Positions 1 to 64,000 of a stretch of DNA of 64,000 bases are shown here, one piece after another (position 1 is the stretch's first letter; each line of letters starts with the position of its first letter). The stretch is taken from NCBI GenBank assembly GCA_020354025.1, contig CP070638.1, forward strand, positions 2,516,250-2,580,249, read 5' to 3'. The notes beneath the pieces are model-generated. The model was not told the DNA's origin, did no database searches, and worked only from the letters and a program-made list of their open reading frames with translations. The translations under genes were made by a program, and so were the position numbers. This DNA comes from Fidelibacterota bacterium. Lineage in GTDB: Bacteria; Fidelibacterota; Marinisomatia; SCGC-AAA003-L08; TS1B11.

Positions 1-408
<408 letters not shown>

Positions 409-480
409 ATGCGTTATTATTCTTCCGTGGTCACTTGATTGACAGTAACCCGCGCACATTCTTCTCGCAATGACAAATAT

Positions 481-517
481 CCGGTTAGGGCGCGGTTATC
501 CGTCGCCCCTAACCCGG
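481..517 (-). other. Hairpin in the 16S leader
   Basis: An inverted repeat, CCGGTTAGGGCG (481-492) against CGCCCCTAACCCGG (504-517), gives a GC-rich stem of about 12 pairs with small bulges and an 11-nt loop. It lies about 70-110 nt upstream of the 16S 5' end, inside the presumed leader transcript. It has no U tract, so a processing or antitermination structure is as likely as a terminator. I could not identify a convincing rRNA promoter in 409-620. Confidence 0.4.
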
Positions 518-588
518 TGAAATTAATACGATCCCCATCCCGGTGCAATCTTTTCCCGACAGTTTCGGTCCCGGCAATAAATCCTGTC

Positions 589-603
589 CAGGACGCGGTC
601 CTG
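589..603 (-). terminator. Possible terminator hairpin after the TPR gene
   Basis: A perfect 6-bp stem, CAGGAC-GCG-GTCCTG on the plus strand, lies 18 nt beyond the stop codon of the minus-strand TPR gene. On the minus strand it is followed by the weakly T-rich GACAGGATTTATT. The position fits a terminator separating that gene from the rRNA operon, but the U tract is poor. Confidence 0.3.
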
Positions 604-620
604 AACATCGGGGTGTGGTC

Positions 621-1538
621 TTAATAAATAGCCGGATGGGCAAAGGACCAAAATATATTAAGTGAGTAAGCTTCGTGAATTTCGGCCAGACGCGCTTCCC
701 GAATGGCCAGGTTCTTTTCGGCCATGATCCGCGCCGCCGCCTTGAAGCTCATAAAATACAAGCCAGCGGCTCCCAGGCCCATGGGATAGCGGGTCCAGTT
801 TTGGGTCATCACGGCAGCCGCTCCCAGGGTTCCGACACCAATAGCATAGCCTAGGGCTTCCCCCCAATCATGTAAATAGAGTGATCCGCCACCTGGCAGC
901 AGGTTCCAAAGAAACCGCTTCCAGGTCCGGTAGTATGGAAGGTCCGGCAGGGCCTGGAGGTCGGTTATCATCTTGTCCAGGATTATCTGTGCTTTGAATG
1001 GATAGAATCGACGAGCCTGCCGGAACAACTCCTCGCTGTCAGTCCAGTTCTCTTCGGTGAGCGATGCAAATCCCTTCAACACCAGGATATAGGGATCATC
1101 CATCGGCGGCAGGTCCAAAACCGCCTGATAACGGCCTAGCTCGTAGTCCATGCGTGCCAGCTGCCGCAGGCAGACCAACTGAATCCTCGAATCGGCGTCT
1201 AGGCTGTCGCGTACCAGCGTGTATTGCTGACGTGCCAGGTCGAATTCTTCCAGCTGTTCGTAAGCTCGCCCGATGCGGTAGTGCACCAGCGGGATCAGCT
1301 CATCCTCGGGGAAATGATACAAAAAGCTGAAGTACTCCATAACCGCCGCCTGGTATTCGCCACGACGATATTTGCGTTCGCCCAGGGCCAGGAACTCGTT
1401 GCGCAGCCGTTCGGCAAAATATGACCAGTCCTCATGGATGTAGGCGTTGGAATGGGCATCTGTTGTGTCTATTGCCTCCTGGCCCTCCTGGGCGGAGAGG
1501 AAGGAGGCCGTCAGCAGGATAATGATCAGGGAGCGCAT
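621..1538 (-). CDS. Exported TPR protein with C-terminal PGxGxxY membrane domain
   Basis: 305 aa. The N-terminus (MRSLIIILLTASFLSAQ) is a signal peptide with a likely cleavage site after SAQ. Residues of about 45-190 form degenerate TPR-like helices (ALGERKYRRGEYQAAVMEYF, HYRIGRAYEQLEEFDLARQQY). From about residue 210 there is a short membrane domain opening with LLPGGGSLYLHDWGEALGYA and two hydrophobic segments. The same architecture occurs in the two proteins at 10801-11643 and 11628-12464, so these are paralogues. The domain resembles DUF5683-type PGxGQxY segments; that is recalled, not checked. Specific function is unknown; an inner-membrane-anchored periplasmic TPR scaffold is a reasonable guess. 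It lies upstream of, and in the same direction as, the 16S gene. Confidence 0.75.
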   Translation of the reverse strand: MRSLIIILLTASFLSAQEGQEAIDTTDAHSNAYIHEDWSYFAERLRNEFLALGERKYRRGEYQAAVMEYFSFLYHFPEDELIPLVHYRIGRAYEQLEEFDLARQQYTLVRDSLDADSRIQLVCLRQLARMDYELGRYQAVLDLPPMDDPYILVLKGFASLTEENWTDSEELFRQARRFYPFKAQIILDKMITDLQALPDLPYYRTWKRFLWNLLPGGGSLYLHDWGEALGYAIGVGTLGAAAVMTQNWTRYPMGLGAAGLYFMSFKAAARIMAEKNLAIREARLAEIHEAYSLNIFWSFAHPAIY

Positions 1539-1782
1539 GGGGAGAATTTAACGGTTAACTGAGGAAAGTTCACGGAGCATTCGTGTCACGCCGATCAGGA
1601 TTGTTCCAGAAGATGTCCTCACTCCTCCACTTGTCGTTCCTGGCGCCCCCCTACTGCCGCTGGTTCCTCTCCTGATGATTCTTTTCAACGCCTTTTTTTT
1701 CTGGCAGCCCGCTTCCTTCACGTTAACTTTGCTATTGCCGGAGCCCATTTATTGTACTTAAGCAGCTGATAAGGAATTCGAT

Positions 1783-3045
1783 ATGATCGACGATGGATCA
1801 AACTCCACTCTCTCAGCTTTTGAGGAGGTCAACCAGCGTCTGGACGAAGCTGGTGAGATTGCCGGTGTCCCCGAAGAGGTCATGGCCCTGTTGAAAAATC
1901 CCTACCGGGAGATCAAGGTTGAGATTCCCCTTTTCAGTGACGGGCGGCTGCAGCACTTTGTCGGCTACCGCATCCAGCATAACGCGGCCAGGGGGCCCTA
2001 TAAAGGGGGTGTCCGCTACCACCCTCACGTGGATTTGGAAGAAGTGCGGGCCCTGGCGTCTCTGATGACCTGGAAGACGGCCCTGGTGAATATCCCCTTC
2101 GGCGGGGCCAAGGGAGGTGTAGCCTGTGATCCCCTCGTCATGACCGATGAGGAGCTCTACGCAATCACCAATACATTTTTCACTCGCATTTCAATGATCC
2201 TAGGTCCTAACCGTGACGTGCCGGCTCCCGACATGGGCACCAACGCCGGCATCATGGGTTGGGCCATGGCCGCCTACGGACGCATAAACGGCCATGCACC
2301 GGCAGTGGTGACCGGCAAGCCCCTGGAGTTGGGAGGCTCTGTGGGCCGGGAATCTGCCACCGGTAAAGGAGTAGTGATCATCGCCAGCCGGTGGGCCGAA
2401 AAAAAAGGCCTCTCGCTGAAAGGGGCAAAGGTAGTAATCCAGGGTTTTGGCAACGTTGGCTCATTTGCCGCCCTGAACTTCGCTGACCAGGGAGCCAGGG
2501 TCATCGCCGTCAATGATGTCCGGGGCGGTATCAGGAATGACAAGGGGCTGAACATTCCCGCCCTCATGGAGTATGTCAGGACCACCGGCTCGGTGGCCGG
2601 CTTTGAGGAGAGCGACCCTGTTGATGGTGATGAGATCCTTTACCAACCGTGCGATTACCTGGTCCCGGCTGCCCTCGGCAGGGTGATCACGGAGGAGAAT
2701 GCCGACCGGGTCCGTGCGTCTACGGTAGTAGAAGGGGCCAACCATCCGGTCACCCCCGGCGGGGAGGATGTCCTGGCGCGCAAGGGGGTGGAAGTGATTC
2801 CGGACCTGATCGCTAACTCGGGCGGAGTGACCGTAAGCTATTTCGAATGGGTCCAGAATATCCAGCAGTTTGCCTGGAAGGAAGAGCGCATTGACGACGA
2901 ACTGCACGAAATTCTGCAGCGAAGTTTCACTACGGTAGTGGATTTTGCCGGGGAGCATCAATGTTCCCTGCGCCAGGCCTGTTTCGCTCTCGCCTTGTCA
3001 CGGGTATATCGGGCCTCCAAAGCGAGGGGCTATATCCGGGTCTGA
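1783..3045 (+). CDS. gdhA: Glutamate dehydrogenase (Glu/Leu/Phe/Val dehydrogenase family)
   Basis: 420 aa, full length for a hexameric GDH. It interconverts glutamate and 2-oxoglutarate plus ammonium with NAD(P) in the cytoplasm. The three lysines of the active site are visible: K74 in PYKGGVRYHP, K98 in MTWKTA, and the catalytic K110 in GGAKGG. The Rossmann dinucleotide motif GFGNVG lies near residue 226, and the C-terminal NSGGVTVSYFEWVQN motif is conserved. The start ATG has AAGGA 7 nt upstream (1771-1775). The gene stands alone with 244 nt of upstream DNA in which no other gene was seen. Coenzyme preference cannot be told from inspection. Confidence 0.96.
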   Translation: MIDDGSNSTLSAFEEVNQRLDEAGEIAGVPEEVMALLKNPYREIKVEIPLFSDGRLQHFVGYRIQHNAARGPYKGGVRYHPHVDLEEVRALASLMTWKTALVNIPFGGAKGGVACDPLVMTDEELYAITNTFFTRISMILGPNRDVPAPDMGTNAGIMGWAMAAYGRINGHAPAVVTGKPLELGGSVGRESATGKGVVIIASRWAEKKGLSLKGAKVVIQGFGNVGSFAALNFADQGARVIAVNDVRGGIRNDKGLNIPALMEYVRTTGSVAGFEESDPVDGDEILYQPCDYLVPAALGRVITEENADRVRASTVVEGANHPVTPGGEDVLARKGVEVIPDLIANSGGVTVSYFEWVQNIQQFAWKEERIDDELHEILQRSFTTVVDFAGEHQCSLRQACFALALSRVYRASKARGYIRV

Positions 3046-3147
3046 TGCCCGGTCCATACCGGGGGATTCAATATCCAGCGGCCAGTTTTCCAAAGTTGCT
3101 TGATGGGGATCACGCGGACAGGTATCGTGTGATGGGGGACAAAGTTA

Positions 3148-3381
3148 ATGGCATTGAAATTGCTTATTATCGAGATGGATATGAAAGCAGGCCCGATGGA
3201 ACACTACCCCAGCCAGTACGAGACCTTTAAGCTACAGACCAACGAGCACCATAATCCCAGGAAAGCAGACACAGCACCGGAGCTGCGCAGCTGGCTGCGG
3301 CGCAAGCTTATCGTGAAAGTCACCCTCTTTTTCGTCTGCTTTGTGGGAGTCGGGCTGGTACTCCTCCTTCTGAACCTGTAG
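3148..3381 (+). CDS. Small hypothetical protein with one C-terminal membrane helix
   Basis: 77 aa. The first 55 residues are polar and rich in His and charged residues. Then comes a single hydrophobic segment (KVTLFFVCFVGVGLVLLLLN) ending two residues from the C-terminus, a tail-anchor layout. A GGGGGA stretch 5-6 nt upstream of the ATG could serve as ribosome binding site; an alternative ATG lies at 3175. It follows gdhA by 102 nt and is followed by a hairpin, so it could be the last gene of that transcript. I do not recognise a family. The gene is supported mainly by the helix and context. Confidence 0.45.
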   Translation: MALKLLIIEMDMKAGPMEHYPSQYETFKLQTNEHHNPRKADTAPELRSWLRRKLIVKVTLFFVCFVGVGLVLLLLNL

Positions 3382-3397
3382 CCCTCCCTTCCGGCCC

Positions 3398-3414
3398 ACC
3401 GGCCAAACGCCGGT
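3398..3414. terminator. Hairpin between convergent genes
   Basis: A perfect 6-bp stem, ACCGGC-CAAAC-GCCGGT, sits 17 nt after the small membrane-protein gene and 50 nt before the end of the convergent exporter gene. It could serve as a terminator in both directions. T-rich DNA (CGTTTTTCTC) begins only about 13 nt downstream, so it is not a textbook Rho-independent site. Confidence 0.35.
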
Positions 3415-3463
3415 CTTCATAGGGATCGTTTTTCTCTGCTTTAATATTAAGTAGCAGCTTCGC

Positions 3464-4381
3464 TTAATTAGTCGACGATGGTCCTGGGGCGTGGTCTACC
3501 GGACGCCATACGGCCAGAGCCAGACCGCAGATGATAGCAGCCCCGCCGATGATTGTGTCTCCCCCGATGCCCTCACCCAGGATAATTAGGGCCAACAGGG
3601 CTGATTCCACCGGCTCCAGCAGTCCGAACAGGGATATCAGGGGCGCGCCCAGGTGGCGCAGACCCCAGTTGAAAATGGTGTGTCCTCCGACGGTGGGCAA
3701 CAGAATGAGCAGGCCCAGATACAGCCACGGGCCGGGTGCCAGGGGAATGGGAGGGACGCGCAGTACGATGATGGCCAGAAGCAGCACTACGGCAGCAGTG
3801 GCATAGGTGACTTCCACGTGAAGCACGGTGCTCAGCGACCGGCGGGCTTCCCGGCCAAGGAGGAGATACACGGCAGCAAACAGCCCACCGGCCAGGGCCA
3901 GGGCGTTGCCCAATATGGGTTGCGCCCCTCCATTCCCCAATGAAGCGATGCTGATGTCCCGCCACTGGATGAAGACCACCCCCGCCAGGGCTACCAGGGC
4001 ACCCACGATCTGGTTCCGGGCTACGGGAATACGCAGGATGCCTAGGGAGATAGCGATGACGAACATGGGATGGGTGGCTACGAAGAGGACCGAATGGGCC
4101 ACGGTCGTGTACCACAGGGAGGTGATCCAGGTGGCGAAGTGCAGGGCCAGGGCGATCCCGGCCAGGACCGAGTAGCGGAAGTCCCGCCAGGGAATGCGCC
4201 GTTTAGCCCGCTCCCGCCAGAACAGGGGGAAGAAGATGATAGCGGCCCCGCTCACCCGGATGAACCCGATGGAGATAGGGGAGACCTCGGGCAGGAAGCG
4301 GATCCAGATGGCGGACGAAGAGGCCATGAGCGATCCCAGCAGGACCAGCCCTGCGGCGAAGGCGAAGGGGCTCTGCTTCAT
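3464..4381 (-). CDS. EamA/DMT-family transporter
   Basis: 305 aa from the chosen ATG at 4381 (MKQSPFAFAAGLVLLGSLMA). The reading frame is open to an ATG at 4477, but the extra 32 residues are polar and unlike the family. Ten hydrophobic segments arranged as two EamA repeats are visible, with the typical second-repeat ending (LLEPVESALLALIILGE). Drug/metabolite transporters of this type export amino acids, nucleosides or other small metabolites across the inner membrane; the substrate cannot be read from the sequence. A second, partial member of the family lies at 63470-64000. The ribosome binding site is weak at either start. Confidence 0.85.
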   Translation of the reverse strand: MKQSPFAFAAGLVLLGSLMASSSAIWIRFLPEVSPISIGFIRVSGAAIIFFPLFWRERAKRRIPWRDFRYSVLAGIALALHFATWITSLWYTTVAHSVLFVATHPMFVIAISLGILRIPVARNQIVGALVALAGVVFIQWRDISIASLGNGGAQPILGNALALAGGLFAAVYLLLGREARRSLSTVLHVEVTYATAAVVLLLAIIVLRVPPIPLAPGPWLYLGLLILLPTVGGHTIFNWGLRHLGAPLISLFGLLEPVESALLALIILGEGIGGDTIIGGAAIICGLALAVWRPVDHAPGPSSTN

Positions 4382-4527
4382 CGCTGCGGAGCCAGGGTAA
4401 ATTGGGTGACCAAGCACATATTTCTGGGGGATGAATCTAGGCAGTGAAAGAGGCCGGTAGGCCTTGAAAATGGTCATAATTGTCCATACATTGATTTTAG
4501 ATATGGGGAATAACCTTCGAGGAGGAC

Positions 4528-5328
4528 ATGAAAAAGCTTCTTCTTGCCTGCTGCATCATATGGCTTTCCTGCGAGGAAGTGCCGCCGGATGTACTCTATG
4601 GAGAGTCTTTTGAGCTGGCTTGCGGCGAGAGCGTCCTGGTGGAGGTAGAAACCGGAGAAATCGAGGTCGGCTTCCAGGCTGTGCTGATCGACTCCCGCTG
4701 CCCGCTGGATGCTGAATGCCTTTGGCCGGGCTGGGCGCGAATTCAGCTGTGGTTGCACCGCCCGGGACAGGATACAATCTATCTTGAACCCTTCATCTAT
4801 GGAGATGTATTCAAGGAGGATACCACAACACACAAGCGTGTCTTTTCCGAGGAATACACAGTAACGCTGTTACAACTTGATCCGTACCCATCCTCTGAAA
4901 TCGCACAGGTCGACCCCGATGAATACACAGCCCTGCTCTCGTTCTCGCTGAACCCTGTGCCGTTGGAGACCTACCGGCTCAACCTCGTAGCATGGGACGT
5001 CGTTAGGGAATTCCTCAATAATCCTATTGACGGGTTTGATATTGACAGCACGGCTGTGGTAACCGATACGCTGTTGGTATATGTGAACTACGGCGGCGGC
5101 TGCAAAGAACATGATTTCTTCCTCTTCGGTTCCACGTGCTGGGGAGAAAGCGACCCGCCCTCGATGCTGGCAGTAATCATTCATGATGGCCACTGGGATA
5201 TGTGCAAGGCATTGATTCATGAGACTCTTCGCTTTGACCTGTCTCCCATCCGGGATTGGCAGGGGGACAGCGGCACGGTCAAAATCATTGTGAAGGACGC
5301 CCCGGACGCAGTGCGGTACCATTATTGA
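4528..5328 (+). CDS. Lipoprotein with RCPxxxxCxWxG motif
   Basis: 266 aa. The N-terminus MKKLLLACCIIWLSCEE is a lipoprotein signal with lipobox LSC; lipidation is expected at Cys15. The start ATG has GAGGA just upstream. Residues of about 55-75 carry DSRCPLDAECLWPGWARI, a cysteine pattern I have seen in small lipoproteins of Bacteroidetes-like bacteria, whose function is unknown to me. Further cysteines occur in the C-terminal half (YGGGCKEHDFFLFGSTCW and DMCKALIHE). It is probably a periplasm-facing or outer-membrane lipoprotein with disulfides. It lies divergent from the EamA exporter and 58 nt upstream of mutM. Confidence 0.7.
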   Translation: MKKLLLACCIIWLSCEEVPPDVLYGESFELACGESVLVEVETGEIEVGFQAVLIDSRCPLDAECLWPGWARIQLWLHRPGQDTIYLEPFIYGDVFKEDTTTHKRVFSEEYTVTLLQLDPYPSSEIAQVDPDEYTALLSFSLNPVPLETYRLNLVAWDVVREFLNNPIDGFDIDSTAVVTDTLLVYVNYGGGCKEHDFFLFGSTCWGESDPPSMLAVIIHDGHWDMCKALIHETLRFDLSPIRDWQGDSGTVKIIVKDAPDAVRYHY

Positions 5329-5386
5329 TGCTACAATAATCCGGTAGTATTCCCCCGCCGCCTTTCTTCCCGGCTTAACTTTTCCC

Positions 5387-6202
5387 ATGCCCGAGCTACC
5401 CGAAGTCGAGACGGTCGTCAGTTATCTACGCCCTCATCTGGAGGAGCGGATCATCATCGGTTTCAACGCTCACTGGCCCAGGGTGACGGCCCCAGCCTTA
5501 CCGGAGGACTTTGCCAGGCAGGTGACTGACCGCACTATCGGCGCTGTCCAGCGGAGAGGGAAGTACATTATTCTTGATCTGGACCGGGGCAACATCCACC
5601 TGCACCTGCGCATGACGGGCCGGCTGCTGGTGCTGTCTCCAAGTGAAGCCGACAGACAGTCACACATAACGGCCGAGTTTGATCTTTCTGATAGCCGCCG
5701 TTTAGTCTTCCGGGACATGCGCAAGTTCGGCCGGGTGGGCTACCTGGACGACCTGGCACCGCTGGAGGCCCGCCTGGGACCGGAACCCTTATCCCCCCAG
5801 TTCACGCCCAGGGTCTTTCACCGCTTGCTGCAAGGCCGCCAGCGCCGGATCAAGCCCCTGCTGCTGGACCAGTCCTTCATCGCCGGTCTGGGCAACATTT
5901 ACGTGGATGAAGCCTTGTTCCTGGCCCGGATTCACCCCGAGACACCCGCTTCCCGGCTCACCTTTGCCCGGACCAAAGTCCTGCACCGGGCAATCCAGGA
6001 TATTCTCATGGAGAGCATCCAGCATAGCGGGACAACCATCATCAATTTCCAGTACGGTGAGGGCAACACCGGCCGGTTTCGGGAGAAGCTGCGGGTATTC
6101 CGGCGGGAGGAACAGCCCTGTTCCGTCTGCGGCACACCGCTGGTGAAAATCAGGGTGGCCCAGCGTGGCACGTACCTGTGCCCGGCTTGCCAGCTCCCCT
6201 GA
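5387..6202 (+). CDS. mutM: Formamidopyrimidine-DNA glycosylase (Fpg/MutM)
   Basis: 271 aa, the usual length. This base-excision-repair enzyme removes 8-oxoguanine and formamidopyrimidines and nicks the abasic site. The N-terminal catalytic block MPELPEVETV is intact: after Met removal the proline is the nucleophile and the glutamate follows. The conserved lysine lies in RRGKYIILDL, and QSFIAGLGNIYVDEALF is the helix-two-turn-helix region. A C-terminal zinc finger (CSVCGTPL...CPAC) is complete with four cysteines. There is no clear Shine-Dalgarno sequence before the ATG. Confidence 0.97.
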   Translation: MPELPEVETVVSYLRPHLEERIIIGFNAHWPRVTAPALPEDFARQVTDRTIGAVQRRGKYIILDLDRGNIHLHLRMTGRLLVLSPSEADRQSHITAEFDLSDSRRLVFRDMRKFGRVGYLDDLAPLEARLGPEPLSPQFTPRVFHRLLQGRQRRIKPLLLDQSFIAGLGNIYVDEALFLARIHPETPASRLTFARTKVLHRAIQDILMESIQHSGTTIINFQYGEGNTGRFREKLRVFRREEQPCSVCGTPLVKIRVAQRGTYLCPACQLP

Positions 6203-6282
6203 GATCGACCATAGGAAAATCAGGCTCCGGCAGTGATAGCCTCACTTGACTTTAGGCCTTCCCTTACCCTAACCTTTCGTGG

Positions 6283-7032
6283 ATGTTCCGCCCGCTATAC
6301 ATGATTATAATTGCACTGGCGTTATCCGCCTGTGCGACTCATCCTTCCATTAGTCCGATACCCCTAAAACAGGGCGAGACCTACATGGGCTATACCCTGA
6401 GCGCTGAGAACGTGCTGCCCATGCTTTTCTTTCGCCGGGGATTGACCGACAACTGGGATCTGGGCTTGCGGCTAGGGCTGCCCATCTATGGAAGTGGCAT
6501 TGATATCAGTCGTCTGCTGGTGGAGAAGAATGAACGCTCGGACGTCCTTAATCTGGCCTGTAGTCTTAATCCGAATTACAATCTGGATTTCACCTATTAC
6601 CGCGTCTCTCACCGGACAAAAGTCGATGAGGAAAAAAAACGTGCGGTGCGGAGGCTCAGGTATTACGGGCTGCGCGGTATGTTTATCCCGAATGGGATCG
6701 GTGAAGGGCGCAGCGCCCGTATTGGGATTCTTATCGGCGGCGCACCGGCAGTAAAGGGGGAAGATTCTGAGAACCTACCGCGTTTCTACCGCTTCCAGTG
6801 GGAAATCGGCTACTTCCACGACTTTAGTTCCATGCCCCTGCGGGCAGTTCTCAGTCCCTTGCCCTTCGACAAGGATCATGAACTCTGGGACGAACGATTT
6901 GCCGATTATCCCCACACAACGGACAGCGGCCTTCCCAGCGAGCACCACCGGCTCACGGGCTTGTCGATACGCATCTCCTTCCCCCTTGGCAAGTCGCGGA
7001 GCAGGCCGGTGACGGAGGAGGGCGGCTCTTGA
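6283..7032 (+). CDS. Predicted outer-membrane lipoprotein, unknown family
   Basis: 249 aa. MFRPLYMIIIALALSACATH is a lipoprotein signal with lipobox LSAC. The mature part alternates short hydrophobic and aromatic strands (ENVLPMLFFRRGL, WDLGLRLGLPIYG, YNLDFTYYRVS, LTGLSIRISFPLG), which suggests a small beta-barrel. I do not recognise a family. Its stop overlaps the TTG start of the next gene (TTGA), so the two are translationally coupled and probably act together at the envelope. Confidence 0.65.
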   Translation: MFRPLYMIIIALALSACATHPSISPIPLKQGETYMGYTLSAENVLPMLFFRRGLTDNWDLGLRLGLPIYGSGIDISRLLVEKNERSDVLNLACSLNPNYNLDFTYYRVSHRTKVDEEKKRAVRRLRYYGLRGMFIPNGIGEGRSARIGILIGGAPAVKGEDSENLPRFYRFQWEIGYFHDFSSMPLRAVLSPLPFDKDHELWDERFADYPHTTDSGLPSEHHRLTGLSIRISFPLGKSRSRPVTEEGGS

Positions 7033-7865
7033 GGGTTGGCAAGTTCTATCTGATCGCCTTGGGGATTCTATTCATCTTCCTGGCGTGTCCGACAGAGCCA
7101 CCGGACCTGGAGCATTCCCTCTCTCTCTATCGTGAAGGGCGCCTCAATGAAGCCCGGCGCGACATGCTAGCTTATCTGCAAGCTAAGCCCTATAATCCCG
7201 AATCGGATGAGGCTCGGCAGCATATTCTCCTGATACGCCGGATCAAGCAGTTAGAGAGCATCGCCATGGAGCAATGGCGTCGTGGCAATACCCGGGGAGC
7301 TACTAAACTGGTCGGGATCATGCGGATTCTGCACCCCGTTTACGTGGATTCGGCTGAGATTTTCCAGCTCATTGACTTCAGCCAACCTCCATTATGGGCC
7401 GACACCAGCCTGAAGCGTCCCGCTCCGGCCCGCCTGGATCTAGCTGACTCAACCACCCGGGAGCTGATTCCCTGGGCACTGGTGGTCCTTGAACGCCAGG
7501 AGTCGGCAATCGTCCACCTGGCCCGGGAGTGGGAATTAGCCAGGTACCGGCAATCTGATAACCCCGTGTCACTCTTCAGTGTGTCTATTACGGGTCCCGA
7601 AACTCAGGCTCTGATCCAGATGGTGGACTCGGCCCGGGAGCGGCTCAGGGATACCAGCAGCAGGTCCAATCCACTGGTTCAGAAGCTTGACAGTCTGTCC
7701 GAACAGTTTGATCAATTCCTGGGAGATATCAGTTCCGACACCCAACAACCGCTGCTTTCTTTCGAATTCGGTTTTCAGGATCACAAACGGAAGCTGCTTA
7801 TGCAGATCCTGGCTCTTAAAGCCCGCCTGGTAGCTGCCGATACCACCGGACAAATCGGTTCCTGA
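7029..7865 (+). CDS. Lipoprotein with TPR-like N-terminus
   Basis: 278 aa starting at TTG, inside the stop of the preceding gene; a strong GGAGGAGGG lies 6 nt upstream and supports this start. The signal MRVGKFYLIALGILFIFLACP ends in a lipobox-like FLAC. Helical repeats follow (SLYREGRLNEARRDMLAYLQ, EQWRRGNTRGATKLVGIM), TPR-like in pattern, and a helical, possibly coiled C-terminus (VQKLDSLSEQFDQFL). Family not recognised. It is followed by a good Rho-independent terminator, so genes 6283-7865 form a two-gene unit. Confidence 0.65.
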   Translation: MRVGKFYLIALGILFIFLACPTEPPDLEHSLSLYREGRLNEARRDMLAYLQAKPYNPESDEARQHILLIRRIKQLESIAMEQWRRGNTRGATKLVGIMRILHPVYVDSAEIFQLIDFSQPPLWADTSLKRPAPARLDLADSTTRELIPWALVVLERQESAIVHLAREWELARYRQSDNPVSLFSVSITGPETQALIQMVDSARERLRDTSSRSNPLVQKLDSLSEQFDQFLGDISSDTQQPLLSFEFGFQDHKRKLLMQILALKARLVAADTTGQIGS

Positions 7866-7920
7866 CAGCAAATCTTTTCTCTGAAACTTTTTCTGCCCGT
7901 CTGCATAGAATGGCATGATC

Positions 7921-7948
7921 GCACCCGTGAATAGTTCGGGTGCCTTTT
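7921..7948 (+). terminator. Rho-independent terminator
   Basis: Perfect 7-bp stem GCACCCG (7921-7927) with CGGGTGC (7937-7943), a 9-nt loop, then CTTTT. It lies 56 nt after the lipoprotein gene and 47 nt before the DegP gene, so it separates the two transcripts. Confidence 0.65.
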
Positions 7949-7994
7949 GAATGAAAATATGCACAGTTTTAAGTCATACAAATAAGGATACGCG

Positions 7995-9446
7995 ATGAAT
8001 AAGCGACAAACCTGGATATTCTCTGTACTATTTTTTCTGCTGCTGGGCGCTGGTAATCTGGTGATAGCCGCTCCCCCGGCAGCGGCAGGCGATGATATTA
8101 ACGCCCGGCAGATCAATGACCTGTTCATTTTGGCCTCCTCCAAGGCCAATCCGAGTGTGGTTACCATCGCCTCGGAGCGGGTGGTCCAGCGATCGTTTCG
8201 CCACCCCTTCTTCGATTTCTGGGGGGATGACTTCGGGCCTTTTGGACCGGCCCCCGAATCCCGAAGCAGGGTCCTGGGATCAGGCGTGATCATTAATGCC
8301 TCGCAAGGATACATAGTTACCAATCATCATGTAATTGAGGACGCAGAAGATATTGAAGTAATGCTTATCGATAGGCGAGAGCTGTCAGCGAAAGTCGTTG
8401 GTACCGATCCCAGCAGTGATATAGCGGTTATCAAAGTGGAGATCGATAATCTGCAACAAGCGCAGGTGGGCAATTCCGATGATCTGCGGATCGGGGAGTG
8501 GGTACTGGCTATTGGAAGCCCTTTCAGTCCGAACCTGGACCACACCGTAACTGCGGGGATCGTCAGCGCCAAAAGTCGTAGTGATGTGCTGTCCCTCAGT
8601 TCACGTCGGTATGAGGACTTCATACAGACCGATGCCGCCATCAATCCCGGCAATAGCGGTGGCGCCCTGGTGAACCTGAATGGCGAGCTGGTAGGTATCA
8701 ATACCGCCATCGCCACTAACGGCTTCTCCCGCTCCAGTGCGGGCGTCGGTTTTGCGATCCCCATCAACTTGGTGATGCGGGTGGTTGATGACCTGATTGA
8801 ATACGGGAAGGTAACCCGCGCCTACCTGGGTGTGCTCATTCAGGATGTGGATGCATCCCTCGCCAAAGCCCTGGACATGAAGAGCCCGGAGGGGGCCATA
8901 GTCAACGAAGTGCATAGCGACACGCCGGCGGAAAAAGCGGGTATCAAGGAAGGGGACGTAATCATTCGAGTGGATGATATCGCCATCCGCGACAATTCGC
9001 ATTTGAGGAACGTGATTTCCTCCTCCCGGCCTGGTGATCGGCGTAAGGTAGTGGTTATCCGTGATGGAAAAGAAAAAACCATTACTGTAAAATTGGGCGA
9101 ACTGCCATCGGAAGAAACCCTGGCAGCCCGGGATAATGACAGGGATGAAGATGAAACCGTACAGAGCCGTACGGGCTTTGCTGTGGCCGAGCTGGACAGC
9201 CGGGAAGCGCAGCAATTTGATGTGCGTGCCGAAGAGGGTGTTCTGGTAACCAGAATTAATCCCCGCAGCAAGGCGGCCAGGGGTGGTGTCCAGCCGGGGG
9301 ATGTAGTGGTGAAAATCGATGATGTAAAGATCAGTGATCTGAGCGACTATCGCCGGGCCTTGAAAGATTATAAAGAGGGGGATACTGTCCTCTTGCGCAT
9401 TGTCCGGGGGGAAGTATTTCTGTATGTCGGGCTGGAGCTGAGCTAG
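7995..9446 (+). CDS. degP: DegP/HtrA (Do)-family periplasmic serine protease
   Basis: 483 aa. A signal peptide (about residues 1-26) is followed by a trypsin-like domain with the triad H112 (TNHHVI), D142 (SDIAVIK) and S221 (GNSGGAL). PDZ1 (about 255-345, starting AYLGVLIQDV) and a C-terminal PDZ2 (about 400-483, GGVQPGDVVVKIDD) follow. The family degrades or refolds misfolded envelope proteins and responds to envelope stress. The start has AAGGA about 7 nt upstream. It is a single-gene unit between a terminator and a 270-nt intergenic region. The acidic linker (DNDRDEDE) between the PDZ domains is species-specific. Confidence 0.96.
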   Translation: MNKRQTWIFSVLFFLLLGAGNLVIAAPPAAAGDDINARQINDLFILASSKANPSVVTIASERVVQRSFRHPFFDFWGDDFGPFGPAPESRSRVLGSGVIINASQGYIVTNHHVIEDAEDIEVMLIDRRELSAKVVGTDPSSDIAVIKVEIDNLQQAQVGNSDDLRIGEWVLAIGSPFSPNLDHTVTAGIVSAKSRSDVLSLSSRRYEDFIQTDAAINPGNSGGALVNLNGELVGINTAIATNGFSRSSAGVGFAIPINLVMRVVDDLIEYGKVTRAYLGVLIQDVDASLAKALDMKSPEGAIVNEVHSDTPAEKAGIKEGDVIIRVDDIAIRDNSHLRNVISSSRPGDRRKVVVIRDGKEKTITVKLGELPSEETLAARDNDRDEDETVQSRTGFAVAELDSREAQQFDVRAEEGVLVTRINPRSKAARGGVQPGDVVVKIDDVKISDLSDYRRALKDYKEGDTVLLRIVRGEVFLYVGLELS

Positions 9447-9596
9447 GCTTCGATCTAATCAAATAGACTCCCTTGCACTTGCCCTCGAGGGATGAGCTGT
9501 CTCAGTGAATTCCTCCCTCGGAAGTATGCCGTGATTGCGGCCCCTGAGATTCTCGCCCGTTCGATCCTGCCTCTCTGCCACTAATTTGCACGTGCC

Positions 9597-9637
9597 CAGC
9601 AGATATGCCTCCCCGGTTCACTCCGGGAGGTATGCTG
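9597..9637. other. Imperfect inverted repeat upstream of the DUF1028 gene
   Basis: The arms CAGCA...GCCTCCCCGG and CCGGGAGGTATGCTG pair with one mismatch, one bulge and a 5-nt insertion, around a loop of about 6 nt. It lies 80 nt before the DUF1028 gene and 150 nt after degP. There is no T tract. It could be an operator or a leader hairpin; no other feature is seen in 9447-9716. Confidence 0.3.
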
Positions 9638-9716
9638 CTATAAAACGGGCCGGGCTTCAGCAATCCTACTAACTTATGCCCGTAAATAAATTCTAATCTC
9701 ACCGGGAGAAGACGCC

Positions 9717-10712
9717 ATGCAGAACTTTCGATCCATCACGGGCATTATATCTATCCTGTTTTCAGGCGCAGTTATCTGTGCTGCCGGTAACGGACCGTCC
9801 AAATTGAGGCCTGTGGCCACCTACTCCATCGTGGCCCGTGATCCCGCCACCGGGCAGCTGGGTGTGGCAGTGCAGTCCCACTGGTTCTCGGTGGGTTCGC
9901 TTGTGACCTGGGCCCGGGCCGGCGTGGGCGTCGTGGCTACCCAATCGTTTGTGCTGGTAGACTATGGCCCCGACGGCCTGGCGCTCATGGAAGCGGGTGT
10001 GGCGGCACCGGAAGCTCTGGGCCGACTGGTCGAGGGGGATGAAGGCCGGGAAGTGCGGCAGGTGGCTATGCTAGATGCCGCCGGCAACGTGGCGGCCTAC
10101 ACCGGGGAGCGGTGCATTAAAGCGGCTGGGCACCATGTAGGCGATGGCTTCTCCGTACAGGCCAACCTCATGCTGAGCGATAAGGTCTGGCCTCGAATGA
10201 AGACCGCGTTTGAGAACACCACCGGGGACCTGGCTGAACGGATGATGGCTGCCCTGGAGGCGGCCGAATCGGTCGGTGGGGACATCCGCGGACGCCAGTC
10301 GGCGGCCATGCTCATCGTCTCCGGCGAAAAGCAGGAGCAGCGCTGGAAAGGTGTACTCATGGAGCTACGGGTGGAGGATCACCCCGATCCATTGAGTGAG
10401 CTGCGTCGTCTGGTCAATGTTCACCGCGCCTATGAGTACATGAACGCCGGTGACCTGGCTGTGGAGCATGGCGATAATGAAGGTGCACTGAGACAGTACG
10501 GCGCTGCGGAGGAGCTGTTTCCCGACAACCTGGAGATGAAGTTCTGGCATGCCGTGGCTTTGGCTAATATGGACCGTCTGGAGGAATCCTACCCTCTTTT
10601 CCGGACTATTTTCAGGCGGGATAATAACTGGAGGATACTACTGCCGCGGTTGGTGCTCAGCGGGCTGATCGAAGAAAAGGCGGTTGACACCATCCTGCTG
10701 AAAGTAGAGTAA
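9717..10712 (+). CDS. Secreted DUF1028-family protein with TPR tail
   Basis: 331 aa. A signal peptide (about residues 1-23, ending VICAAG) is followed by a DUF1028 domain: PVATYSIVARDPATGQLGVA, VGSLVTWARAGVGVVATQ, and GRQSAAMLIVSG near residue 200. This family has an Ntn-hydrolase-like fold and is often fused to peptidoglycan-binding or TPR regions; its reaction is not established to my knowledge. Here residues of about 235-320 are TPR-like (AYEYMNAGDLAVEHGDNEGA, MKFWHAVALANMDRLEESYP). GGGAGAAG lies just upstream of the ATG. It appears to be a single gene convergent with the next cluster. Confidence 0.85.
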   Translation: MQNFRSITGIISILFSGAVICAAGNGPSKLRPVATYSIVARDPATGQLGVAVQSHWFSVGSLVTWARAGVGVVATQSFVLVDYGPDGLALMEAGVAAPEALGRLVEGDEGREVRQVAMLDAAGNVAAYTGERCIKAAGHHVGDGFSVQANLMLSDKVWPRMKTAFENTTGDLAERMMAALEAAESVGGDIRGRQSAAMLIVSGEKQEQRWKGVLMELRVEDHPDPLSELRRLVNVHRAYEYMNAGDLAVEHGDNEGALRQYGAAEELFPDNLEMKFWHAVALANMDRLEESYPLFRTIFRRDNNWRILLPRLVLSGLIEEKAVDTILLKVE

Positions 10713-10729
10713 AAATCCAGCCCGGTCTG

Positions 10730-10757
10730 CGGGATGGGACTCAAAAGCTCTATCCCG
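10730..10757. terminator. Weak hairpin between convergent genes
   Basis: CGGGAT (10730-10735) pairs with ATCCCG (10752-10757) across a 16-nt loop between two convergent stop codons. The stem is short and no T tract follows. A bidirectional terminator is possible but poorly supported. Confidence 0.25.
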
Positions 10758-10800
10758 GAGGTTTATATCTACCGCTGCGAGAGGCTCTGCGTTAAAAGTC

Positions 10801-11643
10801 TCATTCAGTCGTACTCATATCTTTGAGTAGCTCCAGGGGTTTAGGGTAGGAGTCTGACAGTGTTTTCAGGAAGTTTCCAAGAGCGTCTACATTGCGGCTT
10901 TCTACATGGTATTCCAGATTACGCAAGGCTCCGTTTGCGTACCGGGTATGGAGGAAGAAATACTTCACCGCCGCGAGTAAATAAGCCCCTCCATAGAGGT
11001 CCCATATAATCGAGCAACGGATAGCATTAACCAGCACAAATGCATTCAGACCGTTGCGGAGATCGCCGGTGTAAAGCTCTCCCAGGCCAGGAAGGAGTCT
11101 TGACATACCCGTAGCCAAGGCTACTGACTTCTGTGGCACATCCCCGATCCGTTCGATATCCTGGGCCAGGTTCTGAGCATACTCCAGCTTACATGCATTC
11201 AAGTGCTCCGATCCTTCAGCCCAGTGTCCCTGATAGATATAAGACCAGGCTTGGATGTAGATCAGCTGCTGGGCTTGCTCGGAGGTAACCGCAGGCTGAA
11301 GGAGAGCAAGGGTCCGGCGCATTTGCTCGTAGTCGTAAGCCTCCCAATTGATCCGGGTTAGGAATATCAGGTTATCACGGTCATAAGGAGAAGTTTCATC
11401 GTTGGATACAGCCTGGATCAGCACGGCAGCGGCCTGGCTGATCTGTCCCCCGGCGTGGTAGGCCTGTGCCAGTCGGTATAATAGCTGGTCCTCGCTGTCA
11501 TACTGTCCGAAATACCACTGGCGCTGATACTCGGTGGCCGCCTCAAAGTAAGCTCCCTGTCGATATAAATAGTCCCCCAGGTTGGCACTGTTAAGGGAAC
11601 CTGCTAGCAGGAGCCACCCGGTGATAACTACTGAGCGAGCCAC
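10801..11643 (-). CDS. Exported TPR protein with PGxGxxY membrane domain (second of cluster)
   Basis: 280 aa from a GTG at 11643. This start gives a compact signal peptide (MARSVVITGWLLLAGSLNSA) and a 16-nt overlap with the upstream gene; GGAG lies just before it. An ATG at 11700 is in frame but adds a Gly/Pro-rich extension lacking in the paralogues. Residues 22-170 are TPR-like (LGDYLYRQGAYFEAATEYQR, LLYRLAQAYHAGGQISQAAA). Then comes LLPGLGELYTGDLRNGLNAF with hydrophobic segments. It is the last gene of the cluster starting at 13907. The same architecture is seen at 621-1538 and 11628-12464. Function unknown; an envelope scaffold is inferred. Confidence 0.72.
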   Translation of the reverse strand: MARSVVITGWLLLAGSLNSANLGDYLYRQGAYFEAATEYQRQWYFGQYDSEDQLLYRLAQAYHAGGQISQAAAVLIQAVSNDETSPYDRDNLIFLTRINWEAYDYEQMRRTLALLQPAVTSEQAQQLIYIQAWSYIYQGHWAEGSEHLNACKLEYAQNLAQDIERIGDVPQKSVALATGMSRLLPGLGELYTGDLRNGLNAFVLVNAIRCSIIWDLYGGAYLLAAVKYFFLHTRYANGALRNLEYHVESRNVDALGNFLKTLSDSYPKPLELLKDMSTTE

Positions 11644-12464
11644 TGCTCCAGGTATGGATGCGCCAGAACCGGGTCCAGCCGGCCCAGCCTGGCCCGCCAT
11701 AGGGCCTGTCGCTCCTGGAAGTCGATCCTGGCTCCGACATAACTGCCGTAGATATCCCCCAGATAAAAGGATACTGCCAGTGCAGCGGAGCCCAGACCGG
11801 AGACTACCCTTTCATGGGCGAAAGCATTATAGGCCACATAGCCGCTGAAGACCGTAGCTGCCAAAGCGTACAGCCCATCAAGGCCCCTCCCGTTATAGGC
11901 TTTTCCCAGGCCGGGCATCACCGCGGACAGTGACGCCGCTACCCAAGGCCGCTTGGGCCGTATCTCTTGGCGCTCCTTTTCCAGTGTTAGGAAGAGCATC
12001 CGAAGGCTGTCGTTTTTAATAATATCAAAATAGCCACTGTCTAAAAAAGTGGGATCAAGAGCCACCCGGGCCGCATAATGGTGATAGAAGGTTCCCTCTT
12101 CCAGGCTGCCGCTGGCCGCAATCCGCTCCCAATTCTCCCCTCTGGCCAGGTTATGCAGTAATGCCAGCCGGGCGCTGGCAGCCAGCTGGCCGCTGGCTTC
12201 AGTCGCCAGTGTTTCAAAGGTCTGAGCAGCAAAATCATGACGCCCGCGGAGCTCGTGACACAATCCTACCTTGAATAGGGTGGAGTCGTCATTTCCTTCA
12301 TTCAGGTAAAGATACCGCTCGTACTCCATGGCTGCCCGCAGGTAGTCTCCCCTGATAAAGAGGTAATCACCGAAGGCTTTCAGACGGGAAGGGGTGAAGA
12401 GGTTCGCTTCGGGCTGGGCGTTAAGACCAACGAGGGCAGAGAGTAGTAATAAAAGGGGGCGCAC
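11628..12464 (-). CDS. Exported TPR protein with PGxGxxY membrane domain (first of cluster)
   Basis: 278 aa, GTG start at 12464, 14 nt after the YidD-like gene. Signal peptide MRPLLLLLSALVGLNAQ. TPR helices follow (FGDYLFIRGDYLRAAMEYER, TLFKVGLCHELRGRHDFAAQ), closely matching the motif order of the downstream paralogue. The C-terminal domain starts VMPGLGKAYNGRGLDGLYAL and has further hydrophobic stretches. The 3' end overlaps the start of the next gene by 16 nt, which indicates coupling. The pair arose by duplication. The start lacks a clear Shine-Dalgarno sequence and probably relies on coupling to yidD. Confidence 0.75.
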   Translation of the reverse strand: MRPLLLLLSALVGLNAQPEANLFTPSRLKAFGDYLFIRGDYLRAAMEYERYLYLNEGNDDSTLFKVGLCHELRGRHDFAAQTFETLATEASGQLAASARLALLHNLARGENWERIAASGSLEEGTFYHHYAARVALDPTFLDSGYFDIIKNDSLRMLFLTLEKERQEIRPKRPWVAASLSAVMPGLGKAYNGRGLDGLYALAATVFSGYVAYNAFAHERVVSGLGSAALAVSFYLGDIYGSYVGARIDFQERQALWRARLGRLDPVLAHPYLEQWLAQ

Positions 12465-12478
12465 GAAGGATGATAGGG

Positions 12479-12934
12479 CTAACGGTCCCTCTCCCTGGCA
12501 ACTGTGACCACAGCGGTTTCAGGCCCGTATGTCGACACCGGATCAACGAATTTTTCGCCGTCGAAGGGATAGTAGAAATAGGCAAAGGGATTACACCGCA
12601 GGAGTCGGTCAGCCGTCAGCAGGTAGCCTTTCACGCTCCCATACTCACGGAGAGCACCAAGGGCAAATCGTGAGCAGGAAGGATGGAACACGCAAGATGG
12701 CAGGTCCTGGGTGGAAATGGCCTTCTGATAGACGCGGATCCACGTCGTCAGAGCATCTTTCAGGAGATTTGATTGTATTCCCACTGAGGGTCCGTCTGAC
12801 GGGACTCCCCACTCAGGTGGTGTCTCCCAATACCGGTTCGCGGGCGGTGGCAGCTGAGCGAGAAGGCTCTCCAGGAGCAGCAGGTTAAAGACCGCCACCC
12901 TCAAGGCAAGTTTACTTGCGCAGCCCTTCCGCAA
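12479..12934 (-). CDS. yidD: YidD-like protein with N-terminal signal sequence
   Basis: 151 aa starting at TTG (GGAG 7 nt upstream, inside the end of the preceding gene). Residues 57-118 carry the YidD signature: VYQKAIS, then CVFHPSCSRFALGALREYGS and LLRCNPF, with Cys81, Cys87 and Cys114. Canonical YidD is about 70-85 aa, lies at the inner face of the membrane and assists YidC-mediated insertion, usually beside rnpA and yidC. Here it has a hydrophobic leader (about residues 8-26, ending LLAQ), which suggests export or anchoring, and a 30-residue tail. It sits in an envelope cluster rather than at the rnpA-yidC locus. Family assignment is confident; its role here is open. Confidence 0.85.
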   Translation of the reverse strand: MRKGCASKLALRVAVFNLLLLESLLAQLPPPANRYWETPPEWGVPSDGPSVGIQSNLLKDALTTWIRVYQKAISTQDLPSCVFHPSCSRFALGALREYGSVKGYLLTADRLLRCNPFAYFYYPFDGEKFVDPVSTYGPETAVVTVARERDR

Positions 12935-13907
12935 TCTCGATCTCCGTCATGGTCCTGCCCTGGTAGGCATCCATCGAAATTGAAAAGCAGGGATATATGT
13001 TAACGCAAGGCACTAGCAACAGCCACTCATCACTGCGAATTCTCCGTTCGTGGAGCTCGGCCCCGATACGAGGGCCTAGAAAATAACTAGCCAGACAGCC
13101 GTCAAGTCCGTTAGCCTTGTAACCAGTTTTATAGGCCATGTAGGACTGCGTCCAAAAAGTGACATCCAAGTTTGCGAAGTTACTAGCCCCGGCTATCAGT
13201 TTTCCAGCCAGCCCAATCCATTCGCTGGTTTGAATCTCTTTGCCTTCGTTCATCTCCAGCCCAACGCGGGGACCGATATAGGCGCTGGCCAGACAAGGCC
13301 CGAGTCCGCCTTTACCGCGAGCATAGACTCCCGGGGCCAGTTGAGCACCTGGGGGGGGCCCAGTATCCGGGGTGGGAGTCGGTACGCGTTCTTCGATAGC
13401 CGACGGCGGTGCTTTTTCATCGCTCGCCAGTCTTATTGCCAGTGCCTGCATACCAATTGTGAGCATATCATTGATCTTACCCTCAAGATCGTAATCGGCG
13501 ACCATGATGACCTGGCTCGTTTCCACGTCAACAATCCGGGCCGAGGCGGTATACATATCTCCTACTTTGCTGATACTACCACCCACCATCATCTGGGCCC
13601 CTAAAAGCTGGCCTACTTCCACCAGACATTCATCACTGGTGCAGCCGACCAATTGAAAGTCCTGCTCAGTAAGGATCGTCTCCATCATTCCCCGCTCAAC
13701 CACCTGAAATTTCTCAAGGCGGAAGAGCTCATTTCGAAGCCGGTCCGACAGCGCGGCGACTTCCGTCTGGCTGATACCTCTTCCTTCGAAATCCAGCACG
13801 GCGATAGTGGTCTTCTGAGCCAAAAGGGAGGTTCCCGGTGCGAGTAGGGCAATTAATAATACTGCCCGGCTCGCCGATGAGCGTAGTTGACGCAGTAGCT
13901 CTTGCAT
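12912..13907 (-). CDS. CsgG/FlgO-like exported protein with duplicated GPRxG motif
   Basis: 331 aa, ATG preceded by GGAGG. Signal peptide about residues 10-30 (ending SLLAQ). Residues 34-160 match the FlgO/CsgG-like periplasmic fold: TTIAVLDFEGRGIS, LRNELFRLEKFQVVERGMME, LLGAQMMVGGSISKVGD, ARIVDVETSQ. A proline-rich linker (170-190) follows. Then two copies of a motif occur: GLGPCLASAYIGPRVGLEMN (201 on) and GLDGCLASYFLGPRIGAELH (267 on), each ending in EW. It is the first gene of the four-gene cluster, and its 3' end overlaps yidD. CsgG relatives build outer-membrane secretion pores or lipoprotein assemblies. No lipobox is seen here, so pore formation should not be assumed. Confidence 0.7.
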   Translation of the reverse strand: MQELLRQLRSSASRAVLLIALLAPGTSLLAQKTTIAVLDFEGRGISQTEVAALSDRLRNELFRLEKFQVVERGMMETILTEQDFQLVGCTSDECLVEVGQLLGAQMMVGGSISKVGDMYTASARIVDVETSQVIMVADYDLEGKINDMLTIGMQALAIRLASDEKAPPSAIEERVPTPTPDTGPPPGAQLAPGVYARGKGGLGPCLASAYIGPRVGLEMNEGKEIQTSEWIGLAGKLIAGASNFANLDVTFWTQSYMAYKTGYKANGLDGCLASYFLGPRIGAELHERRIRSDEWLLLVPCVNIYPCFSISMDAYQGRTMTEIEIAEGLRK

Positions 13908-14058
13908 GATTATCGTTCCTCCCCGGTTATTTAGAATAGGATAATATAAACCTGTGTAGCTTGAAAAAAAACCAGTGAATATCAGTTTTGTGAAATATGA
14001 CCAGGATATCTGATAAAGCAGTCATTCACCGGGTGGCCCGCGTTCCGGCCAGGATTGT

Positions 14059-16359
14059 TCACTCGATCGACCGCTTAATGAACGTCTGGATTCCCTCCCA
14101 TATATGCTCGGGATCGATATGAGACTCGGCTATTATTTCCTCAACCGAGCCACCGGTCCGCCAGCAGTTGTCCCAGTCCGGTGTCAATGCAAATTCGCGC
14201 AGGCGCCGATTCCCGACCCAGTTCTGCATAAGCCGATAGGCCTGATTGGAGACGATCATGCTGTTGTCCCAGTCCCACGGTGAGAGGACCTGTTCCCGGT
14301 AGGATTTCGACTGTAGCTGAAAAAGCCCATAGCTGATAGCGGCCACTATTTTCAAGTTTAGCCCCCGGTCCCGGATGTGGGGTATGATGGTAACTAAACT
14401 ATTAGTGGCGCTGGTACCTCGAACGATGAGCGTCCCTTCCCTGGGTTTCCCGGGATCATAGTCCTTCATGATGTAGGCTCCCTTCGCCGCTTCCAGGTGG
14501 GATGGAATGCCCAGGGCTTCCCTGTCAGGTATTATAATTGGGGGGCGGGTGAGGTGTAGGGCAATGAGCGGTACATCAGTGGCTAGCGCGGTTCCTAAGG
14601 CTGGAGCTACTTCATTGTGCTCCCAGGGGTGCAGGTTAATGATCTGGCCATCGGGGAACAGCTGGGTAACGCCGGGCGCAAAGATTCCGAAGTGGGTGCG
14701 GCTGTCATCGGCGGTTTCCGGGCCCGAATGTCCGGCGACCCACAGGATGCGACCTACTTTGAACTCTGAGTCCTGGGCTACCTGGCTGAACAGCCGGAGG
14801 GGTCCATACTTAAGGTATGAAAAGGAACCGTACGTACTACAGGCACCGAGGAAACCCTGATAGTCTTCATCTGGAGTTTCGGAAAAGTTAACCGTGGTCA
14901 TACCCGCCAGCAGACCCGCATTGGTAAACTCGGTAATGGCCTGCGGCAGCAGCGCACCGTGTGTATAGTCCTCCCGGTTGTACCAGCCGAAGCCTTCGAA
15001 GTTCTCCCAGTTCTTGGCGAAACCGGAAATGTTGGTGGAATCGGCCAGGTCCGCGGAGGCGGCGATAAAGATGGGAACTCCGCAGCGGTCATGACTGAGC
15101 TTATTTATCCAGGCCCCGAATTTAGCCAGTGCCGCCCGGTTCGGCGCTTTCTGCCCGGGTCCTACAAAGAGTTCCTCTGGGTACTGCGCAACTTTCTTAA
15201 GTACCTGCTTGGGCAGCTTGAAGTTTGCTCCTGGAAGGTACCCTTCCAGCTCTTCGGGGACCGAATCTCCCAGCTCCACCAGTCTTTCGGCCAGGAAGTC
15301 CGCCAACTCCTGATTGTTCCGCATTACCGACATGACCCGTGAGAGATGGCTGGCCGACTCCTCGCGGAACTGTCGGTCATCAGCGGGGCGCGGCTCGCCG
15401 AAGTTTTCGAAAGTCACACCATACTTATTTGCGAACTCCTTGCGCCCGGTCCAGAAAAGCTCACAATTGGCCTCATGCGGTACACCATGAGACTTGCTAT
15501 CGTATACCCCATAGCCTCGACCCTTGCGGTTTCTAGTCCAAAGTACTTTTGGCTTATCCTCGCCATCAGGGCTGTTAAGCAGGACAAAGGCCTTTGCGAC
15601 CTCTTCCCATTTTTCGCCTTCATGGGTTCCCACCACGTGAAAGCCGTAGGGTTTGAACCAGTCTGGTGGTGCGCCGTTGATAACCGAAGAAAAGGGGCGG
15701 TCATCTATGCCGAAATCATTCCAGTCCAGGACATAGATCAGGTTGGACAAACCGAGGCCATAGGCAGTGTTCTTGGTTTCATGGCTGGAGCCGGCTGAGA
15801 GTCCGCCTTCGCCTTCATATGCCCATACCCTTACCTCGGGAATCCCGGCCAGCTTATAGGCCAGGGCCATCCCGGCCGCTGGCGGCGAACCGTGGCCGCT
15901 GGGGCCGGTATTGAACTTCAGGAATAGGGTTTTTCCGCTCATTTCGGCATGGCCGGGCAACCCCCCCTGACGACGCAAGTTGAGCAGGTCTTCCCATACC
16001 AGCGCCCGACGCTCGAAGCCCTTCACCAGATACCTGGGATTATTAGTCTGCTCGTACTTGATGCGGAGCGCTTCGTTGTAAACGGCGAGCATGGCATAAA
16101 TCAGGGGAACGGTGTGTCCCCCCACCAGGACGAAGCGGTCGGCAAAGCGCTTGCCGGGATCGCGAATATCCCAGCGCATGGCGCCTGATAGAGTGTTGAC
16201 TACAAGCATGTGAACCTTGGAGCGGGAGCCGCCGGGGTGGCCGCTCTGGCGGTGGTTGAGCATGATATCAATGCACTGATCTATCAGGTCTTTGATAATC
16301 TCGTAGGATGAGAATTCCTGTTTCAGCTGGGTCAGGGGATAGGATGTAGGCCGCCTCAT
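14059..16359 (-). CDS. Transketolase-like thiamine-diphosphate enzyme
   Basis: 766 aa, longer than classical transketolase (about 660). GHPGG (40-44) and VLVGGHTVPLIYAML are typical of the transketolase N-terminal domain. The ThDP site reads YEGEGGLSAGSSHE...LDWNDFG near residues 180-215, so the usual GDG motif is GEG here. A pyrimidine domain (about 400-590) and a C-terminal domain follow. The expected role is two-carbon transfer between sugar phosphates in the cytoplasm, but this subfamily may have another substrate. AAGGAG lies 11 nt before the ATG. It is a single gene between the envelope cluster and uvrA. Confidence 0.82.
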   Translation of the reverse strand: MRRPTSYPLTQLKQEFSSYEIIKDLIDQCIDIMLNHRQSGHPGGSRSKVHMLVVNTLSGAMRWDIRDPGKRFADRFVLVGGHTVPLIYAMLAVYNEALRIKYEQTNNPRYLVKGFERRALVWEDLLNLRRQGGLPGHAEMSGKTLFLKFNTGPSGHGSPPAAGMALAYKLAGIPEVRVWAYEGEGGLSAGSSHETKNTAYGLGLSNLIYVLDWNDFGIDDRPFSSVINGAPPDWFKPYGFHVVGTHEGEKWEEVAKAFVLLNSPDGEDKPKVLWTRNRKGRGYGVYDSKSHGVPHEANCELFWTGRKEFANKYGVTFENFGEPRPADDRQFREESASHLSRVMSVMRNNQELADFLAERLVELGDSVPEELEGYLPGANFKLPKQVLKKVAQYPEELFVGPGQKAPNRAALAKFGAWINKLSHDRCGVPIFIAASADLADSTNISGFAKNWENFEGFGWYNREDYTHGALLPQAITEFTNAGLLAGMTTVNFSETPDEDYQGFLGACSTYGSFSYLKYGPLRLFSQVAQDSEFKVGRILWVAGHSGPETADDSRTHFGIFAPGVTQLFPDGQIINLHPWEHNEVAPALGTALATDVPLIALHLTRPPIIIPDREALGIPSHLEAAKGAYIMKDYDPGKPREGTLIVRGTSATNSLVTIIPHIRDRGLNLKIVAAISYGLFQLQSKSYREQVLSPWDWDNSMIVSNQAYRLMQNWVGNRRLREFALTPDWDNCWRTGGSVEEIIAESHIDPEHIWEGIQTFIKRSIE

Positions 16360-16402
16360 AGCAGGTTAACTCCTTCTCAGGCAGGTGATTGCCGGTTGAT
16401 TA

Positions 16403-19330
16403 TCAAGCCACTTCAGTTTGAACACGATCCTTATCCCGGACAGGTAGTGATATCTGCTGACGGTCGCGCTTTCCGGGGAGAATTTCGCGGAGGGTCTGTC
16501 CGGTATATGAGCCGGTGTGTTGTGCCACTTCTTCCGGTGTTCCTTCAGCCACTACATAGCCGCCATCGTCCCCGCCCTCTGGACCCAGGTCTAATATCCA
16601 GTCGGCGGTCTTGATCACGTCCATGTTATGTTCGATAATCACCACGGTGTTGCCCTTGTCTACCAGCCGGTTAAGGACCTTCAGGAGCATCTCCACATCC
16701 GCGAAGTGTAATCCGGTAGTGGGTTCATCCAGGATATAGATGGTCCGGCCGGTTCCGGTACGTGATAGCTCGGAGGAAAGCTTTACCCGCTGGGCTTCCC
16801 CGCCGGAAAGCGTCGTAGCCTGCTGCCCGAGCCGGAGGTAACCCAAACCCACATCGCAAAGTGTTTGAAGCTTACGCTCAATAGTGGGGATATTCCTGAA
16901 AAAGTCCAGGGCTTCCCCGCAGGACATGTCCAGAACCTGGGCGATGTTGCGGCCTTTATAAGTAACCTCCAGGGTCTCACGGTTGTACCGTTTTCCCTTG
17001 CATTCCTCGCAGCGTACGTAAACATCAGGGAGGAAGTGCATCTCGATCTTGATGATACCATCCCCCTGGCAGGCTTCGCAGCGTCCCCCTTTCACGTTGA
17101 AGGAGAACCGCCCGGGTTTGTAGCCCCTGATCTTCGACTCCTGTAGCTGGCTGAATAGGTCCCGGATATGGGTAAAGACGCCGGTGTAAGTGGCCGGATT
17201 GGAGCGCGGGGTCCGGCCTATGGGCGACTGATCGATGTCAATAACCTTGTCAAGGTAGAGCAGGCCGTGGATCGAGCCGTATTTGAGAGGTTTCTTCTTG
17301 CTGGAGTGGAATTCCCGGCTGAGAATGGGATAGAGGGTCTCATTTATAAGGGTAGACTTACCTGAGCCGCTGACTCCCGTGACGCAGATAAAACGGCCAA
17401 CGGGAAGATTGATTGTGATCTCCTTGAGATTGTTACCGCAAGCCCCCTCCAGACTGAAGAAGTGGTCCGGCTTGGCGCGACGCTTCTTGGGTACGGGGAT
17501 TTCCCGGCGGCCTGCCAGATATTGACCCGTCATGGAGGCGGGGTCGGCTTTGATCTTGCCCGGTGGACCGATAGCCACCACCCAGCCACCCTCTTCCCCG
17601 GCTCCGGGGCCCAGGTCCAACACCCAATCGGCTGACTCGATGGTCTCCCGGTCATGCTCGACAACCAGCACCGTGTTGCCCAGGTCCCGCAGCCGGTACA
17701 GGGTCTGGATAAGCCGCCGGTTGTCGCGCATATGCAGGCCGATGGACGGCTCATCCAGGATATAGAGCACACCCACCAGCTGGCTGCCCACCTGGGTGGC
17801 CAGGCGGATGCGCTGGGCTTCGCCACCGCTTAGCGTGGCGGAGGAACGGGAAAGGGTTAGGTAGTCCAGACCCACGTTGATCAAAAAACCAAGGCGGTCC
17901 TTGATCTCCTTCAGGACCTGGGAGGCTATCTCCTGCTGGGTGGGAGTAAGTACTAGCTGGTTGACAAATCCCTGAAGCCCCTTCACGGACATCTCAGTCA
18001 CGTCCCAGATGCTCTTGCCGTTGATCGTCACGGCGAGAGACTCGTCCCGTAAACGTGCGCCGTGGCAGCCATTACAGGAGTGAATGGACATGAACTGTTC
18101 GATCCACTGGCGGATTCCCGGCGAGCGGGTCTGGCTATACCGGCGCTGGAGGTTGTTGATCACCCCTTCAAACCCGCCGGTGTACTCACCCCGCCACCTC
18201 TTGGAGGTGTATTGCATCGTAATCCTGGCTTCGGGATCGGTACCGTTCAGAATCACCTGTCTGACCCCCTCCGGCAGATGCTTCCAGGGTGTGGTAAACT
18301 TGAATCCGTAATGCTGGGCCAGGCTTTTGAGTATGGAGCTGTACCACCCGCCACGGGGCTGTTCCCCTATAGGTCCTACCGCTCCCTGGATCAGGCTCTT
18401 GTTCCTGTCGGGGACCACCAGGTCCGGATCGATCTCCATCTGAGTTCCCAGGCCGTCACAGTCGGGACAGGCGCCGAACGGTGAGTTGAATGAGAACATG
18501 CGGGGCTCGGGGACTTCATAGCTGATCTCGCAGTCCGGGCAGGAGAGGCTCTCGCTGAACAGGTGGTCCTTGCCTTTGCCCCGGCCCGATTCCGGCAACT
18601 CGTTGACCACGACCACCCCTGATCCGATCTTGACCGCCAGCTCCACCGACTCGGTGAGACGTTCCTTTGCTGTCGGTTTGACCTCCAGGCGGTCTACGAT
18701 CACCTCGATGTCGTGCTTCTTGTTTTTATGGAGGATTATTTTCTCTGAGAGCAGCCGCACCCGCCCGTCTACCCGGACCCGGACGAAGCCTTCCCGGCGG
18801 ATGCTGCGGAACACTTCCTTGTACTGCCCCTTGCGGCTCCGCACCACCGGTGCCAGCAGCTGTATGCGGGCGCCTTCGGGAAAGGCCAGGATGTGGTCAA
18901 CCATCTGCTGGACCGTCTGGCGGCCGACCGGCCGGCCGCAGCCGGTGCAGTGAGGCGTGCCGATGCGGGCGAACAGCAGGCGCAGGTGGTCGTAGATCTC
19001 GGTAATGGTGCCTACGGTGGAGCGGGGGTTGCGGCTGGCCGACCGCTGCTCGATGGAGACCGCCGGCGACAGTCCCTCGATAACGTCCACGTCGGGCTTC
19101 TCCAGCTGGCCCAGGAACTGCCGGGCGTAGGCCGATAGCGACTCCACGTAGCGGCGGTGTCCCTCCGCGTAGATGGTGTCGAAGGCCAGCGAGCTCTTAC
19201 CCGAGCCCGATAGTCCGGTGATAACCACCAGCTGGTTCCGCGGGATCTCTACGTCGATGTCCTTGAGGTTGTGCTCCCGCGCTCCCCGGACGAATATCTT
19301 CTCTGCGTGATAGGCCGGCATAAGCCTCAT
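16403..19330 (-). CDS. uvrA: Excinuclease ABC subunit A (UvrA)
   Basis: 975 aa, full length. UvrA recognises bulky DNA lesions and loads UvrB in nucleotide excision repair. Two ABC ATPase modules are visible, with Walker [10 protein letters not shown] near residue 40 and GVSGSGKST near 645, and signatures [14 protein letters not shown] and [13 protein letters not shown]. The zinc modules [13 protein letters not shown]...CPDC and CEACQGDG...CEEC are complete. The annotated ATG at 19330 has no Shine-Dalgarno; an ATG three codons on (19321) is an alternative. The first 40 codons plus upstream DNA are duplicated at 20493-20688. Confidence 0.97.
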
Positions 19331-19410
19331 AAGATAGCATGAGAGAGCGCCGGGGTAAAGGAAAATTGGGGGGATAATGTTAGAATGATGGATGTTACTT
19401 GAGGCTAGGG
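19215..19410. repeat. Direct repeat, original copy: uvrA head and upstream DNA
   Basis: A 196-nt block covering codons 1 to about 39 of uvrA and 80 nt upstream. It aligns without gaps to 20493-20688 in the same orientation, with 18 mismatches by eye (91% identity). Identity is about 95% in the coding part and lower upstream. The unduplicated part of the 346-nt interval 19331-19676 (19411-19676) shows no further structure apart from the ribosome binding site of the next gene. Confidence 0.93.
19331..19359 (-). promoter_or_regulatory. Possible uvrA promoter abutting the start codon
   Basis: On the minus strand TTTACC (19354-19359) and TATCTT (19331-19336) are spaced by 17 nt; each matches 4 of 6 bases of the sigma-70-type consensus. 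The -10-like element touches the ATG at 19330, so transcription would begin near the second ATG (19321), giving a leaderless message. Both elements recur in the duplicated copy, the second as TATCTC. Promoter sequences in this lineage may differ from the consensus. Confidence 0.25.
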
Positions 19411-19676
19411 ACCTGCGCCCGGGGGCTGGTCAGTAAAAACCGCAGTTCGCGCCGATGTAGCGGGCATTTATCAGCGTGAGGAATAGGTGAAGGGGGGAGC
19501 TGCTCTATCAACTGGGGACGGGCGTGAGGTTTTCCCTCCCGTAGAAAACCGTTGCCAGTTTGTAATCCGGTGGCTTACATTGATCAGAATGCCTTGTCCC
19601 TATTTTATAGTTGGATTTTGCATATGATTCTTGACACAGCTCAGACTTGCACTTCAGCCAGAAAGGGGAGTCACCA

Positions 19677-20441
19677 ATGATCTCACCAACGTCCAGTAGA
19701 TACGTCATCATGTTCCTCTCTCTCACGTGCCTTGCCTCGGTCGCGCTGGCCGGCGGTCAGGGGGCGGCCAGGGAAGACTCAACCGCAACCCCTGCGCTTA
19801 AAGCCTACCCCTGGACCTTGCAGACGCATGTCACGTCCCTGAGTGGCCCACTGAATCTCATGCTCAAACGCTGGTTTTCGCGTGAGGTGTCTTTAAGGCT
19901 GGATATAAACATTAACGGTAACATTGACGGTTCAGTTTCCGCATTAACTCTCGGCGACCAGCCGGATGTCACGGGTGAAGAGGACAACACATCAGGGAGC
20001 TATGGGATAAGCGGTGATGTTCATTACATCCGGCACCTGACGCCTGATTCTGATTTTAAGTGGTATATTGGTGCCGGGCCGCATGTTGCATATAATGTGA
20101 GTGAGCAGCGAAGAGTAAGTAAAAGTGAAGATGTAAACACTTTCAACGATACCTTCGAAAATAAACGCGACATATCAAACGAAGCCACATTCTGGGCAGC
20201 AGGTATTCTTGTCTTTGTTGGAGCGGAATGGTCTATTTCTGATCGGATCAGTCTAGCAATCGAAAATGGAATATCAGGACAATACAAGTGGCGTCGTGCT
20301 AACAGGATCATACGACACATTAGAACAAACCTAGATACGGGTGACATAATTAACGATGACAGCTACGAAGAGGTGTCGAGGTCAGGAACCTGGAGCGCCA
20401 GCTTCGCTTCGGTGAAATGGATACTGGCTATCCACTTCTAG
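19677..20441 (+). CDS. Predicted outer-membrane beta-barrel protein
   Basis: 254 aa from the ATG at 19677, which has AGGGGAG 6 nt upstream; an in-frame ATG at 19647 lacks one. A signal peptide (to about ALAGGQ) is followed by alternating strands ([49 protein letters not shown]). The C-terminus WILAIHF ends in phenylalanine, the usual beta-barrel assembly signal. Family not recognised. The gene lies alone between the two copies of the uvrA-head repeat, opposite in direction to its neighbours, and its stop codon overlaps the 3' end of the chimeric frame on the other strand. Confidence 0.7.
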
Positions 20442-20608
20442 CCCGCCGTTGACGGCGCCTCCAGCCCGTACTCCCCCAGGAATCCCACCAGCCCGGTGAT
20501 CACCACCAGCTGGTTCCGCGGGATCTCAACGTCGATGTCCTTGAGGTTGTGCTCCCGCGCTCCCCGAACGAATATCTTCTCTGCCTGGTAGGCCGGCATA
20601 AGCCTCAT
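20438..20608 (-). pseudogene. Chimeric fragment: UvrA residues 1-40 fused to HAD-protein tail
   Basis: An open frame of 56 codons. Residues 1-40 match UvrA (starting [20 protein letters not shown]) with a single change, His8 to Gln. From residue 39 on it reads [14 protein letters not shown], matching the C-terminus of the HAD hydrolase at 28411-29049 ([14 protein letters not shown]). The two parts are fused in frame with CCGG shared at the junction. The Walker A lysine of UvrA is lost, so no ATPase activity is possible. It is best regarded as the scar of a duplication, not a functional gene, although the frame has stayed open. Confidence 0.85.
20454..20494. repeat. Copy of the HAD gene 3' tail
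   Basis: 41 nt identical to 28430-28470 except for 3 substitutions and in the same orientation. The homology ends at codon Pro of GLEAP on the 3' side and at the uvrA junction on the other side. Together with the adjacent uvrA-head copy it marks a recombination breakpoint. Confidence 0.85.
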
Positions 20609-20688
20609 GAGATAGCATAAGAGAGCGCCGGGGTAAAGAGAAATTGGGGGGATATGTGGGAAATGACGGATGTTACTTGAGACTAGGG
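20493..20688. repeat. Direct repeat, second copy of uvrA head and upstream DNA
   Basis: Counterpart of 19215-19410, 196 nt with 18 mismatches. It ends within unmatched DNA near 20689. The rest of the interval up to the helicase gene (20689-20812) shows no recognisable feature. So the 371-nt stretch 20442-20812 consists of the chimeric fragment, its upstream DNA, and about 120 nt of unassigned sequence. Confidence 0.93.
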
Positions 20689-20812
20689 GCTGGTGACTTG
20701 TCCGTCGCCCGTGCGCCCAATGCGCACGTTATACAGGTAGCTCTGCTCGCACCTCCGCCCCGCTCACTTGATACCGGTCTCCTGGTCCGGCCCTCAATGC
20801 CCTGAGGCAGGC

Positions 20813-23800
20813 TTAATCCTCAATCAACGTTAAAGCCTCGCTACATATAATTCTCGGGATCGTCTCTTCGGCCAAGCGAATTGATCGCCTCTCAGCATAT
20901 TCCTTGAGATTATGTTGGTAATAAATATCTATGAGGTTTTTCAGTAGAACCTCTCCAGTTACTCCATTTCTGCGTAACAGGTTGAGCTCCTTGATGACGG
21001 CTCTACTTAGTGTCCCGCGGAAGGATTTATCGAGCAATGATATCTCGGCCTTGTTTTCTTCATCCTTTTGTTGCTCGTACTGCAGCCGCAACTCCCGAAG
21101 AACATACCGCTGACCGTGAGTTAAGGATAATCGATGTTTTCTCTCAGCCTGGATTTGCTTGAGTTCTTTCTCAAACTGTTGCCTGGTTCGGGTGACCGTG
21201 CGATTATGTTGCTTTGGCAGTGGTAATGCGGTGACGTCAGGGGAAGCCTTGATAGTGCTCAATATGCGTGGGATGTCACGTGATACGATCTCCCCACTCT
21301 CATCCAATTGGAATAGCTGCATATAGCGACCTGCCAGGCAGAAAACGTAGTATCCAGGTTGATCTGCAGCCTTTGAAGTCCGAATCCCGTCACGAAGATT
21401 CGCTATTCTTTTATACTCATCTGGATCCTCAGCACGTAACTGCCGCATGATCTGCTCGGCTTCATTGATGTCAAAAATCTCCTCTTCCTCATCCTCCAGG
21501 TGAGCCAGGTAGTCACCCTTCTTTTCATAGATGGCATACATTGCTTCCTCGTTCAGCCGCTCGCTTGGATCTAGGATAGCTGCGTCCTCGCCAATGGTAT
21601 CGTGAATCTCCTGGATGCGGTTCCGTAGTCTATCCTTGAGTCCTAATTGCCGATCTATCCCGGTTTCAGGCAGGAAGTTGAAGCCATAGACTTTATCATG
21701 TCGGCTGCCGATGCGGTCGATGCGACCGAACCGTTGAATGAGTCGAACGGGATTCCAATGAAGATCGTAGTTAATCACTTTATCACAATCCTGGAGATTG
21801 AGGCCCTCTGCAAGTACATCGGTAGTGACCAACGTATGTAACTCAGATTCTCCCTTGCTGAACTTATATTCAGGATTGGCGTTGGGTGCAAAACGCCCCA
21901 CGACCCGTTCCTTGCTCTTATCACCGCTGAAGATCACGTCGATTTCATCAGTAGGAAAGTAGGGCGTCAGATTCTCGAACAGATAACGCGCCGTATCCGC
22001 AAACTGGGTGAAGATCAGGCGCTTACCGGGTTTAACGGTGGAGCTCTTCAGGAGACCCTTGAGTACATGCAGCTTCGTATCCTTTGCCGGTATAATCGGT
22101 TCAACCATGTTCAGGAGTTTATCCAGCATCCCCACATCGTGTTCGATATGACTTTTAAGCATGTCGACGTTGAAATCCACTGCATTGTACGTCTTGGATA
22201 CTTCCCTTATTGCATCTAGAAAGGCCGATTCCTCGTCGTAGTCCGATTCATAGAGAATAGCCTGCGCGTCCTCTCCAGCTGGAACGATTCCGTTTTCAAG
22301 AGCGGTCAAGAATAACTGGTGAATATTGAGAAGTCGGCGTATGGATTCCTTGAAAGCGTGTACGCTGGACTCAAAGCGCTTGAATAGAAGGACCCTCATG
22401 ATCCCGCGTAGGTTAGCTCCCGCCCGATGCAGACTTGCATAGGGTTCTCTTCGCTTCTTCTCATCTTTCACATAATGCCATAGACCATATCGAGCATACG
22501 TCAGTTCATCTGGCAGCGGCTCTTTGGGTAGACGCTTACGAGGTCGACCCAGACAACCGCGTATCTGTTGGTATAATCCCTGGTAGGTATCTTCAATACT
22601 ATACTCAACCGTTTCGAGTTCGCGCTTGGGGAAGAATTGCGGTTTCCCTGCCACCATAACGTAGGCTCGACGCTTCCCTTCCCGGTATTCCTGGAAGGCG
22701 GACGGATCTACGGGCTGGTGGGTCTCAGAATCAAAACCATACCATCGTAGGATATGATTGCGCGTTCGCCGAATGAGAATATTGGAAAGCAGGTCTGGAA
22801 GTCTCCGGTCACCGGCATCAATAAGTTTGAAATAGTCTCTAAGAATTGGGGGATCGATGGGGAGGTCGGTCCGTTCATCCTGGTGGAATAGTTTAGTCTG
22901 ATGATAAATGTCCCAGACACTCTTGTTGCGGGGAGTTGCCGTGAGGAAGCAGCAGAATCTGTTCGCTCGGGCCCCTAGATAACTCTGTAGGGTTCTATAC
23001 CGCTGCGTATCCGAGTGACGGAAGTTGTGGCTCTCATCAACGAGGATTAATTCTCGATCACGGAAACGTACATCCTCAAGCAGAAGATTCAGTGTGCTAT
23101 CCTGATTTTCCCTGAGATAGCCCATTGACAGTACGCGGGCATTCAGTTGATACACTTCGTTATAGCGTTCCCACATGTCCACCAGGGTTGCCGGACAAAT
23201 AATGAGCGGTCGCTTATGGTAAGCCCGCTCGAAGTGCTTGATAATGGCCGACCCAATGTAGCTCTTTCCTAGCCCAACTACATCGGCGACAAATACTCCT
23301 CCATAGTCCTTGACAATCTGGATGGATTGACGCACTGCAACCTTCTGGAAATCTGCTAATTGACTGGTGATCTCATCGTCCCAGAGAATCTCCTTATCAT
23401 CATCCTCTTCAATACGATCACGGACCAGCGTATACAAGGTCTTCATATAAATATCATAGGGACTCACTTCCACCGCCGCCCAGGACTGGCGCATCTCATG
23501 TATAAGGGCTTCGTCGAAATCCTCTGCTTCTACCCACAGCTCCTCGAACCACCGCACCAATTCGGTATGGTTATCGTTGCCCTGGACGATCACGTTCAGT
23601 TCGGTGTTGTGGGTGATTCCTGATAAAGTCAGGTTGGAGGAGCCGACAATGGCAATACCGTTCTCGTGGCGTTCTACAGGTTTACCTTGATCATCATAGA
23701 TTTCGCCATAATCGAAGATGTAGGCCTTAGCATGAAGGCGGCCCTTGGTATAGACCCTTACTTTAAGCCGCTCCTCTTCAATGAGTTTGATGAGTCCGTG

Positions 23801-24166
23801 TACTAGATCCTCACCCTGGTCAGTCTGGTCCATGAGCTCCATAGCCTTACGGACGTTCTCGGCCGTCTCTTTAACCATTTGCCTGGAGTCTGTACGCCGG
23901 GGGTAAACCTGACCTTCCAGCGAATCCTTTACCTCCTCTAACCGCTGGTATCCTTCAGCAAGCTGTTCTACGGTTTCACGATTAGTGGTATTCCCGATCA
24001 GCAACCGCAGCTCCTTGATACTGTCAAGCCGCTTTGCGAATGGTACCAGGCCGGAAATGAAGAAATAGCCTACCGCAAACCTGCCCGCTTCAGAAGAATC
24101 TAGGATTCGGTTGATATGGTCAACTAGCTTCTCATTGCGATTATCGATTATGTTATGTGTAGACAT
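20813..24166 (-). CDS. PLD-nuclease-like / SNF2-family helicase protein
   Basis: 1117 aa. Residues of about 1-210 form a phospholipase-D-like domain with one complete HKD motif (HAKAYIFD, 145-152) followed by GSSNLT (175-180), as in PLD-type nucleases that work as dimers. A SNF2/Rad54-type ATPase follows: Walker A VGLGKS (297-302), motif II DESH (377-380), motif III LTATP (408-412). Motifs V and VI appear in TTDVLAEGLNLQ and RFGRIDRIGS. The C-terminus is helical and charged. It follows the methylase gene by 64 nt in the same direction, so the two form a module. Domain-wise it recalls the DISARM proteins DrmD and DrmC in one chain. A role in restricting foreign DNA is inferred. Confidence 0.88.
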   Translation of the reverse strand: MSTHNIIDNRNEKLVDHINRILDSSEAGRFAVGYFFISGLVPFAKRLDSIKELRLLIGNTTNRETVEQLAEGYQRLEEVKDSLEGQVYPRRTDSRQMVKETAENVRKAMELMDQTDQGEDLVHGLIKLIEEERLKVRVYTKGRLHAKAYIFDYGEIYDDQGKPVERHENGIAIVGSSNLTLSGITHNTELNVIVQGNDNHTELVRWFEELWVEAEDFDEALIHEMRQSWAAVEVSPYDIYMKTLYTLVRDRIEEDDDKEILWDDEITSQLADFQKVAVRQSIQIVKDYGGVFVADVVGLGKSYIGSAIIKHFERAYHKRPLIICPATLVDMWERYNEVYQLNARVLSMGYLRENQDSTLNLLLEDVRFRDRELILVDESHNFRHSDTQRYRTLQSYLGARANRFCCFLTATPRNKSVWDIYHQTKLFHQDERTDLPIDPPILRDYFKLIDAGDRRLPDLLSNILIRRTRNHILRWYGFDSETHQPVDPSAFQEYREGKRRAYVMVAGKPQFFPKRELETVEYSIEDTYQGLYQQIRGCLGRPRKRLPKEPLPDELTYARYGLWHYVKDEKKRREPYASLHRAGANLRGIMRVLLFKRFESSVHAFKESIRRLLNIHQLFLTALENGIVPAGEDAQAILYESDYDEESAFLDAIREVSKTYNAVDFNVDMLKSHIEHDVGMLDKLLNMVEPIIPAKDTKLHVLKGLLKSSTVKPGKRLIFTQFADTARYLFENLTPYFPTDEIDVIFSGDKSKERVVGRFAPNANPEYKFSKGESELHTLVTTDVLAEGLNLQDCDKVINYDLHWNPVRLIQRFGRIDRIGSRHDKVYGFNFLPETGIDRQLGLKDRLRNRIQEIHDTIGEDAAILDPSERLNEEAMYAIYEKKGDYLAHLEDEEEEIFDINEAEQIMRQLRAEDPDEYKRIANLRDGIRTSKAADQPGYYVFCLAGRYMQLFQLDESGEIVSRDIPRILSTIKASPDVTALPLPKQHNRTVTRTRQQFEKELKQIQAERKHRLSLTHGQRYVLRELRLQYEQQKDEENKAEISLLDKSFRGTLSRAVIKELNLLRRNGVTGEVLLKNLIDIYYQHNLKEYAERRSIRLAEETIPRIICSEALTLIED

Positions 24167-24230
24167 TCGCAGCGCTATTATTAGAAAGAATATTTACCAA
24201 TACAGAACCTGTAACTACCCATGAATTTTC

Positions 24231-27200
24231 TTATATACTCTGCGCTTTCTCCAAACGATTGTTTACCAAGCCAAGAGCAGCTTCGTAGACTGCCTCTCTC
24301 TCAGCTTGGTCAAGTTGAAGGATATCAAATATTACCTGATCAATATTTCTCCAACATTCGTCGGGGATAGTCGTCACCTTACGTGCTGGCATAGAGTGAA
24401 TATCTCTGAATACAGATTCAATAGAAGCATTATCGATGTCACTACTTGGTTCGATTATCGGTACCTGTGCATAGTCGGATACCATAAGGCTTCTGGCGCC
24501 TTCACCAAGGGCAGCACGATTATAGATTTCATACATCATTGCAGCGATGATGGAATTGAGATATACTAATTGTACCGAGGCAAGATCAGCATAGTACAAT
24601 CTGCAATCTACAAGGTAATTATCTGGATTATAAAATACTGCTGCCGTGTCGTTTGCTTCCTTTACAAAGATACTATTCCCCGAACCTCGTGGCAGTACCC
24701 ACCAGAGTGAGCGACCGCTGCAGCTTGGGTTATCGTTGAATCCTTGTTTCTCCCCCCATCTGATATATTCAAACGCGGCTGTCCCCTTAAGCTTCTTTTT
24801 ATCTTTGTTACACCAGAATACCTTATATTTTAAATCCTTAGGATTAATCAAGATTTGTTTACATTCAGTTGGACTTTTGATAACTGGTTTAAGAAATTCT
24901 TTCTCAATCTCCCATCGCTGTATTTGGGCCCCACGGAGATAAAAGAAGTCATTAGCCCCAGTTTTAATTCCATAGTAAACGGACGATACATTGCAAAGTC
25001 GTCCCAGCTTATCTTTTTTACTAATTATTCGCCAATAAATATCTGGTGCTCTTAAGTACTTCCCACCCCATTTGTCACCAATATACCTGGCAACCTTTAT
25101 CAGGGGACTAGAAGCGGTTCTTTCACTCTTCTTGTCTGGCGATAGAGTATCTTTATCGGTACTCATTTTAACATCAAGTCCGCCTTTGAACAGTTCTTCC
25201 TGATTTATTGGAAGGACTCGGTACCCTGGTTTAGTCGATCGATGAGCTGCATCATCTATTTCTTCAAATATGACCGGGTGTAGGATTTCTTCAAACGATG
25301 TCTTGAACATGATGAAGCGGGCAGTGTGATCATGGGCGAAAGCCTTGGTGTCATCGGGTGCGGAGAATAGTACAATAATGGTGTTGATACCGGCATCAGA
25401 GAAGGAACGTTTCATTTGGTTATCAATGATATATTTGATTTGAGAATGTTTGGCTAGGAACTCCTGGAGGTCTTTCCCATAGCCCACATCCAGCCAGGAG
25501 TTGGACGTGATGAAGCAGAATGATCCATTTCTATTCAATAGGCTCATGCCGTGCAGATAGAAATACACATAATAATCGCTCTTACCGTCTAACTTACGAC
25601 TCTTGAAGAACCGGGGATAAATCTGCGCAACCGATTCCTGCAGTTTTGCCTTGTATTCTTTCTTTAGTTGTCGCCACGCGGCTTCACTGTGATCTTCTTC
25701 CTTTTCGTCAGGTGGAGCGATCTTTTCTTGCCTGACGTATGGCGGGTTGCCCAGGACGATATCAAATCCGTCCTTCTCACCCTCGAATATCTCCACGAAG
25801 GCAACATCCCACACAAAGAAGGGGGTGCTATCATCGGTAAGTGCACCCAGCGCCTGCCGGACCTTGGTTGCTTCGTTCTTTTTACGCTCTCGATCCCGCT
25901 CCCATTCTCTGATCATCAAATCCATCTGTTCAGCCTTCCCGGCCTCCATGCCAGCCAAGGCCAGCTGCTCGGGGGGCGTTTCAATCTGTTTGGTCAGCCG
26001 CACGATGTCCTGCTGTAATGAGTGAATTTTAAAAGACAGGATATCTCTGAAGAGCTGGACTTCCTCTTTCCTTAAAATCACTTCGGATAAGCTCCTATCC
26101 TCTGCATTGTAGAAATGGAGCTTCCTACCTTTGAGTTTCGTTAGTCGACCTTTCAGCTCAGGAGAGATATCAAGGTGCGCTTTATGGAGAGCGAAACTGA
26201 TTCCACCTATTTCCTGAACGAGGCTGTCACCCTGGCGAATCTTGAAAGAAAGATTGGGCAGCAAGGGACGGAACTTTAGTTCGGCTAGCTTCAGTTCTGT
26301 CTCCACAACCAGCTGTAGCCATAACCTGAGTTCGGCGACGTGGACGGCCCAGGGCATTACGTCAACCCCGTAGAGGCTTTGTCCAATTATCCGTTTTCTC
26401 CTTTCGTAAGCCGTTTCATCAATACCCAACTGGTTATTCGCCCTCGCCTGAAGATCATCTAGAGCCGTTAGCATGCCTACCAGGAATGAGCCCGAGCCAC
26501 ATGCAGGATCGCATATTGTAGCCTCACGTAGTAGGTCATTCAGTTGTGACCACAAGTTCTCCTTTGTCAAACTCCTATCGGCAGTTTCCTTCTCATCGGG
26601 ATCATACGCGAAAACTGCTTCATAAAGAACAGACTTATGTTTATCGCCTAGCCGGTTAGCTAGCCAGTCCACCAGGCTTAAGCGGCACATCAGATCGATC
26701 TCGATACGAGGGGTATAAAAGATGCCCGCTGTCCCTCGCCGGTCTTCTTCTTCAATACCTTCGAAAGTGATATTGACCAGACTCTCATAGACCTTTCCGA
26801 TCATCTCTGGATCCACAGCGACTTCCTGGTCAAAAGGAGTATCCTCTGTAATCGTGAAGTTGTAATGCTCCAGGAACCCGGTGCTCTGGCCGTTGAAGCG
26901 GTCGAAGAGCATTTTAAACATGGTGTCATTGATCCTAAAGGACTGTTTATCATCCAGATCATTTGGGGTAAAGAGACCGCCATTGAGGAAAGGTGCTTTG
27001 GCAAAGGCTTCACGGATTTCAGGGGGGAAATGCTGTCGATCCACTCGCCCCGCCTGGAAGCGTTCGTTGAATGCCTCAAAGAATAATACCGAAAGCCATT
27101 GGTCGAAAAAAGTGTCTTTGGGCTGCCCATTCGACTTATAGGCTTCCCAGAAACCATATATGAAGTCATGATTGTCGCCCAACCAGCGCTTACGTTGGAT

Positions 27201-27893
27201 GAAGTAGAGGAACATCAGACGGTTAATGAACTGAAGGGCGTAATCATGGGCCCATGCCGGATCACTAGTTTGCTGCTCCAAGTGTATTTGCAGTCTGTAA
27301 AAGACATCTTGGTAATCCCTGAAAAATGCCTTTGTAACTGCTTCAACGTCGAAGGCTTCATCATGAACTTCCTGGATTTTTAAAGGGGATAGTCCGAATA
27401 GGTCGGGACTGATCTGGGACAGGTCTATTCTTGAAATCCGATCTGTGGCTGTACGCAAGCGTTCTTCAGGCCCAATGGTTATGCGTCGCAGAAGACGACG
27501 CTTCTTTAACTCACCCCTCTTATCCAGTTTCTCGCCGTACTTGACATTGACGAAATGCCAGCGATCCTGCTGGCTGTTCGAGAAAACAAAGATAGAATAT
27601 GGATGATTGTTCAGAAGTTTCAATGCGACTTGCCGCTCTTCCGTGAGCAGGAGCCGATCTTCAGCCATTCTGGTGTAGATGACGTGGAAATCATCATCCT
27701 GTCCACCACTGGCTAAGAGAAGAGGATCGTCCGCGGGAATAGCAGCAGTGGTGTCGGACCAACTCCGGCGGGAGAGAGGTTCATTCACCCGGGTGTAGTT
27801 CAGCTTGGACCAGAACAGGTCTTTGATAGGCTCATCACCCTGGAAATTTTTTAGGAGGTCCCAGATGTCTTGGCGGATATCTTCAGCGGGCAT
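24231..27893 (-). CDS. Eco57I-type adenine-specific DNA methyltransferase
   Basis: 1220 aa, with GGGAGA 6 nt before the ATG. Motif I of N6-adenine methylases is CDPACGSGSF (461-470) and motif IV is GNPPYV (715-720), a complete amino-methyltransferase. Residues 350-400 (DPEMIGKVYESLVN, GIFYTPR) match the helical region usual before motif I in Eco57I/PglX-like enzymes. The C-terminal third (about 930-1180) would be the target-recognition part. The first 150 residues contain FVFSNSQQDRWHFVNVKY, which I cannot equate with a working PD-(D/E)xK nuclease. It could be a stand-alone modification subunit or a type IIG-like fusion. DNA here is AT-richer than its surroundings (one line at 24601 counts 40% GC), which suggests acquisition by transfer. 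Confidence 0.88.
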   Translation of the reverse strand: MPAEDIRQDIWDLLKNFQGDEPIKDLFWSKLNYTRVNEPLSRRSWSDTTAAIPADDPLLLASGGQDDDFHVIYTRMAEDRLLLTEERQVALKLLNNHPYSIFVFSNSQQDRWHFVNVKYGEKLDKRGELKKRRLLRRITIGPEERLRTATDRISRIDLSQISPDLFGLSPLKIQEVHDEAFDVEAVTKAFFRDYQDVFYRLQIHLEQQTSDPAWAHDYALQFINRLMFLYFIQRKRWLGDNHDFIYGFWEAYKSNGQPKDTFFDQWLSVLFFEAFNERFQAGRVDRQHFPPEIREAFAKAPFLNGGLFTPNDLDDKQSFRINDTMFKMLFDRFNGQSTGFLEHYNFTITEDTPFDQEVAVDPEMIGKVYESLVNITFEGIEEEDRRGTAGIFYTPRIEIDLMCRLSLVDWLANRLGDKHKSVLYEAVFAYDPDEKETADRSLTKENLWSQLNDLLREATICDPACGSGSFLVGMLTALDDLQARANNQLGIDETAYERRKRIIGQSLYGVDVMPWAVHVAELRLWLQLVVETELKLAELKFRPLLPNLSFKIRQGDSLVQEIGGISFALHKAHLDISPELKGRLTKLKGRKLHFYNAEDRSLSEVILRKEEVQLFRDILSFKIHSLQQDIVRLTKQIETPPEQLALAGMEAGKAEQMDLMIREWERDRERKKNEATKVRQALGALTDDSTPFFVWDVAFVEIFEGEKDGFDIVLGNPPYVRQEKIAPPDEKEEDHSEAAWRQLKKEYKAKLQESVAQIYPRFFKSRKLDGKSDYYVYFYLHGMSLLNRNGSFCFITSNSWLDVGYGKDLQEFLAKHSQIKYIIDNQMKRSFSDAGINTIIVLFSAPDDTKAFAHDHTARFIMFKTSFEEILHPVIFEEIDDAAHRSTKPGYRVLPINQEELFKGGLDVKMSTDKDTLSPDKKSERTASSPLIKVARYIGDKWGGKYLRAPDIYWRIISKKDKLGRLCNVSSVYYGIKTGANDFFYLRGAQIQRWEIEKEFLKPVIKSPTECKQILINPKDLKYKVFWCNKDKKKLKGTAAFEYIRWGEKQGFNDNPSCSGRSLWWVLPRGSGNSIFVKEANDTAAVFYNPDNYLVDCRLYYADLASVQLVYLNSIIAAMMYEIYNRAALGEGARSLMVSDYAQVPIIEPSSDIDNASIESVFRDIHSMPARKVTTIPDECWRNIDQVIFDILQLDQAEREAVYEAALGLVNNRLEKAQSI

Positions 27894-28059
27894 AGTTTCT
27901 CCCGGTCTTCAGGCGTCGGTCATGATATATTACATATGAACCAGACTATTTCATTGCATTATTATGCATTGTAAAACTTGAATAGTCAAGCATTAGATAA
28001 ATAAAATAGGCGCAGGAAAGGCCCGTTGTCCTCTCTTTTCCCTCCGACGCGCATCCCGC

Positions 28060-28188
28060 GCACCACGCGAACAACAAACCGCCCTCAGTGCCTTTTTCTT
28101 CTCTTCCTCTCCTTGGGGAGAGGATCGAGGTGAGGGAGACTTTCGCGCACCAGGCGCACCAGGCGCACCAGGCGAACGACAAACCGCC
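28060..28188. repeat. Short direct repeats, including a triple 9-mer
   Basis: A 24-nt element at 28060-28083 recurs at 28165-28188 with two mismatches (core CGAACAACAAACCGCC and CGAACGACAAACCGCC). Just before the second copy, GCGCACCAG is repeated three times in tandem (28145-28171). The copies flank a hairpin. Spacing and unit size do not fit CRISPR. It may be a dispersed intergenic element of this genome. Confidence 0.7.
28106..28123. other. Palindromic hairpin
   Basis: CCTCTCC-TTGG-GGAGAGG, a perfect 7-bp stem with a 4-nt loop, between the two 24-nt direct repeats. Hairpins of this composition beside CTCACCTCGATCC-like DNA are common in intergenic REP-like repeats. No T tract follows on either strand. 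Confidence 0.5.
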
Positions 28189-28392
28189 GCTGCTTGTGTA
28201 TATTCGGGCGTTATGCTGAAGCTGTCGCCATATCGCCCGGACCTCGCTACTCAGGGTCTTCTCTGCATTTTGCCCTTTGCATCCCGGTCCTCGTCGGGAA
28301 AAAACTTTAAAGTGCAGAATTTTGGTGGGGTTTTGCGGAGTTTTGGGAGACCTGGAACAGGCCCTGGCGCGGCCCGTTTTGTCGCACTTCAC

Positions 28393-28407
28393 GGCCCGGC
28401 CCGGGCC
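28393..28407 (-). terminator. GC-rich palindrome after the HAD gene
   Basis: GGCCCG-GCC-CGGGCC, a 6-bp all-GC stem lying 3 nt past the stop codon of the HAD gene. On the minus strand it is followed by GTGAAGTGCGACAAAAC with no U tract, so it would be an atypical terminator or an RNA-stabilising end. Confidence 0.35.
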
Positions 28408-28410
28408 TTG

Positions 28411-29049
28411 CTAAAGCTCTGCCGGCGGCGGCGCCTCCAGCCCGTGCTCACCCAGGAATCCTACCAGCCCCGGCAGGTCAACGTACTGGTGCGCGGCAAT
28501 GCCCAACTCCCGGGCGGCGGCCACGTTATCCACCTTGTCGTCGACGAACAGGGCCTGCTCGGCCGGTACGTCCGCCCGTCGCAGGGCCAGCCGGAATATC
28601 TCCCTGTCCGGCTTGCGGTGTCCCACCTGGTGGGAGCTGATCACGCCGTCCGCCTGCGCCATGAACCGGTAGTTCTCCTTCAGGTAGTCCATATGCACTT
28701 GGTTTGTGTTCGTCAGGAACCACACCGCGGCCTGCCTTCTCAGGGCTGGCAGGATGTCCGCCACGGACGTTGGCTCCAGCAGCAGCTCGGTCCAGAACTG
28801 CTCGAAGCGGTCGTAGGTAATGGGGGGATTGGCCCCGGCGTCCTTGAAAGCGGCCGCGTGGTAGTCGCGCAGGGTGACTTCCCCCCGCTCCAGGGCATAG
28901 AGGTTCTCGCCTGCCATCCTGCTGCCCAGCCATTCGGGAGCCAGGCCGGTCAGGCGGACGATCTCGTCCATTCCCCCTCGTTCGTTGACTTCCACCAGGA
29001 CACCCCCGATGTCGAAGAAAATAGTGGTGATAGCGGGGTGGTCAGACAA
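28411..29049 (-). CDS. HAD-superfamily hydrolase (YihX-like, subfamily IA)
   Basis: 212 aa, TTG start with GGAGG 10 nt upstream. Motif I is FFDIGGVLVE (nucleophile D13, DxG form as in HAD-IA variant 3), motif II LTNTN, motif III lysine in GHRKPDREIF, and motif IV FVDDKVDNV. Such proteins dephosphorylate small phosphorylated metabolites; the substrate is not apparent. It follows the methyltransferase gene with 6 nt spacing, so the two are co-transcribed. The last 41 coding nucleotides before GLEAP are duplicated at 20454-20494. Confidence 0.88.
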   Translation of the reverse strand: MSDHPAITTIFFDIGGVLVEVNERGGMDEIVRLTGLAPEWLGSRMAGENLYALERGEVTLRDYHAAAFKDAGANPPITYDRFEQFWTELLLEPTSVADILPALRRQAAVWFLTNTNQVHMDYLKENYRFMAQADGVISSHQVGHRKPDREIFRLALRRADVPAEQALFVDDKVDNVAAARELGIAAHQYVDLPGLVGFLGEHGLEAPPPAEL

Positions 29050-29055
29050 TTGGCG

Positions 29056-29829
29056 TCATCCTCCCGCCTGCGCCACGTATATCTGCAGCTCGCTCTCCTC
29101 GCTGAGGGGCGTCTGATCATATTTGCCCCATTTATCCACAACCCGGAACCCGGCGTCGTGCAGCAGGCGGTCCATGGTGTCGGGAAAGTACATTCGCAGG
29201 GTGAAGTCAATCACCAGGAAGTCCTTTTTCTCATCGGTGGAATAGTACCAGCGCAGGTGATTGAGCTCGGTGTCGGGATCGTAGAGGTTGGTTTCCTCTA
29301 CATTGACCATGGAGCCGGTCTGCGGGTCGGTATATACCTTGGCCGGTACCCGCTGGCCCTCCGGCCGGTACAGAAATAGTGGATCGGGAACAAAGATATC
29401 GATGACCAACCTGGTCCCCTCATGGCAGTGTTCCCGTATGCAGGCCAGGGCGGCGAGGGCTTCTTCCTCGGTGAGCAGGTGGAGGAAGGCATTGAAGCCG
29501 ATGAGGATCAGGTCGAAGGTCTCGTCCAGGTGGAAGTCGCGGATGTCGCCCTGTACCAGGCACGCTCGCTGACCGAAAAGAGCCAGTTTCTCGCGGGCAT
29601 GCTTCAAAAAGGCCTGCGAAATCTCCAGCCCGGTATAGGTGGTCCCGCTTTTAAGGATAGGCAGCGCCAGACGGCCGGTACCGGCGGCCAGCTCCAGCAC
29701 CCGGGGACCGTATTCCCCGGCCAGCCCCTCCCAGAAGGTCAGGTCGTCGGTCTTCCACCAGTGTTCGGCGTCATATCGGGCGGCATCCTGGTATATAGGT
29801 AGGCCAGACTCGGTGGAGAGGGTCGACAT
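29056..29829 (-). CDS. Class I SAM-dependent methyltransferase
   Basis: 257 aa from the ATG at 29829 (MSTLSTESGLPIYQ); the frame is open to 29910, but that extension is atypical. Residues of about 39-47 (VLELAAGTGRLALPI) are the SAM-binding motif I, followed by GLEISQAFL (motif II) and DLILIGFNAFLHL (post-II). The C-terminal half, with RWYYSTDEKKDFLVIDFTLR, is like small-molecule methyltransferases of the UbiE/COQ5-like group. The substrate is unknown. It forms a two-gene unit with the HAD gene downstream. Confidence 0.82.
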   Translation of the reverse strand: MSTLSTESGLPIYQDAARYDAEHWWKTDDLTFWEGLAGEYGPRVLELAAGTGRLALPILKSGTTYTGLEISQAFLKHAREKLALFGQRACLVQGDIRDFHLDETFDLILIGFNAFLHLLTEEEALAALACIREHCHEGTRLVIDIFVPDPLFLYRPEGQRVPAKVYTDPQTGSMVNVEETNLYDPDTELNHLRWYYSTDEKKDFLVIDFTLRMYFPDTMDRLLHDAGFRVVDKWGKYDQTPLSEESELQIYVAQAGG

Positions 29830-29977
29830 GATACCCCGAATATAAGCCCCGAGCGGAGGTGATAGGACGGCATTGGAAAAGGTGGCCGGTATTGGACTGT
29901 GCGGGCGCAAATCTCAATTTTTTCAAGACTTAGTATAATAATTTACTGAAAGTGACCGATACCGGTATAAGAGAGAT

Positions 29978-30856
29978 ATGGTTTCAGCCATGATTAGACC
30001 GGTTCATAACAAGCAGTTGGATCCCGTCCTCCAGGGGATGGAGGCATCGCCGCACCTGCTGTCGCCAGGGAAAATACCGGTCCAAACCGCTGATCGGGGA
30101 GATGCTGTGTCCACCGACCTTTCGCCCGGGGCTGTCCTGCTCTCCGAGGAAGGATTGGACTTCGGTGCGTCGTCGGTAGAGACCCTGTCAGGGAACATGG
30201 ACTTCAACCTGGAGTTCACCTCGAGCTCGGTTGAGCGCCTCTCGGTATCGGGTTATTATTCCGAGGAAACCGGGACGTTGAACCTTTCTTGGCATTTCAC
30301 CTTCCAGAAGGAAGTGGTTGTTGAGGGTCGCGCCGAGCTGCGCACCTTTGAAGCCGACCTCCAGGTCAGTGTTTCCCAGGTGAACCATAAGACCGTTACC
30401 CCCTATGTGCGCAAGGAGGACATCATGTCCTTGGTGCGCCGGATACTGAGGGACATAGAAGAAACGGTCGCCGATGATGACAAGGTCCTGGGAGGCGTGG
30501 TTCTCGATTACAAAGACTTTCGTGAGCTTTTTGCCCTCGAGAACGGCAAGCTGATCCATGACCTCATGGCGCTGATCGAGCTGACGGTCATACTTGCGCG
30601 CCTGCGGCAGAAGCTGGAAGGCGATGAGGAGGTAGTGATCCTAGCCCCCGAGCGGGAGGAAACGCGGGGTATTTCCGTGACCGAAACCAGCATGAGAATG
30701 GAAAGTTTTCACCTGGAGGTCAGGGATGTCACCATAGCACCCGCCGCTGAGACCGGTGAGTTGTCTGCCTCCGACGCCCCAGATGATGCGACAGGCTTGA
30801 AACCGGCAGCCCCGTCCAGGGAAGGGGCTGTCCCGGATAGTCCTCCCGCCCGATAG
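29978..30856 (+). CDS. Hypothetical protein, no recognised family
   Basis: 292 aa, no signal peptide or membrane segment. The central part (about 70-230) looks folded: alternating strands (MDFNLEFTSSSVERLSVSGY, TGTLNLSWHFTFQKEVVV) and then helices (DIMSLVRRILRDIEETVADD, LIHDLMALIELTVILARLRQ). The ends are low-complexity, with a Pro/Ala/Glu-rich tail. An alternative ATG is four codons on. It stands divergent from the methyltransferase and convergent with the peptidase operon. Codon choice matches its neighbours. I do not recognise it and assign no function. Confidence 0.6.
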   Translation: MVSAMIRPVHNKQLDPVLQGMEASPHLLSPGKIPVQTADRGDAVSTDLSPGAVLLSEEGLDFGASSVETLSGNMDFNLEFTSSSVERLSVSGYYSEETGTLNLSWHFTFQKEVVVEGRAELRTFEADLQVSVSQVNHKTVTPYVRKEDIMSLVRRILRDIEETVADDDKVLGGVVLDYKDFRELFALENGKLIHDLMALIELTVILARLRQKLEGDEEVVILAPEREETRGISVTETSMRMESFHLEVRDVTIAPAAETGELSASDAPDDATGLKPAAPSREGAVPDSPPAR

Positions 30857-30867
30857 CTCCGCTTAGA

Positions 30868-31983
30868 TCAACCGAGTATCAGTAATTCCCGGGTCGTCCG
30901 GTTCAGGGGAATGCAATCGTCAGCCCTGATCAGGACATCGTCTTCGATCCGCACACCTCCCCAATCCGGGAGATAGATACCCGGCTCAACGGTAACCACC
31001 ATATTTGCTTTGAGGATATCGCTGCTTTCCCTTGACAGACGCGGTTGCGTGTGGATTTCCAATCCGACGCCGTGTCCCGTGGCGTGGAGGAAATATTCAC
31101 CGAAGCCTTTTTCGGTGATATAGTCCCGGCAGGCGGCATCCACCCGCGATGCGGGTATATTGTCTCGGGCTGCGGCGATGCCCCGGCGCTGGGCTTCCAG
31201 GACTATGCTGTAAACCTCGTGATGCCGGTCCGTGGCCTCGGCAATGCAGACTGTGCGGGTCATGTCAGCGTGGTAGCCGCCGTGCCGGGCGCCAAAGTCC
31301 AGCACTACAAAATCCCCGGAGTCGAGTGACTTATCTGATGGGCTGGAGTGAGGAAGAGCGCTGCGCGGTCCGCTGGCGATGACGGGATCAAAGCTGTCGC
31401 CCTCGCTGCCATGGTGCCTGAGGAGATAGGCCAGTCTGGCGGCCACCTCGCGTTCGGTAGTCCCCGGCTTCAGGTCATCCTTGAGATCCTCAAAAACCAG
31501 GTCGGTAATCCGAACAGCCTCCGTCAATGCCACCAGCTCCTCATCATCCTTGATCACTGCCACCTCCGCCACCAACTGGGTGGTCTCTACCCACTCGATA
31601 TTTGGGAACAGTTCACACCAATCGTTGAACCGACTAACGGACACGTGGTCCGCTTCGTACGCTAGACGATATGGCCCATCCAGCAAGCCTTGTTCTTGTA
31701 TGAAACCGAACAGTCCCTGGCCCGCTCTACCGGCGTCGCCGGTATCAATATGGATCTGGAAATCAACTACCTGCTGGTGGGCCTGCTCCTGGTAGCGCCC
31801 ATCGGAAATGAAATGCCGGCTATTGGGAAGGAATAACAGAAGACCCGTCGAGCCGGTGAAGCCGCTCAGGTAGCGCACGCTGGTGAGGTTGGTTACCAGC
31901 ATGCCGTCAGCCTCCAGGTCCTTCAGACGCTGGTGCAGCCGCTTCCATCGCTCCTGGAGAGATTGCTTCGAGAGGAGGGTCAC
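30868..31983 (-). CDS. M24-family metallopeptidase (Xaa-Pro aminopeptidase/dipeptidase)
   Basis: 371 aa, GTG start overlapping the stop of the upstream TPR gene by 4 nt (GTGA). The N-terminal creatinase-like domain (about 1-150) contains SVRYLSGFTGSTG. The C-terminal pita-bread domain has all five metal ligands: D229 (VVLDFGARHGG), D240 (ADMTRTV), H304 (GHGVGLEIH), E333 (VEPGIYLPDWGG) and E347 (RIEDDV). It cleaves peptides with proline at the second position in the cytoplasm. It is the last gene of the dnaE operon. Confidence 0.93.
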   Translation of the reverse strand: MTLLSKQSLQERWKRLHQRLKDLEADGMLVTNLTSVRYLSGFTGSTGLLLFLPNSRHFISDGRYQEQAHQQVVDFQIHIDTGDAGRAGQGLFGFIQEQGLLDGPYRLAYEADHVSVSRFNDWCELFPNIEWVETTQLVAEVAVIKDDEELVALTEAVRITDLVFEDLKDDLKPGTTEREVAARLAYLLRHHGSEGDSFDPVIASGPRSALPHSSPSDKSLDSGDFVVLDFGARHGGYHADMTRTVCIAEATDRHHEVYSIVLEAQRRGIAAARDNIPASRVDAACRDYITEKGFGEYFLHATGHGVGLEIHTQPRLSRESSDILKANMVVTVEPGIYLPDWGGVRIEDDVLIRADDCIPLNRTTRELLILG

Positions 31984-34900
31984 TCCGGTTCGAGATTGGT
32001 GTCGGTAGTCATCAGTTGGAGGATAGATTCACGCTCGGCCTGGATGCGATCAGTATCACCGCCCTTGGTCTCCAGCAGGTCCAGTACCTGCAAGGCCTGA
32101 TGATACAAGCCCTGAACCTTGTATATGGTTGCCAGGGTGAAGGTGGCCAGCTTGGGATCGATCCCAAGTGTGTCCCTGCTCCCGGCTTCTTCGGCGGCCT
32201 GAAACTCGGACTCAAACTCGTATTCCTCCTCATCAAGATCTTCGATGTCCGACTCAATCTCTTCAACTGCCTTTTGGTCCCGCTCAGCTGATAACGCAGG
32301 GGGAGCTTCCTCCTTAGGTGGCGCACTGCTGGGCTCAAATATATCTCCAGCCATCTCCCTGTCATCATGGACCGCCTTGTCAATAATCTCCGACTCCTGT
32401 TCAGCCTCTTTCTGGAGGGAATCCACATCGGGTCGATAGGGCTCTTCTTCCCTCTCCTCGCCTTCGACCGCTTGCCGCTCCAAGGCCGCCTCCCCCAGTT
32501 TGGCCTCGTATCCTTTATCCAGCGGTTGATCACCGGGCTCAAAGGATTCTTGCTCCAGGTCCCTGTCTTCAAGCGTGACCTTGCCAGTGGCTTCATCCCC
32601 CAGGGCAGTTTGCTTCTCGTCGGTCAACTCATCTGGCAGCACTTGTTCTTCCGTGTGGTCTTTTTCCTCCATAGCAGCTTCTTCGAAGGGCGTGCTCTCC
32701 GACGCGACCTGTTCCTGGAGCTGTGGGACCTCAGGCCAGGCCGGTCCCTCCCTAATGTCTTTACTCTCGTCAGCTGTCGTATCAAGGTCTTTCTCCCCTG
32801 GTACGACCTCCTCCTCCCTGGACGGTTCACCCCCAGGCTCGAAAGGCTCCTCTTCAGGCCGTTCCCTTTCCACAGCTTCCTCACCTAACCCGGCCTCCAG
32901 CCCGGTAATTCCCTCGCCGATGGAGTCAGCTCCCGACCAAACCTGCTCTTCGGCTGTCTGCTGAACTTCAGGCAAACCTGTACCTAGGTCTTCCTCAACC
33001 GGCGGGACTTCTTCGGAAGCGGTCTTTTCTCCAGGCTCGAAAAATTCTTCTTCCTCTGTGGAATCCTCTGGCGATACGACTTCAATGTCCTCTTCCAGAA
33101 CCGCGCGTTCCTCAGGATGCCCTACGCCAGGCTCGAACACTTCCTTCTCTTCCGCCTTGATTTCCATTGGTACGGCTTCAACTTCCCCGCCCACGGCTTC
33201 CGACGCACCTTCAGGAGGGGATTCATCCTTGGGCATCTCGCTAAAAGCTGCGTCACCTACGTCCTCTAGGTCTTGATCCTCAAGAATCCCAGCCTGGGCC
33301 AACTCGTCCTCTCGCTTGGTCTCTCTATGAAGGGGTGCCCTGTCAGGCCGAGAGGGTTCCTCTCTCTTTTGTTCGTCAAAAACTCTAGCATCAAGTCCCT
33401 CATCTCCCGGCTTGACTTCCTCCTCCCGGTCTGGCTTGGTCCCAGGTTCGAATGGTTCCTGTCCAGTGTCCTTATCCGCTTCCTCTATTTTATAAAAGTC
33501 TTCTTCGTCTCCTCCCTTATGAATGAAAGCAGCTACCGGTTGATCCTCCACAGTATCTTCACCTGCCAGGATTGCATCTTTTATCATCTCATTTTCGCGC
33601 TGGGTTGCCCTCTGGAGGAACTCCGCATCGGGCTGGTGGGGTTCCTCCTGCTCCCGGCTTTCAAGGGATTCCGTATCATTGCCCTCATCCCCCGTCATTA
33701 CCTGCTCCAGGTCGGATTCCAAACCGGGCTCGAAGGGCTCCTCTTCAGGCCGTTCCCTTTCCTCAGTTTCCTCGCCCAGGCCAGCCTCAAGCCCGGTTCT
33801 TCCATAGTCAGTGGATGCAGCTCCCCGCCAAACCTGCTCATCGGTTACTTCCCGTCCTTCGGAGAGGTCCCTACCCAGGTCGTCCTCAACCGACAGGGCA
33901 TCTTCGGAGGCGATTGCTTCGCTTGGCTCGAATAATTCTTCTTCCTCCGCTGAACGGTCCAGCGGTGCTGTGTCAATCTCCTCAGTGGGGGGTACGCCTT
34001 CTTTTAAATGCCTTGCACTAGGCTCGAATTCCTCCGGTTCTTCCATTCGGCTTTCCGCTAACGGGATTTCAACCTCCCCACCCACGGCCTCCTGCTCGCC
34101 TTCAGGGGTAGACTTTTGGTCGCGCATTTCGTCAAAAGGTACAGCACCTTCGTGGTCAAGGTCCTGGTCCTTGAGGATTGCAGACCGAGTCAACTCATCC
34201 TCCCGGTCGGTCTCTCTTTGAAGGGATGCTACGTCGGGCCGGTGAGGCTCCTCCTGCCGCTTTCTTCCCTTAGATGCCACCAGGTCTGTACCTTCGCCCT
34301 CGGGCTTGACTTCCTCCTCCCGGTCTGGTTCGATACCAGGCTCGAAAGATTCCTTCCCGGTATCCTTATCCTCTTCCTTTGTTTTATAAAGGTCTTCTTC
34401 GTTCCCTTCCTTTTGAAGGGTAGGAGCTCCTGGTCGATGCTCAACGGTATCTTCCTCTGATAGAGCTACTGCTTCAACCATCTCGTTTTCGTGCTTGGTC
34501 GCCCTCTGAAGGGACTCTACGTCAGGCCGGTAGGGTTCCTCCTGCTGCTCACGACTCTCCAACGCTGGCGTATCAGTTGCATCAGATTCCGGTTTGACCT
34601 GCTCGCGGTCAGATATCAAGCCGGGCTCGAAAAGCTCCTCTGCAGACCGCTCTTCTTCCGCTGCTCCCTCATACAGCCTGGTCTCTTGCTTGGTTATTCC
34701 CTCGTCAGCAGGTGTGGCTCCCGGCCAAACCTGCTCTTCGGCCACTTCCTGTCCTTCGGGCAAGCCCGTACTTAGGTCGTCATCATCCGACAGGGCTTCT
34801 TCGGAGGCAATTGCAATTCCTGGTTCGAATGATTCTTTTTCCCCAGCAGGATCTTTTTTGGTTACCGCCTCAAGGTCCTCTTCCAGAGCAGTGCTTTCCT

Positions 34901-36311
34901 CAGGATGTCCTGTACCGGGTTCAAATGCCTCTTGCGCTTCGGTTAAACCCTCCTTAGACGATATGGCAATTCCCTCGGCCTCAGCTTCAGACTCGCCTTC
35001 GAGAAGGGACTCACTGTCAAGTATCTCGCCGATAGGCCCGGCGTCTGTGGCCTCAGGGAGTATTCCCTCAAATGGCCCAGCCTCGACCGACTCATCCTCA
35101 CGTTCGTTCTCCCTCGGGAGGGATTCCACATCAAGCTGGAATGGCTGCTCCTGTTGGGCCATGTCTTCTAGCGCCGCTGTATCAACAAACTCATCCTCCG
35201 GCAAAGCCGCCTCGCCCCCGAGTGGTATTGGTTTAGGGCTAAACGGTTCTTTCTCTGGCTTCTCTCCTTCAGGAATTATTTCAAAGGGGGATTCGGCTTC
35301 CGGCCCAGTCTCGTCATCGCGGATTGTAGTCTCGGACACGAACGGCCCAACTACCTCACCTTCACCTGAAAGCGCAGGTGTGTCAAGGACCTCACCTTCC
35401 GGTCCGGTCTCTTCCTCGGCAGGCTCGAAACCCGGCGCGCTAGGTTCCTCATCGATCTTTTCCTCAGCTTCCAGAGCATAGAGAATCTCACCTTGCTGCT
35501 CAATGCTAACACCAGGTTCATGCAATGATGGCGCTGCTGTATCTGTGGACGGTGCTTCTGCCTCGGCGGTGACTTCCGGACTCAAAGGAGGCTCTCCTGG
35601 CTTAGCTTCCTCCTGCCGCCCACTGCTGGCCGCTATCATTGCCGCCAGTCTCTTGATGTTGGCCTCCCAAGCCTGTTCGGTCTCATCAGCTTTGGAAAGA
35701 TCGGCGATGGTTTCCCCGGCTGTCGGCGCTTCAGCCGGTCCCGCTGCTTCCGCCTCCAGTTCCGGCGGTTCGAGAGTCTGCAGGTCATCAGCCTCGGTGT
35801 CTTCTATTTCTGGATCGGCTGGTACGCCCCGTTTTTCCCTCAATTCGTCTTTCACCCCCCTGACCAACTCCCGTTCCGCCTGGAGACGTCTGAGACGCAA
35901 CCGGGCACCGCGGCTTAATGGATTAGCGTGGAGCAATCGTTGGTACGCCTGTTCCAGAACCGACTTCTTACGACGGAGCCGCTCCTGTACGGCCACCAGC
36001 AGCTCAGCCGCCTCCAGGTGGTATTCATCGCGGCTCAGGGTCTGTAGTAGCAGGGTTTCCGCATCTTCCAGGTTGCCTTCGCGTAAGGCCATTGTTGCTA
36101 ATAGGAACAGACCAGGGGGGTGGCCGGGGTGGTGATCCAGACCGACGGTGCAGACTTTGTGGGCACGGGCTAGATCACCCTCCGTGAGATAAATGTCGGC
36201 CAGGAGAGGATATGCCAGTGAGTCGAAGTTCTGGGCAAAATAGTGCTCCAGCTGGCGCCGTTGCTCCAGGTCAGTGGAAGATTTAGGTTCTGTTGTGGTC
36301 GGAGTAGTCAT
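31980..36311 (-). CDS. Giant acidic TPR protein with long internal repeats
   Basis: 1443 aa, ATG overlapping the stop of the carboxylase gene (ATGA). Residues 20-150 form TPR helices ([40 protein letters not shown]); residues 1390-1440 form a last TPR-like pair ([20 protein letters not shown]). Between them lie about 1200 residues dominated by Glu, Asp and Pro with recurring FEPG and EEPxRPDVxSLQRE motifs and a period of about 300 residues. No signal peptide, so probably cytoplasmic. The acidic part is expected to be disordered. Function unknown; a scaffold or tether is inferred. It is co-transcribed with metabolic genes on both sides. Confidence 0.85.
32832..34916 (-). repeat. Higher-order coding repeat of about 897 nt in the acidic TPR gene
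   Basis: Landmarks recur at a regular distance in the protein. IASEEAL is at 501, IASEDAL at 800 and TASEEV at 1098. The EEQVW or DEQVW motif recurs at about 526, 825 and 1122, and the GHPEE/RHLKE segment at 468, 767 and 1064. Two full units and a partial third of about 299 residues (about 897 nt) follow each other. Copies have diverged but keep reading frame and order, which points to tandem duplication in coding DNA. Confidence 0.85.
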
Positions 36312-37867
36312 AGGGGAATATTTCCGTGTTTCTTACGGGGATTGGTATCCACTTTGGTTTCCAGCATGATCAGGGCATCAATCAAGCGGTTACGGGTGTG
36401 CCTGGGAAGGATGATATCGTCAATAAAACCACGCTCGGCTGCAATGTAGGGATTGGCGAACTTCTCCCGGTATTCCTGGCTCAGTTTACCGGTAAGGATC
36501 TCTGGATCCTCGGTTTTCTGGATGTCCTTTTTCCACAGGATCTCTACTGCTCCCTTGGGGCCCATGACAGCAATCTCGGCGCTGGGCCAGGCTAGGTTAA
36601 CATCGCCGCGGATATGTTTGGAGCTCATCACGTCATAGGCGCCGCCGTATGCCTTCCGAGTGATGACCGTTACCTTGGGCACCGTTGCCTCGCAGTAGGC
36701 ATACAGCAGCTTGGCCCCATGGCGTATGATGCCCCGCCATTCCTGGTCGGTACCGGGTAGAAAGCCGGGGACGTCTACGAAGGTAACCAAGGGAATATTG
36801 AAGGCATCACAGCAGCGGACGAACCGGCCGCCTTTAACCGATGAGTCAATATCCAGTACGCCCGCCAGGTGGGAAGGCTGGTTGGCCACGATCCCCACTG
36901 ACCGGCCGCCGATCCGGGCGAAGCCCACAATGAGATTGGTAGCATAACCGCTCTGCACCTCAAAAAAGGCCTTGTTATCTGCCACGGCATTGATTACATG
37001 GTGCATATCGTAGGGTTTATTGGGATTCTCCGGCACGAGGCTGTCAAGGGCTTCTTCCTCCCGGTCCGGGGGGTCATCTGTGGCTATCTGCGGCGGGCTT
37101 TCCAGGTTATTCTGGGGCAGGTAACCGAGTAGCTGCCGCGCGTACTGGATAGCTTCGACCTCGTTCTCACAGGCGAAGTGGGCTACACCGCTTTTCGTAG
37201 CGTGGGGATCGGCACCGCCCAGTTCTTCAAAGGAGACATCCTCGTGGGTAACGGTTTTTACCACGTTGGGCCCGGTAACGAACATATGGCTGGTGCCCTT
37301 GGCCATTATAATGAAGTCAGTGATAGCCGGGGAATAGACTGCGCCGCCGGCACAGGGTCCCAGGATCAGGCTCAGCTGGGGGACAACACCGCTGGCAAGG
37401 GTATTGCGCAGGAATATATCGGCGTAGCCACCTAGACTGACCACTCCTTCCTGAATGCGTGCGCCGCCGCTGTCGTTGAAACCGACTACTGGTGCTCCCA
37501 CTTTCAGGGCGAGATCCATTACTTTACAGATCTTCTTGGCGAAGGTCTCTGACAGGGACCCGCCGAAGACGGTGAAGTCGTGAGAAAAGACAAACACCTG
37601 CCTGCCGTCTACAGTGCCGTAGCCGGTTACCACACCGTCGCCTAGGGGTCGATTATCATCCATGCCGAAATCCCGGGCTCGATGGCGGACGAACATGTCT
37701 AGCTCGGTGAAGGAGTCCTTATCCAGGAAAAGGTTCAACCGTTCCCGAGCGGTGAGCTTTCCGCGGGAGTGCTGCTGTTCCAGTCGCTCCTGACCGCCGC
37801 CCTGCAGAGCCTCTTCCCGTGTGGCCTGGAGGATCGCTGCCTTTGAGGAGTGCTGCGGTGGGGCCAT
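36308..37867 (-). CDS. pccB: Acyl-CoA carboxylase, carboxyltransferase subunit (propionyl-CoA type)
   Basis: 519 aa. The family transfers CO2 from biotin to propionyl-CoA, or runs the reverse reaction in decarboxylases. Visible blocks are [30 protein letters not shown] (acyl-CoA site), [12 protein letters not shown], the C-terminal [12 protein letters not shown], and [16 protein letters not shown] (biotin side). Its start shares one base with the stop of the B12 subunit gene and its stop overlaps the TPR gene, so it is tightly coupled. With the mutase subunit upstream, a methylmalonyl-CoA pathway is likely. The biotin carboxylase and the large mutase subunit are not in the window. Confidence 0.93.
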
Positions 37868-38292
37868 CAGGCAGCTTCCCCGTTCCGGTCAGGGCGGTTT
37901 TCCTCTACCCAGGATGTAATATATTCGATGATCTCGCCCATCTGGCTGCCGGGGCCGAAGAGGTGTCCCATCCCCTGCTTCTGGAGAGCTTCTGCATCTT
38001 TACTGGGGATAATACCGCCTCCGGTGAGGAGCACACCTTCCAGCCCGGACTCCTCGAGTAGTTCCTTTACTCTGGGAAAAATCGTCATGTGAGCGCCGGA
38101 GAGAATTGACAAAGCCACCACGTCCACGTCTTCCTGCAGCGCCGCTCGGGCAATCATCTCCGGCGTCTGCCGCAGTCCCAGATAGATCACCTCCATCCCG
38201 GCGTCCCTTAAGGCCTGTGCCAGGACCTTGATCCCCCGGTCATGGCCGTCCAGGCCCGGCTTGGCCATTAGTATGCGTATTTTTCGTTCCAC
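37867..38292 (-). CDS. Methylmalonyl-CoA mutase-type B12-binding subunit
   Basis: 141 aa, GTG start directly after the dtd stop (TGAGTG). It carries the cobalamin-binding signature DGHDRG (residues 15-20, the His replaces the lower axial ligand), SILSGAHM, and GGGIIPSKD. This is the length of the stand-alone C-terminal subunit that pairs with a separate catalytic chain in many bacteria. It interconverts methylmalonyl-CoA and succinyl-CoA when complete. The catalytic chain must be encoded elsewhere. It is coupled to pccB, one step away in the pathway. Confidence 0.94.
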
Positions 38293-38739
38293 TCAGCGTT
38301 CCTTGCTGTCGAGGACGAACGTTACCGGGCCGTCGTTCACCAGCTGTACCTGCATCATAGCCCCGAACCGGCCGCTCTCCACATGTATATTTCGCTCCTG
38401 TAGGCCGTCCATGAAATGCTCGTAAAGGCGCTCGCCCTCCTCGGGGGCTGCTGCGTTGATATAGCTAGGCCGCCGTCCCTTGCGCCAATCGCCTACCAGG
38501 GTGAACTGACTTACTGCCAAGGCGCTGCCGCCCACGTCCAGCAGAGACAGGTTCATCTTCCCGGCCGCATCCCCGAAGATACGCATATTAGCGGTCTTTT
38601 CCACGAGAAAGGTGCTGTCAGCCTCGGTGTCGTCACGGTGCACCCCCAACAGGACCACTAGCCCCTGCCCGATGGAGCCGGTAACCTGGCCATCAATAGT
38701 AACCTGGGCTTTAGATACCCGCTGTAGAACAGCGATCAT
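38293..38739 (-). CDS. dtd: D-aminoacyl-tRNA deacylase
   Basis: 148 aa from the ATG at 38739, which overlaps the dnaE stop by one base (TAATG); an earlier in-frame start would lie inside dnaE and add five atypical residues. The protein starts MIAVLQRVSKAQVTIDG, with the catalytic block LAVSQFTLVGDWRKGRRPSY (SQF) and a C-terminal GAMMQVQLVNDGPVTF holding the cross-subunit GP-type motif (NDGPVT). It removes D-amino acids from mischarged tRNA. Full length and typical. Confidence 0.96.
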   Translation of the reverse strand: MIAVLQRVSKAQVTIDGQVTGSIGQGLVVLLGVHRDDTEADSTFLVEKTANMRIFGDAAGKMNLSLLDVGGSALAVSQFTLVGDWRKGRRPSYINAAAPEEGERLYEHFMDGLQERNIHVESGRFGAMMQVQLVNDGPVTFVLDSKER

Positions 38740-41700
38740 TATGAAGAAATCCACACATTCTCGTCGCCGATTAGGCCCCGAAGCTCAGATAGGAACACGG
38801 GTGCTGGTGAAACCCGCAGATCGGTGGAGCGGATCCTCCTGGTACGATATTCCTCCAGGCCATCAGAATTGGTGTCATCGGCTACGTGCAGCCACAGCTC
38901 ACATTCTCCCCGGTTGTGGTCCGACAAAGAGCGGAGCTGCTGAATTAATCCCGACTCTAGGCGACTTAGATACAGCCTGAGGTTGATCCGCTTCGCCATA
39001 CGCTGGCGCAGTTCCTCCAGAAGAATAATGTCCTCAGCCAGCATCTTAAATCCGTCCTTTGCCTCCTGATTGCCGTTATCTTCCAGGCTATTGCTGTTCT
39101 GGCCGTTGTTCCGGGACAGGCCCCTGGTGGAAATCCGCCCGATAACGAATACCCTATTATCTTTGGTCAACAGTGGATGCACCCTGGTATACAAATCCGA
39201 GAAGACCACCACCTCCACGTCGCCCAAAAGTCCCTCCAGAGTGAAGAAAGCCATGGGCAGCCCCTTCCTAGTCTGGTGCCGCTTTGGCTGGCTTATGATT
39301 CCGCCCAGGCGTAATTGCTCCAGATTGTGGGCTTTCTGGGGATCGGTGAAGTCGTAATTGGAGAACTCACGCAGGTCTTCCTCGAAAGCCTGCAAGGGAT
39401 GGCCGGTTAGATAAAAGTTAGTGAGCTCTTTCTCCATCTCGAAGTGTTCCTGGTCAGACCAGGGGGGAACCTGCTGCAGTGACGGTTCGGAGATAACGGA
39501 CGCTTGGGCGTCGCTACCGAACAGGCTTTCCTGGTTGGGATTGGCATCCGACTGCATCCCTTGGGCATACTTGATAGTCTCGTCCAGACTGGTAAATTTC
39601 TGGTGCCGAGTGCCTTCCAGACTGTCGCAGGCGCCGGATTTTACCAGGCATTCCAGGGCTTTCCTGTTTACCAGGTGAAGGTCGATAGCGGCTGCAAATT
39701 CGGGCAGGGTCTTCCAGCCTTTATTGATCGCTTCCCTGATGGTCTTGATATGGTCTGCTGCTTTCTGACCCACGTGTTTGATGGCGTTCAGGCCGAACCT
39801 GATGCGGCCTTGCGAGTCTACCCGGAAATTACGTCCCGAGTGGTTCACATCTGGTGGCAGTACCTCTAGTCCCATAGCCTGGACTTCGGCTAACAGGATG
39901 CGCACCCGGTCTTGGTTGTTCATTTCGGAAGAAAGATTAGCCGCCATGAACTCGGATGGATAATGGGCTTTCAGGTAGGCCGTCTGATAGGCCACCAGGG
40001 CATAGGCTGTGGAGTGGCTCTTATTAAATCCATACTTAGCAAAGCGAGCCATGAGCTCAAAAATATCTCTAGCCGTGTCCTCAACCACGCTATTCTCGCT
40101 GGCCCCACTAAGAAAGTCGGCCTTCATGCGAGCCATTCCCTTAGGCTTCTTTTTCCCCATGGCCCGGCGCAGGATATCAGCCTGGGCCAGACTGAACCCG
40201 GCAATAGCGTTGGCAATCTGCATCACCTGTTCCTGGTAGACAATGATACCATAGGTCTCATTCAGGATTGGTTCTAAGGCCGGATGCAGATAGGCGATCT
40301 CCCTGCGGCCGTGCTTGCGGTCGATGAACTCGTCAACGTAAGCCATGGGACCGGGTCGGTGGAGGGCGTTCATAGCGATAAGGTCTTCAATGCAGGTGGG
40401 GCGCAGTTTTTTTAGAAACTCCCGCATCCCACCTGACTCGAACTGGAAAACGCCGATGGTCTGGCCTCGGGAAAAAAGTTCAAATGTGGCCTCGTCGTTA
40501 GACGGGATTTTATCGATATCCAATTTGACATCCCGAGCCTTGAGCATTTTCAGGGTTTTATCTATAACCGTGAGGGTCCTCAGTCCCAGGAAGTCCATTT
40601 TCAGCAGGCCCAGAGCCTCAAGTCCATTCATGTCTACCTGGGTGGTGATCTCCTCCGTCTTCGGGTTCCGGTAGAGAGGGACGTAATTAATAAGGTCTCC
40701 GGGGGCGATAACCACTCCGGCGGCGTGGGTGGAAGCATGCCGGTTCATCCCTTCCAGCACCCGGCTGTAGGCGAACAAGTTCCTGTGCGCCTGGTCCACC
40801 GATTCAGCCTGGATCAGTTCCGCGTTAGCTTCCACGGCCTCGTCAATGGTGATATTGGGATTGTCGGGGATCAGCTTGGCGATTCGGTCCCCTTCAGCAA
40901 AGCTCAGGCCCAGCACCCTGGCTACGTCCCGCACGACACTCCGTGCCTTCATCTTGCCGAATGTGATGATCTGGCTGACAGCGTTTTCTCCATACTGCTG
41001 CCTGACGTATTCAATGACCTCCCCCCGGCGTTCCTGGCAGAAGTCAATGTCGATGTCGGGCATGGAAATGCGCTCGGGATTGAGAAAGCGCTCAAACAGG
41101 AGGTTGTAGCGGATGGGATCCACGTTGGTGATACCCAGTGCGTAGGCCGCCAGACTGCCGGCTGCGCTTCCCCGTCCGGGTCCTACCGGAATGTCCCGGT
41201 TTCGGGCATAGCGGATAAAGTCCATGACGATCAGGAAATACCCGGCGTAGCCCATATCCCTGATTACCTGCAGCTCCAGGTCCAGGCGGGTCTTGATCTC
41301 CGGGGTGACCTTGTACTGTCGTTCCAGGCCTTCCTCGGCCAGGATACGGAGATATTCGTCGGGATCCTGAGTACCGGCGCTGGTGGGAATGGGGAACTGG
41401 GGCAGGTGCAGTCGGCCTAAGTCAAGCTCCACCGAGCACTGCTCGGCGATGGCTACAGTGTTTTCCAGCGCCTCTGGAATGTCCTTGAACAGCTGGTACA
41501 TCTCATCGACGGACTTGAGGTAGAACTCGGGGGTCGCATAACGACGGCGATTAGGGTCATCCCGATCCTTGCCCGTACCCAGGCAGAACATGACATCATG
41601 GGCCTCCCAGTGCTCCTTGCGAGCGTAGTGGCAATCATTGGTGGCCACGAGGGGCAGATCCAGTTCCCGGGCCAGCTTGATATTTACCTCCCGGGCGGCG

Positions 41701-42254
41701 TCTTCTTCAGAAAGGTCATGACGCTGGAGCTCCAGGTAGAAGCGACCTGGGAAGATCTCGGCCAGCTCTAGGGCTGCCTTGTGGGTAGCCTTCATGTCAC
41801 CGCTGAGGGCATACTCCTGCACTTCTCCCTTCAGGCAGGCCGACATGCAGATGAGCCCCTCGCTGTGTTTACGGAGCAGGGCTTTGTCCATTCGAGGCCT
41901 ATAATAGAAGCCCTCTAGATAGCCTATGGAGACCAGTTTGATCAGGTTGCTTAGGCCGGTTTCATTTTGCGCCAGCAAGACCAGATGGTGATAACCCCAG
42001 CCTGTGCCCCTGGTAGTCTGCTTGTCACGATGATCGCCTTTGGCGACGTAGGCCTCACAGCCTATGATAGGATTGATACCAGCCGTGTTAGCTGCCTGAT
42101 AAAACGGCAGCAGACTGAACAGGTTGCCATGCTCGGTGATGGCCACCCGGTCCATCTTGAGGTCGCTGAGGGTACTGATAATGGTATTAACGGACTGGGC
42201 TCCGTCCAGCAGGGAGAAGTCGGAATGATTGTGGAGGTGGACGAAGTCAGCCAT
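38739..42254 (-). CDS. dnaE: DNA polymerase III alpha subunit
   Basis: 1171 aa, full length for DnaE1. The PHP domain begins FVHLHNHSDFSLLDGAQ. The catalytic aspartates lie in PDIDIDF (about residues 399-405) and in KMDFLGLRTL. A helix-hairpin-helix region (EFAAAIDLHLVNRKALE) and an OB-fold (LRLGGIISQPKRHQTRKGLP) follow. It is the replicative chain elongation enzyme. First gene of a tightly packed operon: dtd, B12 subunit, carboxylase, TPR protein and peptidase follow with overlapping or abutting ends. Confidence 0.97.
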   Translation of the reverse strand: MADFVHLHNHSDFSLLDGAQSVNTIISTLSDLKMDRVAITEHGNLFSLLPFYQAANTAGINPIIGCEAYVAKGDHRDKQTTRGTGWGYHHLVLLAQNETGLSNLIKLVSIGYLEGFYYRPRMDKALLRKHSEGLICMSACLKGEVQEYALSGDMKATHKAALELAEIFPGRFYLELQRHDLSEEDAAREVNIKLARELDLPLVATNDCHYARKEHWEAHDVMFCLGTGKDRDDPNRRRYATPEFYLKSVDEMYQLFKDIPEALENTVAIAEQCSVELDLGRLHLPQFPIPTSAGTQDPDEYLRILAEEGLERQYKVTPEIKTRLDLELQVIRDMGYAGYFLIVMDFIRYARNRDIPVGPGRGSAAGSLAAYALGITNVDPIRYNLLFERFLNPERISMPDIDIDFCQERRGEVIEYVRQQYGENAVSQIITFGKMKARSVVRDVARVLGLSFAEGDRIAKLIPDNPNITIDEAVEANAELIQAESVDQAHRNLFAYSRVLEGMNRHASTHAAGVVIAPGDLINYVPLYRNPKTEEITTQVDMNGLEALGLLKMDFLGLRTLTVIDKTLKMLKARDVKLDIDKIPSNDEATFELFSRGQTIGVFQFESGGMREFLKKLRPTCIEDLIAMNALHRPGPMAYVDEFIDRKHGRREIAYLHPALEPILNETYGIIVYQEQVMQIANAIAGFSLAQADILRRAMGKKKPKGMARMKADFLSGASENSVVEDTARDIFELMARFAKYGFNKSHSTAYALVAYQTAYLKAHYPSEFMAANLSSEMNNQDRVRILLAEVQAMGLEVLPPDVNHSGRNFRVDSQGRIRFGLNAIKHVGQKAADHIKTIREAINKGWKTLPEFAAAIDLHLVNRKALECLVKSGACDSLEGTRHQKFTSLDETIKYAQGMQSDANPNQESLFGSDAQASVISEPSLQQVPPWSDQEHFEMEKELTNFYLTGHPLQAFEEDLREFSNYDFTDPQKAHNLEQLRLGGIISQPKRHQTRKGLPMAFFTLEGLLGDVEVVVFSDLYTRVHPLLTKDNRVFVIGRISTRGLSRNNGQNSNSLEDNGNQEAKDGFKMLAEDIILLEELRQRMAKRINLRLYLSRLESGLIQQLRSLSDHNRGECELWLHVADDTNSDGLEEYRTRRIRSTDLRVSPAPVFLSELRGLIGDENVWISS

Positions 42255-42296
42255 GCTCAGTCTTGCCCTGAGCTATGCCGAAGGCTGATGGAAGCA

Positions 42297-43142
42297 TCAG
42301 ATATCGAACTTCGATAGATAGATGGCCAACAGCCCGGCGAAGATATCCAATTTCAACACCTTTGCGACCCGTCCGGCACCTGCCGGATTGGGATGTTTGT
42401 CAAGATAAACGAACGTGTACAGAAGGGGAAGCTCAACCCCAATGATCACTGCTATCAGATAGGTAGCCCCGTAGATAACCAGAATGTAAGGCAACAGGCA
42501 GCCGAACATCAAAAACAAAGTAAGTATTAGCGCTAATTTTATACCAGCCGAGACTCCCCAGCGCACGGCAAAAGTGCCCAATCCCGCTGCTGCGTCACCA
42601 ACCACATCCTCAACGTCCTTCACTACTTCCCGTAGCAGAGTAAAGCCGGCAGCCAGCCCGAACGGAGCCCACATGAGATTCAAGTGCCCAAACGCAGCCC
42701 CTGCAAACAGGAAAGCCAGCCCAAGAATGGCTGCCACCACGGAATTACCCACCAGTGGCAGCCCCTTGAAAAGAGGCGTATAGAGTACCATCAGCGGCAG
42801 GGCGATATATATGGCAACGATGCGGGCGTGGGTGGGCAGTTGGAAGGCGGCCAGTGCCCCGGCCACGAACAATATCACCGCCAGCAGCCAGCCAACGTGC
42901 CGGGGCAAATCGCCGCTGGCCAATGGCCGGTCGGGCCGGTTCACTTTGTCAATAGGGTAGTCGAAGTAGTCATTCAGAGCATTAGCCGCAGCGTTAAAAC
43001 TCAGCACCGTGGCGATGGCCCAGCCTATGGCGCTCCAGGACGGCCAGGCTGGCATAAGGGCAGCGGTAATCAGCACCGCCAAGGCTCCTAGAACCAGGTT
43101 CACCGGGCGCAGCATCTTGATTGCCGCCATTAGGGAATTCAC
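42297..43142 (-). CDS. UbiA-family prenyltransferase
   Basis: 281 aa with about eight membrane segments. The first aspartate motif is NDYFDYPIDKVNRPDRP (near residues 60-76) and the second DVEDVVGD (near 175-183); both bind Mg-prenyl-diphosphate. The wording of the first motif and the length recall geranylgeranylglyceryl-phosphate transferases as much as quinone or heme O enzymes, so the acceptor is left open. GTG at 43142 or ATG at 43130 could be the start; neither has a clear ribosome binding site. It stands upstream of dnaE in the same direction, 42 nt away. Confidence 0.85.
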   Translation of the reverse strand: MNSLMAAIKMLRPVNLVLGALAVLITAALMPAWPSWSAIGWAIATVLSFNAAANALNDYFDYPIDKVNRPDRPLASGDLPRHVGWLLAVILFVAGALAAFQLPTHARIVAIYIALPLMVLYTPLFKGLPLVGNSVVAAILGLAFLFAGAAFGHLNLMWAPFGLAAGFTLLREVVKDVEDVVGDAAAGLGTFAVRWGVSAGIKLALILTLFLMFGCLLPYILVIYGATYLIAVIIGVELPLLYTFVYLDKHPNPAGAGRVAKVLKLDIFAGLLAIYLSKFDI

Positions 43143-43330
43143 GGGGGGAAGTTAGGGGATTATAAGGTGCATGGGGGAGTAACATGCACAACCAGCCACT
43201 CTCCCTGTCAGTCACACTGTCGCGTGATCTTGATCACAGCACCTGGCTGTAAAAGCGGTAAACTATGGCCCGTTCACGGCTGGAAGCGGAGATGCTCAGT
43301 CGGATGGTGTCGGCAACGAAAGGAGGAAAT

Positions 43331-43519
43331 ATGTTAGACCAACGTGGTAGCTCTGATCGACGCGGCCTAGATGACCGTCGCAGCGGCATTGACCGGCGAC
43401 TGAATATGGTAGCGGCTAATACAAAGCGCAGGTCTGGAAACGACCGTCGCTCTACTACGGACCGTCGTATCTACCTCGACCGACGTATGACCGCTATTTC
43501 CTTCAGAGATATCGCCTAG
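43331..43519 (+). CDS. Small DRR-repeat protein
   Basis: 62 aa. The ATG at 43331 has an excellent AGGAGG (43321-43326), which decides the start although the frame is open to 43265. The chain carries Asp-Arg-Arg at residues 9, 15 and 21 and again at 38, 44 and 50, with KRR at 32, so the spacing is exactly six residues within each block. It is highly basic and hydrophilic, without signal or membrane segment. Similar ERR/DRR strings occur as short tails in signalling proteins, but I do not know a function. It could bind nucleic acid or an acidic partner. It lies alone between two minus-strand operons. Confidence 0.7.
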   Translation: MLDQRGSSDRRGLDDRRSGIDRRLNMVAANTKRRSGNDRRSTTDRRIYLDRRMTAISFRDIA

Positions 43520-43549
43520 CCCGCTTTCCACCTGCCAGACCAACACTCC

Positions 43550-44464
43550 TCACTTCTCCCACCGCCCCTCGTAAGCTCTGGGCTCCCCTTGCAGGTCCCT
43601 GTGGAGGGTAACCTCCGCCCCCGCTGCTTCGAAAATCGCGCGCACTGGCTCGGCCTGGCAGCTGCCGCCAATCTCTACGATCATCCGTCCCGCCCCTTCA
43701 AGCAATCCGGGACCAATCTCCGCCAGCCGCCGGAACCAGGTCAGCCCGTCGTTGCCATCGGTCAACGCCGAGAGTGGCTCATGCTCGCGGATTTCACGCT
43801 GGAGCATGGTCATCTCATCGGCCGCTACGTATGGTGGATTGCACAGAATCGAATCGAATCTACCCTTGAGCAATGCTTTAAGTATATCCCTTTTCTGGAA
43901 AGTTACATTGGCAGCTTCCAGTCGCCGGGCGTTCTCCTCTGCTACGGCCAGTGCAGCTTGGGAAATATCCACCGCTGTTACCTGTGCATCGGGATAGAGC
44001 AGAGCCGCTGTGATGGCTAGGCAGCCCGAGCCGGTGCCGATATCCAGGATAAGTTCGGGAGAGGATGCTTGGCGCAGCACCTGAATGAGCGTCTCGGTCT
44101 CGGGGCGGGGGATTAACACCGCCGGCGTAACAAGAAAATCGTGGCCGTAGAAAGGGGCTTTACCCAGGATATACTGAAAGGGCTCGCCGACCACTCGCCG
44201 CCGCACAAGACCCTTGAATCCAGCTAGTTCCCTGGAAGTGAGGCCGCGGTCGTGCTGGACGTATAGGTCAATCCGCTCCAGGCCTAGCTGATGGGCCAGG
44301 AGCCATTCCACTTCCAGGCGGGCGTTAGAGATGTTGCGGTCGGTGAAGTAGCGCGTTCCCCACTGGATCAGATCGATGATCCGCCAAGGCAGGGAATTAT
44401 GCTGAGCACTGCCCCGAGCATGGTCGAAGGGATTGTCAAGAGGGCGGTTTGTGATCTGGATCAC
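43550..44464 (-). CDS. prmC: Peptide chain release factor N5-glutamine methyltransferase
   Basis: 304 aa. PrmC methylates the glutamine of the GGQ motif in RF1 and RF2. An N-terminal helical domain (about 30-110) is followed by the methyltransferase: motif [12 protein letters not shown] and the substrate-binding NPPYVAADE. The GTG start overlaps the prfA stop by 4 nt (GTGTGA), so it is coupled to its own substrate's gene, a very common arrangement. Last gene of the rho operon. Confidence 0.95.
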
Positions 44465-45543
44465 ACTTCTGTTTGACCGGTCGGTAGATCAGCCAGACGT
44501 TCCATCCGCTCATGGACCCGCAGCTGCTCGATGAGCTCATCCAGGTCGCCGTCGGTGATCTCGCCTAGCCGGTAGAGAGTCAGGTTGATGCGATGGTCGG
44601 TTACCCGTCCCTGGGGGTAATTGTAGGTGCGGATCTTAGCACTACGGTCGCCGGTGGAGACCATGCTGCGTCGCTGGTTGGCCCGCTGGCGCTGCTGTTC
44701 CTCCGCTTGCAGGGCGTACAGCCGCGAGGTCAGCACTTTCATGGCTTTGGTGCGGTTCTTGTGCTGGGATTTCTCATCTTGGCAGGTGGCTACGATGCCA
44801 GTGGGGATATGGGTAATACGCACCGCTGATTCGGTTTTGTTTACATGCTGGCCACCAGCCCCCGAAGCTCGGTAGGTATCTATTTTCAGTTCGGCAGCAT
44901 CAATGTCCACCTCCACCTCATCCGCCTCGGGCAGGACTGCAACTGAAGCGGCGCTGGTGTGAATACGGCCGCTGGCCTCGGTCACCGGCACCCGCTGCAC
45001 CCGGTGTACACCGCTCTCGTACTTCAGATCGCCATAAGCCCCCTTGCCCTTAACCGAAGCAATGATTTCCTTGATACCTCCGGTCTCCGACTCGGAAAGC
45101 GACAAGACTTCGGTATCCCACCCCTTGCGCTCGGCGTAACGGGTGTACATGCGGTAAAGATCACCGGCGAACAAGGCCGCTTCTTCCCCACCGGTACCAC
45201 CCCGGATTTCCAGGATGGTATTCTTATCATCGTCTGGATCCCTGGGCAGTAACAGGAACTTGAGCTCCTCTTCCAGCTCCGCCAGCCTACTCTTGATTTC
45301 TGGCGCTTCCTCGTGGGCGAGTTCCTTCAGTTCAGGATCGTCCCCTTGGAGAATCTCCTCGGCCTCCTCCAGCCGTTGCCATAGGTCCACGTAGGTGCGG
45401 GACTTATCGGCTACCTCGTTCAGTTCGCTGTGCTCTCTTGCCAGTTCGGCGTATTTCCTGGGGTCGGACATCGTCTCAGGGTCCGACATGCGGGTAGCCA
45501 GGTCATCCTGCCGCTGGATTATTTCCTGTAGCTTCTTAATCAT
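44461..45543 (-). CDS. prfA: Peptide chain release factor 1
   Basis: 360 aa, full length. It recognises UAA and UAG and triggers peptide release. The GGQ motif is in [20 protein letters not shown]; the RF1-type PxT tripeptide appears as PVT in [12 protein letters not shown]. The start ATG has GAGGAT 6-7 nt upstream. It is followed by prmC and preceded by the DUF1385 gene with 9 nt between them. Confidence 0.97.
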
Positions 45544-45552
45544 ATTTTATCC

Positions 45553-46599
45553 TCAGGCAATGGCCTCGGCAACGTATTGCTTCCCCTCCACTTCCTTCAA
45601 CCGGTCACCGAAGGCTACCTTCAGGGATTCCAGCGCCACCACAACCTGATCGTCATCGGGCATCCGGGTAGTGATGTACTGTAGCCAGATACCAGGCAGG
45701 GACAGCCAGCGGAATATGGTTACATGCAGGTACTTGGTGGTGAACTTGAGTGCTTCATACCCGGCACCGGCCACCATCGGGATCAGTGGAAGGTGCACCA
45801 GCAACCGCAGACCGAGGGTGATCTTCCCCACCAAGGCTAGGACAACGGTATCTATCAAGGCGAAGGCCAGGATCGCCGCAATGAGCACAATAAAGACGAA
45901 GCTGGTACCGCAGCGGGGGTGCTGAGTGGGGAAGTCACGGGTGCTGTCCACGGTGAGGGATTTCCCCGCTTCGAAGGCATACACGGTCTTGTGCTCGGCG
46001 CCGTGGTACTGGAACAGCCGCCGAACGTCTCTGGCCAGGGAGATCAGCCCCAGATACAATAGAAAGAAGGCAATGCGTATGCCCCCGGATGCCAGGTTGA
46101 ATCCCAGAGCCTGCCGCTCAATATCCAATAAGCGAGTAGTAATCCACAAGGGGGCAATAAAGAACAGACCGATTGCCAGTGCCAGCGCCAGTGCTGTCGT
46201 CCAGACGTTGGATGAAGAACCTTTCCCGGCGGTCTCTTCGGGATAAGCCACTGTCGCAGACCAGTTGAGGGTGGCCAATCCGATTTTTAAGGCCTCAAAC
46301 AGATGCACCACTCCTCGCACCACGGGTAGCTTCAGCCAGCGGGAGCGCTCTACCGAGGAACTGAAATCCGTACATTGGGTCTGGATCTGGCCTTCGGGGT
46401 CTCGTACTGCAACTGCATAGACGCCGGGAACGCGCATCATCACTCCTTCGATAACGGCCTGACCGCCCACCAGGATACGGGACTGGGCTGCCAGCACCAG
46501 CAAAGGCAGTGACCAGAGCGAACGTTGAATTGGATGCTCTGCGCCGCCCTGCCGCGAGGGCGGTGATTGTCTTGCTTTTCCTGTCCCGGAGAGCCGCAT
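45553..46599 (-). CDS. DUF1385-family membrane protein
   Basis: 348 aa. The family signature LVGGQAVIEGVMMR is at residues 43-56, followed by four or five hydrophobic segments (ALALALAIGLFFIAPLWITT, FIVLIAAILAFALIDTVVLA) and FQYHGAEHKTVYAFE, also a family hallmark. Function is unknown; the gene is typically found next to rpmE and prfA, as here. The first 40 residues before the signature are longer than usual, so the true start may be downstream, but no better ribosome binding site was found. Confidence 0.9.
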   Translation of the reverse strand: MRLSGTGKARQSPPSRQGGAEHPIQRSLWSLPLLVLAAQSRILVGGQAVIEGVMMRVPGVYAVAVRDPEGQIQTQCTDFSSSVERSRWLKLPVVRGVVHLFEALKIGLATLNWSATVAYPEETAGKGSSSNVWTTALALALAIGLFFIAPLWITTRLLDIERQALGFNLASGGIRIAFFLLYLGLISLARDVRRLFQYHGAEHKTVYAFEAGKSLTVDSTRDFPTQHPRCGTSFVFIVLIAAILAFALIDTVVLALVGKITLGLRLLVHLPLIPMVAGAGYEALKFTTKYLHVTIFRWLSLPGIWLQYITTRMPDDDQVVVALESLKVAFGDRLKEVEGKQYVAEAIA

Positions 46600-46634
46600 T
46601 ACGGTTTCTGTTAGATGCGCCCGGATGAGGCGCT

Positions 46635-46847
46635 CTACTCGGTTGGCTTGTTAATCTTATACTTGCGGCGGTACTTTTCCACTCGCCCGGCGGTGTCAAC
46701 CAGCTTCTGTTTCCCCGTGAAGAAGGGGTGACAAGCATTGCAGATTTCCACCCGCAGTTCTTTGACGGTTGACCTAGTCTTGAAAGTGTTGCCACAGGCA
46801 CAATGGACTGTTACCAGGTGATACTCAGGATGAATACCTTTTTTCAT
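46635..46847 (-). CDS. rpmE: 50S ribosomal protein L31
   Basis: 70 aa, the zinc-binding (C+) type with HCACGNTF and [13 protein letters not shown] giving four cysteines. The sequence starts [16 protein letters not shown], as usual. AGGAGA lies about 10 nt upstream of the ATG. It is 15 nt downstream of the aminotransferase gene and 35 nt upstream of the DUF1385 gene. Presence of the C+ form implies that zinc limitation could demand another paralogue elsewhere. Confidence 0.97.
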
Positions 46848-46862
46848 ACGATTGCGATCTCC

Positions 46863-48071
46863 TTAGTTCACGTTTGCTACCGCCGCTCTGATGCAGTCAA
46901 CGGCAGTGATAATATCTTCGTCTGAAACGGCGAACGACAGTCGGATATGTTCTTGGTCGCCGAATCCTTCGCCGCTGACCGTAGCCACGCGGGCCTGGTC
47001 AAGAATGAATTCCGTAACATCGCGGGGTGTTCGGAGTTGCCTGTTACCTGCCTGGTGGGAAGATGAGTTGACTGTTTTGCCGAACAATCCGCTAACATTC
47101 AGGAATACGTAAAAAGCGCCCCCGGGGTTCCGACACGATAGGAAAGGAATTCGGGACAGGCGCTCGACCATTAGCCCCCGCCGTCGCTTATATGCGGCTC
47201 TATGCTCCGCCACCATCGATTGATCCCCTATTAAGGCGGCAATGGCGGCCATCTGGCTGATGGAGTTTGGGCACGTTGTACTCTGGCCCTGCATTTTGGT
47301 CATGGCTGCTACTACTTCCTTCGGCCCGGCCATATAGCCGATACGCCAGCCAGTCATAGCGTAGGTCTTGGAGCAGCTCTGGAAGGTGAGGATCTTCTTA
47401 TAGCCAGGGACTACGGCGGCTGGTGATTCAAAGGGCTGGTCATAGGACAGGGCTTCGTAGCTCTCGTCGGACAGCAGCCACAAGTCATGCCGTCGGGCCA
47501 ATTGGATAGTCTGCTCTACTGCCTCCCGGTTCCACACTCCGCCGGTGGGATTGGAAGGGGAATTCATAATGATACCCTTAGTGCGGGAATTGATTTTAGC
47601 CTCCAGCTCGTTGAAGCGGGGCTCAAACCCGTGCTCTGGATCTGTGTCAACGAAAATCGGAGTAGCGTGAGCTAGATGGACAAGTTCCGGAAAAGACACA
47701 TAATAGGGAGTAAAGATGATGACCTCATCTCCTTGCTGGAATAGGGTCAGGCAAGCGTTGTACATGGAATGCTTGCTGCCGTTGCTCACAATTATCTGAT
47801 CGGGGCCAGTCTCCACCTTGTTGTCTCGGCTTAGCTTTGTGGCTGCTGCATTACGTAGCTGGGGGATGCCTGCTGTGGGCGTATAGCGGGTGTAGCCCTC
47901 GTCCATGGCCTGTCTGGCGGCAGCGATGATATGCTCCGGGGTTGGAAAGTCCGGCTCTCCCGCCAGAAGGCTTAGTACTTCTACGCCAGCGGCACGCAGC
48001 TCAGCGGCTTGGTTGGTCATCTCCAAAGTGGTCGAGCTCTTAATACGGGATACTCTATCGGCAAAAATCAT
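46863..48071 (-). CDS. Class I/II aminotransferase (aspartate aminotransferase-like)
   Basis: 402 aa PLP enzyme of fold type I. Visible are the substrate-binding NSPSNPTGGVW, the PLP lysine in SCSKTYAMTGWRIGYMAGP (about residue 235), and the arginine in HIRLSFAVSDE near the C-terminus. The opening RVSRIKSSTTLEMTNQAAEL is as in subgroup I-gamma aspartate or prephenate aminotransferases; the exact substrate is not certain. A short insertion (VNSSSHQAGNRQL, about 337-350) is unusual. It lies between the Cas6-like gene and rpmE within the rho operon. Confidence 0.92.
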   Translation of the reverse strand: MIFADRVSRIKSSTTLEMTNQAAELRAAGVEVLSLLAGEPDFPTPEHIIAAARQAMDEGYTRYTPTAGIPQLRNAAATKLSRDNKVETGPDQIIVSNGSKHSMYNACLTLFQQGDEVIIFTPYYVSFPELVHLAHATPIFVDTDPEHGFEPRFNELEAKINSRTKGIIMNSPSNPTGGVWNREAVEQTIQLARRHDLWLLSDESYEALSYDQPFESPAAVVPGYKKILTFQSCSKTYAMTGWRIGYMAGPKEVVAAMTKMQGQSTTCPNSISQMAAIAALIGDQSMVAEHRAAYKRRRGLMVERLSRIPFLSCRNPGGAFYVFLNVSGLFGKTVNSSSHQAGNRQLRTPRDVTEFILDQARVATVSGEGFGDQEHIRLSFAVSDEDIITAVDCIRAAVANVN

Positions 48072-48137
48072 TATTACAGCAATATTTCCGGGGACAAATT
48101 TCGACTATGGTGGGGCAGTAAGCAAGTCACCACCCGG

Positions 48138-48821
48138 TCAGGACGGTATCTGGACGATGGTTCCTAATCCTTTGGTAATTCCGTTCCCCAGACCTATATA
48201 ATCGGGCAGGATCATATTGCAGGTGAAGGAACCCTTGAAAGAGCCGCTACCCTGTCCTTCCACTACCCGTGGGGTCAAGGACTGGAGATTCACCTTGACA
48301 CTGACGCTAAAGCCGATGTCGTACTTCAGTTCCCGGGCGATAAACAAGAGGTTCTGGACCACGAGGCGGTTAAGGTAAGCAACTCGTTCATTAGGTAACA
48401 GAGATTTATACAAGGCCAGGGAGCGTGGGTTGAGGGCTACCCAGGGGGTAATAAACTTATAGCGGAGAAAATGGTCGGCATACTGATCAAGCTGGAGTCC
48501 GCTCTCCAGCACATCCATACGCTCAACCTTGTAGGTCTGATCGTCAATTTGAAATGATTCCAGTTGCTGGCGAAAAGACTGAACCACATCATATCCCTCA
48601 CCCAGGCCGAAAATGCATAGCTGGTTCCGCAGCACCTTAACCTGGATCCGTGGGTAGCGCATCTCGCCGCGATATTCTCCATTGATAAAGGGCACAATAG
48701 GATGACTGGGAAAATCATGGATGATAATCCCCTTCAACCGATAGGGAGTGATCAATACCGGGTGGTCGGTATGGAATCTTACACAGATTGCTCGGGCTGT
48801 GACTTGCGATGGGAAAGCCAT
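48138..48821 (-). CDS. Cas6b-like RAMP protein (orphan)
   Basis: 227 aa, AAGG 8 nt before the ATG. The order of motifs matches what I recall for the Cas6b family: TPYRLKGIIIHDFPSHPIV (25-43), the strand YPRIQVKVLRNQLCIFGLGE (56-75), FITPWVALN (123-131), and a C-terminal glycine-rich loop DYIGLGNGITKGLGTIV (207-223). Cas6 enzymes cut CRISPR precursor RNA. Histidines 35 and 40 lie in the N-terminal region where family members have catalytic candidates, but the usual His cluster after the FP motif is reduced. No repeat array or other cas gene is in the window. The gene is co-directional with rho (39 nt) and the aminotransferase (66 nt), so it may have a different RNA substrate. Confidence 0.72.
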   Translation of the reverse strand: MAFPSQVTARAICVRFHTDHPVLITPYRLKGIIIHDFPSHPIVPFINGEYRGEMRYPRIQVKVLRNQLCIFGLGEGYDVVQSFRQQLESFQIDDQTYKVERMDVLESGLQLDQYADHFLRYKFITPWVALNPRSLALYKSLLPNERVAYLNRLVVQNLLFIARELKYDIGFSVSVKVNLQSLTPRVVEGQGSGSFKGSFTCNMILPDYIGLGNGITKGLGTIVQIPS

Positions 48822-48860
48822 GGTGCAGCCTTTTTCATTTTTTTAATTCCCCGGTAAAGT

Positions 48861-50126
48861 CTAATTACTCATGGTATCTAGGAATTCTCGATTCGATTTG
48901 GTGCGTTGGAGGCGATCCAGCAAGAACTCCATAGCTTCCACCACGCTCATATCGTTGAGCAGCCGTCGCAGAATCCAGGTACGTGAGAGGTCTTTCCGAC
49001 TAAGGAGTTTCTCTTCCCGTCGGGTTCCGGTGCGGTTGATATCAATAGACGGATAGACCCGCCGGTCGCTCAGGCTCCTGTCTAGGATCAGTTCCATATT
49101 GCCGGTGCCTTTGAACTCCTCGAAGATAACGTCGTCCATGCGGCTGCCGGTATCGATCAGCGCAGTGGCGATAATGGTGAGGCTGCCACCTTCCTCGATG
49201 TTGCGGGCAGAGCCGAAAAAGCGCTTGGGTTTCTGAAGGGCGTTGGCATCGACACCACCAGAGAGAATCTTGCCGCTGTGGGGGATCACGGTATTGTGAG
49301 CCCGGGCCAACCGGGTAATAGAGTCCAGCAGGATCACCACATCCTGACCAACTTCCACCATCCTGCGAGCTCGCTGCAATACCATTTCCGCAACCTGCAC
49401 ATGCCGCTCGGCTGGCTCGTCAAAAGTGGAGGAGATCACCTCCGCATCAACGCTCCGTTTCATTTCCGTCACTTCCTCTGGACGCTCATCTATGAGGAGG
49501 ATGATCAGGTAAATATCCGGATGGTTTTGAGTTATGGCATTGGCAATTTTCTGTAGCAGAATAGTCTTGCCGGTCTTGGGCTGGGCCGGAATGAGGCCCC
49601 TCTGACCCTTGCCGACGGGTGCCACCAGGTCAATGATGCGGGTGGAGAGTTCCTTCGCGCTAGTCTCCAGTGCCAGATGGTCTTCAGGGAACTGCGGCGT
49701 CAGGTCTACAAAGTGAGGAAACGATTTGATCTCATCCGGGCTGATGCCGTTTACCGCATCCACCCTGAGCAGCGCAAAGAAGCGCTCATTATCCTTGGGG
49801 GGACGTATCTGGCCATTTACAACATGCCCCGTACGCAGGCCGAAGCGCTTGATCTGCGAAGGCGAGACGTAGATGTCCTCGGGACCGGGGAGATAGTTGA
49901 AATCGGGGGAACGCAAAAAGCCGTAGCCATCCGGCATAATCTCCAGTACACCGCGGGCATACACGTTGCCCTGTTTCTCGGCCTGGGTCTCCAGGATTTT
50001 AAGGATGAGGTCATGCTTCCTCAGACCGGAATAATCGCTGACGTCCAGCTCCTGAGCCAGCTTAGTGAGATCCTTTACACGCAGTGACTGCAGTTCGCTA
50101 ATGTCCATGATAGGTTCTTCTGTCAT
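48861..50126 (-). CDS. rho: Transcription termination factor Rho
   Basis: 421 aa. Rho is a hexameric RNA-dependent ATPase that ends transcription. An N-terminal SAP-like helix region precedes the RNA-binding cold-shock-like domain with [20 protein letters not shown]. Walker A is [10 protein letters not shown] (about residue 184), Walker B/Q-loop region [16 protein letters not shown], and the R-loop [25 protein letters not shown] 4 nt before the ATG at 50126 supports this start; ATG at 50108 is an alternative. First gene of the operon down to prmC. Confidence 0.97.
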
Positions 50127-50604
50127 GATACTTCCAATGCTAAAGTTGATGGTGAATGATTAACGGCAACAGAATAAGCTCTTTACCTGCCAACCGAGTG
50201 TTCCAAAAAAACTAACTACGGATTAAAAGCGGGATCATATAGCTGATCTAGTAGATTATTATAGTTCTTTCTGCCAGTTTCCCACCCTGGCTACAATGCC
50301 TCGGGAGTGCTCGCTCCGTGGTCAGATTGTACAGCTTAGCTCAAAAAGAATGTGCGGTCAATTATAGATGCTGCTGATCGCTATTCAAGATATGCAACGT
50401 CTGCTCCGAAGAGCTTAACTGCAAATCCGGCTCCGAAGTTCCCCACTAGACGTCACATTGGCTTCAAATACCAGCTATACTCTTACCCCCTCTGAAATCT
50501 CAGTCTTTATACGTCAATTAATGGTTCGACGGAAAAAGTCTAGCAAATTGATCGGAAAATCGTATCAGGGGGCTAAAACTCTCGCCTGGAAATTGAGAGA
50601 AATA
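50127..50604. other. 478-nt intergenic region upstream of rho
   Basis: This AT-richer stretch lies between the start of rho and the end of folC and should hold the promoter of the rho-prmC operon. I looked for tRNA cloverleaf motifs, long inverted repeats and open frames on both strands and found none that I can support. Confidence 0.5.
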
Positions 50605-51813
50605 TCAAAGTATGTCAAATGAAATTTTAAATATCCTCGCAACCGCCGGCCCCAGGTAATGGGAACCTAAAATGACCACCAAGTCCTCTATCCCTGCCTT
50701 GTTGATCGCGCCCTTGATAGCTGACACAGTGTCACACTCAATCCGTATACAATGATGGGAGGTCCCCACCAGTTCAGCAAGGTCATTGGCTGAATAGAAG
50801 CTGCGGATACCGGTCTGTGTGAGTATTACCGTGTCAAACCTGGGTAGCAGCATATCCAGCATCTGTTCGGCTTTCCGCCCCTTCTGAAGGGCTAGTACCA
50901 GCCATTTTCGACCCCTAACGGACTCTCCAGCCAGAGTATCCAGAAAAGCAGTCATTCCGCTTGGATTGTGTGCCACGTCGTAGATCACACTGGGATGATC
51001 GCCGAGCTGATGATACCTGCCAGGCCAGACGGTGGTTTTGACTGCTTCACGGGCAACTTCATTGATAAAGTCGCTACCGAGGATCGCCTGCGCAAGCCTC
51101 CAGGCTAATTTGGCATTGGTGTGCTGGTGACTTCCAGGCAACCGGAGGGGAAGGGGAACCGCCGGTTCTTCGCGCAGGAATGTGACCGGCGCACCGACCC
51201 GATCAGCTTCAGACTGTATCACTTCGCGCACCCATGAGGTCTGGGGAACCGAATAGCACGGCACTCCCGGCTTGAGTATGCCGGCTTTCTCCCTGGCGAT
51301 GGCACGAACTGTGTCTCCCAGCAGATCCATGTGATCTAGGTCAATGGGAGTAAGGGCGGTCCAGGTGGGGCTGACAGCAGTGGTAGCATCCAGACGCCCC
51401 CCCAATCCTGTTTCCAGAACGGCAACGTCCACCCTATGAGCCTTGAAATAACTCAGCGCCATGACTGTTGTGACCTCAAAGAAAGTGGCAGAGACCTCCT
51501 CCAAGTCGCCTTTGTGTTCCTTCAACCATTGGATGATATAACTGTCATCAATTGGCCTACCGTCAATACGGATGCGTTCGTTAAAGCGGCATAGGTGGGG
51601 AGAGGTGAACAGTCCTACCTTCTGACTATGATCATGTAGAATCCGGGCTGTTATGGCAGCTGTTGAGCCTTTGCCATTTGTGCCTGCGATCTGGACGATG
51701 AGAAGGTCCTGATGGGGATTCTTGCACTTTTCCAATAACTGCCGGGTGGGACCAAGCCCCAGATTTACACCCTTACGCTCTAGGCTGTATAGATATTCCA
51801 AGAGGTGGTGCAT
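50605..51813 (-). CDS. folC: Folylpolyglutamate synthase / dihydrofolate synthase
   Basis: 402 aa of the Mur-ligase family. ATP P-loop: IAGTNGKGSTAAITARIL (about residues 42-59). GLFTSPHLCRFNERIRIDG is the FolC hallmark, and HMDLLGDTVRAIAREKAGI contains the metal and carbamoyl-lysine region. The enzyme adds glutamate to folates or to dihydropteroate. C-terminal Mur ligase domain: YDVAHNPSGM. The start ATG has no clear ribosome binding site. The stop is followed by the rho upstream region. Confidence 0.95.
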   Translation of the reverse strand: MHHLLEYLYSLERKGVNLGLGPTRQLLEKCKNPHQDLLIVQIAGTNGKGSTAAITARILHDHSQKVGLFTSPHLCRFNERIRIDGRPIDDSYIIQWLKEHKGDLEEVSATFFEVTTVMALSYFKAHRVDVAVLETGLGGRLDATTAVSPTWTALTPIDLDHMDLLGDTVRAIAREKAGILKPGVPCYSVPQTSWVREVIQSEADRVGAPVTFLREEPAVPLPLRLPGSHQHTNAKLAWRLAQAILGSDFINEVAREAVKTTVWPGRYHQLGDHPSVIYDVAHNPSGMTAFLDTLAGESVRGRKWLVLALQKGRKAEQMLDMLLPRFDTVILTQTGIRSFYSANDLAELVGTSHHCIRIECDTVSAIKGAINKAGIEDLVVILGSHYLGPAVARIFKISFDIL

Positions 51814-51973
51814 GTTAATAGCCGTATTGGCAGACAGGGTAATTAATCACCATGAGGGACTTATAGCTGTCCGATACACTGAGTTGGATCAGCCGGATTC
51901 CGGATTCCTGTAGAGTTTGGTAAACGAATGAGGAGTAAGACGGTAGCAGTGAGTACAGCAAACGGTCAGCGGT

Positions 51974-53488
51974 TCATTTTCCCTGCTCAACCAGCATGGT
52001 TCCTTCATATTTCTGCTTGAAGAGCACGATGGCATCAAAAAGACCGTTGGCAATACGCTGGCGATATTCATTCTGTCCCAGCTTTTTCTCTTCGATCCGG
52101 TTGGTAATAAAACCAATCTCTATCAACACGTTGGGCATGGATGCACCGATCAGGACATAGAATTCGGCCTGTTTAATCCCCCGGTTGGGCGCATCCAGGT
52201 GTCTGGATAGCTTTTCCTGGATCATGGCCGCGAGGGCTTCGCCCTCTTTCATCCAGGTGCTCTGGGCCATGGTTGAGAGAATAAGAGCTTCGTCGGAGAA
52301 TTCCTGATAGGGGTGGTCCGATTCCTCCAGGGCAATAACGCTGTTTTCCATCCGGGCCACGTCAATAGCCTCCTGAGTCTTGGCCGGCGCCAGAAGATAG
52401 GTCTCAAAGCCGCTAGCGCCACGGTTAGGTGACCCATTCACATGGATGGAAATGAACAGTTTACCACCGGCCTCGTTGGCTGCCTTTGAGCGCTGCCAGA
52501 GAGGGACAAACACGTCTTCATCACGGGTGTAGACAACTTTCATATTCAACTTGCGCTTGATCAGGCGTCCCAGACGCAAGGCGACATCCAGCGTTACGAC
52601 CTTTTCCTTCAATCCGCCTTTGCCAATGGTGCCGCCATCAATCCCACCATGTCCGGGATCAATGACGATCGTGTCCAGGTACCACCGCTCACGCAATTCT
52701 TTTATCCTGTCATTCTTACGGCGGGCCGGATTGCGGATAGCGATATGGAGTTCGGCCGCGCCGTCCACCTGATACACTTCAGGCAGGCTCACTTTGTCAG
52801 TAAGCTTGAATCGCAGCTCGGCCGATTTTTCCAGCTGCCGGCCCCATGCTCTCCGGATAATGCCACCCAGAATGGAATGGTTCAGCGCCAGAGTATCCAC
52901 CCTTCCCCCGGGTACCTGGACTACCAGCCACCCATTATCAGTGATATATCGCACGATATTGCGGGTATCAAATTCCTGGCTGGTTTTTACCCGGATGAGA
53001 GTACCGTTCTGTTTGGATTCGAGACTGGCAGCATAGATGTTAAAGGCAGGATGCGCTGCCGGGCCTATGAAGGTCCTCCTGGCCTCGTCATATCGTGCTC
53101 CTGGCAAGACCGTGGCACTTATTACGGAAAAGATGGCCCTCGCCGGTAGATAGAACTCCTTCCCGTCGAAATATGTAGGCAGCGGCAGCTGAAAAGCCCG
53201 CCCATCCACCACCACGAAAGATGAGAATGCGGTAATCTTCACTTCCCCATCACGGAAATGGAGCACCAGTTTGTTCACCTCATCGTTGACATACGTGTTT
53301 GCTGAGAATACAGCGGCTAGCTCCCGACCGTTCAGGTATTCGATGTTGCCCCGGAAAAACGTTCGTAGAGCTTCCCGGCGTTGCGGCTGGCTGGGGAATG
53401 CCACCCGAATCTCATCGGCTACAAGGATGACGGGTAAGAGCATGAAGGCGAACACCCACCATCCACGCCGATAAGTTTTAAATTCCAT
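51974..53488 (-). CDS. N-acetylmuramoyl-L-alanine amidase (Amidase_3)
   Basis: 504 aa from the ATG at 53488 (MEFKTYRRGWWVFAFMLLP); a TTG at 53506 is in frame but GGA lies 5 nt before the ATG. Signal peptide to about VILVA. Residues 25-120 resemble a copper-amine-oxidase-type N-domain (FSSFVVVDGRAFQLP, YLPARAIFS). The catalytic domain (about 275-500) has zinc motifs IDPGHGGIDGG, the glutamate in LKEKVVTLDVALRLG, SIHVNGSPNRGASGFETYLL, and IEIGFITN. It cleaves the peptide stem from murein in the periplasm, for cell separation or recycling. Confidence 0.95.
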   Translation of the reverse strand: MEFKTYRRGWWVFAFMLLPVILVADEIRVAFPSQPQRREALRTFFRGNIEYLNGRELAAVFSANTYVNDEVNKLVLHFRDGEVKITAFSSFVVVDGRAFQLPLPTYFDGKEFYLPARAIFSVISATVLPGARYDEARRTFIGPAAHPAFNIYAASLESKQNGTLIRVKTSQEFDTRNIVRYITDNGWLVVQVPGGRVDTLALNHSILGGIIRRAWGRQLEKSAELRFKLTDKVSLPEVYQVDGAAELHIAIRNPARRKNDRIKELRERWYLDTIVIDPGHGGIDGGTIGKGGLKEKVVTLDVALRLGRLIKRKLNMKVVYTRDEDVFVPLWQRSKAANEAGGKLFISIHVNGSPNRGASGFETYLLAPAKTQEAIDVARMENSVIALEESDHPYQEFSDEALILSTMAQSTWMKEGEALAAMIQEKLSRHLDAPNRGIKQAEFYVLIGASMPNVLIEIGFITNRIEEKKLGQNEYRQRIANGLFDAIVLFKQKYEGTMLVEQGK

Positions 53489-53586
53489 TAATCCGTTGAG
53501 TCTCAAGAGATAGTCACCAAATCCTTTATCCTGACAATACTCCGGCCAGGCTGTCTGTACCGGGGAAAACTTAGAGAGCTGGCCGC

Positions 53587-55464
53587 TCAGAGTGCAATAT
53601 CCATCTGGAGCCCCACCTGCTGATCTACCTGCAATGTCGTCCAGCGCGGATCAGTACAGCCCCACAGCCGGGTAAACCGGAGTGAGATTGATCCTTGACC
53701 AACCGGTATTGTCGTCTTCCCATAGATCCGCATACCTCGTCCGGAGAGCACCCGAAAGTTGAATTCACCCGGCAGACCGTCCTCGTAGACATAAAGGCGT
53801 TGGGCCCACCCATCGGTTGCGAAGCCGTAAGCCCCAACAGCAAAGGAAATGTCTGATCGAAAATGGTAGCGCAAACTCCCCCCAATAGTCTCACCCCTTC
53901 CCTGTTCACTACCCTCACCGGTAGCCCTATATGCTATCATGAATCGGGCCGTCAGATTGCGGAAACCGTTATTCGCTAGCGTAAACCTCACGTAGTGGGT
54001 GGTAGCTATTTTATGCTGCACGATGTGCAAATTCTCGTTGTTAAGCGAGCCAGCGCTGGCAATTTCTTCCCGATAGCGGTAAAACAGCGAGGTCTCCACC
54101 TGCCGTTTGCCGGCCCTTACGGCCAGACCCGACTCCAATCCCTCGCGAGGCCAGGAGCCCATGAGTTGAGGCTCGACCTGACGGAAGCTATCCAGGTATC
54201 CGTTGAGCTGCAAGGGGCGTTGACCCCATCGCCATCCGAAAAACCACCCTGATTCGTTTCCCCGGCTCACCCGATCACCCACTAGGCGGCCTCGCAGGGC
54301 AGTCCAGCCCGGGGGATAGCTGCGATACAGCAAGGTCAAACGCAACTGATTTTCCTGCCGGCCCCGATTGACCACATAACTCAAACGTGTCTGTCGGGCG
54401 CGCTGTTGGATTTGCCATGCTGTATTGGGCTTATCCTGTTGTACAGCCTCCTCGTGGCAGAAGGACAATTCGCCTTCCTGGGTTTTAAACGAGCGCATTG
54501 TTATAAGGGAACCTGTCCTATGTCGTGAATCCGGTGTTCCAGAGTGGGCCTGGAGCTGATACCGAGCGGCCAATCCGCCTACGTCCCAACCTAGGATTTT
54601 GGTGGTTCCCGCCAGGTAATAGAGAGTTTCGCCGGTGACCTTAGCCGGTCCAGTATGCGCGCGGTAGGTTATTGCCCTATAGGTACCGTCCGGGTCAGTG
54701 GTGATATCCGCCTGCTGGACACTGGCACCGGCCAAGAGCTGGAACCTGCGCCAGTTGTGACGAATACTGGCTCCCCGCAATACGCCGGCATTTGTGTTAC
54801 TGTAGCCTGATCGCAGGTTGAAGGCTCGTGAGAGGGGCCGCAGGAGGGTTTCCCCCCGGGGAGCTGCGAATTCATCGGCCAGCACCAGACCCAATCCCCA
54901 GGTCATGCGGTGAGCCCCAAGAGCCAGATGAGTAGAATTCCTGCGAACGGTTATGCTCAGATCGGAAAGATCGGAGAGATGGTATTCGCCGGGATCGCGC
55001 TGTGCCACCCATTGGGCCGCCCACTGCCTTCCGTTAAGGTTGAGGCGGGTGCGAATGCGTTCATCTGCTCCGGTGTTCACCAAGCGGGTGGAAAGCTTGG
55101 CGTTAACATCTCTTACCGGCAGGAGAATTAAATACTGCTGGAGTGAATTGATCTGTTCCGGTGGCAGAAGTGTACGCCTGGCCAGGTCGTCCCAATCACT
55201 GAAGGGATCGGACTGCCTGGCTATCAATACTATAGACACCAGGGAATCGTCCAGAAACCAGAGGTCCGCTGATGATGCTCGGTTCAGGTTAACTGGGTTG
55301 TCGAGCAGTGATTCCAGAATCGCTATATCCTCCTCGGAAAGCAGCTGCAGGTTGAGCAGATCGGAGTTGAGGTGCCGTAGTGACTGGGCCTTATCGGCGG
55401 TTGCCCAGAGGAACAGCATCATAGTCAGAAGGCCGGGGAGGAGTCTATTTGAACGCGAATCCAA
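53587..55464 (-). CDS. Outer-membrane protein with N-terminal helix-hairpin-helix
   Basis: 625 aa, TTG start at 55464; an ATG at 55422 is also possible. Signal peptide (ending DKAQS). Residues 40-110 contain two helix-hairpin-helix-like turns (LLDNPVNLNRASSADLWFLD; TLLPPEQINSLQQY), as in ComEA-like proteins. From about 150 on it is a long series of amphipathic strands (THLALGAHRMTWGLGLVLAD, SISLRFTRLWGC) that looks like a large beta-barrel. Such HHH-barrel proteins occur in Bacteroidetes relatives; I know no proven function. The start overlaps the stop of the upstream barrel gene by 20 nt. Confidence 0.75.
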   Translation of the reverse strand: MDSRSNRLLPGLLTMMLFLWATADKAQSLRHLNSDLLNLQLLSEEDIAILESLLDNPVNLNRASSADLWFLDDSLVSIVLIARQSDPFSDWDDLARRTLLPPEQINSLQQYLILLPVRDVNAKLSTRLVNTGADERIRTRLNLNGRQWAAQWVAQRDPGEYHLSDLSDLSITVRRNSTHLALGAHRMTWGLGLVLADEFAAPRGETLLRPLSRAFNLRSGYSNTNAGVLRGASIRHNWRRFQLLAGASVQQADITTDPDGTYRAITYRAHTGPAKVTGETLYYLAGTTKILGWDVGGLAARYQLQAHSGTPDSRHRTGSLITMRSFKTQEGELSFCHEEAVQQDKPNTAWQIQQRARQTRLSYVVNRGRQENQLRLTLLYRSYPPGWTALRGRLVGDRVSRGNESGWFFGWRWGQRPLQLNGYLDSFRQVEPQLMGSWPREGLESGLAVRAGKRQVETSLFYRYREEIASAGSLNNENLHIVQHKIATTHYVRFTLANNGFRNLTARFMIAYRATGEGSEQGRGETIGGSLRYHFRSDISFAVGAYGFATDGWAQRLYVYEDGLPGEFNFRVLSGRGMRIYGKTTIPVGQGSISLRFTRLWGCTDPRWTTLQVDQQVGLQMDIAL

Positions 55465-56291
55465 AAGCGGTGGACAATCCGAAAATGGGATGATAGTTCA
55501 GCCTTGCCGAGAGTTGTAGCCGCCGAAGGTCCACCTGGGCGCCAGCGTAGGGCATGCTGGGGATAGTGCGATAGCCGATCTGGAAGGTCAGATTCTTTCG
55601 GGTGGCAAAGCAGACTTCCGCCAGCTGCCGCAGGGCGAGTGGCGGAGTTTTTTCAACAGCCAGCGTCCAGGTGGTCTGCTTGCCAATGCGGGATATCACC
55701 GCCAGTTGGTACAGCTGCCGGGTCAGGCTCTCGTAGGCCTGCTTGCGACCTGGAGTCTGGCCACTGTACCAGACAGCCACATTCAGGGTCTCTGTGAGGG
55801 GAGCATTTAGGCCGATACCGAGTAGCAGCTCCCCCTCGATAGGATCGTAGCCGCTGATGTTGACCTCATGCCAGGCCAGGCTCAAACCAGCGATGAGGCG
55901 CTTGCGTACTTCTCCGGCTGCGGCAGCGCTTAGACTTGTCTCCCGGTACAGTTCATCCCCGGAATACCAGACGCCGCCGGCGGCGCGCCAGCTGCCCACC
56001 CGTCCGCCAAATGAGGCGGTGCTGTATGCTGCCCACTTACAATCCCACGGCCGCCCGTGTCCCAGGGACAGCCAGACAGGTTGATCAGGAAGCCGGGCAG
56101 GGCTGTTCATTGTCGGCGGGAGTATACCATCGATACCAGCGAAGGCAATCCGGAACAGATCGGATCCCTCGAAAGCGCCGGAAAGGGTACTGGCCAGAAT
56201 GCAGAACAGGCCCAGGATTCCAATGCGGGCTAGTGGCTTACGGTGAAGGCTGCGGTTGGTGCTGCTCTTCCCGCAGAGCGGGTAGTGGTAT

Positions 56292-56317
<26 letters not shown>
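55445..56317 (-). CDS. Predicted outer-membrane protein
   Basis: 290 aa from the ATG at 56317, overlapping the divIC-like gene by 26 nt; the frame is open to 56392. A basic stretch and signal-like segment (KPLARIGILGLFCILASTLS) lie at about 28-48, late for a signal peptide, so the true start may be a non-AUG codon nearer to it. The mature part is strand-rich (WLSLGHGRPWDCKWAAYSTA, LNVAVWYSGQ, FQIGYRTI) and ends FGLSTAFGFAFK, suggesting a barrel. It precedes and overlaps the HHH-barrel gene, so the pair may form one envelope complex. Confidence 0.65.
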
Positions 56318-57979
<1,662 letters not shown>

Positions 57980-58066
57980 TCAGTTAATTATTCTTCTTGC
58001 CGCAGGCCAGGAAAAAGCATGCGGTCAGTAACCTACCGGTCGTAGCCACTAGGTCCTCCCCCGATC

Positions 58067-59161
58067 TCACCTTATCTTTCTGAGGATCTCTTCCGCTGAT
58101 CTCTGCAATGTATCAAGGATCTTCTTGGTATTCTGGATCTCTCTGACCGCCTGGGATGATGCGGGATCATCGGGATTCAGGGCCAGGGTGTTATCCATGA
58201 AGTAGAGCGACTCCGAGTACGCGTTCTGGGCTTGCGAGAAAAATCCAATAGCGTTCTCCAGCTTGTCGGCTGGTATTGGGTCGGTATTGATGGCTTCCTG
58301 ATACAGGTCCTGGCCCTTCTCCAGAGCTTCGTTGCCGATGTTGGCTTATACCGCACCGAGGTTGTAGTAAACATCGGGGTCCTTAGGGGCATTACGGCGG
58401 GCCTTTTCCAGGACCTCAAGAGCCGCCTGGGAATCCCCGACATCCAGGTAGGTGGCGGTAAGTCTCTGCATTACATCGACATTATCCGGAAGGGCTTGGT
58501 GGGCTTTTTTATAGAGCTCTAATGCCTTGTCGTAATCGCCATCGTTATAGGCTAATTCGCCTGCCAGGAGCAGCACCCAGCCGCTCTCAGGATTCTTTTT
58601 CAGGGCATTTTCAACGGCTGCCCGTTCTCCTTCCTTATCTCCCAACTGGCGGTAGCAGTAGACGAGGTTAGTGTAGGTAGAGCCCTCATCCGGTCGAATT
58701 AACGCAGCGGTTTCAAAATGGGCCTTGGCTTGCAGCAGCTGTTCACGCTGATCCTCTTCGGGTGGCTTACCCCCCGTGACTTGAATCACCGCATTGTATA
58801 GGTCCGCACCCAACTTATATTCCATTGTCCACTCCACCTGCCGCAGGTTCTGCACCAGGTCGGCTATAGTGCTGCCTTCAAGCTTCTGGGAGGGATTGCG
58901 CCTCAGGGCTTCCTCCAGCATTTGGTTCATCTCCTCGTACCGGCGCTGCGGGGCATAAACAGCCCTGGCAAGCAGGAAAGGAACTTTGGCGTTGTCCTTC
59001 TCGGCTTCCAGTTCCATGGCTTTCAGGAAGAACTCTTCCGCCGTTTCCAGGTCCTCTTGCTGCACATACATTTTGGCGGAAACGAACTCCGAACTCTCAC
59101 AGCCCTGATCCACGAAAAGCACCAGGGCAGCAAGGATTATGAAGATTAGTTGCCTTTTCAC
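58067..59161 (-). pseudogene. TPR lipoprotein gene interrupted by an in-frame TAA
   Basis: From the GTG at 59161 (AAAGG 8 nt upstream) the frame encodes a lipoprotein (MKRQLIFIILAALVLFVDQGC, Cys about residue 21) with TPRs. After 271 codons a TAA at 58346-58348 stops it in VYYNLGAV-stop-ANIGNEALEKG. The consensus TPR has Tyr at this position, so TAC or TAT has probably become TAA by one change. The frame continues openly for 92 more codons to TGA (58067-58069) with TPR-like text (FFSQAQNAYSESLYFMDNTL). The intact product would be 364 aa. It may be a true nonsense mutation or a sequencing error; the 271-aa product may still be made. Confidence 0.82.
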
Positions 59162-59250
59162 AATTTTACCTTTTTGTTTTGTGTTAATTATTTTATAGTC
59201 TAATAACCCCTGAACGCAAATATACAGCCAACCGGTCCGCATAAAAAGCC

Positions 59251-60147
59251 CTAGTCCATCAGGTCGCGGATGTTTTCCATCCGGTGTTCAACGCCTTCCG
59301 GTGTAGCCCGAAGTAAGCCTTCCAATCCGAAATCCTCCACGGTGAATGAGGCCGTTGCCGCCCCCCGGATAACTGCTTCCTCGATGTGAGATTCATCATG
59401 ATTGGCTATGTGACCAATGAATCCCCCGGCAAAGCTGTCTCCGGCGCCGGTAGGGTCTACAAGCCGGGAGTGGGGGTAAACGGGGATGTGCTTGTGCGTA
59501 CCATCTGTTGCGAGAAAAGCTCCCTTATGCCCTCGCTTGATTACCACCGTTGAAGGTCCCGCCCTCAACAGCCAGTGGGCGGCCGCCTCCAGGTCGTCAT
59601 GACCGGTAAGCTGGGACGCCTCTTCGTCGTTGATCAGGAATATATGCGTTTTTCCCAGCACCGCTTCCAGCTCCTCCCGGTTCATATCGATCCAGAGGTT
59701 CATGGTATCGCTGATGATCCGGCGGGCAGCGGTCATGTGCTCACAGACCGCCAGCTGCAGACTCGGCTGGATGTTTCCCAAGTAGATGATCCCTGTGCGG
59801 CGGTTCCCATTGCTGACCAATGGCTGGAAGTTTTCAAAAACTCCCAGGTGGGTAAACAGGGTCTCCCGCTCGGAAAGGTCCCGGGAGTAACGCCCCCCCC
59901 ATCGGAAAGTGCTTCCAGCGACCTGCTGCACGTCGCTCACATCAATCCCTCGCTCCCGAAACAGCCGCCACCCCTCTTCGGGGTAATCCGATCCGACCAC
60001 ACCGACCAGGCGGACGGGAGCAAAGAGGGAGGAGGCTATCGAAAAAAAGGTGGCCGAGCCGCCCAGAATCTCCTGCCGCTGACCCTGTGGGGTTTCAATC
60101 GTGTCCAAGGCGATGGAGCCGACGGCCAGGATGGGCTTGGTAGTCAT
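59251..60147 (-). CDS. PfkB-family carbohydrate/nucleoside kinase
   Basis: 298 aa of the ribokinase fold. The N-terminal GG motif is in EILGGSATFFSIASSLF and the catalytic DPTGAGDSFAGGFIGHI lies at about 232-250, with Asp as base. Phosphoryl acceptor could be a sugar, adenosine or similar; it is not apparent. It lies between the S9 peptidase gene and the TPR lipoprotein gene on the same strand, with spacings of 45 and 89 nt. Confidence 0.9.
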   Translation of the reverse strand: MTTKPILAVGSIALDTIETPQGQRQEILGGSATFFSIASSLFAPVRLVGVVGSDYPEEGWRLFRERGIDVSDVQQVAGSTFRWGGRYSRDLSERETLFTHLGVFENFQPLVSNGNRRTGIIYLGNIQPSLQLAVCEHMTAARRIISDTMNLWIDMNREELEAVLGKTHIFLINDEEASQLTGHDDLEAAAHWLLRAGPSTVVIKRGHKGAFLATDGTHKHIPVYPHSRLVDPTGAGDSFAGGFIGHIANHDESHIEEAVIRGAATASFTVEDFGLEGLLRATPEGVEHRMENIRDLMD

Positions 60148-60192
60148 GACTGAGCCAGTTTAGGATACGACAAGGGCGTTGTCAACTAATCC

Positions 60193-62280
60193 TTATTTCA
60201 GGTCCAGCCCATAACGGTCGCTGATGTCCAGCGGCGGCATAGTCCCTTCGAAAGGCTTCGTATCCCTGACATACCAGTCGTACCACTGGAGGGTGCGATA
60301 CAGCACATCTGCACGTCCTGGAAGCATCCGGTTGCCGTGCTTCTCGCCGGGATACTGAACAAGCCGGACAGCAGGATGGTTATTCATCTTGAGCCGTCGA
60401 TAATATTCCAGGCTCTGTGAGGGATGGACACGAGTGTCCGCCGTGCCACCCAAGATAAGCGTGGCAGTACGGCTCTTATGAGCGTGGTAAATGGGACTGC
60501 GTTCAAGACCCAGTTGCCACATCTCTTCGAGTTTCTTCCCGAAATGGACAAAGAGGTATTCATATGGAATATCACCGGTTCCCAGTTTGCTGATAATGTC
60601 GCTGACCCCGACAAGCATCACAACCGCCCTGACCTTTTCGGTGTAATAGGAAGAAAACCACGCCGCGGCATAGCCGCCGTAGGAGCTGCCGCCAAGCCCC
60701 ACCCGGTCAGGATCGGCGAGGCCGATATCGACCAGGTGGTCGATACCATCGGCTATATCATCAAATTCCACCCCGGCCGGATCACCCAAGTGCAGCTTGA
60801 TATGTTCCAGTCCGTATCCCGTGCTGGCCCGGTAGTTAGGCAGGAAGACGGCGTAGCCCTTGCCGGTAAGCACCTGCACCGGCCGGGAATAGCTGGTTTC
60901 CCAGCTGTATGAGTAGTGTGATTCCGGGCCCCCATGAACAATCACGATCAGTGGGTACTTGCGCCGTTTACTGTAATTGACCGGGTAATGAAGGAGGCCC
61001 TCCACCTCCCAGCCGTCGCGGGCTTTATACGTTATGACTTCCTGCCTGCCCAGCTGCCGTTCGGCGATCCAGGGATTCAAGACGGTCAGTCGCTTGAGCG
61101 GCTTATTAGGCGACCAGTAATAGACATCCTCCGGTACATCAGACCAGGTGCCCGTAAAGGCGAGGTGCTCAAAATCGCTCGTGAAGCTGGGAGAGCTGAA
61201 TACTACACTCTCTTTCTCTGAGTGAAGGATAACATCCCTTTTGCCACCGGTGGCCGCCACGGTGTTCAGGGTATTCCACACACCCTCAGCCGCCTGATAG
61301 ACTATGGTACTGTTGTCGCGCCAGCCTGCCCACTGCACATGGCCCCGAAAGTCGGGAGGAGTGAGGTTTATTACTTTGCCCTTAGTGACCGGTCTAACGA
61401 AGACCTGGCTCACGTCGTGGTCCTGCTGGTCGAGGGAGGCGGTATATACCAACCTTTTGTTTTCAGGACTGAATGCGAAATTCCCCAGCTTGCCCGGATT
61501 TTCGGAGAACCTGGTAAGCTTCTTGGACTTCAGGTTAAGCAGGTGAATCTTGCTGAACATATATTCATGATCCACCAGGTTTTCCGGGGAAGCACCGGCA
61601 GCGATCCACTTCCCATCGGGACTGAATTCAAAGGTCCAGATGGTAATGCCTTCAGTGAGCTGTGCTGCTTCGGCTTCCTTGATATCACCGCCCACTTCAA
61701 TGGTGTATAGGTTGCGGTGCTTGAGGTTCTCTTCGTAGAATATGAATCCGTAGCCTCTCTCATTCAGTGTTTCTTCGCGTTTGCTCTTGGGCTTTGTGGC
61801 TACATAGGCGATCTGGTTTCCGGAGGGGTGCCACCGGAATTCCAGGACGTTCGTTTTGGAATCGGTGATGGGGGCCGCTTCACCACCGTCAATCGAAATG
61901 GCCCATATCTGTATCATCTTATTTTCGTCTCGTCGGAAGAGGAAAGCGATTTTACGGCTGTCGGGGCTCCAGCGCGGTGATTCTACTTCTACCTTACCGG
62001 TGATAAACGGCCGGCTTACTCCCGTTTCGGTGGATACCACGTGCAGTTCGCTGTATCGGCCGCCGGGCTCGTCGGTCACCTCGCGTTGGACAGATACGGT
62101 ATAGGCGATCCATTTCCCGTCGGGGCTGATTTCCGCCGTTTCGGCGTACTTGAGTCTGAAGACATCCTCGGGCTTGAACGCGTCCTTGGCCAGGGAGATG
62201 CTCGTTAGACTGCCGAAAAGAAGCGTTGTTGCCAACACGGAACAGGTTGCTCCAAAGAAATTCGGTCTACTTTTTCGCAT
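60193..62280 (-). CDS. Secreted S9-family (prolyl oligopeptidase-type) peptidase
   Basis: 695 aa. Signal peptide (to about ISLAKDA). An N-terminal beta-propeller (about 40-420) has WD40-like TolB strands (ISPDGKWIAYTVS, WSPDSRKIAFLFR, FSPDGKWIAAGAS). The alpha/beta hydrolase domain follows, with HGGPESHYSYSWE, nucleophile Ser in GGSSYGGYAAA (about residue 530), Asp in GTADTRVHP and His in PGEKHGNR. It should cleave peptides in the periplasm, like acylaminoacyl or dipeptidyl peptidases, for nutrition. Single gene by spacing. Confidence 0.94.
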   Translation of the reverse strand: MRKSRPNFFGATCSVLATTLLFGSLTSISLAKDAFKPEDVFRLKYAETAEISPDGKWIAYTVSVQREVTDEPGGRYSELHVVSTETGVSRPFITGKVEVESPRWSPDSRKIAFLFRRDENKMIQIWAISIDGGEAAPITDSKTNVLEFRWHPSGNQIAYVATKPKSKREETLNERGYGFIFYEENLKHRNLYTIEVGGDIKEAEAAQLTEGITIWTFEFSPDGKWIAAGASPENLVDHEYMFSKIHLLNLKSKKLTRFSENPGKLGNFAFSPENKRLVYTASLDQQDHDVSQVFVRPVTKGKVINLTPPDFRGHVQWAGWRDNSTIVYQAAEGVWNTLNTVAATGGKRDVILHSEKESVVFSSPSFTSDFEHLAFTGTWSDVPEDVYYWSPNKPLKRLTVLNPWIAERQLGRQEVITYKARDGWEVEGLLHYPVNYSKRRKYPLIVIVHGGPESHYSYSWETSYSRPVQVLTGKGYAVFLPNYRASTGYGLEHIKLHLGDPAGVEFDDIADGIDHLVDIGLADPDRVGLGGSSYGGYAAAWFSSYYTEKVRAVVMLVGVSDIISKLGTGDIPYEYLFVHFGKKLEEMWQLGLERSPIYHAHKSRTATLILGGTADTRVHPSQSLEYYRRLKMNNHPAVRLVQYPGEKHGNRMLPGRADVLYRTLQWYDWYVRDTKPFEGTMPPLDISDRYGLDLK

Positions 62281-62479
62281 AGTGAGATATTCCTAACTTC
62301 TGGGGATGGGTATTGACAAGCTGCTGGAAAGTGCTATCCTCGGATACCTGTCCGGAGACCAGCAGGGTTCAACGGACAATAAAGCCGGTACACGTGCTGC
62401 CATCCTATCATTCCAGCTTAACGCGCGAGCGGCGTAAAAAGCAAGTTTGAAAGCGTGGCAATCGGGTCTAATTTGAATC

Positions 62480-63031
62480 ATGGGCTACCTGAAATACTGT
62501 TCTAGCTGCGGTGCTCGCAATAAGATCCGCAAGCTGGAAGGACGCAGGCGGCGTGTCTGTCCAGAGTGCGGGACGGTACACTACGAGAATCCCCGTCCGG
62601 CGGTAACGGTTGTAGCGGTGCGGGACGGGAAAATACTGTTGGTCAGGCGAGCAGTCGCCCCAGCGGAGGGGCAATGGTGCCTGCCGGGGGGCTTCATGGA
62701 ACTGCGGGAAAGTGCCGAGGAAGCCGCCCGCCGGGAACTGAGGGAAGAGACCGGCCTTGCCGTGAGCAATCTCACCTTCATGGCAATATGCCCCTATCCG
62801 GGGGGCATCAAAGAGAACCTGCTGGTGCTGGCCTTTGTTACTGAGAATTTTTCCGGGCAGCCCACTCCCGGTGACGATGCCCAGGAGACCCGCTTCTTCC
62901 CGCTGGAACAGCTACCACCAGTGGCTTTTCGCTGCCACCGGGAAATTATCCGCACGTACATGGAATCACCGGTAAACCGCCGTGATAGGCCTGATGAATC
63001 TTCCGTAAAAGACCGGCCACCCGGCGAATGA
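62480..63031 (+). CDS. NUDIX hydrolase with N-terminal zinc ribbon
   Basis: 183 aa. A zinc ribbon (CSSCGARNKIRK...CPECG, residues of about 7-35) precedes the NUDIX domain. The NUDIX box reads GGFMELRESAEEAARRELRE followed by ETGL, complete with REXXEE. The family hydrolyses nucleoside diphosphates linked to another moiety; zinc-ribbon members such as NudC act on NADH or on capped RNA, but the SQPWPFPxS tail motif of NudC is not seen. Divergent from the S9 gene, and 17 nt upstream of the dehydroquinase-like gene, so co-transcribed with it. Confidence 0.93.
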   Translation: MGYLKYCSSCGARNKIRKLEGRRRRVCPECGTVHYENPRPAVTVVAVRDGKILLVRRAVAPAEGQWCLPGGFMELRESAEEAARRELREETGLAVSNLTFMAICPYPGGIKENLLVLAFVTENFSGQPTPGDDAQETRFFPLEQLPPVAFRCHREIIRTYMESPVNRRDRPDESSVKDRPPGE

Positions 63032-63048
63032 TGACTTAACTTTTAGCG

Positions 63049-63480
63049 ATGCAGATACTGGTCCTATATGGCCCCAACCTGAACCTGCTGGGCTTGGTAT
63101 CCCGGGGCGACACCCGCCTGACCCTTGACAGGCTTAACCAGGCTTTACGCCGTAAGGCTCAGGACCTTGGTGTGGAACTGAAAATATTCCAGAAGCAGGG
63201 GGATGCCGAGGCCAGTAAAATCATCCAACGGCAGCGCAACCGTGTAGAGGGGGTACTCCTCATTCCCGGTATCTGGGCCCGGACCGGTCATCTGATCCGG
63301 GAGACAGCGGCAGTTGCCCACCTGCCCCTGGCCGTCTTCCACCTGGAACCGTTGAAAGGGCCTTGGGACTATCATAAGGAGTCGATTTTCAAAGGATTGG
63401 CGGTCACAGAAGCAAATGGCATCACACCGGAAGACCTGGCCGATTTCCTGAAAAGCTTCGTAGCCAGCCTTACGTCCTAG
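63049..63480 (+). CDS. Type II dehydroquinate dehydratase-like protein, diverged
   Basis: 143 aa, the length and fold of AroQ: GPNLNLLG at residues 8-15 is intact and the end FHLEPLKGP keeps the His strand. But in canonical AroQ the lid carries an Arg and a catalytic Tyr (RxPxxYG), and here it reads SRGDTRLTLD. The SNxEG and NPGAxTHTS blocks are changed to QGDAEA and IPGIWARTGH. It may have lost dehydratase activity or changed substrate. Overlaps the tail of the following minus-strand exporter gene by 11 nt. The start ATG has no clear ribosome binding site. Confidence 0.75.
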   Translation: MQILVLYGPNLNLLGLVSRGDTRLTLDRLNQALRRKAQDLGVELKIFQKQGDAEASKIIQRQRNRVEGVLLIPGIWARTGHLIRETAAVAHLPLAVFHLEPLKGPWDYHKESIFKGLAVTEANGITPEDLADFLKSFVASLTS

Positions 63481-64000
63481 ACCGGTTCCCCATCTCCGAC
63501 CAAGCGATCACACCTACGATAAGTGCGCCGCCCAGCCAGGCTACAGGGCCGAGAAACTCCCCGGCAATAGCCACGGCGAACAGGGCTCCGAAGACCGGCT
63601 CACTGGCGAGAATGAGGGCCGTGCGCGTGGGGGAGGTGCGCCGCTGGGCCCAGGTCATACCCAGAAACGCACCAGCCGTACCCAGCACGCCGGTGACTCC
63701 TAGTCCTATCCACAGCGTAGTGCCGGGGATCACCTCCCAGCCTGACACAATCAGGGTGGCCAGGGCGGCCAGGATCACTACTGTGGTGAGCTGTACCCAG
63801 AAATAGCGGAGAGTGCTGATGGTGGGGGCGTAGATGCCCAGGAGGATTATATGCCCGGCGAATGCAGCCGCGCAGGCCAGCGTGAGGAAGTCACCCTGAT
63901 TGATGCCGGCACCACTCTGGGGATTGGTGAGGAGGTACAGCCCCATTACCGCCAGCCCGGCCGCCGCCCAACGCCGAGGTCGGATCCGCTGGTAACCCAG
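63470..64000 (-). CDS. EamA/DMT-family transporter, C-terminal part (continues past right edge)
   Basis: The frame is open to the window edge, reading LGYQRIRPRRWAAAGLAVMG into the annotated part, so the internal ATG at 63946 is not the start. About six hydrophobic segments are present (FLTLACAAAFAGHIILLGIY, LGVTGVLGTAGAFLGMTWAQ, ILASEPVFGALFAVAIAGEF). These are the second EamA repeat, whose ASEPVFGALF motif is typical. It is an inner-membrane exporter of small metabolites; substrate unknown. Confidence 0.9.
   Translation of the reverse strand: MGYQRIRPRRWAAAGLAVMGLYLLTNPQSGAGINQGDFLTLACAAAFAGHIILLGIYAPTISTLRYFWVQLTTVVILAALATLIVSGWEVIPGTTLWIGLGVTGVLGTAGAFLGMTWAQRRTSPTRTALILASEPVFGALFAVAIAGEFLGPVAWLGGALIVGVIAWSEMGNRSRT

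Follow-up and report, generated by a model that had tools for sequence, protein, structure and literature searches.

A Cas6b homolog behind rho

Within the window, the whole 64-kb stretch of DNA that was analysed, lies a one-strand series of genes in the order folC, rho, cas6b, aminotransferase, DUF1385, prfA and prmC, all on the minus strand. The cas6b-like gene (48138-48821) encodes a protein of 227 aa, and 39 nt upstream of its start codon is its constant neighbour, rho (48861-50126). Downstream lies a class I/II aminotransferase (46863-48071), the usual neighbour on this side, although several lineages have it elsewhere or lack it. It is followed by a DUF1385-type membrane protein, a usual operon member (45553-46599), by prfA, encoding peptide chain release factor 1 (44461-45543), and by prmC, encoding the release factor methyltransferase (43550-44464). 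The usual neighbour upstream of rho is folC (50605-51813); the labels of folC, the DUF1385-type gene, prfA and prmC were assigned by eye. A small ORF of 84 aa with repeated DRR-like motifs lies antisense to the operon direction (43265-43519, plus strand). An earlier, sequence-only reading of this DNA had placed the gene between rho and the aminotransferase in an operon, and its coordinates were correct, with the strand being minus.

The window ORF is a Cas6b by homology and by fold. Its product matched the Pfam domains Cas6b_C (2e-23) and Cas6b_N (9.6e-11), each beyond its curated cut-off, and the PADLOC profiles for Cas6 (1.3e-36) and Cas6b, and had a PDB sequence match to Methanococcus maripaludis Cas6b (4z7k, 1.4e-23). 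No match was found among the NCBIfam profiles. The AlphaFold model (mean pLDDT 95.3) has the tandem RAMP fold, and its best PDB structures were the Cas6b entries 4z7k and 4z7l (TM 0.79/0.82 for 4z7k), followed by other Cas6 proteins. The C-terminal glycine-rich loop, GLGNGITKGLG (residues 210-220; 48162-48194, minus strand), is intact. The sequence-only reading had called the protein Cas6b-like, glycine-rich loop included, and had proposed an HMM search as a check; the profile and PDB matches and the intact loop bear this out. The protein thus shares its two-domain fold, both Pfam domains and the loop with the type I-B enzyme of M. maripaludis. Unlike that enzyme, it lacks the catalytic His-x-His, the Lys or Arg of the loop is replaced in rho-linked proteins, and the gene has neither cas operon nor array and is fixed beside rho.

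Fixed adjacency to rho in Neomarinimicrobiota

Relatives were found in Candidatus Neomarinimicrobiota, where most genomes are metagenome-assembled and families are labelled f1-f31 here. Among the best 80 of 107 matches in an all-species scan, each one with a named phylum was assigned to Neomarinimicrobiota or, more broadly, to the 'FCB group'. The protein was present in 28 of 60 relatives searched, the window's genome included, and lay beside rho in every one of the 28. Across the phylum the family profile matched 130 of 245 genomes, about 126 of them carrying the rho-linked type: 113 belong to the window's class, where the score was the criterion, and 13 to other classes, where it was the locus. 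Of 100 inspected loci, a few of them second views of one place, 99 have rho immediately upstream and on the same strand; in the remaining locus, L038 (the same place as L008), a contig end cuts rho. Gaps between rho and cas6b were mostly 10-60 nt. This is conserved operon linkage with rho of the kind sought for a Rho accessory factor. The test set in the sequence-only reading, conservation next to rho in CRISPR-free genomes, was strongly positive: the gene is no stray remnant of CRISPR but a fixed neighbour of rho in more than 100 species of one phylum, almost all without CRISPR.

The pair also persists where the operon is rearranged. In f22 and f23 rho and cas6b remain together though the flanks differ entirely on both sides; read by eye, the pair is flanked in L145 and L148 by a UbiA-like gene and dnaE, and in L149 by a response regulator and tgt. 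rho also stays in place in L047, L068, L069, L077, L080, L087 and L088, where the aminotransferase has moved away or is absent. rho itself was present in 236 of 245 phylum genomes, and f3, f6, genome G005 and most of f29 and f30 have rho without the cas6b-like gene. G005 and f3 look like clean gene losses, since their operon is otherwise intact and rho runs directly into the aminotransferase. Rho therefore does not need the Cas6b-like protein. Where the partner was lost, altered Rho residues fell in scattered columns only and formed no interpretable pattern. At residue 288 (numbering of the L033 ORF), 96% of the Rho proteins that have a Cas6b neighbour carry His, while f3 has Tyr and G005 has Asn, both of which lost the gene; this may be chance.

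Selection on the gene was estimated from closer pairs elsewhere, as pairs involving the window were saturated. Between close pairs, dN/dS of the core was mostly 0.01-0.15, about that of Rho and usually no higher than that of the aminotransferase. Rho and Cas6b distances were correlated over 77 loci (r = 0.80, reached in 0 of 2000 permutations; 0.83 within the class). Low dN/dS and correlated distances together indicate vertical descent under strong constraint.

Catalytic motif and CRISPR content

Cas6b is a CRISPR processing enzyme, which cleaves CRISPR repeats to leave an 8-nt 5' handle. Compared with cas-linked Cas6b of the same phylum (L153, L154, L156-L158 and L161-L164), the rho-linked proteins form one clade, with branch support of 99/95 and agreement in 200 of 200 sampled bootstrap trees. 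The two groups are homologous over the whole core and have the same Pfam domains (tested for L163). None of the cas-linked genes adjoins rho, however, and each one examined is part of a cas locus or has arrays next to it. The cas-linked proteins also retain the histidine motif: the first His of the H-N-H site is present in 7 of 7 intact rows and the second in 6 of 7 (L153 reads NNH and L164 is broken). In rho-linked proteins this segment is two residues shorter and carries neither His (0 of 70 rows), including in the window protein, where the gap falls at residues 44-45 (48687-48692, minus strand). The Lys of the loop motif GxGK in cas-linked Cas6b is Asn in the window's class (Asn213 in the window protein). 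Judged from these alignments, the rho-linked protein is probably non-cleaving.

The host genome, G000, is a single 3.4 Mb contig, 95% complete, with one Cas6b only. No Cas1 was found in its 3.4 Mb. The sequence-only reading had reported no CRISPR array within 64 kb, which a search of the window confirmed, and had advised a scan of the whole genome. In that scan, G000 held no array with repeats ending ATTGAAA, sought as a triple pattern at CRISPR spacing, nor any copy of the Cas6b-type repeat known from the phylum; the search covered these two kinds of repeat. The ATTGAAA pattern recovered arrays in the positive controls G065, G066, G080, G082 and G218. Tested by Cas1 and by I-B-like arrays and repeats, G000 thus lacks the cas operon or array that a Cas6b processing enzyme would serve. 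Other markers were discarded. A weak Cas10-palm match in G000 was a GGDEF response regulator (domain call by eye), the Cas7 family PF01905 had no power, as it also missed known CRISPR genomes, and the Cas3 C-terminal family PF22590 matched general helicases in all controls.

Across the phylum, cas1 was found in 31 of 245 genomes, only 7 of them in the window's class, where about 113 genomes carry the rho-linked gene. The rho-linked gene is therefore kept without CRISPR. No ATTGAAA-type array was found in the cas1-free rho-linked genomes tested, except for one isolated three-motif match in G222 (G222:C12:13237-13404; L199), which is probably chance. Genomes with ATTGAAA-type arrays have a second Cas6b which bears the histidines. 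G022, for example, has a cas operon with cas1, interference genes (gene names by eye) and a His-bearing Cas6b (L163), plus a rho-linked copy.

Possible roles of the rho-linked protein

The Cas6 fold with its glycine-rich loop normally holds RNA, and by analogy we consider RNA binding by the rho-linked protein rather likely. The window protein (pI 9.1) and the cores of the class (median pI 8.8) are basic. For the cores of deep members the median was 7.0, against 9.4-9.8 for cas-linked Cas6b, making RNA binding less sure there. We checked for an RNA partner near the gene. Rfam matched the window only at 1-408 (minus strand), the 5' end of a 16S rRNA gene, and thus gave no RNA partner, and no convincing conserved RNA structure was found in the rho leader or the rho-cas6b gaps. 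The folC-rho spacer of f1, the window's family, is long, at 376-477 nt (window 50127-50604, minus strand; L033, L034, L035, L039 and L040) compared with about 80-130 nt at most other loci. In genus g1 this spacer contains a conserved TTGACC-like/TAAGCT-like block, which may be a rho promoter. A GTGTAGCA-like motif recurs in the rho-cas6b gap, upstream of the cas6b start codon, in L054-L058, L060, L061, L064-L066, L070, L072 and L075.

In most of the class, though not in f1 or f4, the protein is extended by a C-terminal segment with many K, R, D and E, about 73-145 residues long. This segment ends in a box of approximately FNxxxYHKKQH, and all 55 tails of more than 60 residues have a loose form of the box. 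AlphaFold gave low confidence over the tail except for a short predicted helix at the box. A conserved short motif ending a charged, probably disordered tail suggests that the box serves a binding partner; it may be a docking motif, as in the tail of L055:5977-7026.

Several accounts of the gene were weighed against this evidence. The sequence-only reading had allowed that the protein may serve a distant array. Type III loci do often borrow Cas6 in trans (PMC12669027) and the Cas6 fold is kept here, but neither cas1 nor an ATTGAAA-type array occurs in G000 or, the G222 match aside, in the cas1-free rho-linked genomes tested, and where such arrays exist the genome owns a second, His-bearing Cas6b. 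Service to an array at another place in the genome, or in trans, is thus disfavoured and we hold it to be extremely improbable. We regard it as very improbable that the protein is a decoy or repressor which binds the CRISPR repeats of invading elements, in defence or counter-defence. A retained Cas6b-like RNA-binding fold in CRISPR-poor hosts would suit such a role, but strong purifying selection and vertical descent are atypical for defence genes and our search for viral relatives of the protein found none.

The proposal that the gene was recruited to process a cellular RNA fared better in part. Recruitment is well supported by rho linkage in CRISPR-free genomes, whilst processing is not supported as stated, because no rho-linked member has the His-x-His, which is intact in cas-linked proteins. 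In M. maripaludis Cas6b, two histidines are implicated in catalysis (PMC3652601). SsoCas6 of Sulfolobus solfataricus, a crenarchaeal Cas6, also lacks the canonical histidine and cleaves using basic residues (PMC3652601), so that cleavage by the rho-linked protein is unlikely yet possible. SsoCas6 is however a CRISPR enzyme of another subfamily, with a basic catalytic network and a dimeric form (PMC3652601). Candidate basic residues do exist in the rho-linked main class, where K30, R58 and K62 never vary and R51 hardly does. Across the whole clade, beyond the fold residues common to all Cas6b, no polar residue near the site is invariant: 4 of 9 deep rows have T in place of K62, and variation is also seen at R58 and R51. 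An endoribonuclease with a different active site, acting on cellular RNA, is accordingly an improbable reading, and an RNA-binding role beside Rho fits better than RNA processing. An exapted RNA-binding protein with no tie to Rho is unlikely too, though it deserves more weight than a nuclease. Such a protein would be a passenger of a housekeeping operon and would have other RNA targets, in translation, rRNA or decay. prfA and prmC are among its neighbours and several lineages keep rho without the gene, both of which suit this account; against it, when the operon breaks up rho alone remains adjacent and the prfA group does not.

A role with Rho is our first choice because rho is the single constant partner. 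We propose that an ancient Cas6b was exapted and now serves Rho, or an RNA handled by Rho, as an accessory which does not cleave and probably binds RNA, a reading to which we give an even chance. A Cas6b gene would have landed directly behind rho early in Neomarinimicrobiota and then lost its catalytic His-x-His segment. The protein would have been retained since by strong purifying selection, with no CRISPR system, and would be made from one mRNA with Rho. Through its Cas6 fold and altered glycine-rich loop the non-cleaving protein may recognise a cellular RNA element, and the result could be modulation of Rho-dependent termination or of Rho's own expression. The parts of this proposal differ in strength. 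Exaptation outside CRISPR is very likely, whilst for a functional tie to Rho the odds appear evenly balanced. More tentatively, and at somewhat less than even chance, a CRISPR nuclease would have become a catalytically silent, RNA-binding Rho cofactor before most of the phylum diverged, placing a Cas protein in core transcription.

Most known cases of reused CRISPR parts concern guide RNAs, mobile elements or defence. CAST transposons and CRISPR-regulated toxin-antitoxins likewise put Cas parts to other ends (PMC8730458, PMC12669027), but these retain guide RNAs and multiple Cas proteins. In the present case one Cas protein, with no guides or arrays, is now part of the core genome, beside a termination factor and evolving about as slowly. 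We found no description of a rho-linked Cas6b-like protein in the open-access papers searched. Annotation pipelines will label such genes 'Cas6', and CRISPR parts will be credited to CRISPR-free genomes. The loss of the cutting residues and the permanent adjacency to rho point to a new everyday cellular job. If the protein acts with Rho, it would connect bacterial gene expression with the RNA-binding RAMP fold of CRISPR, and would offer a route by which Rho is regulated in a large and uncultured phylum of marine bacteria.
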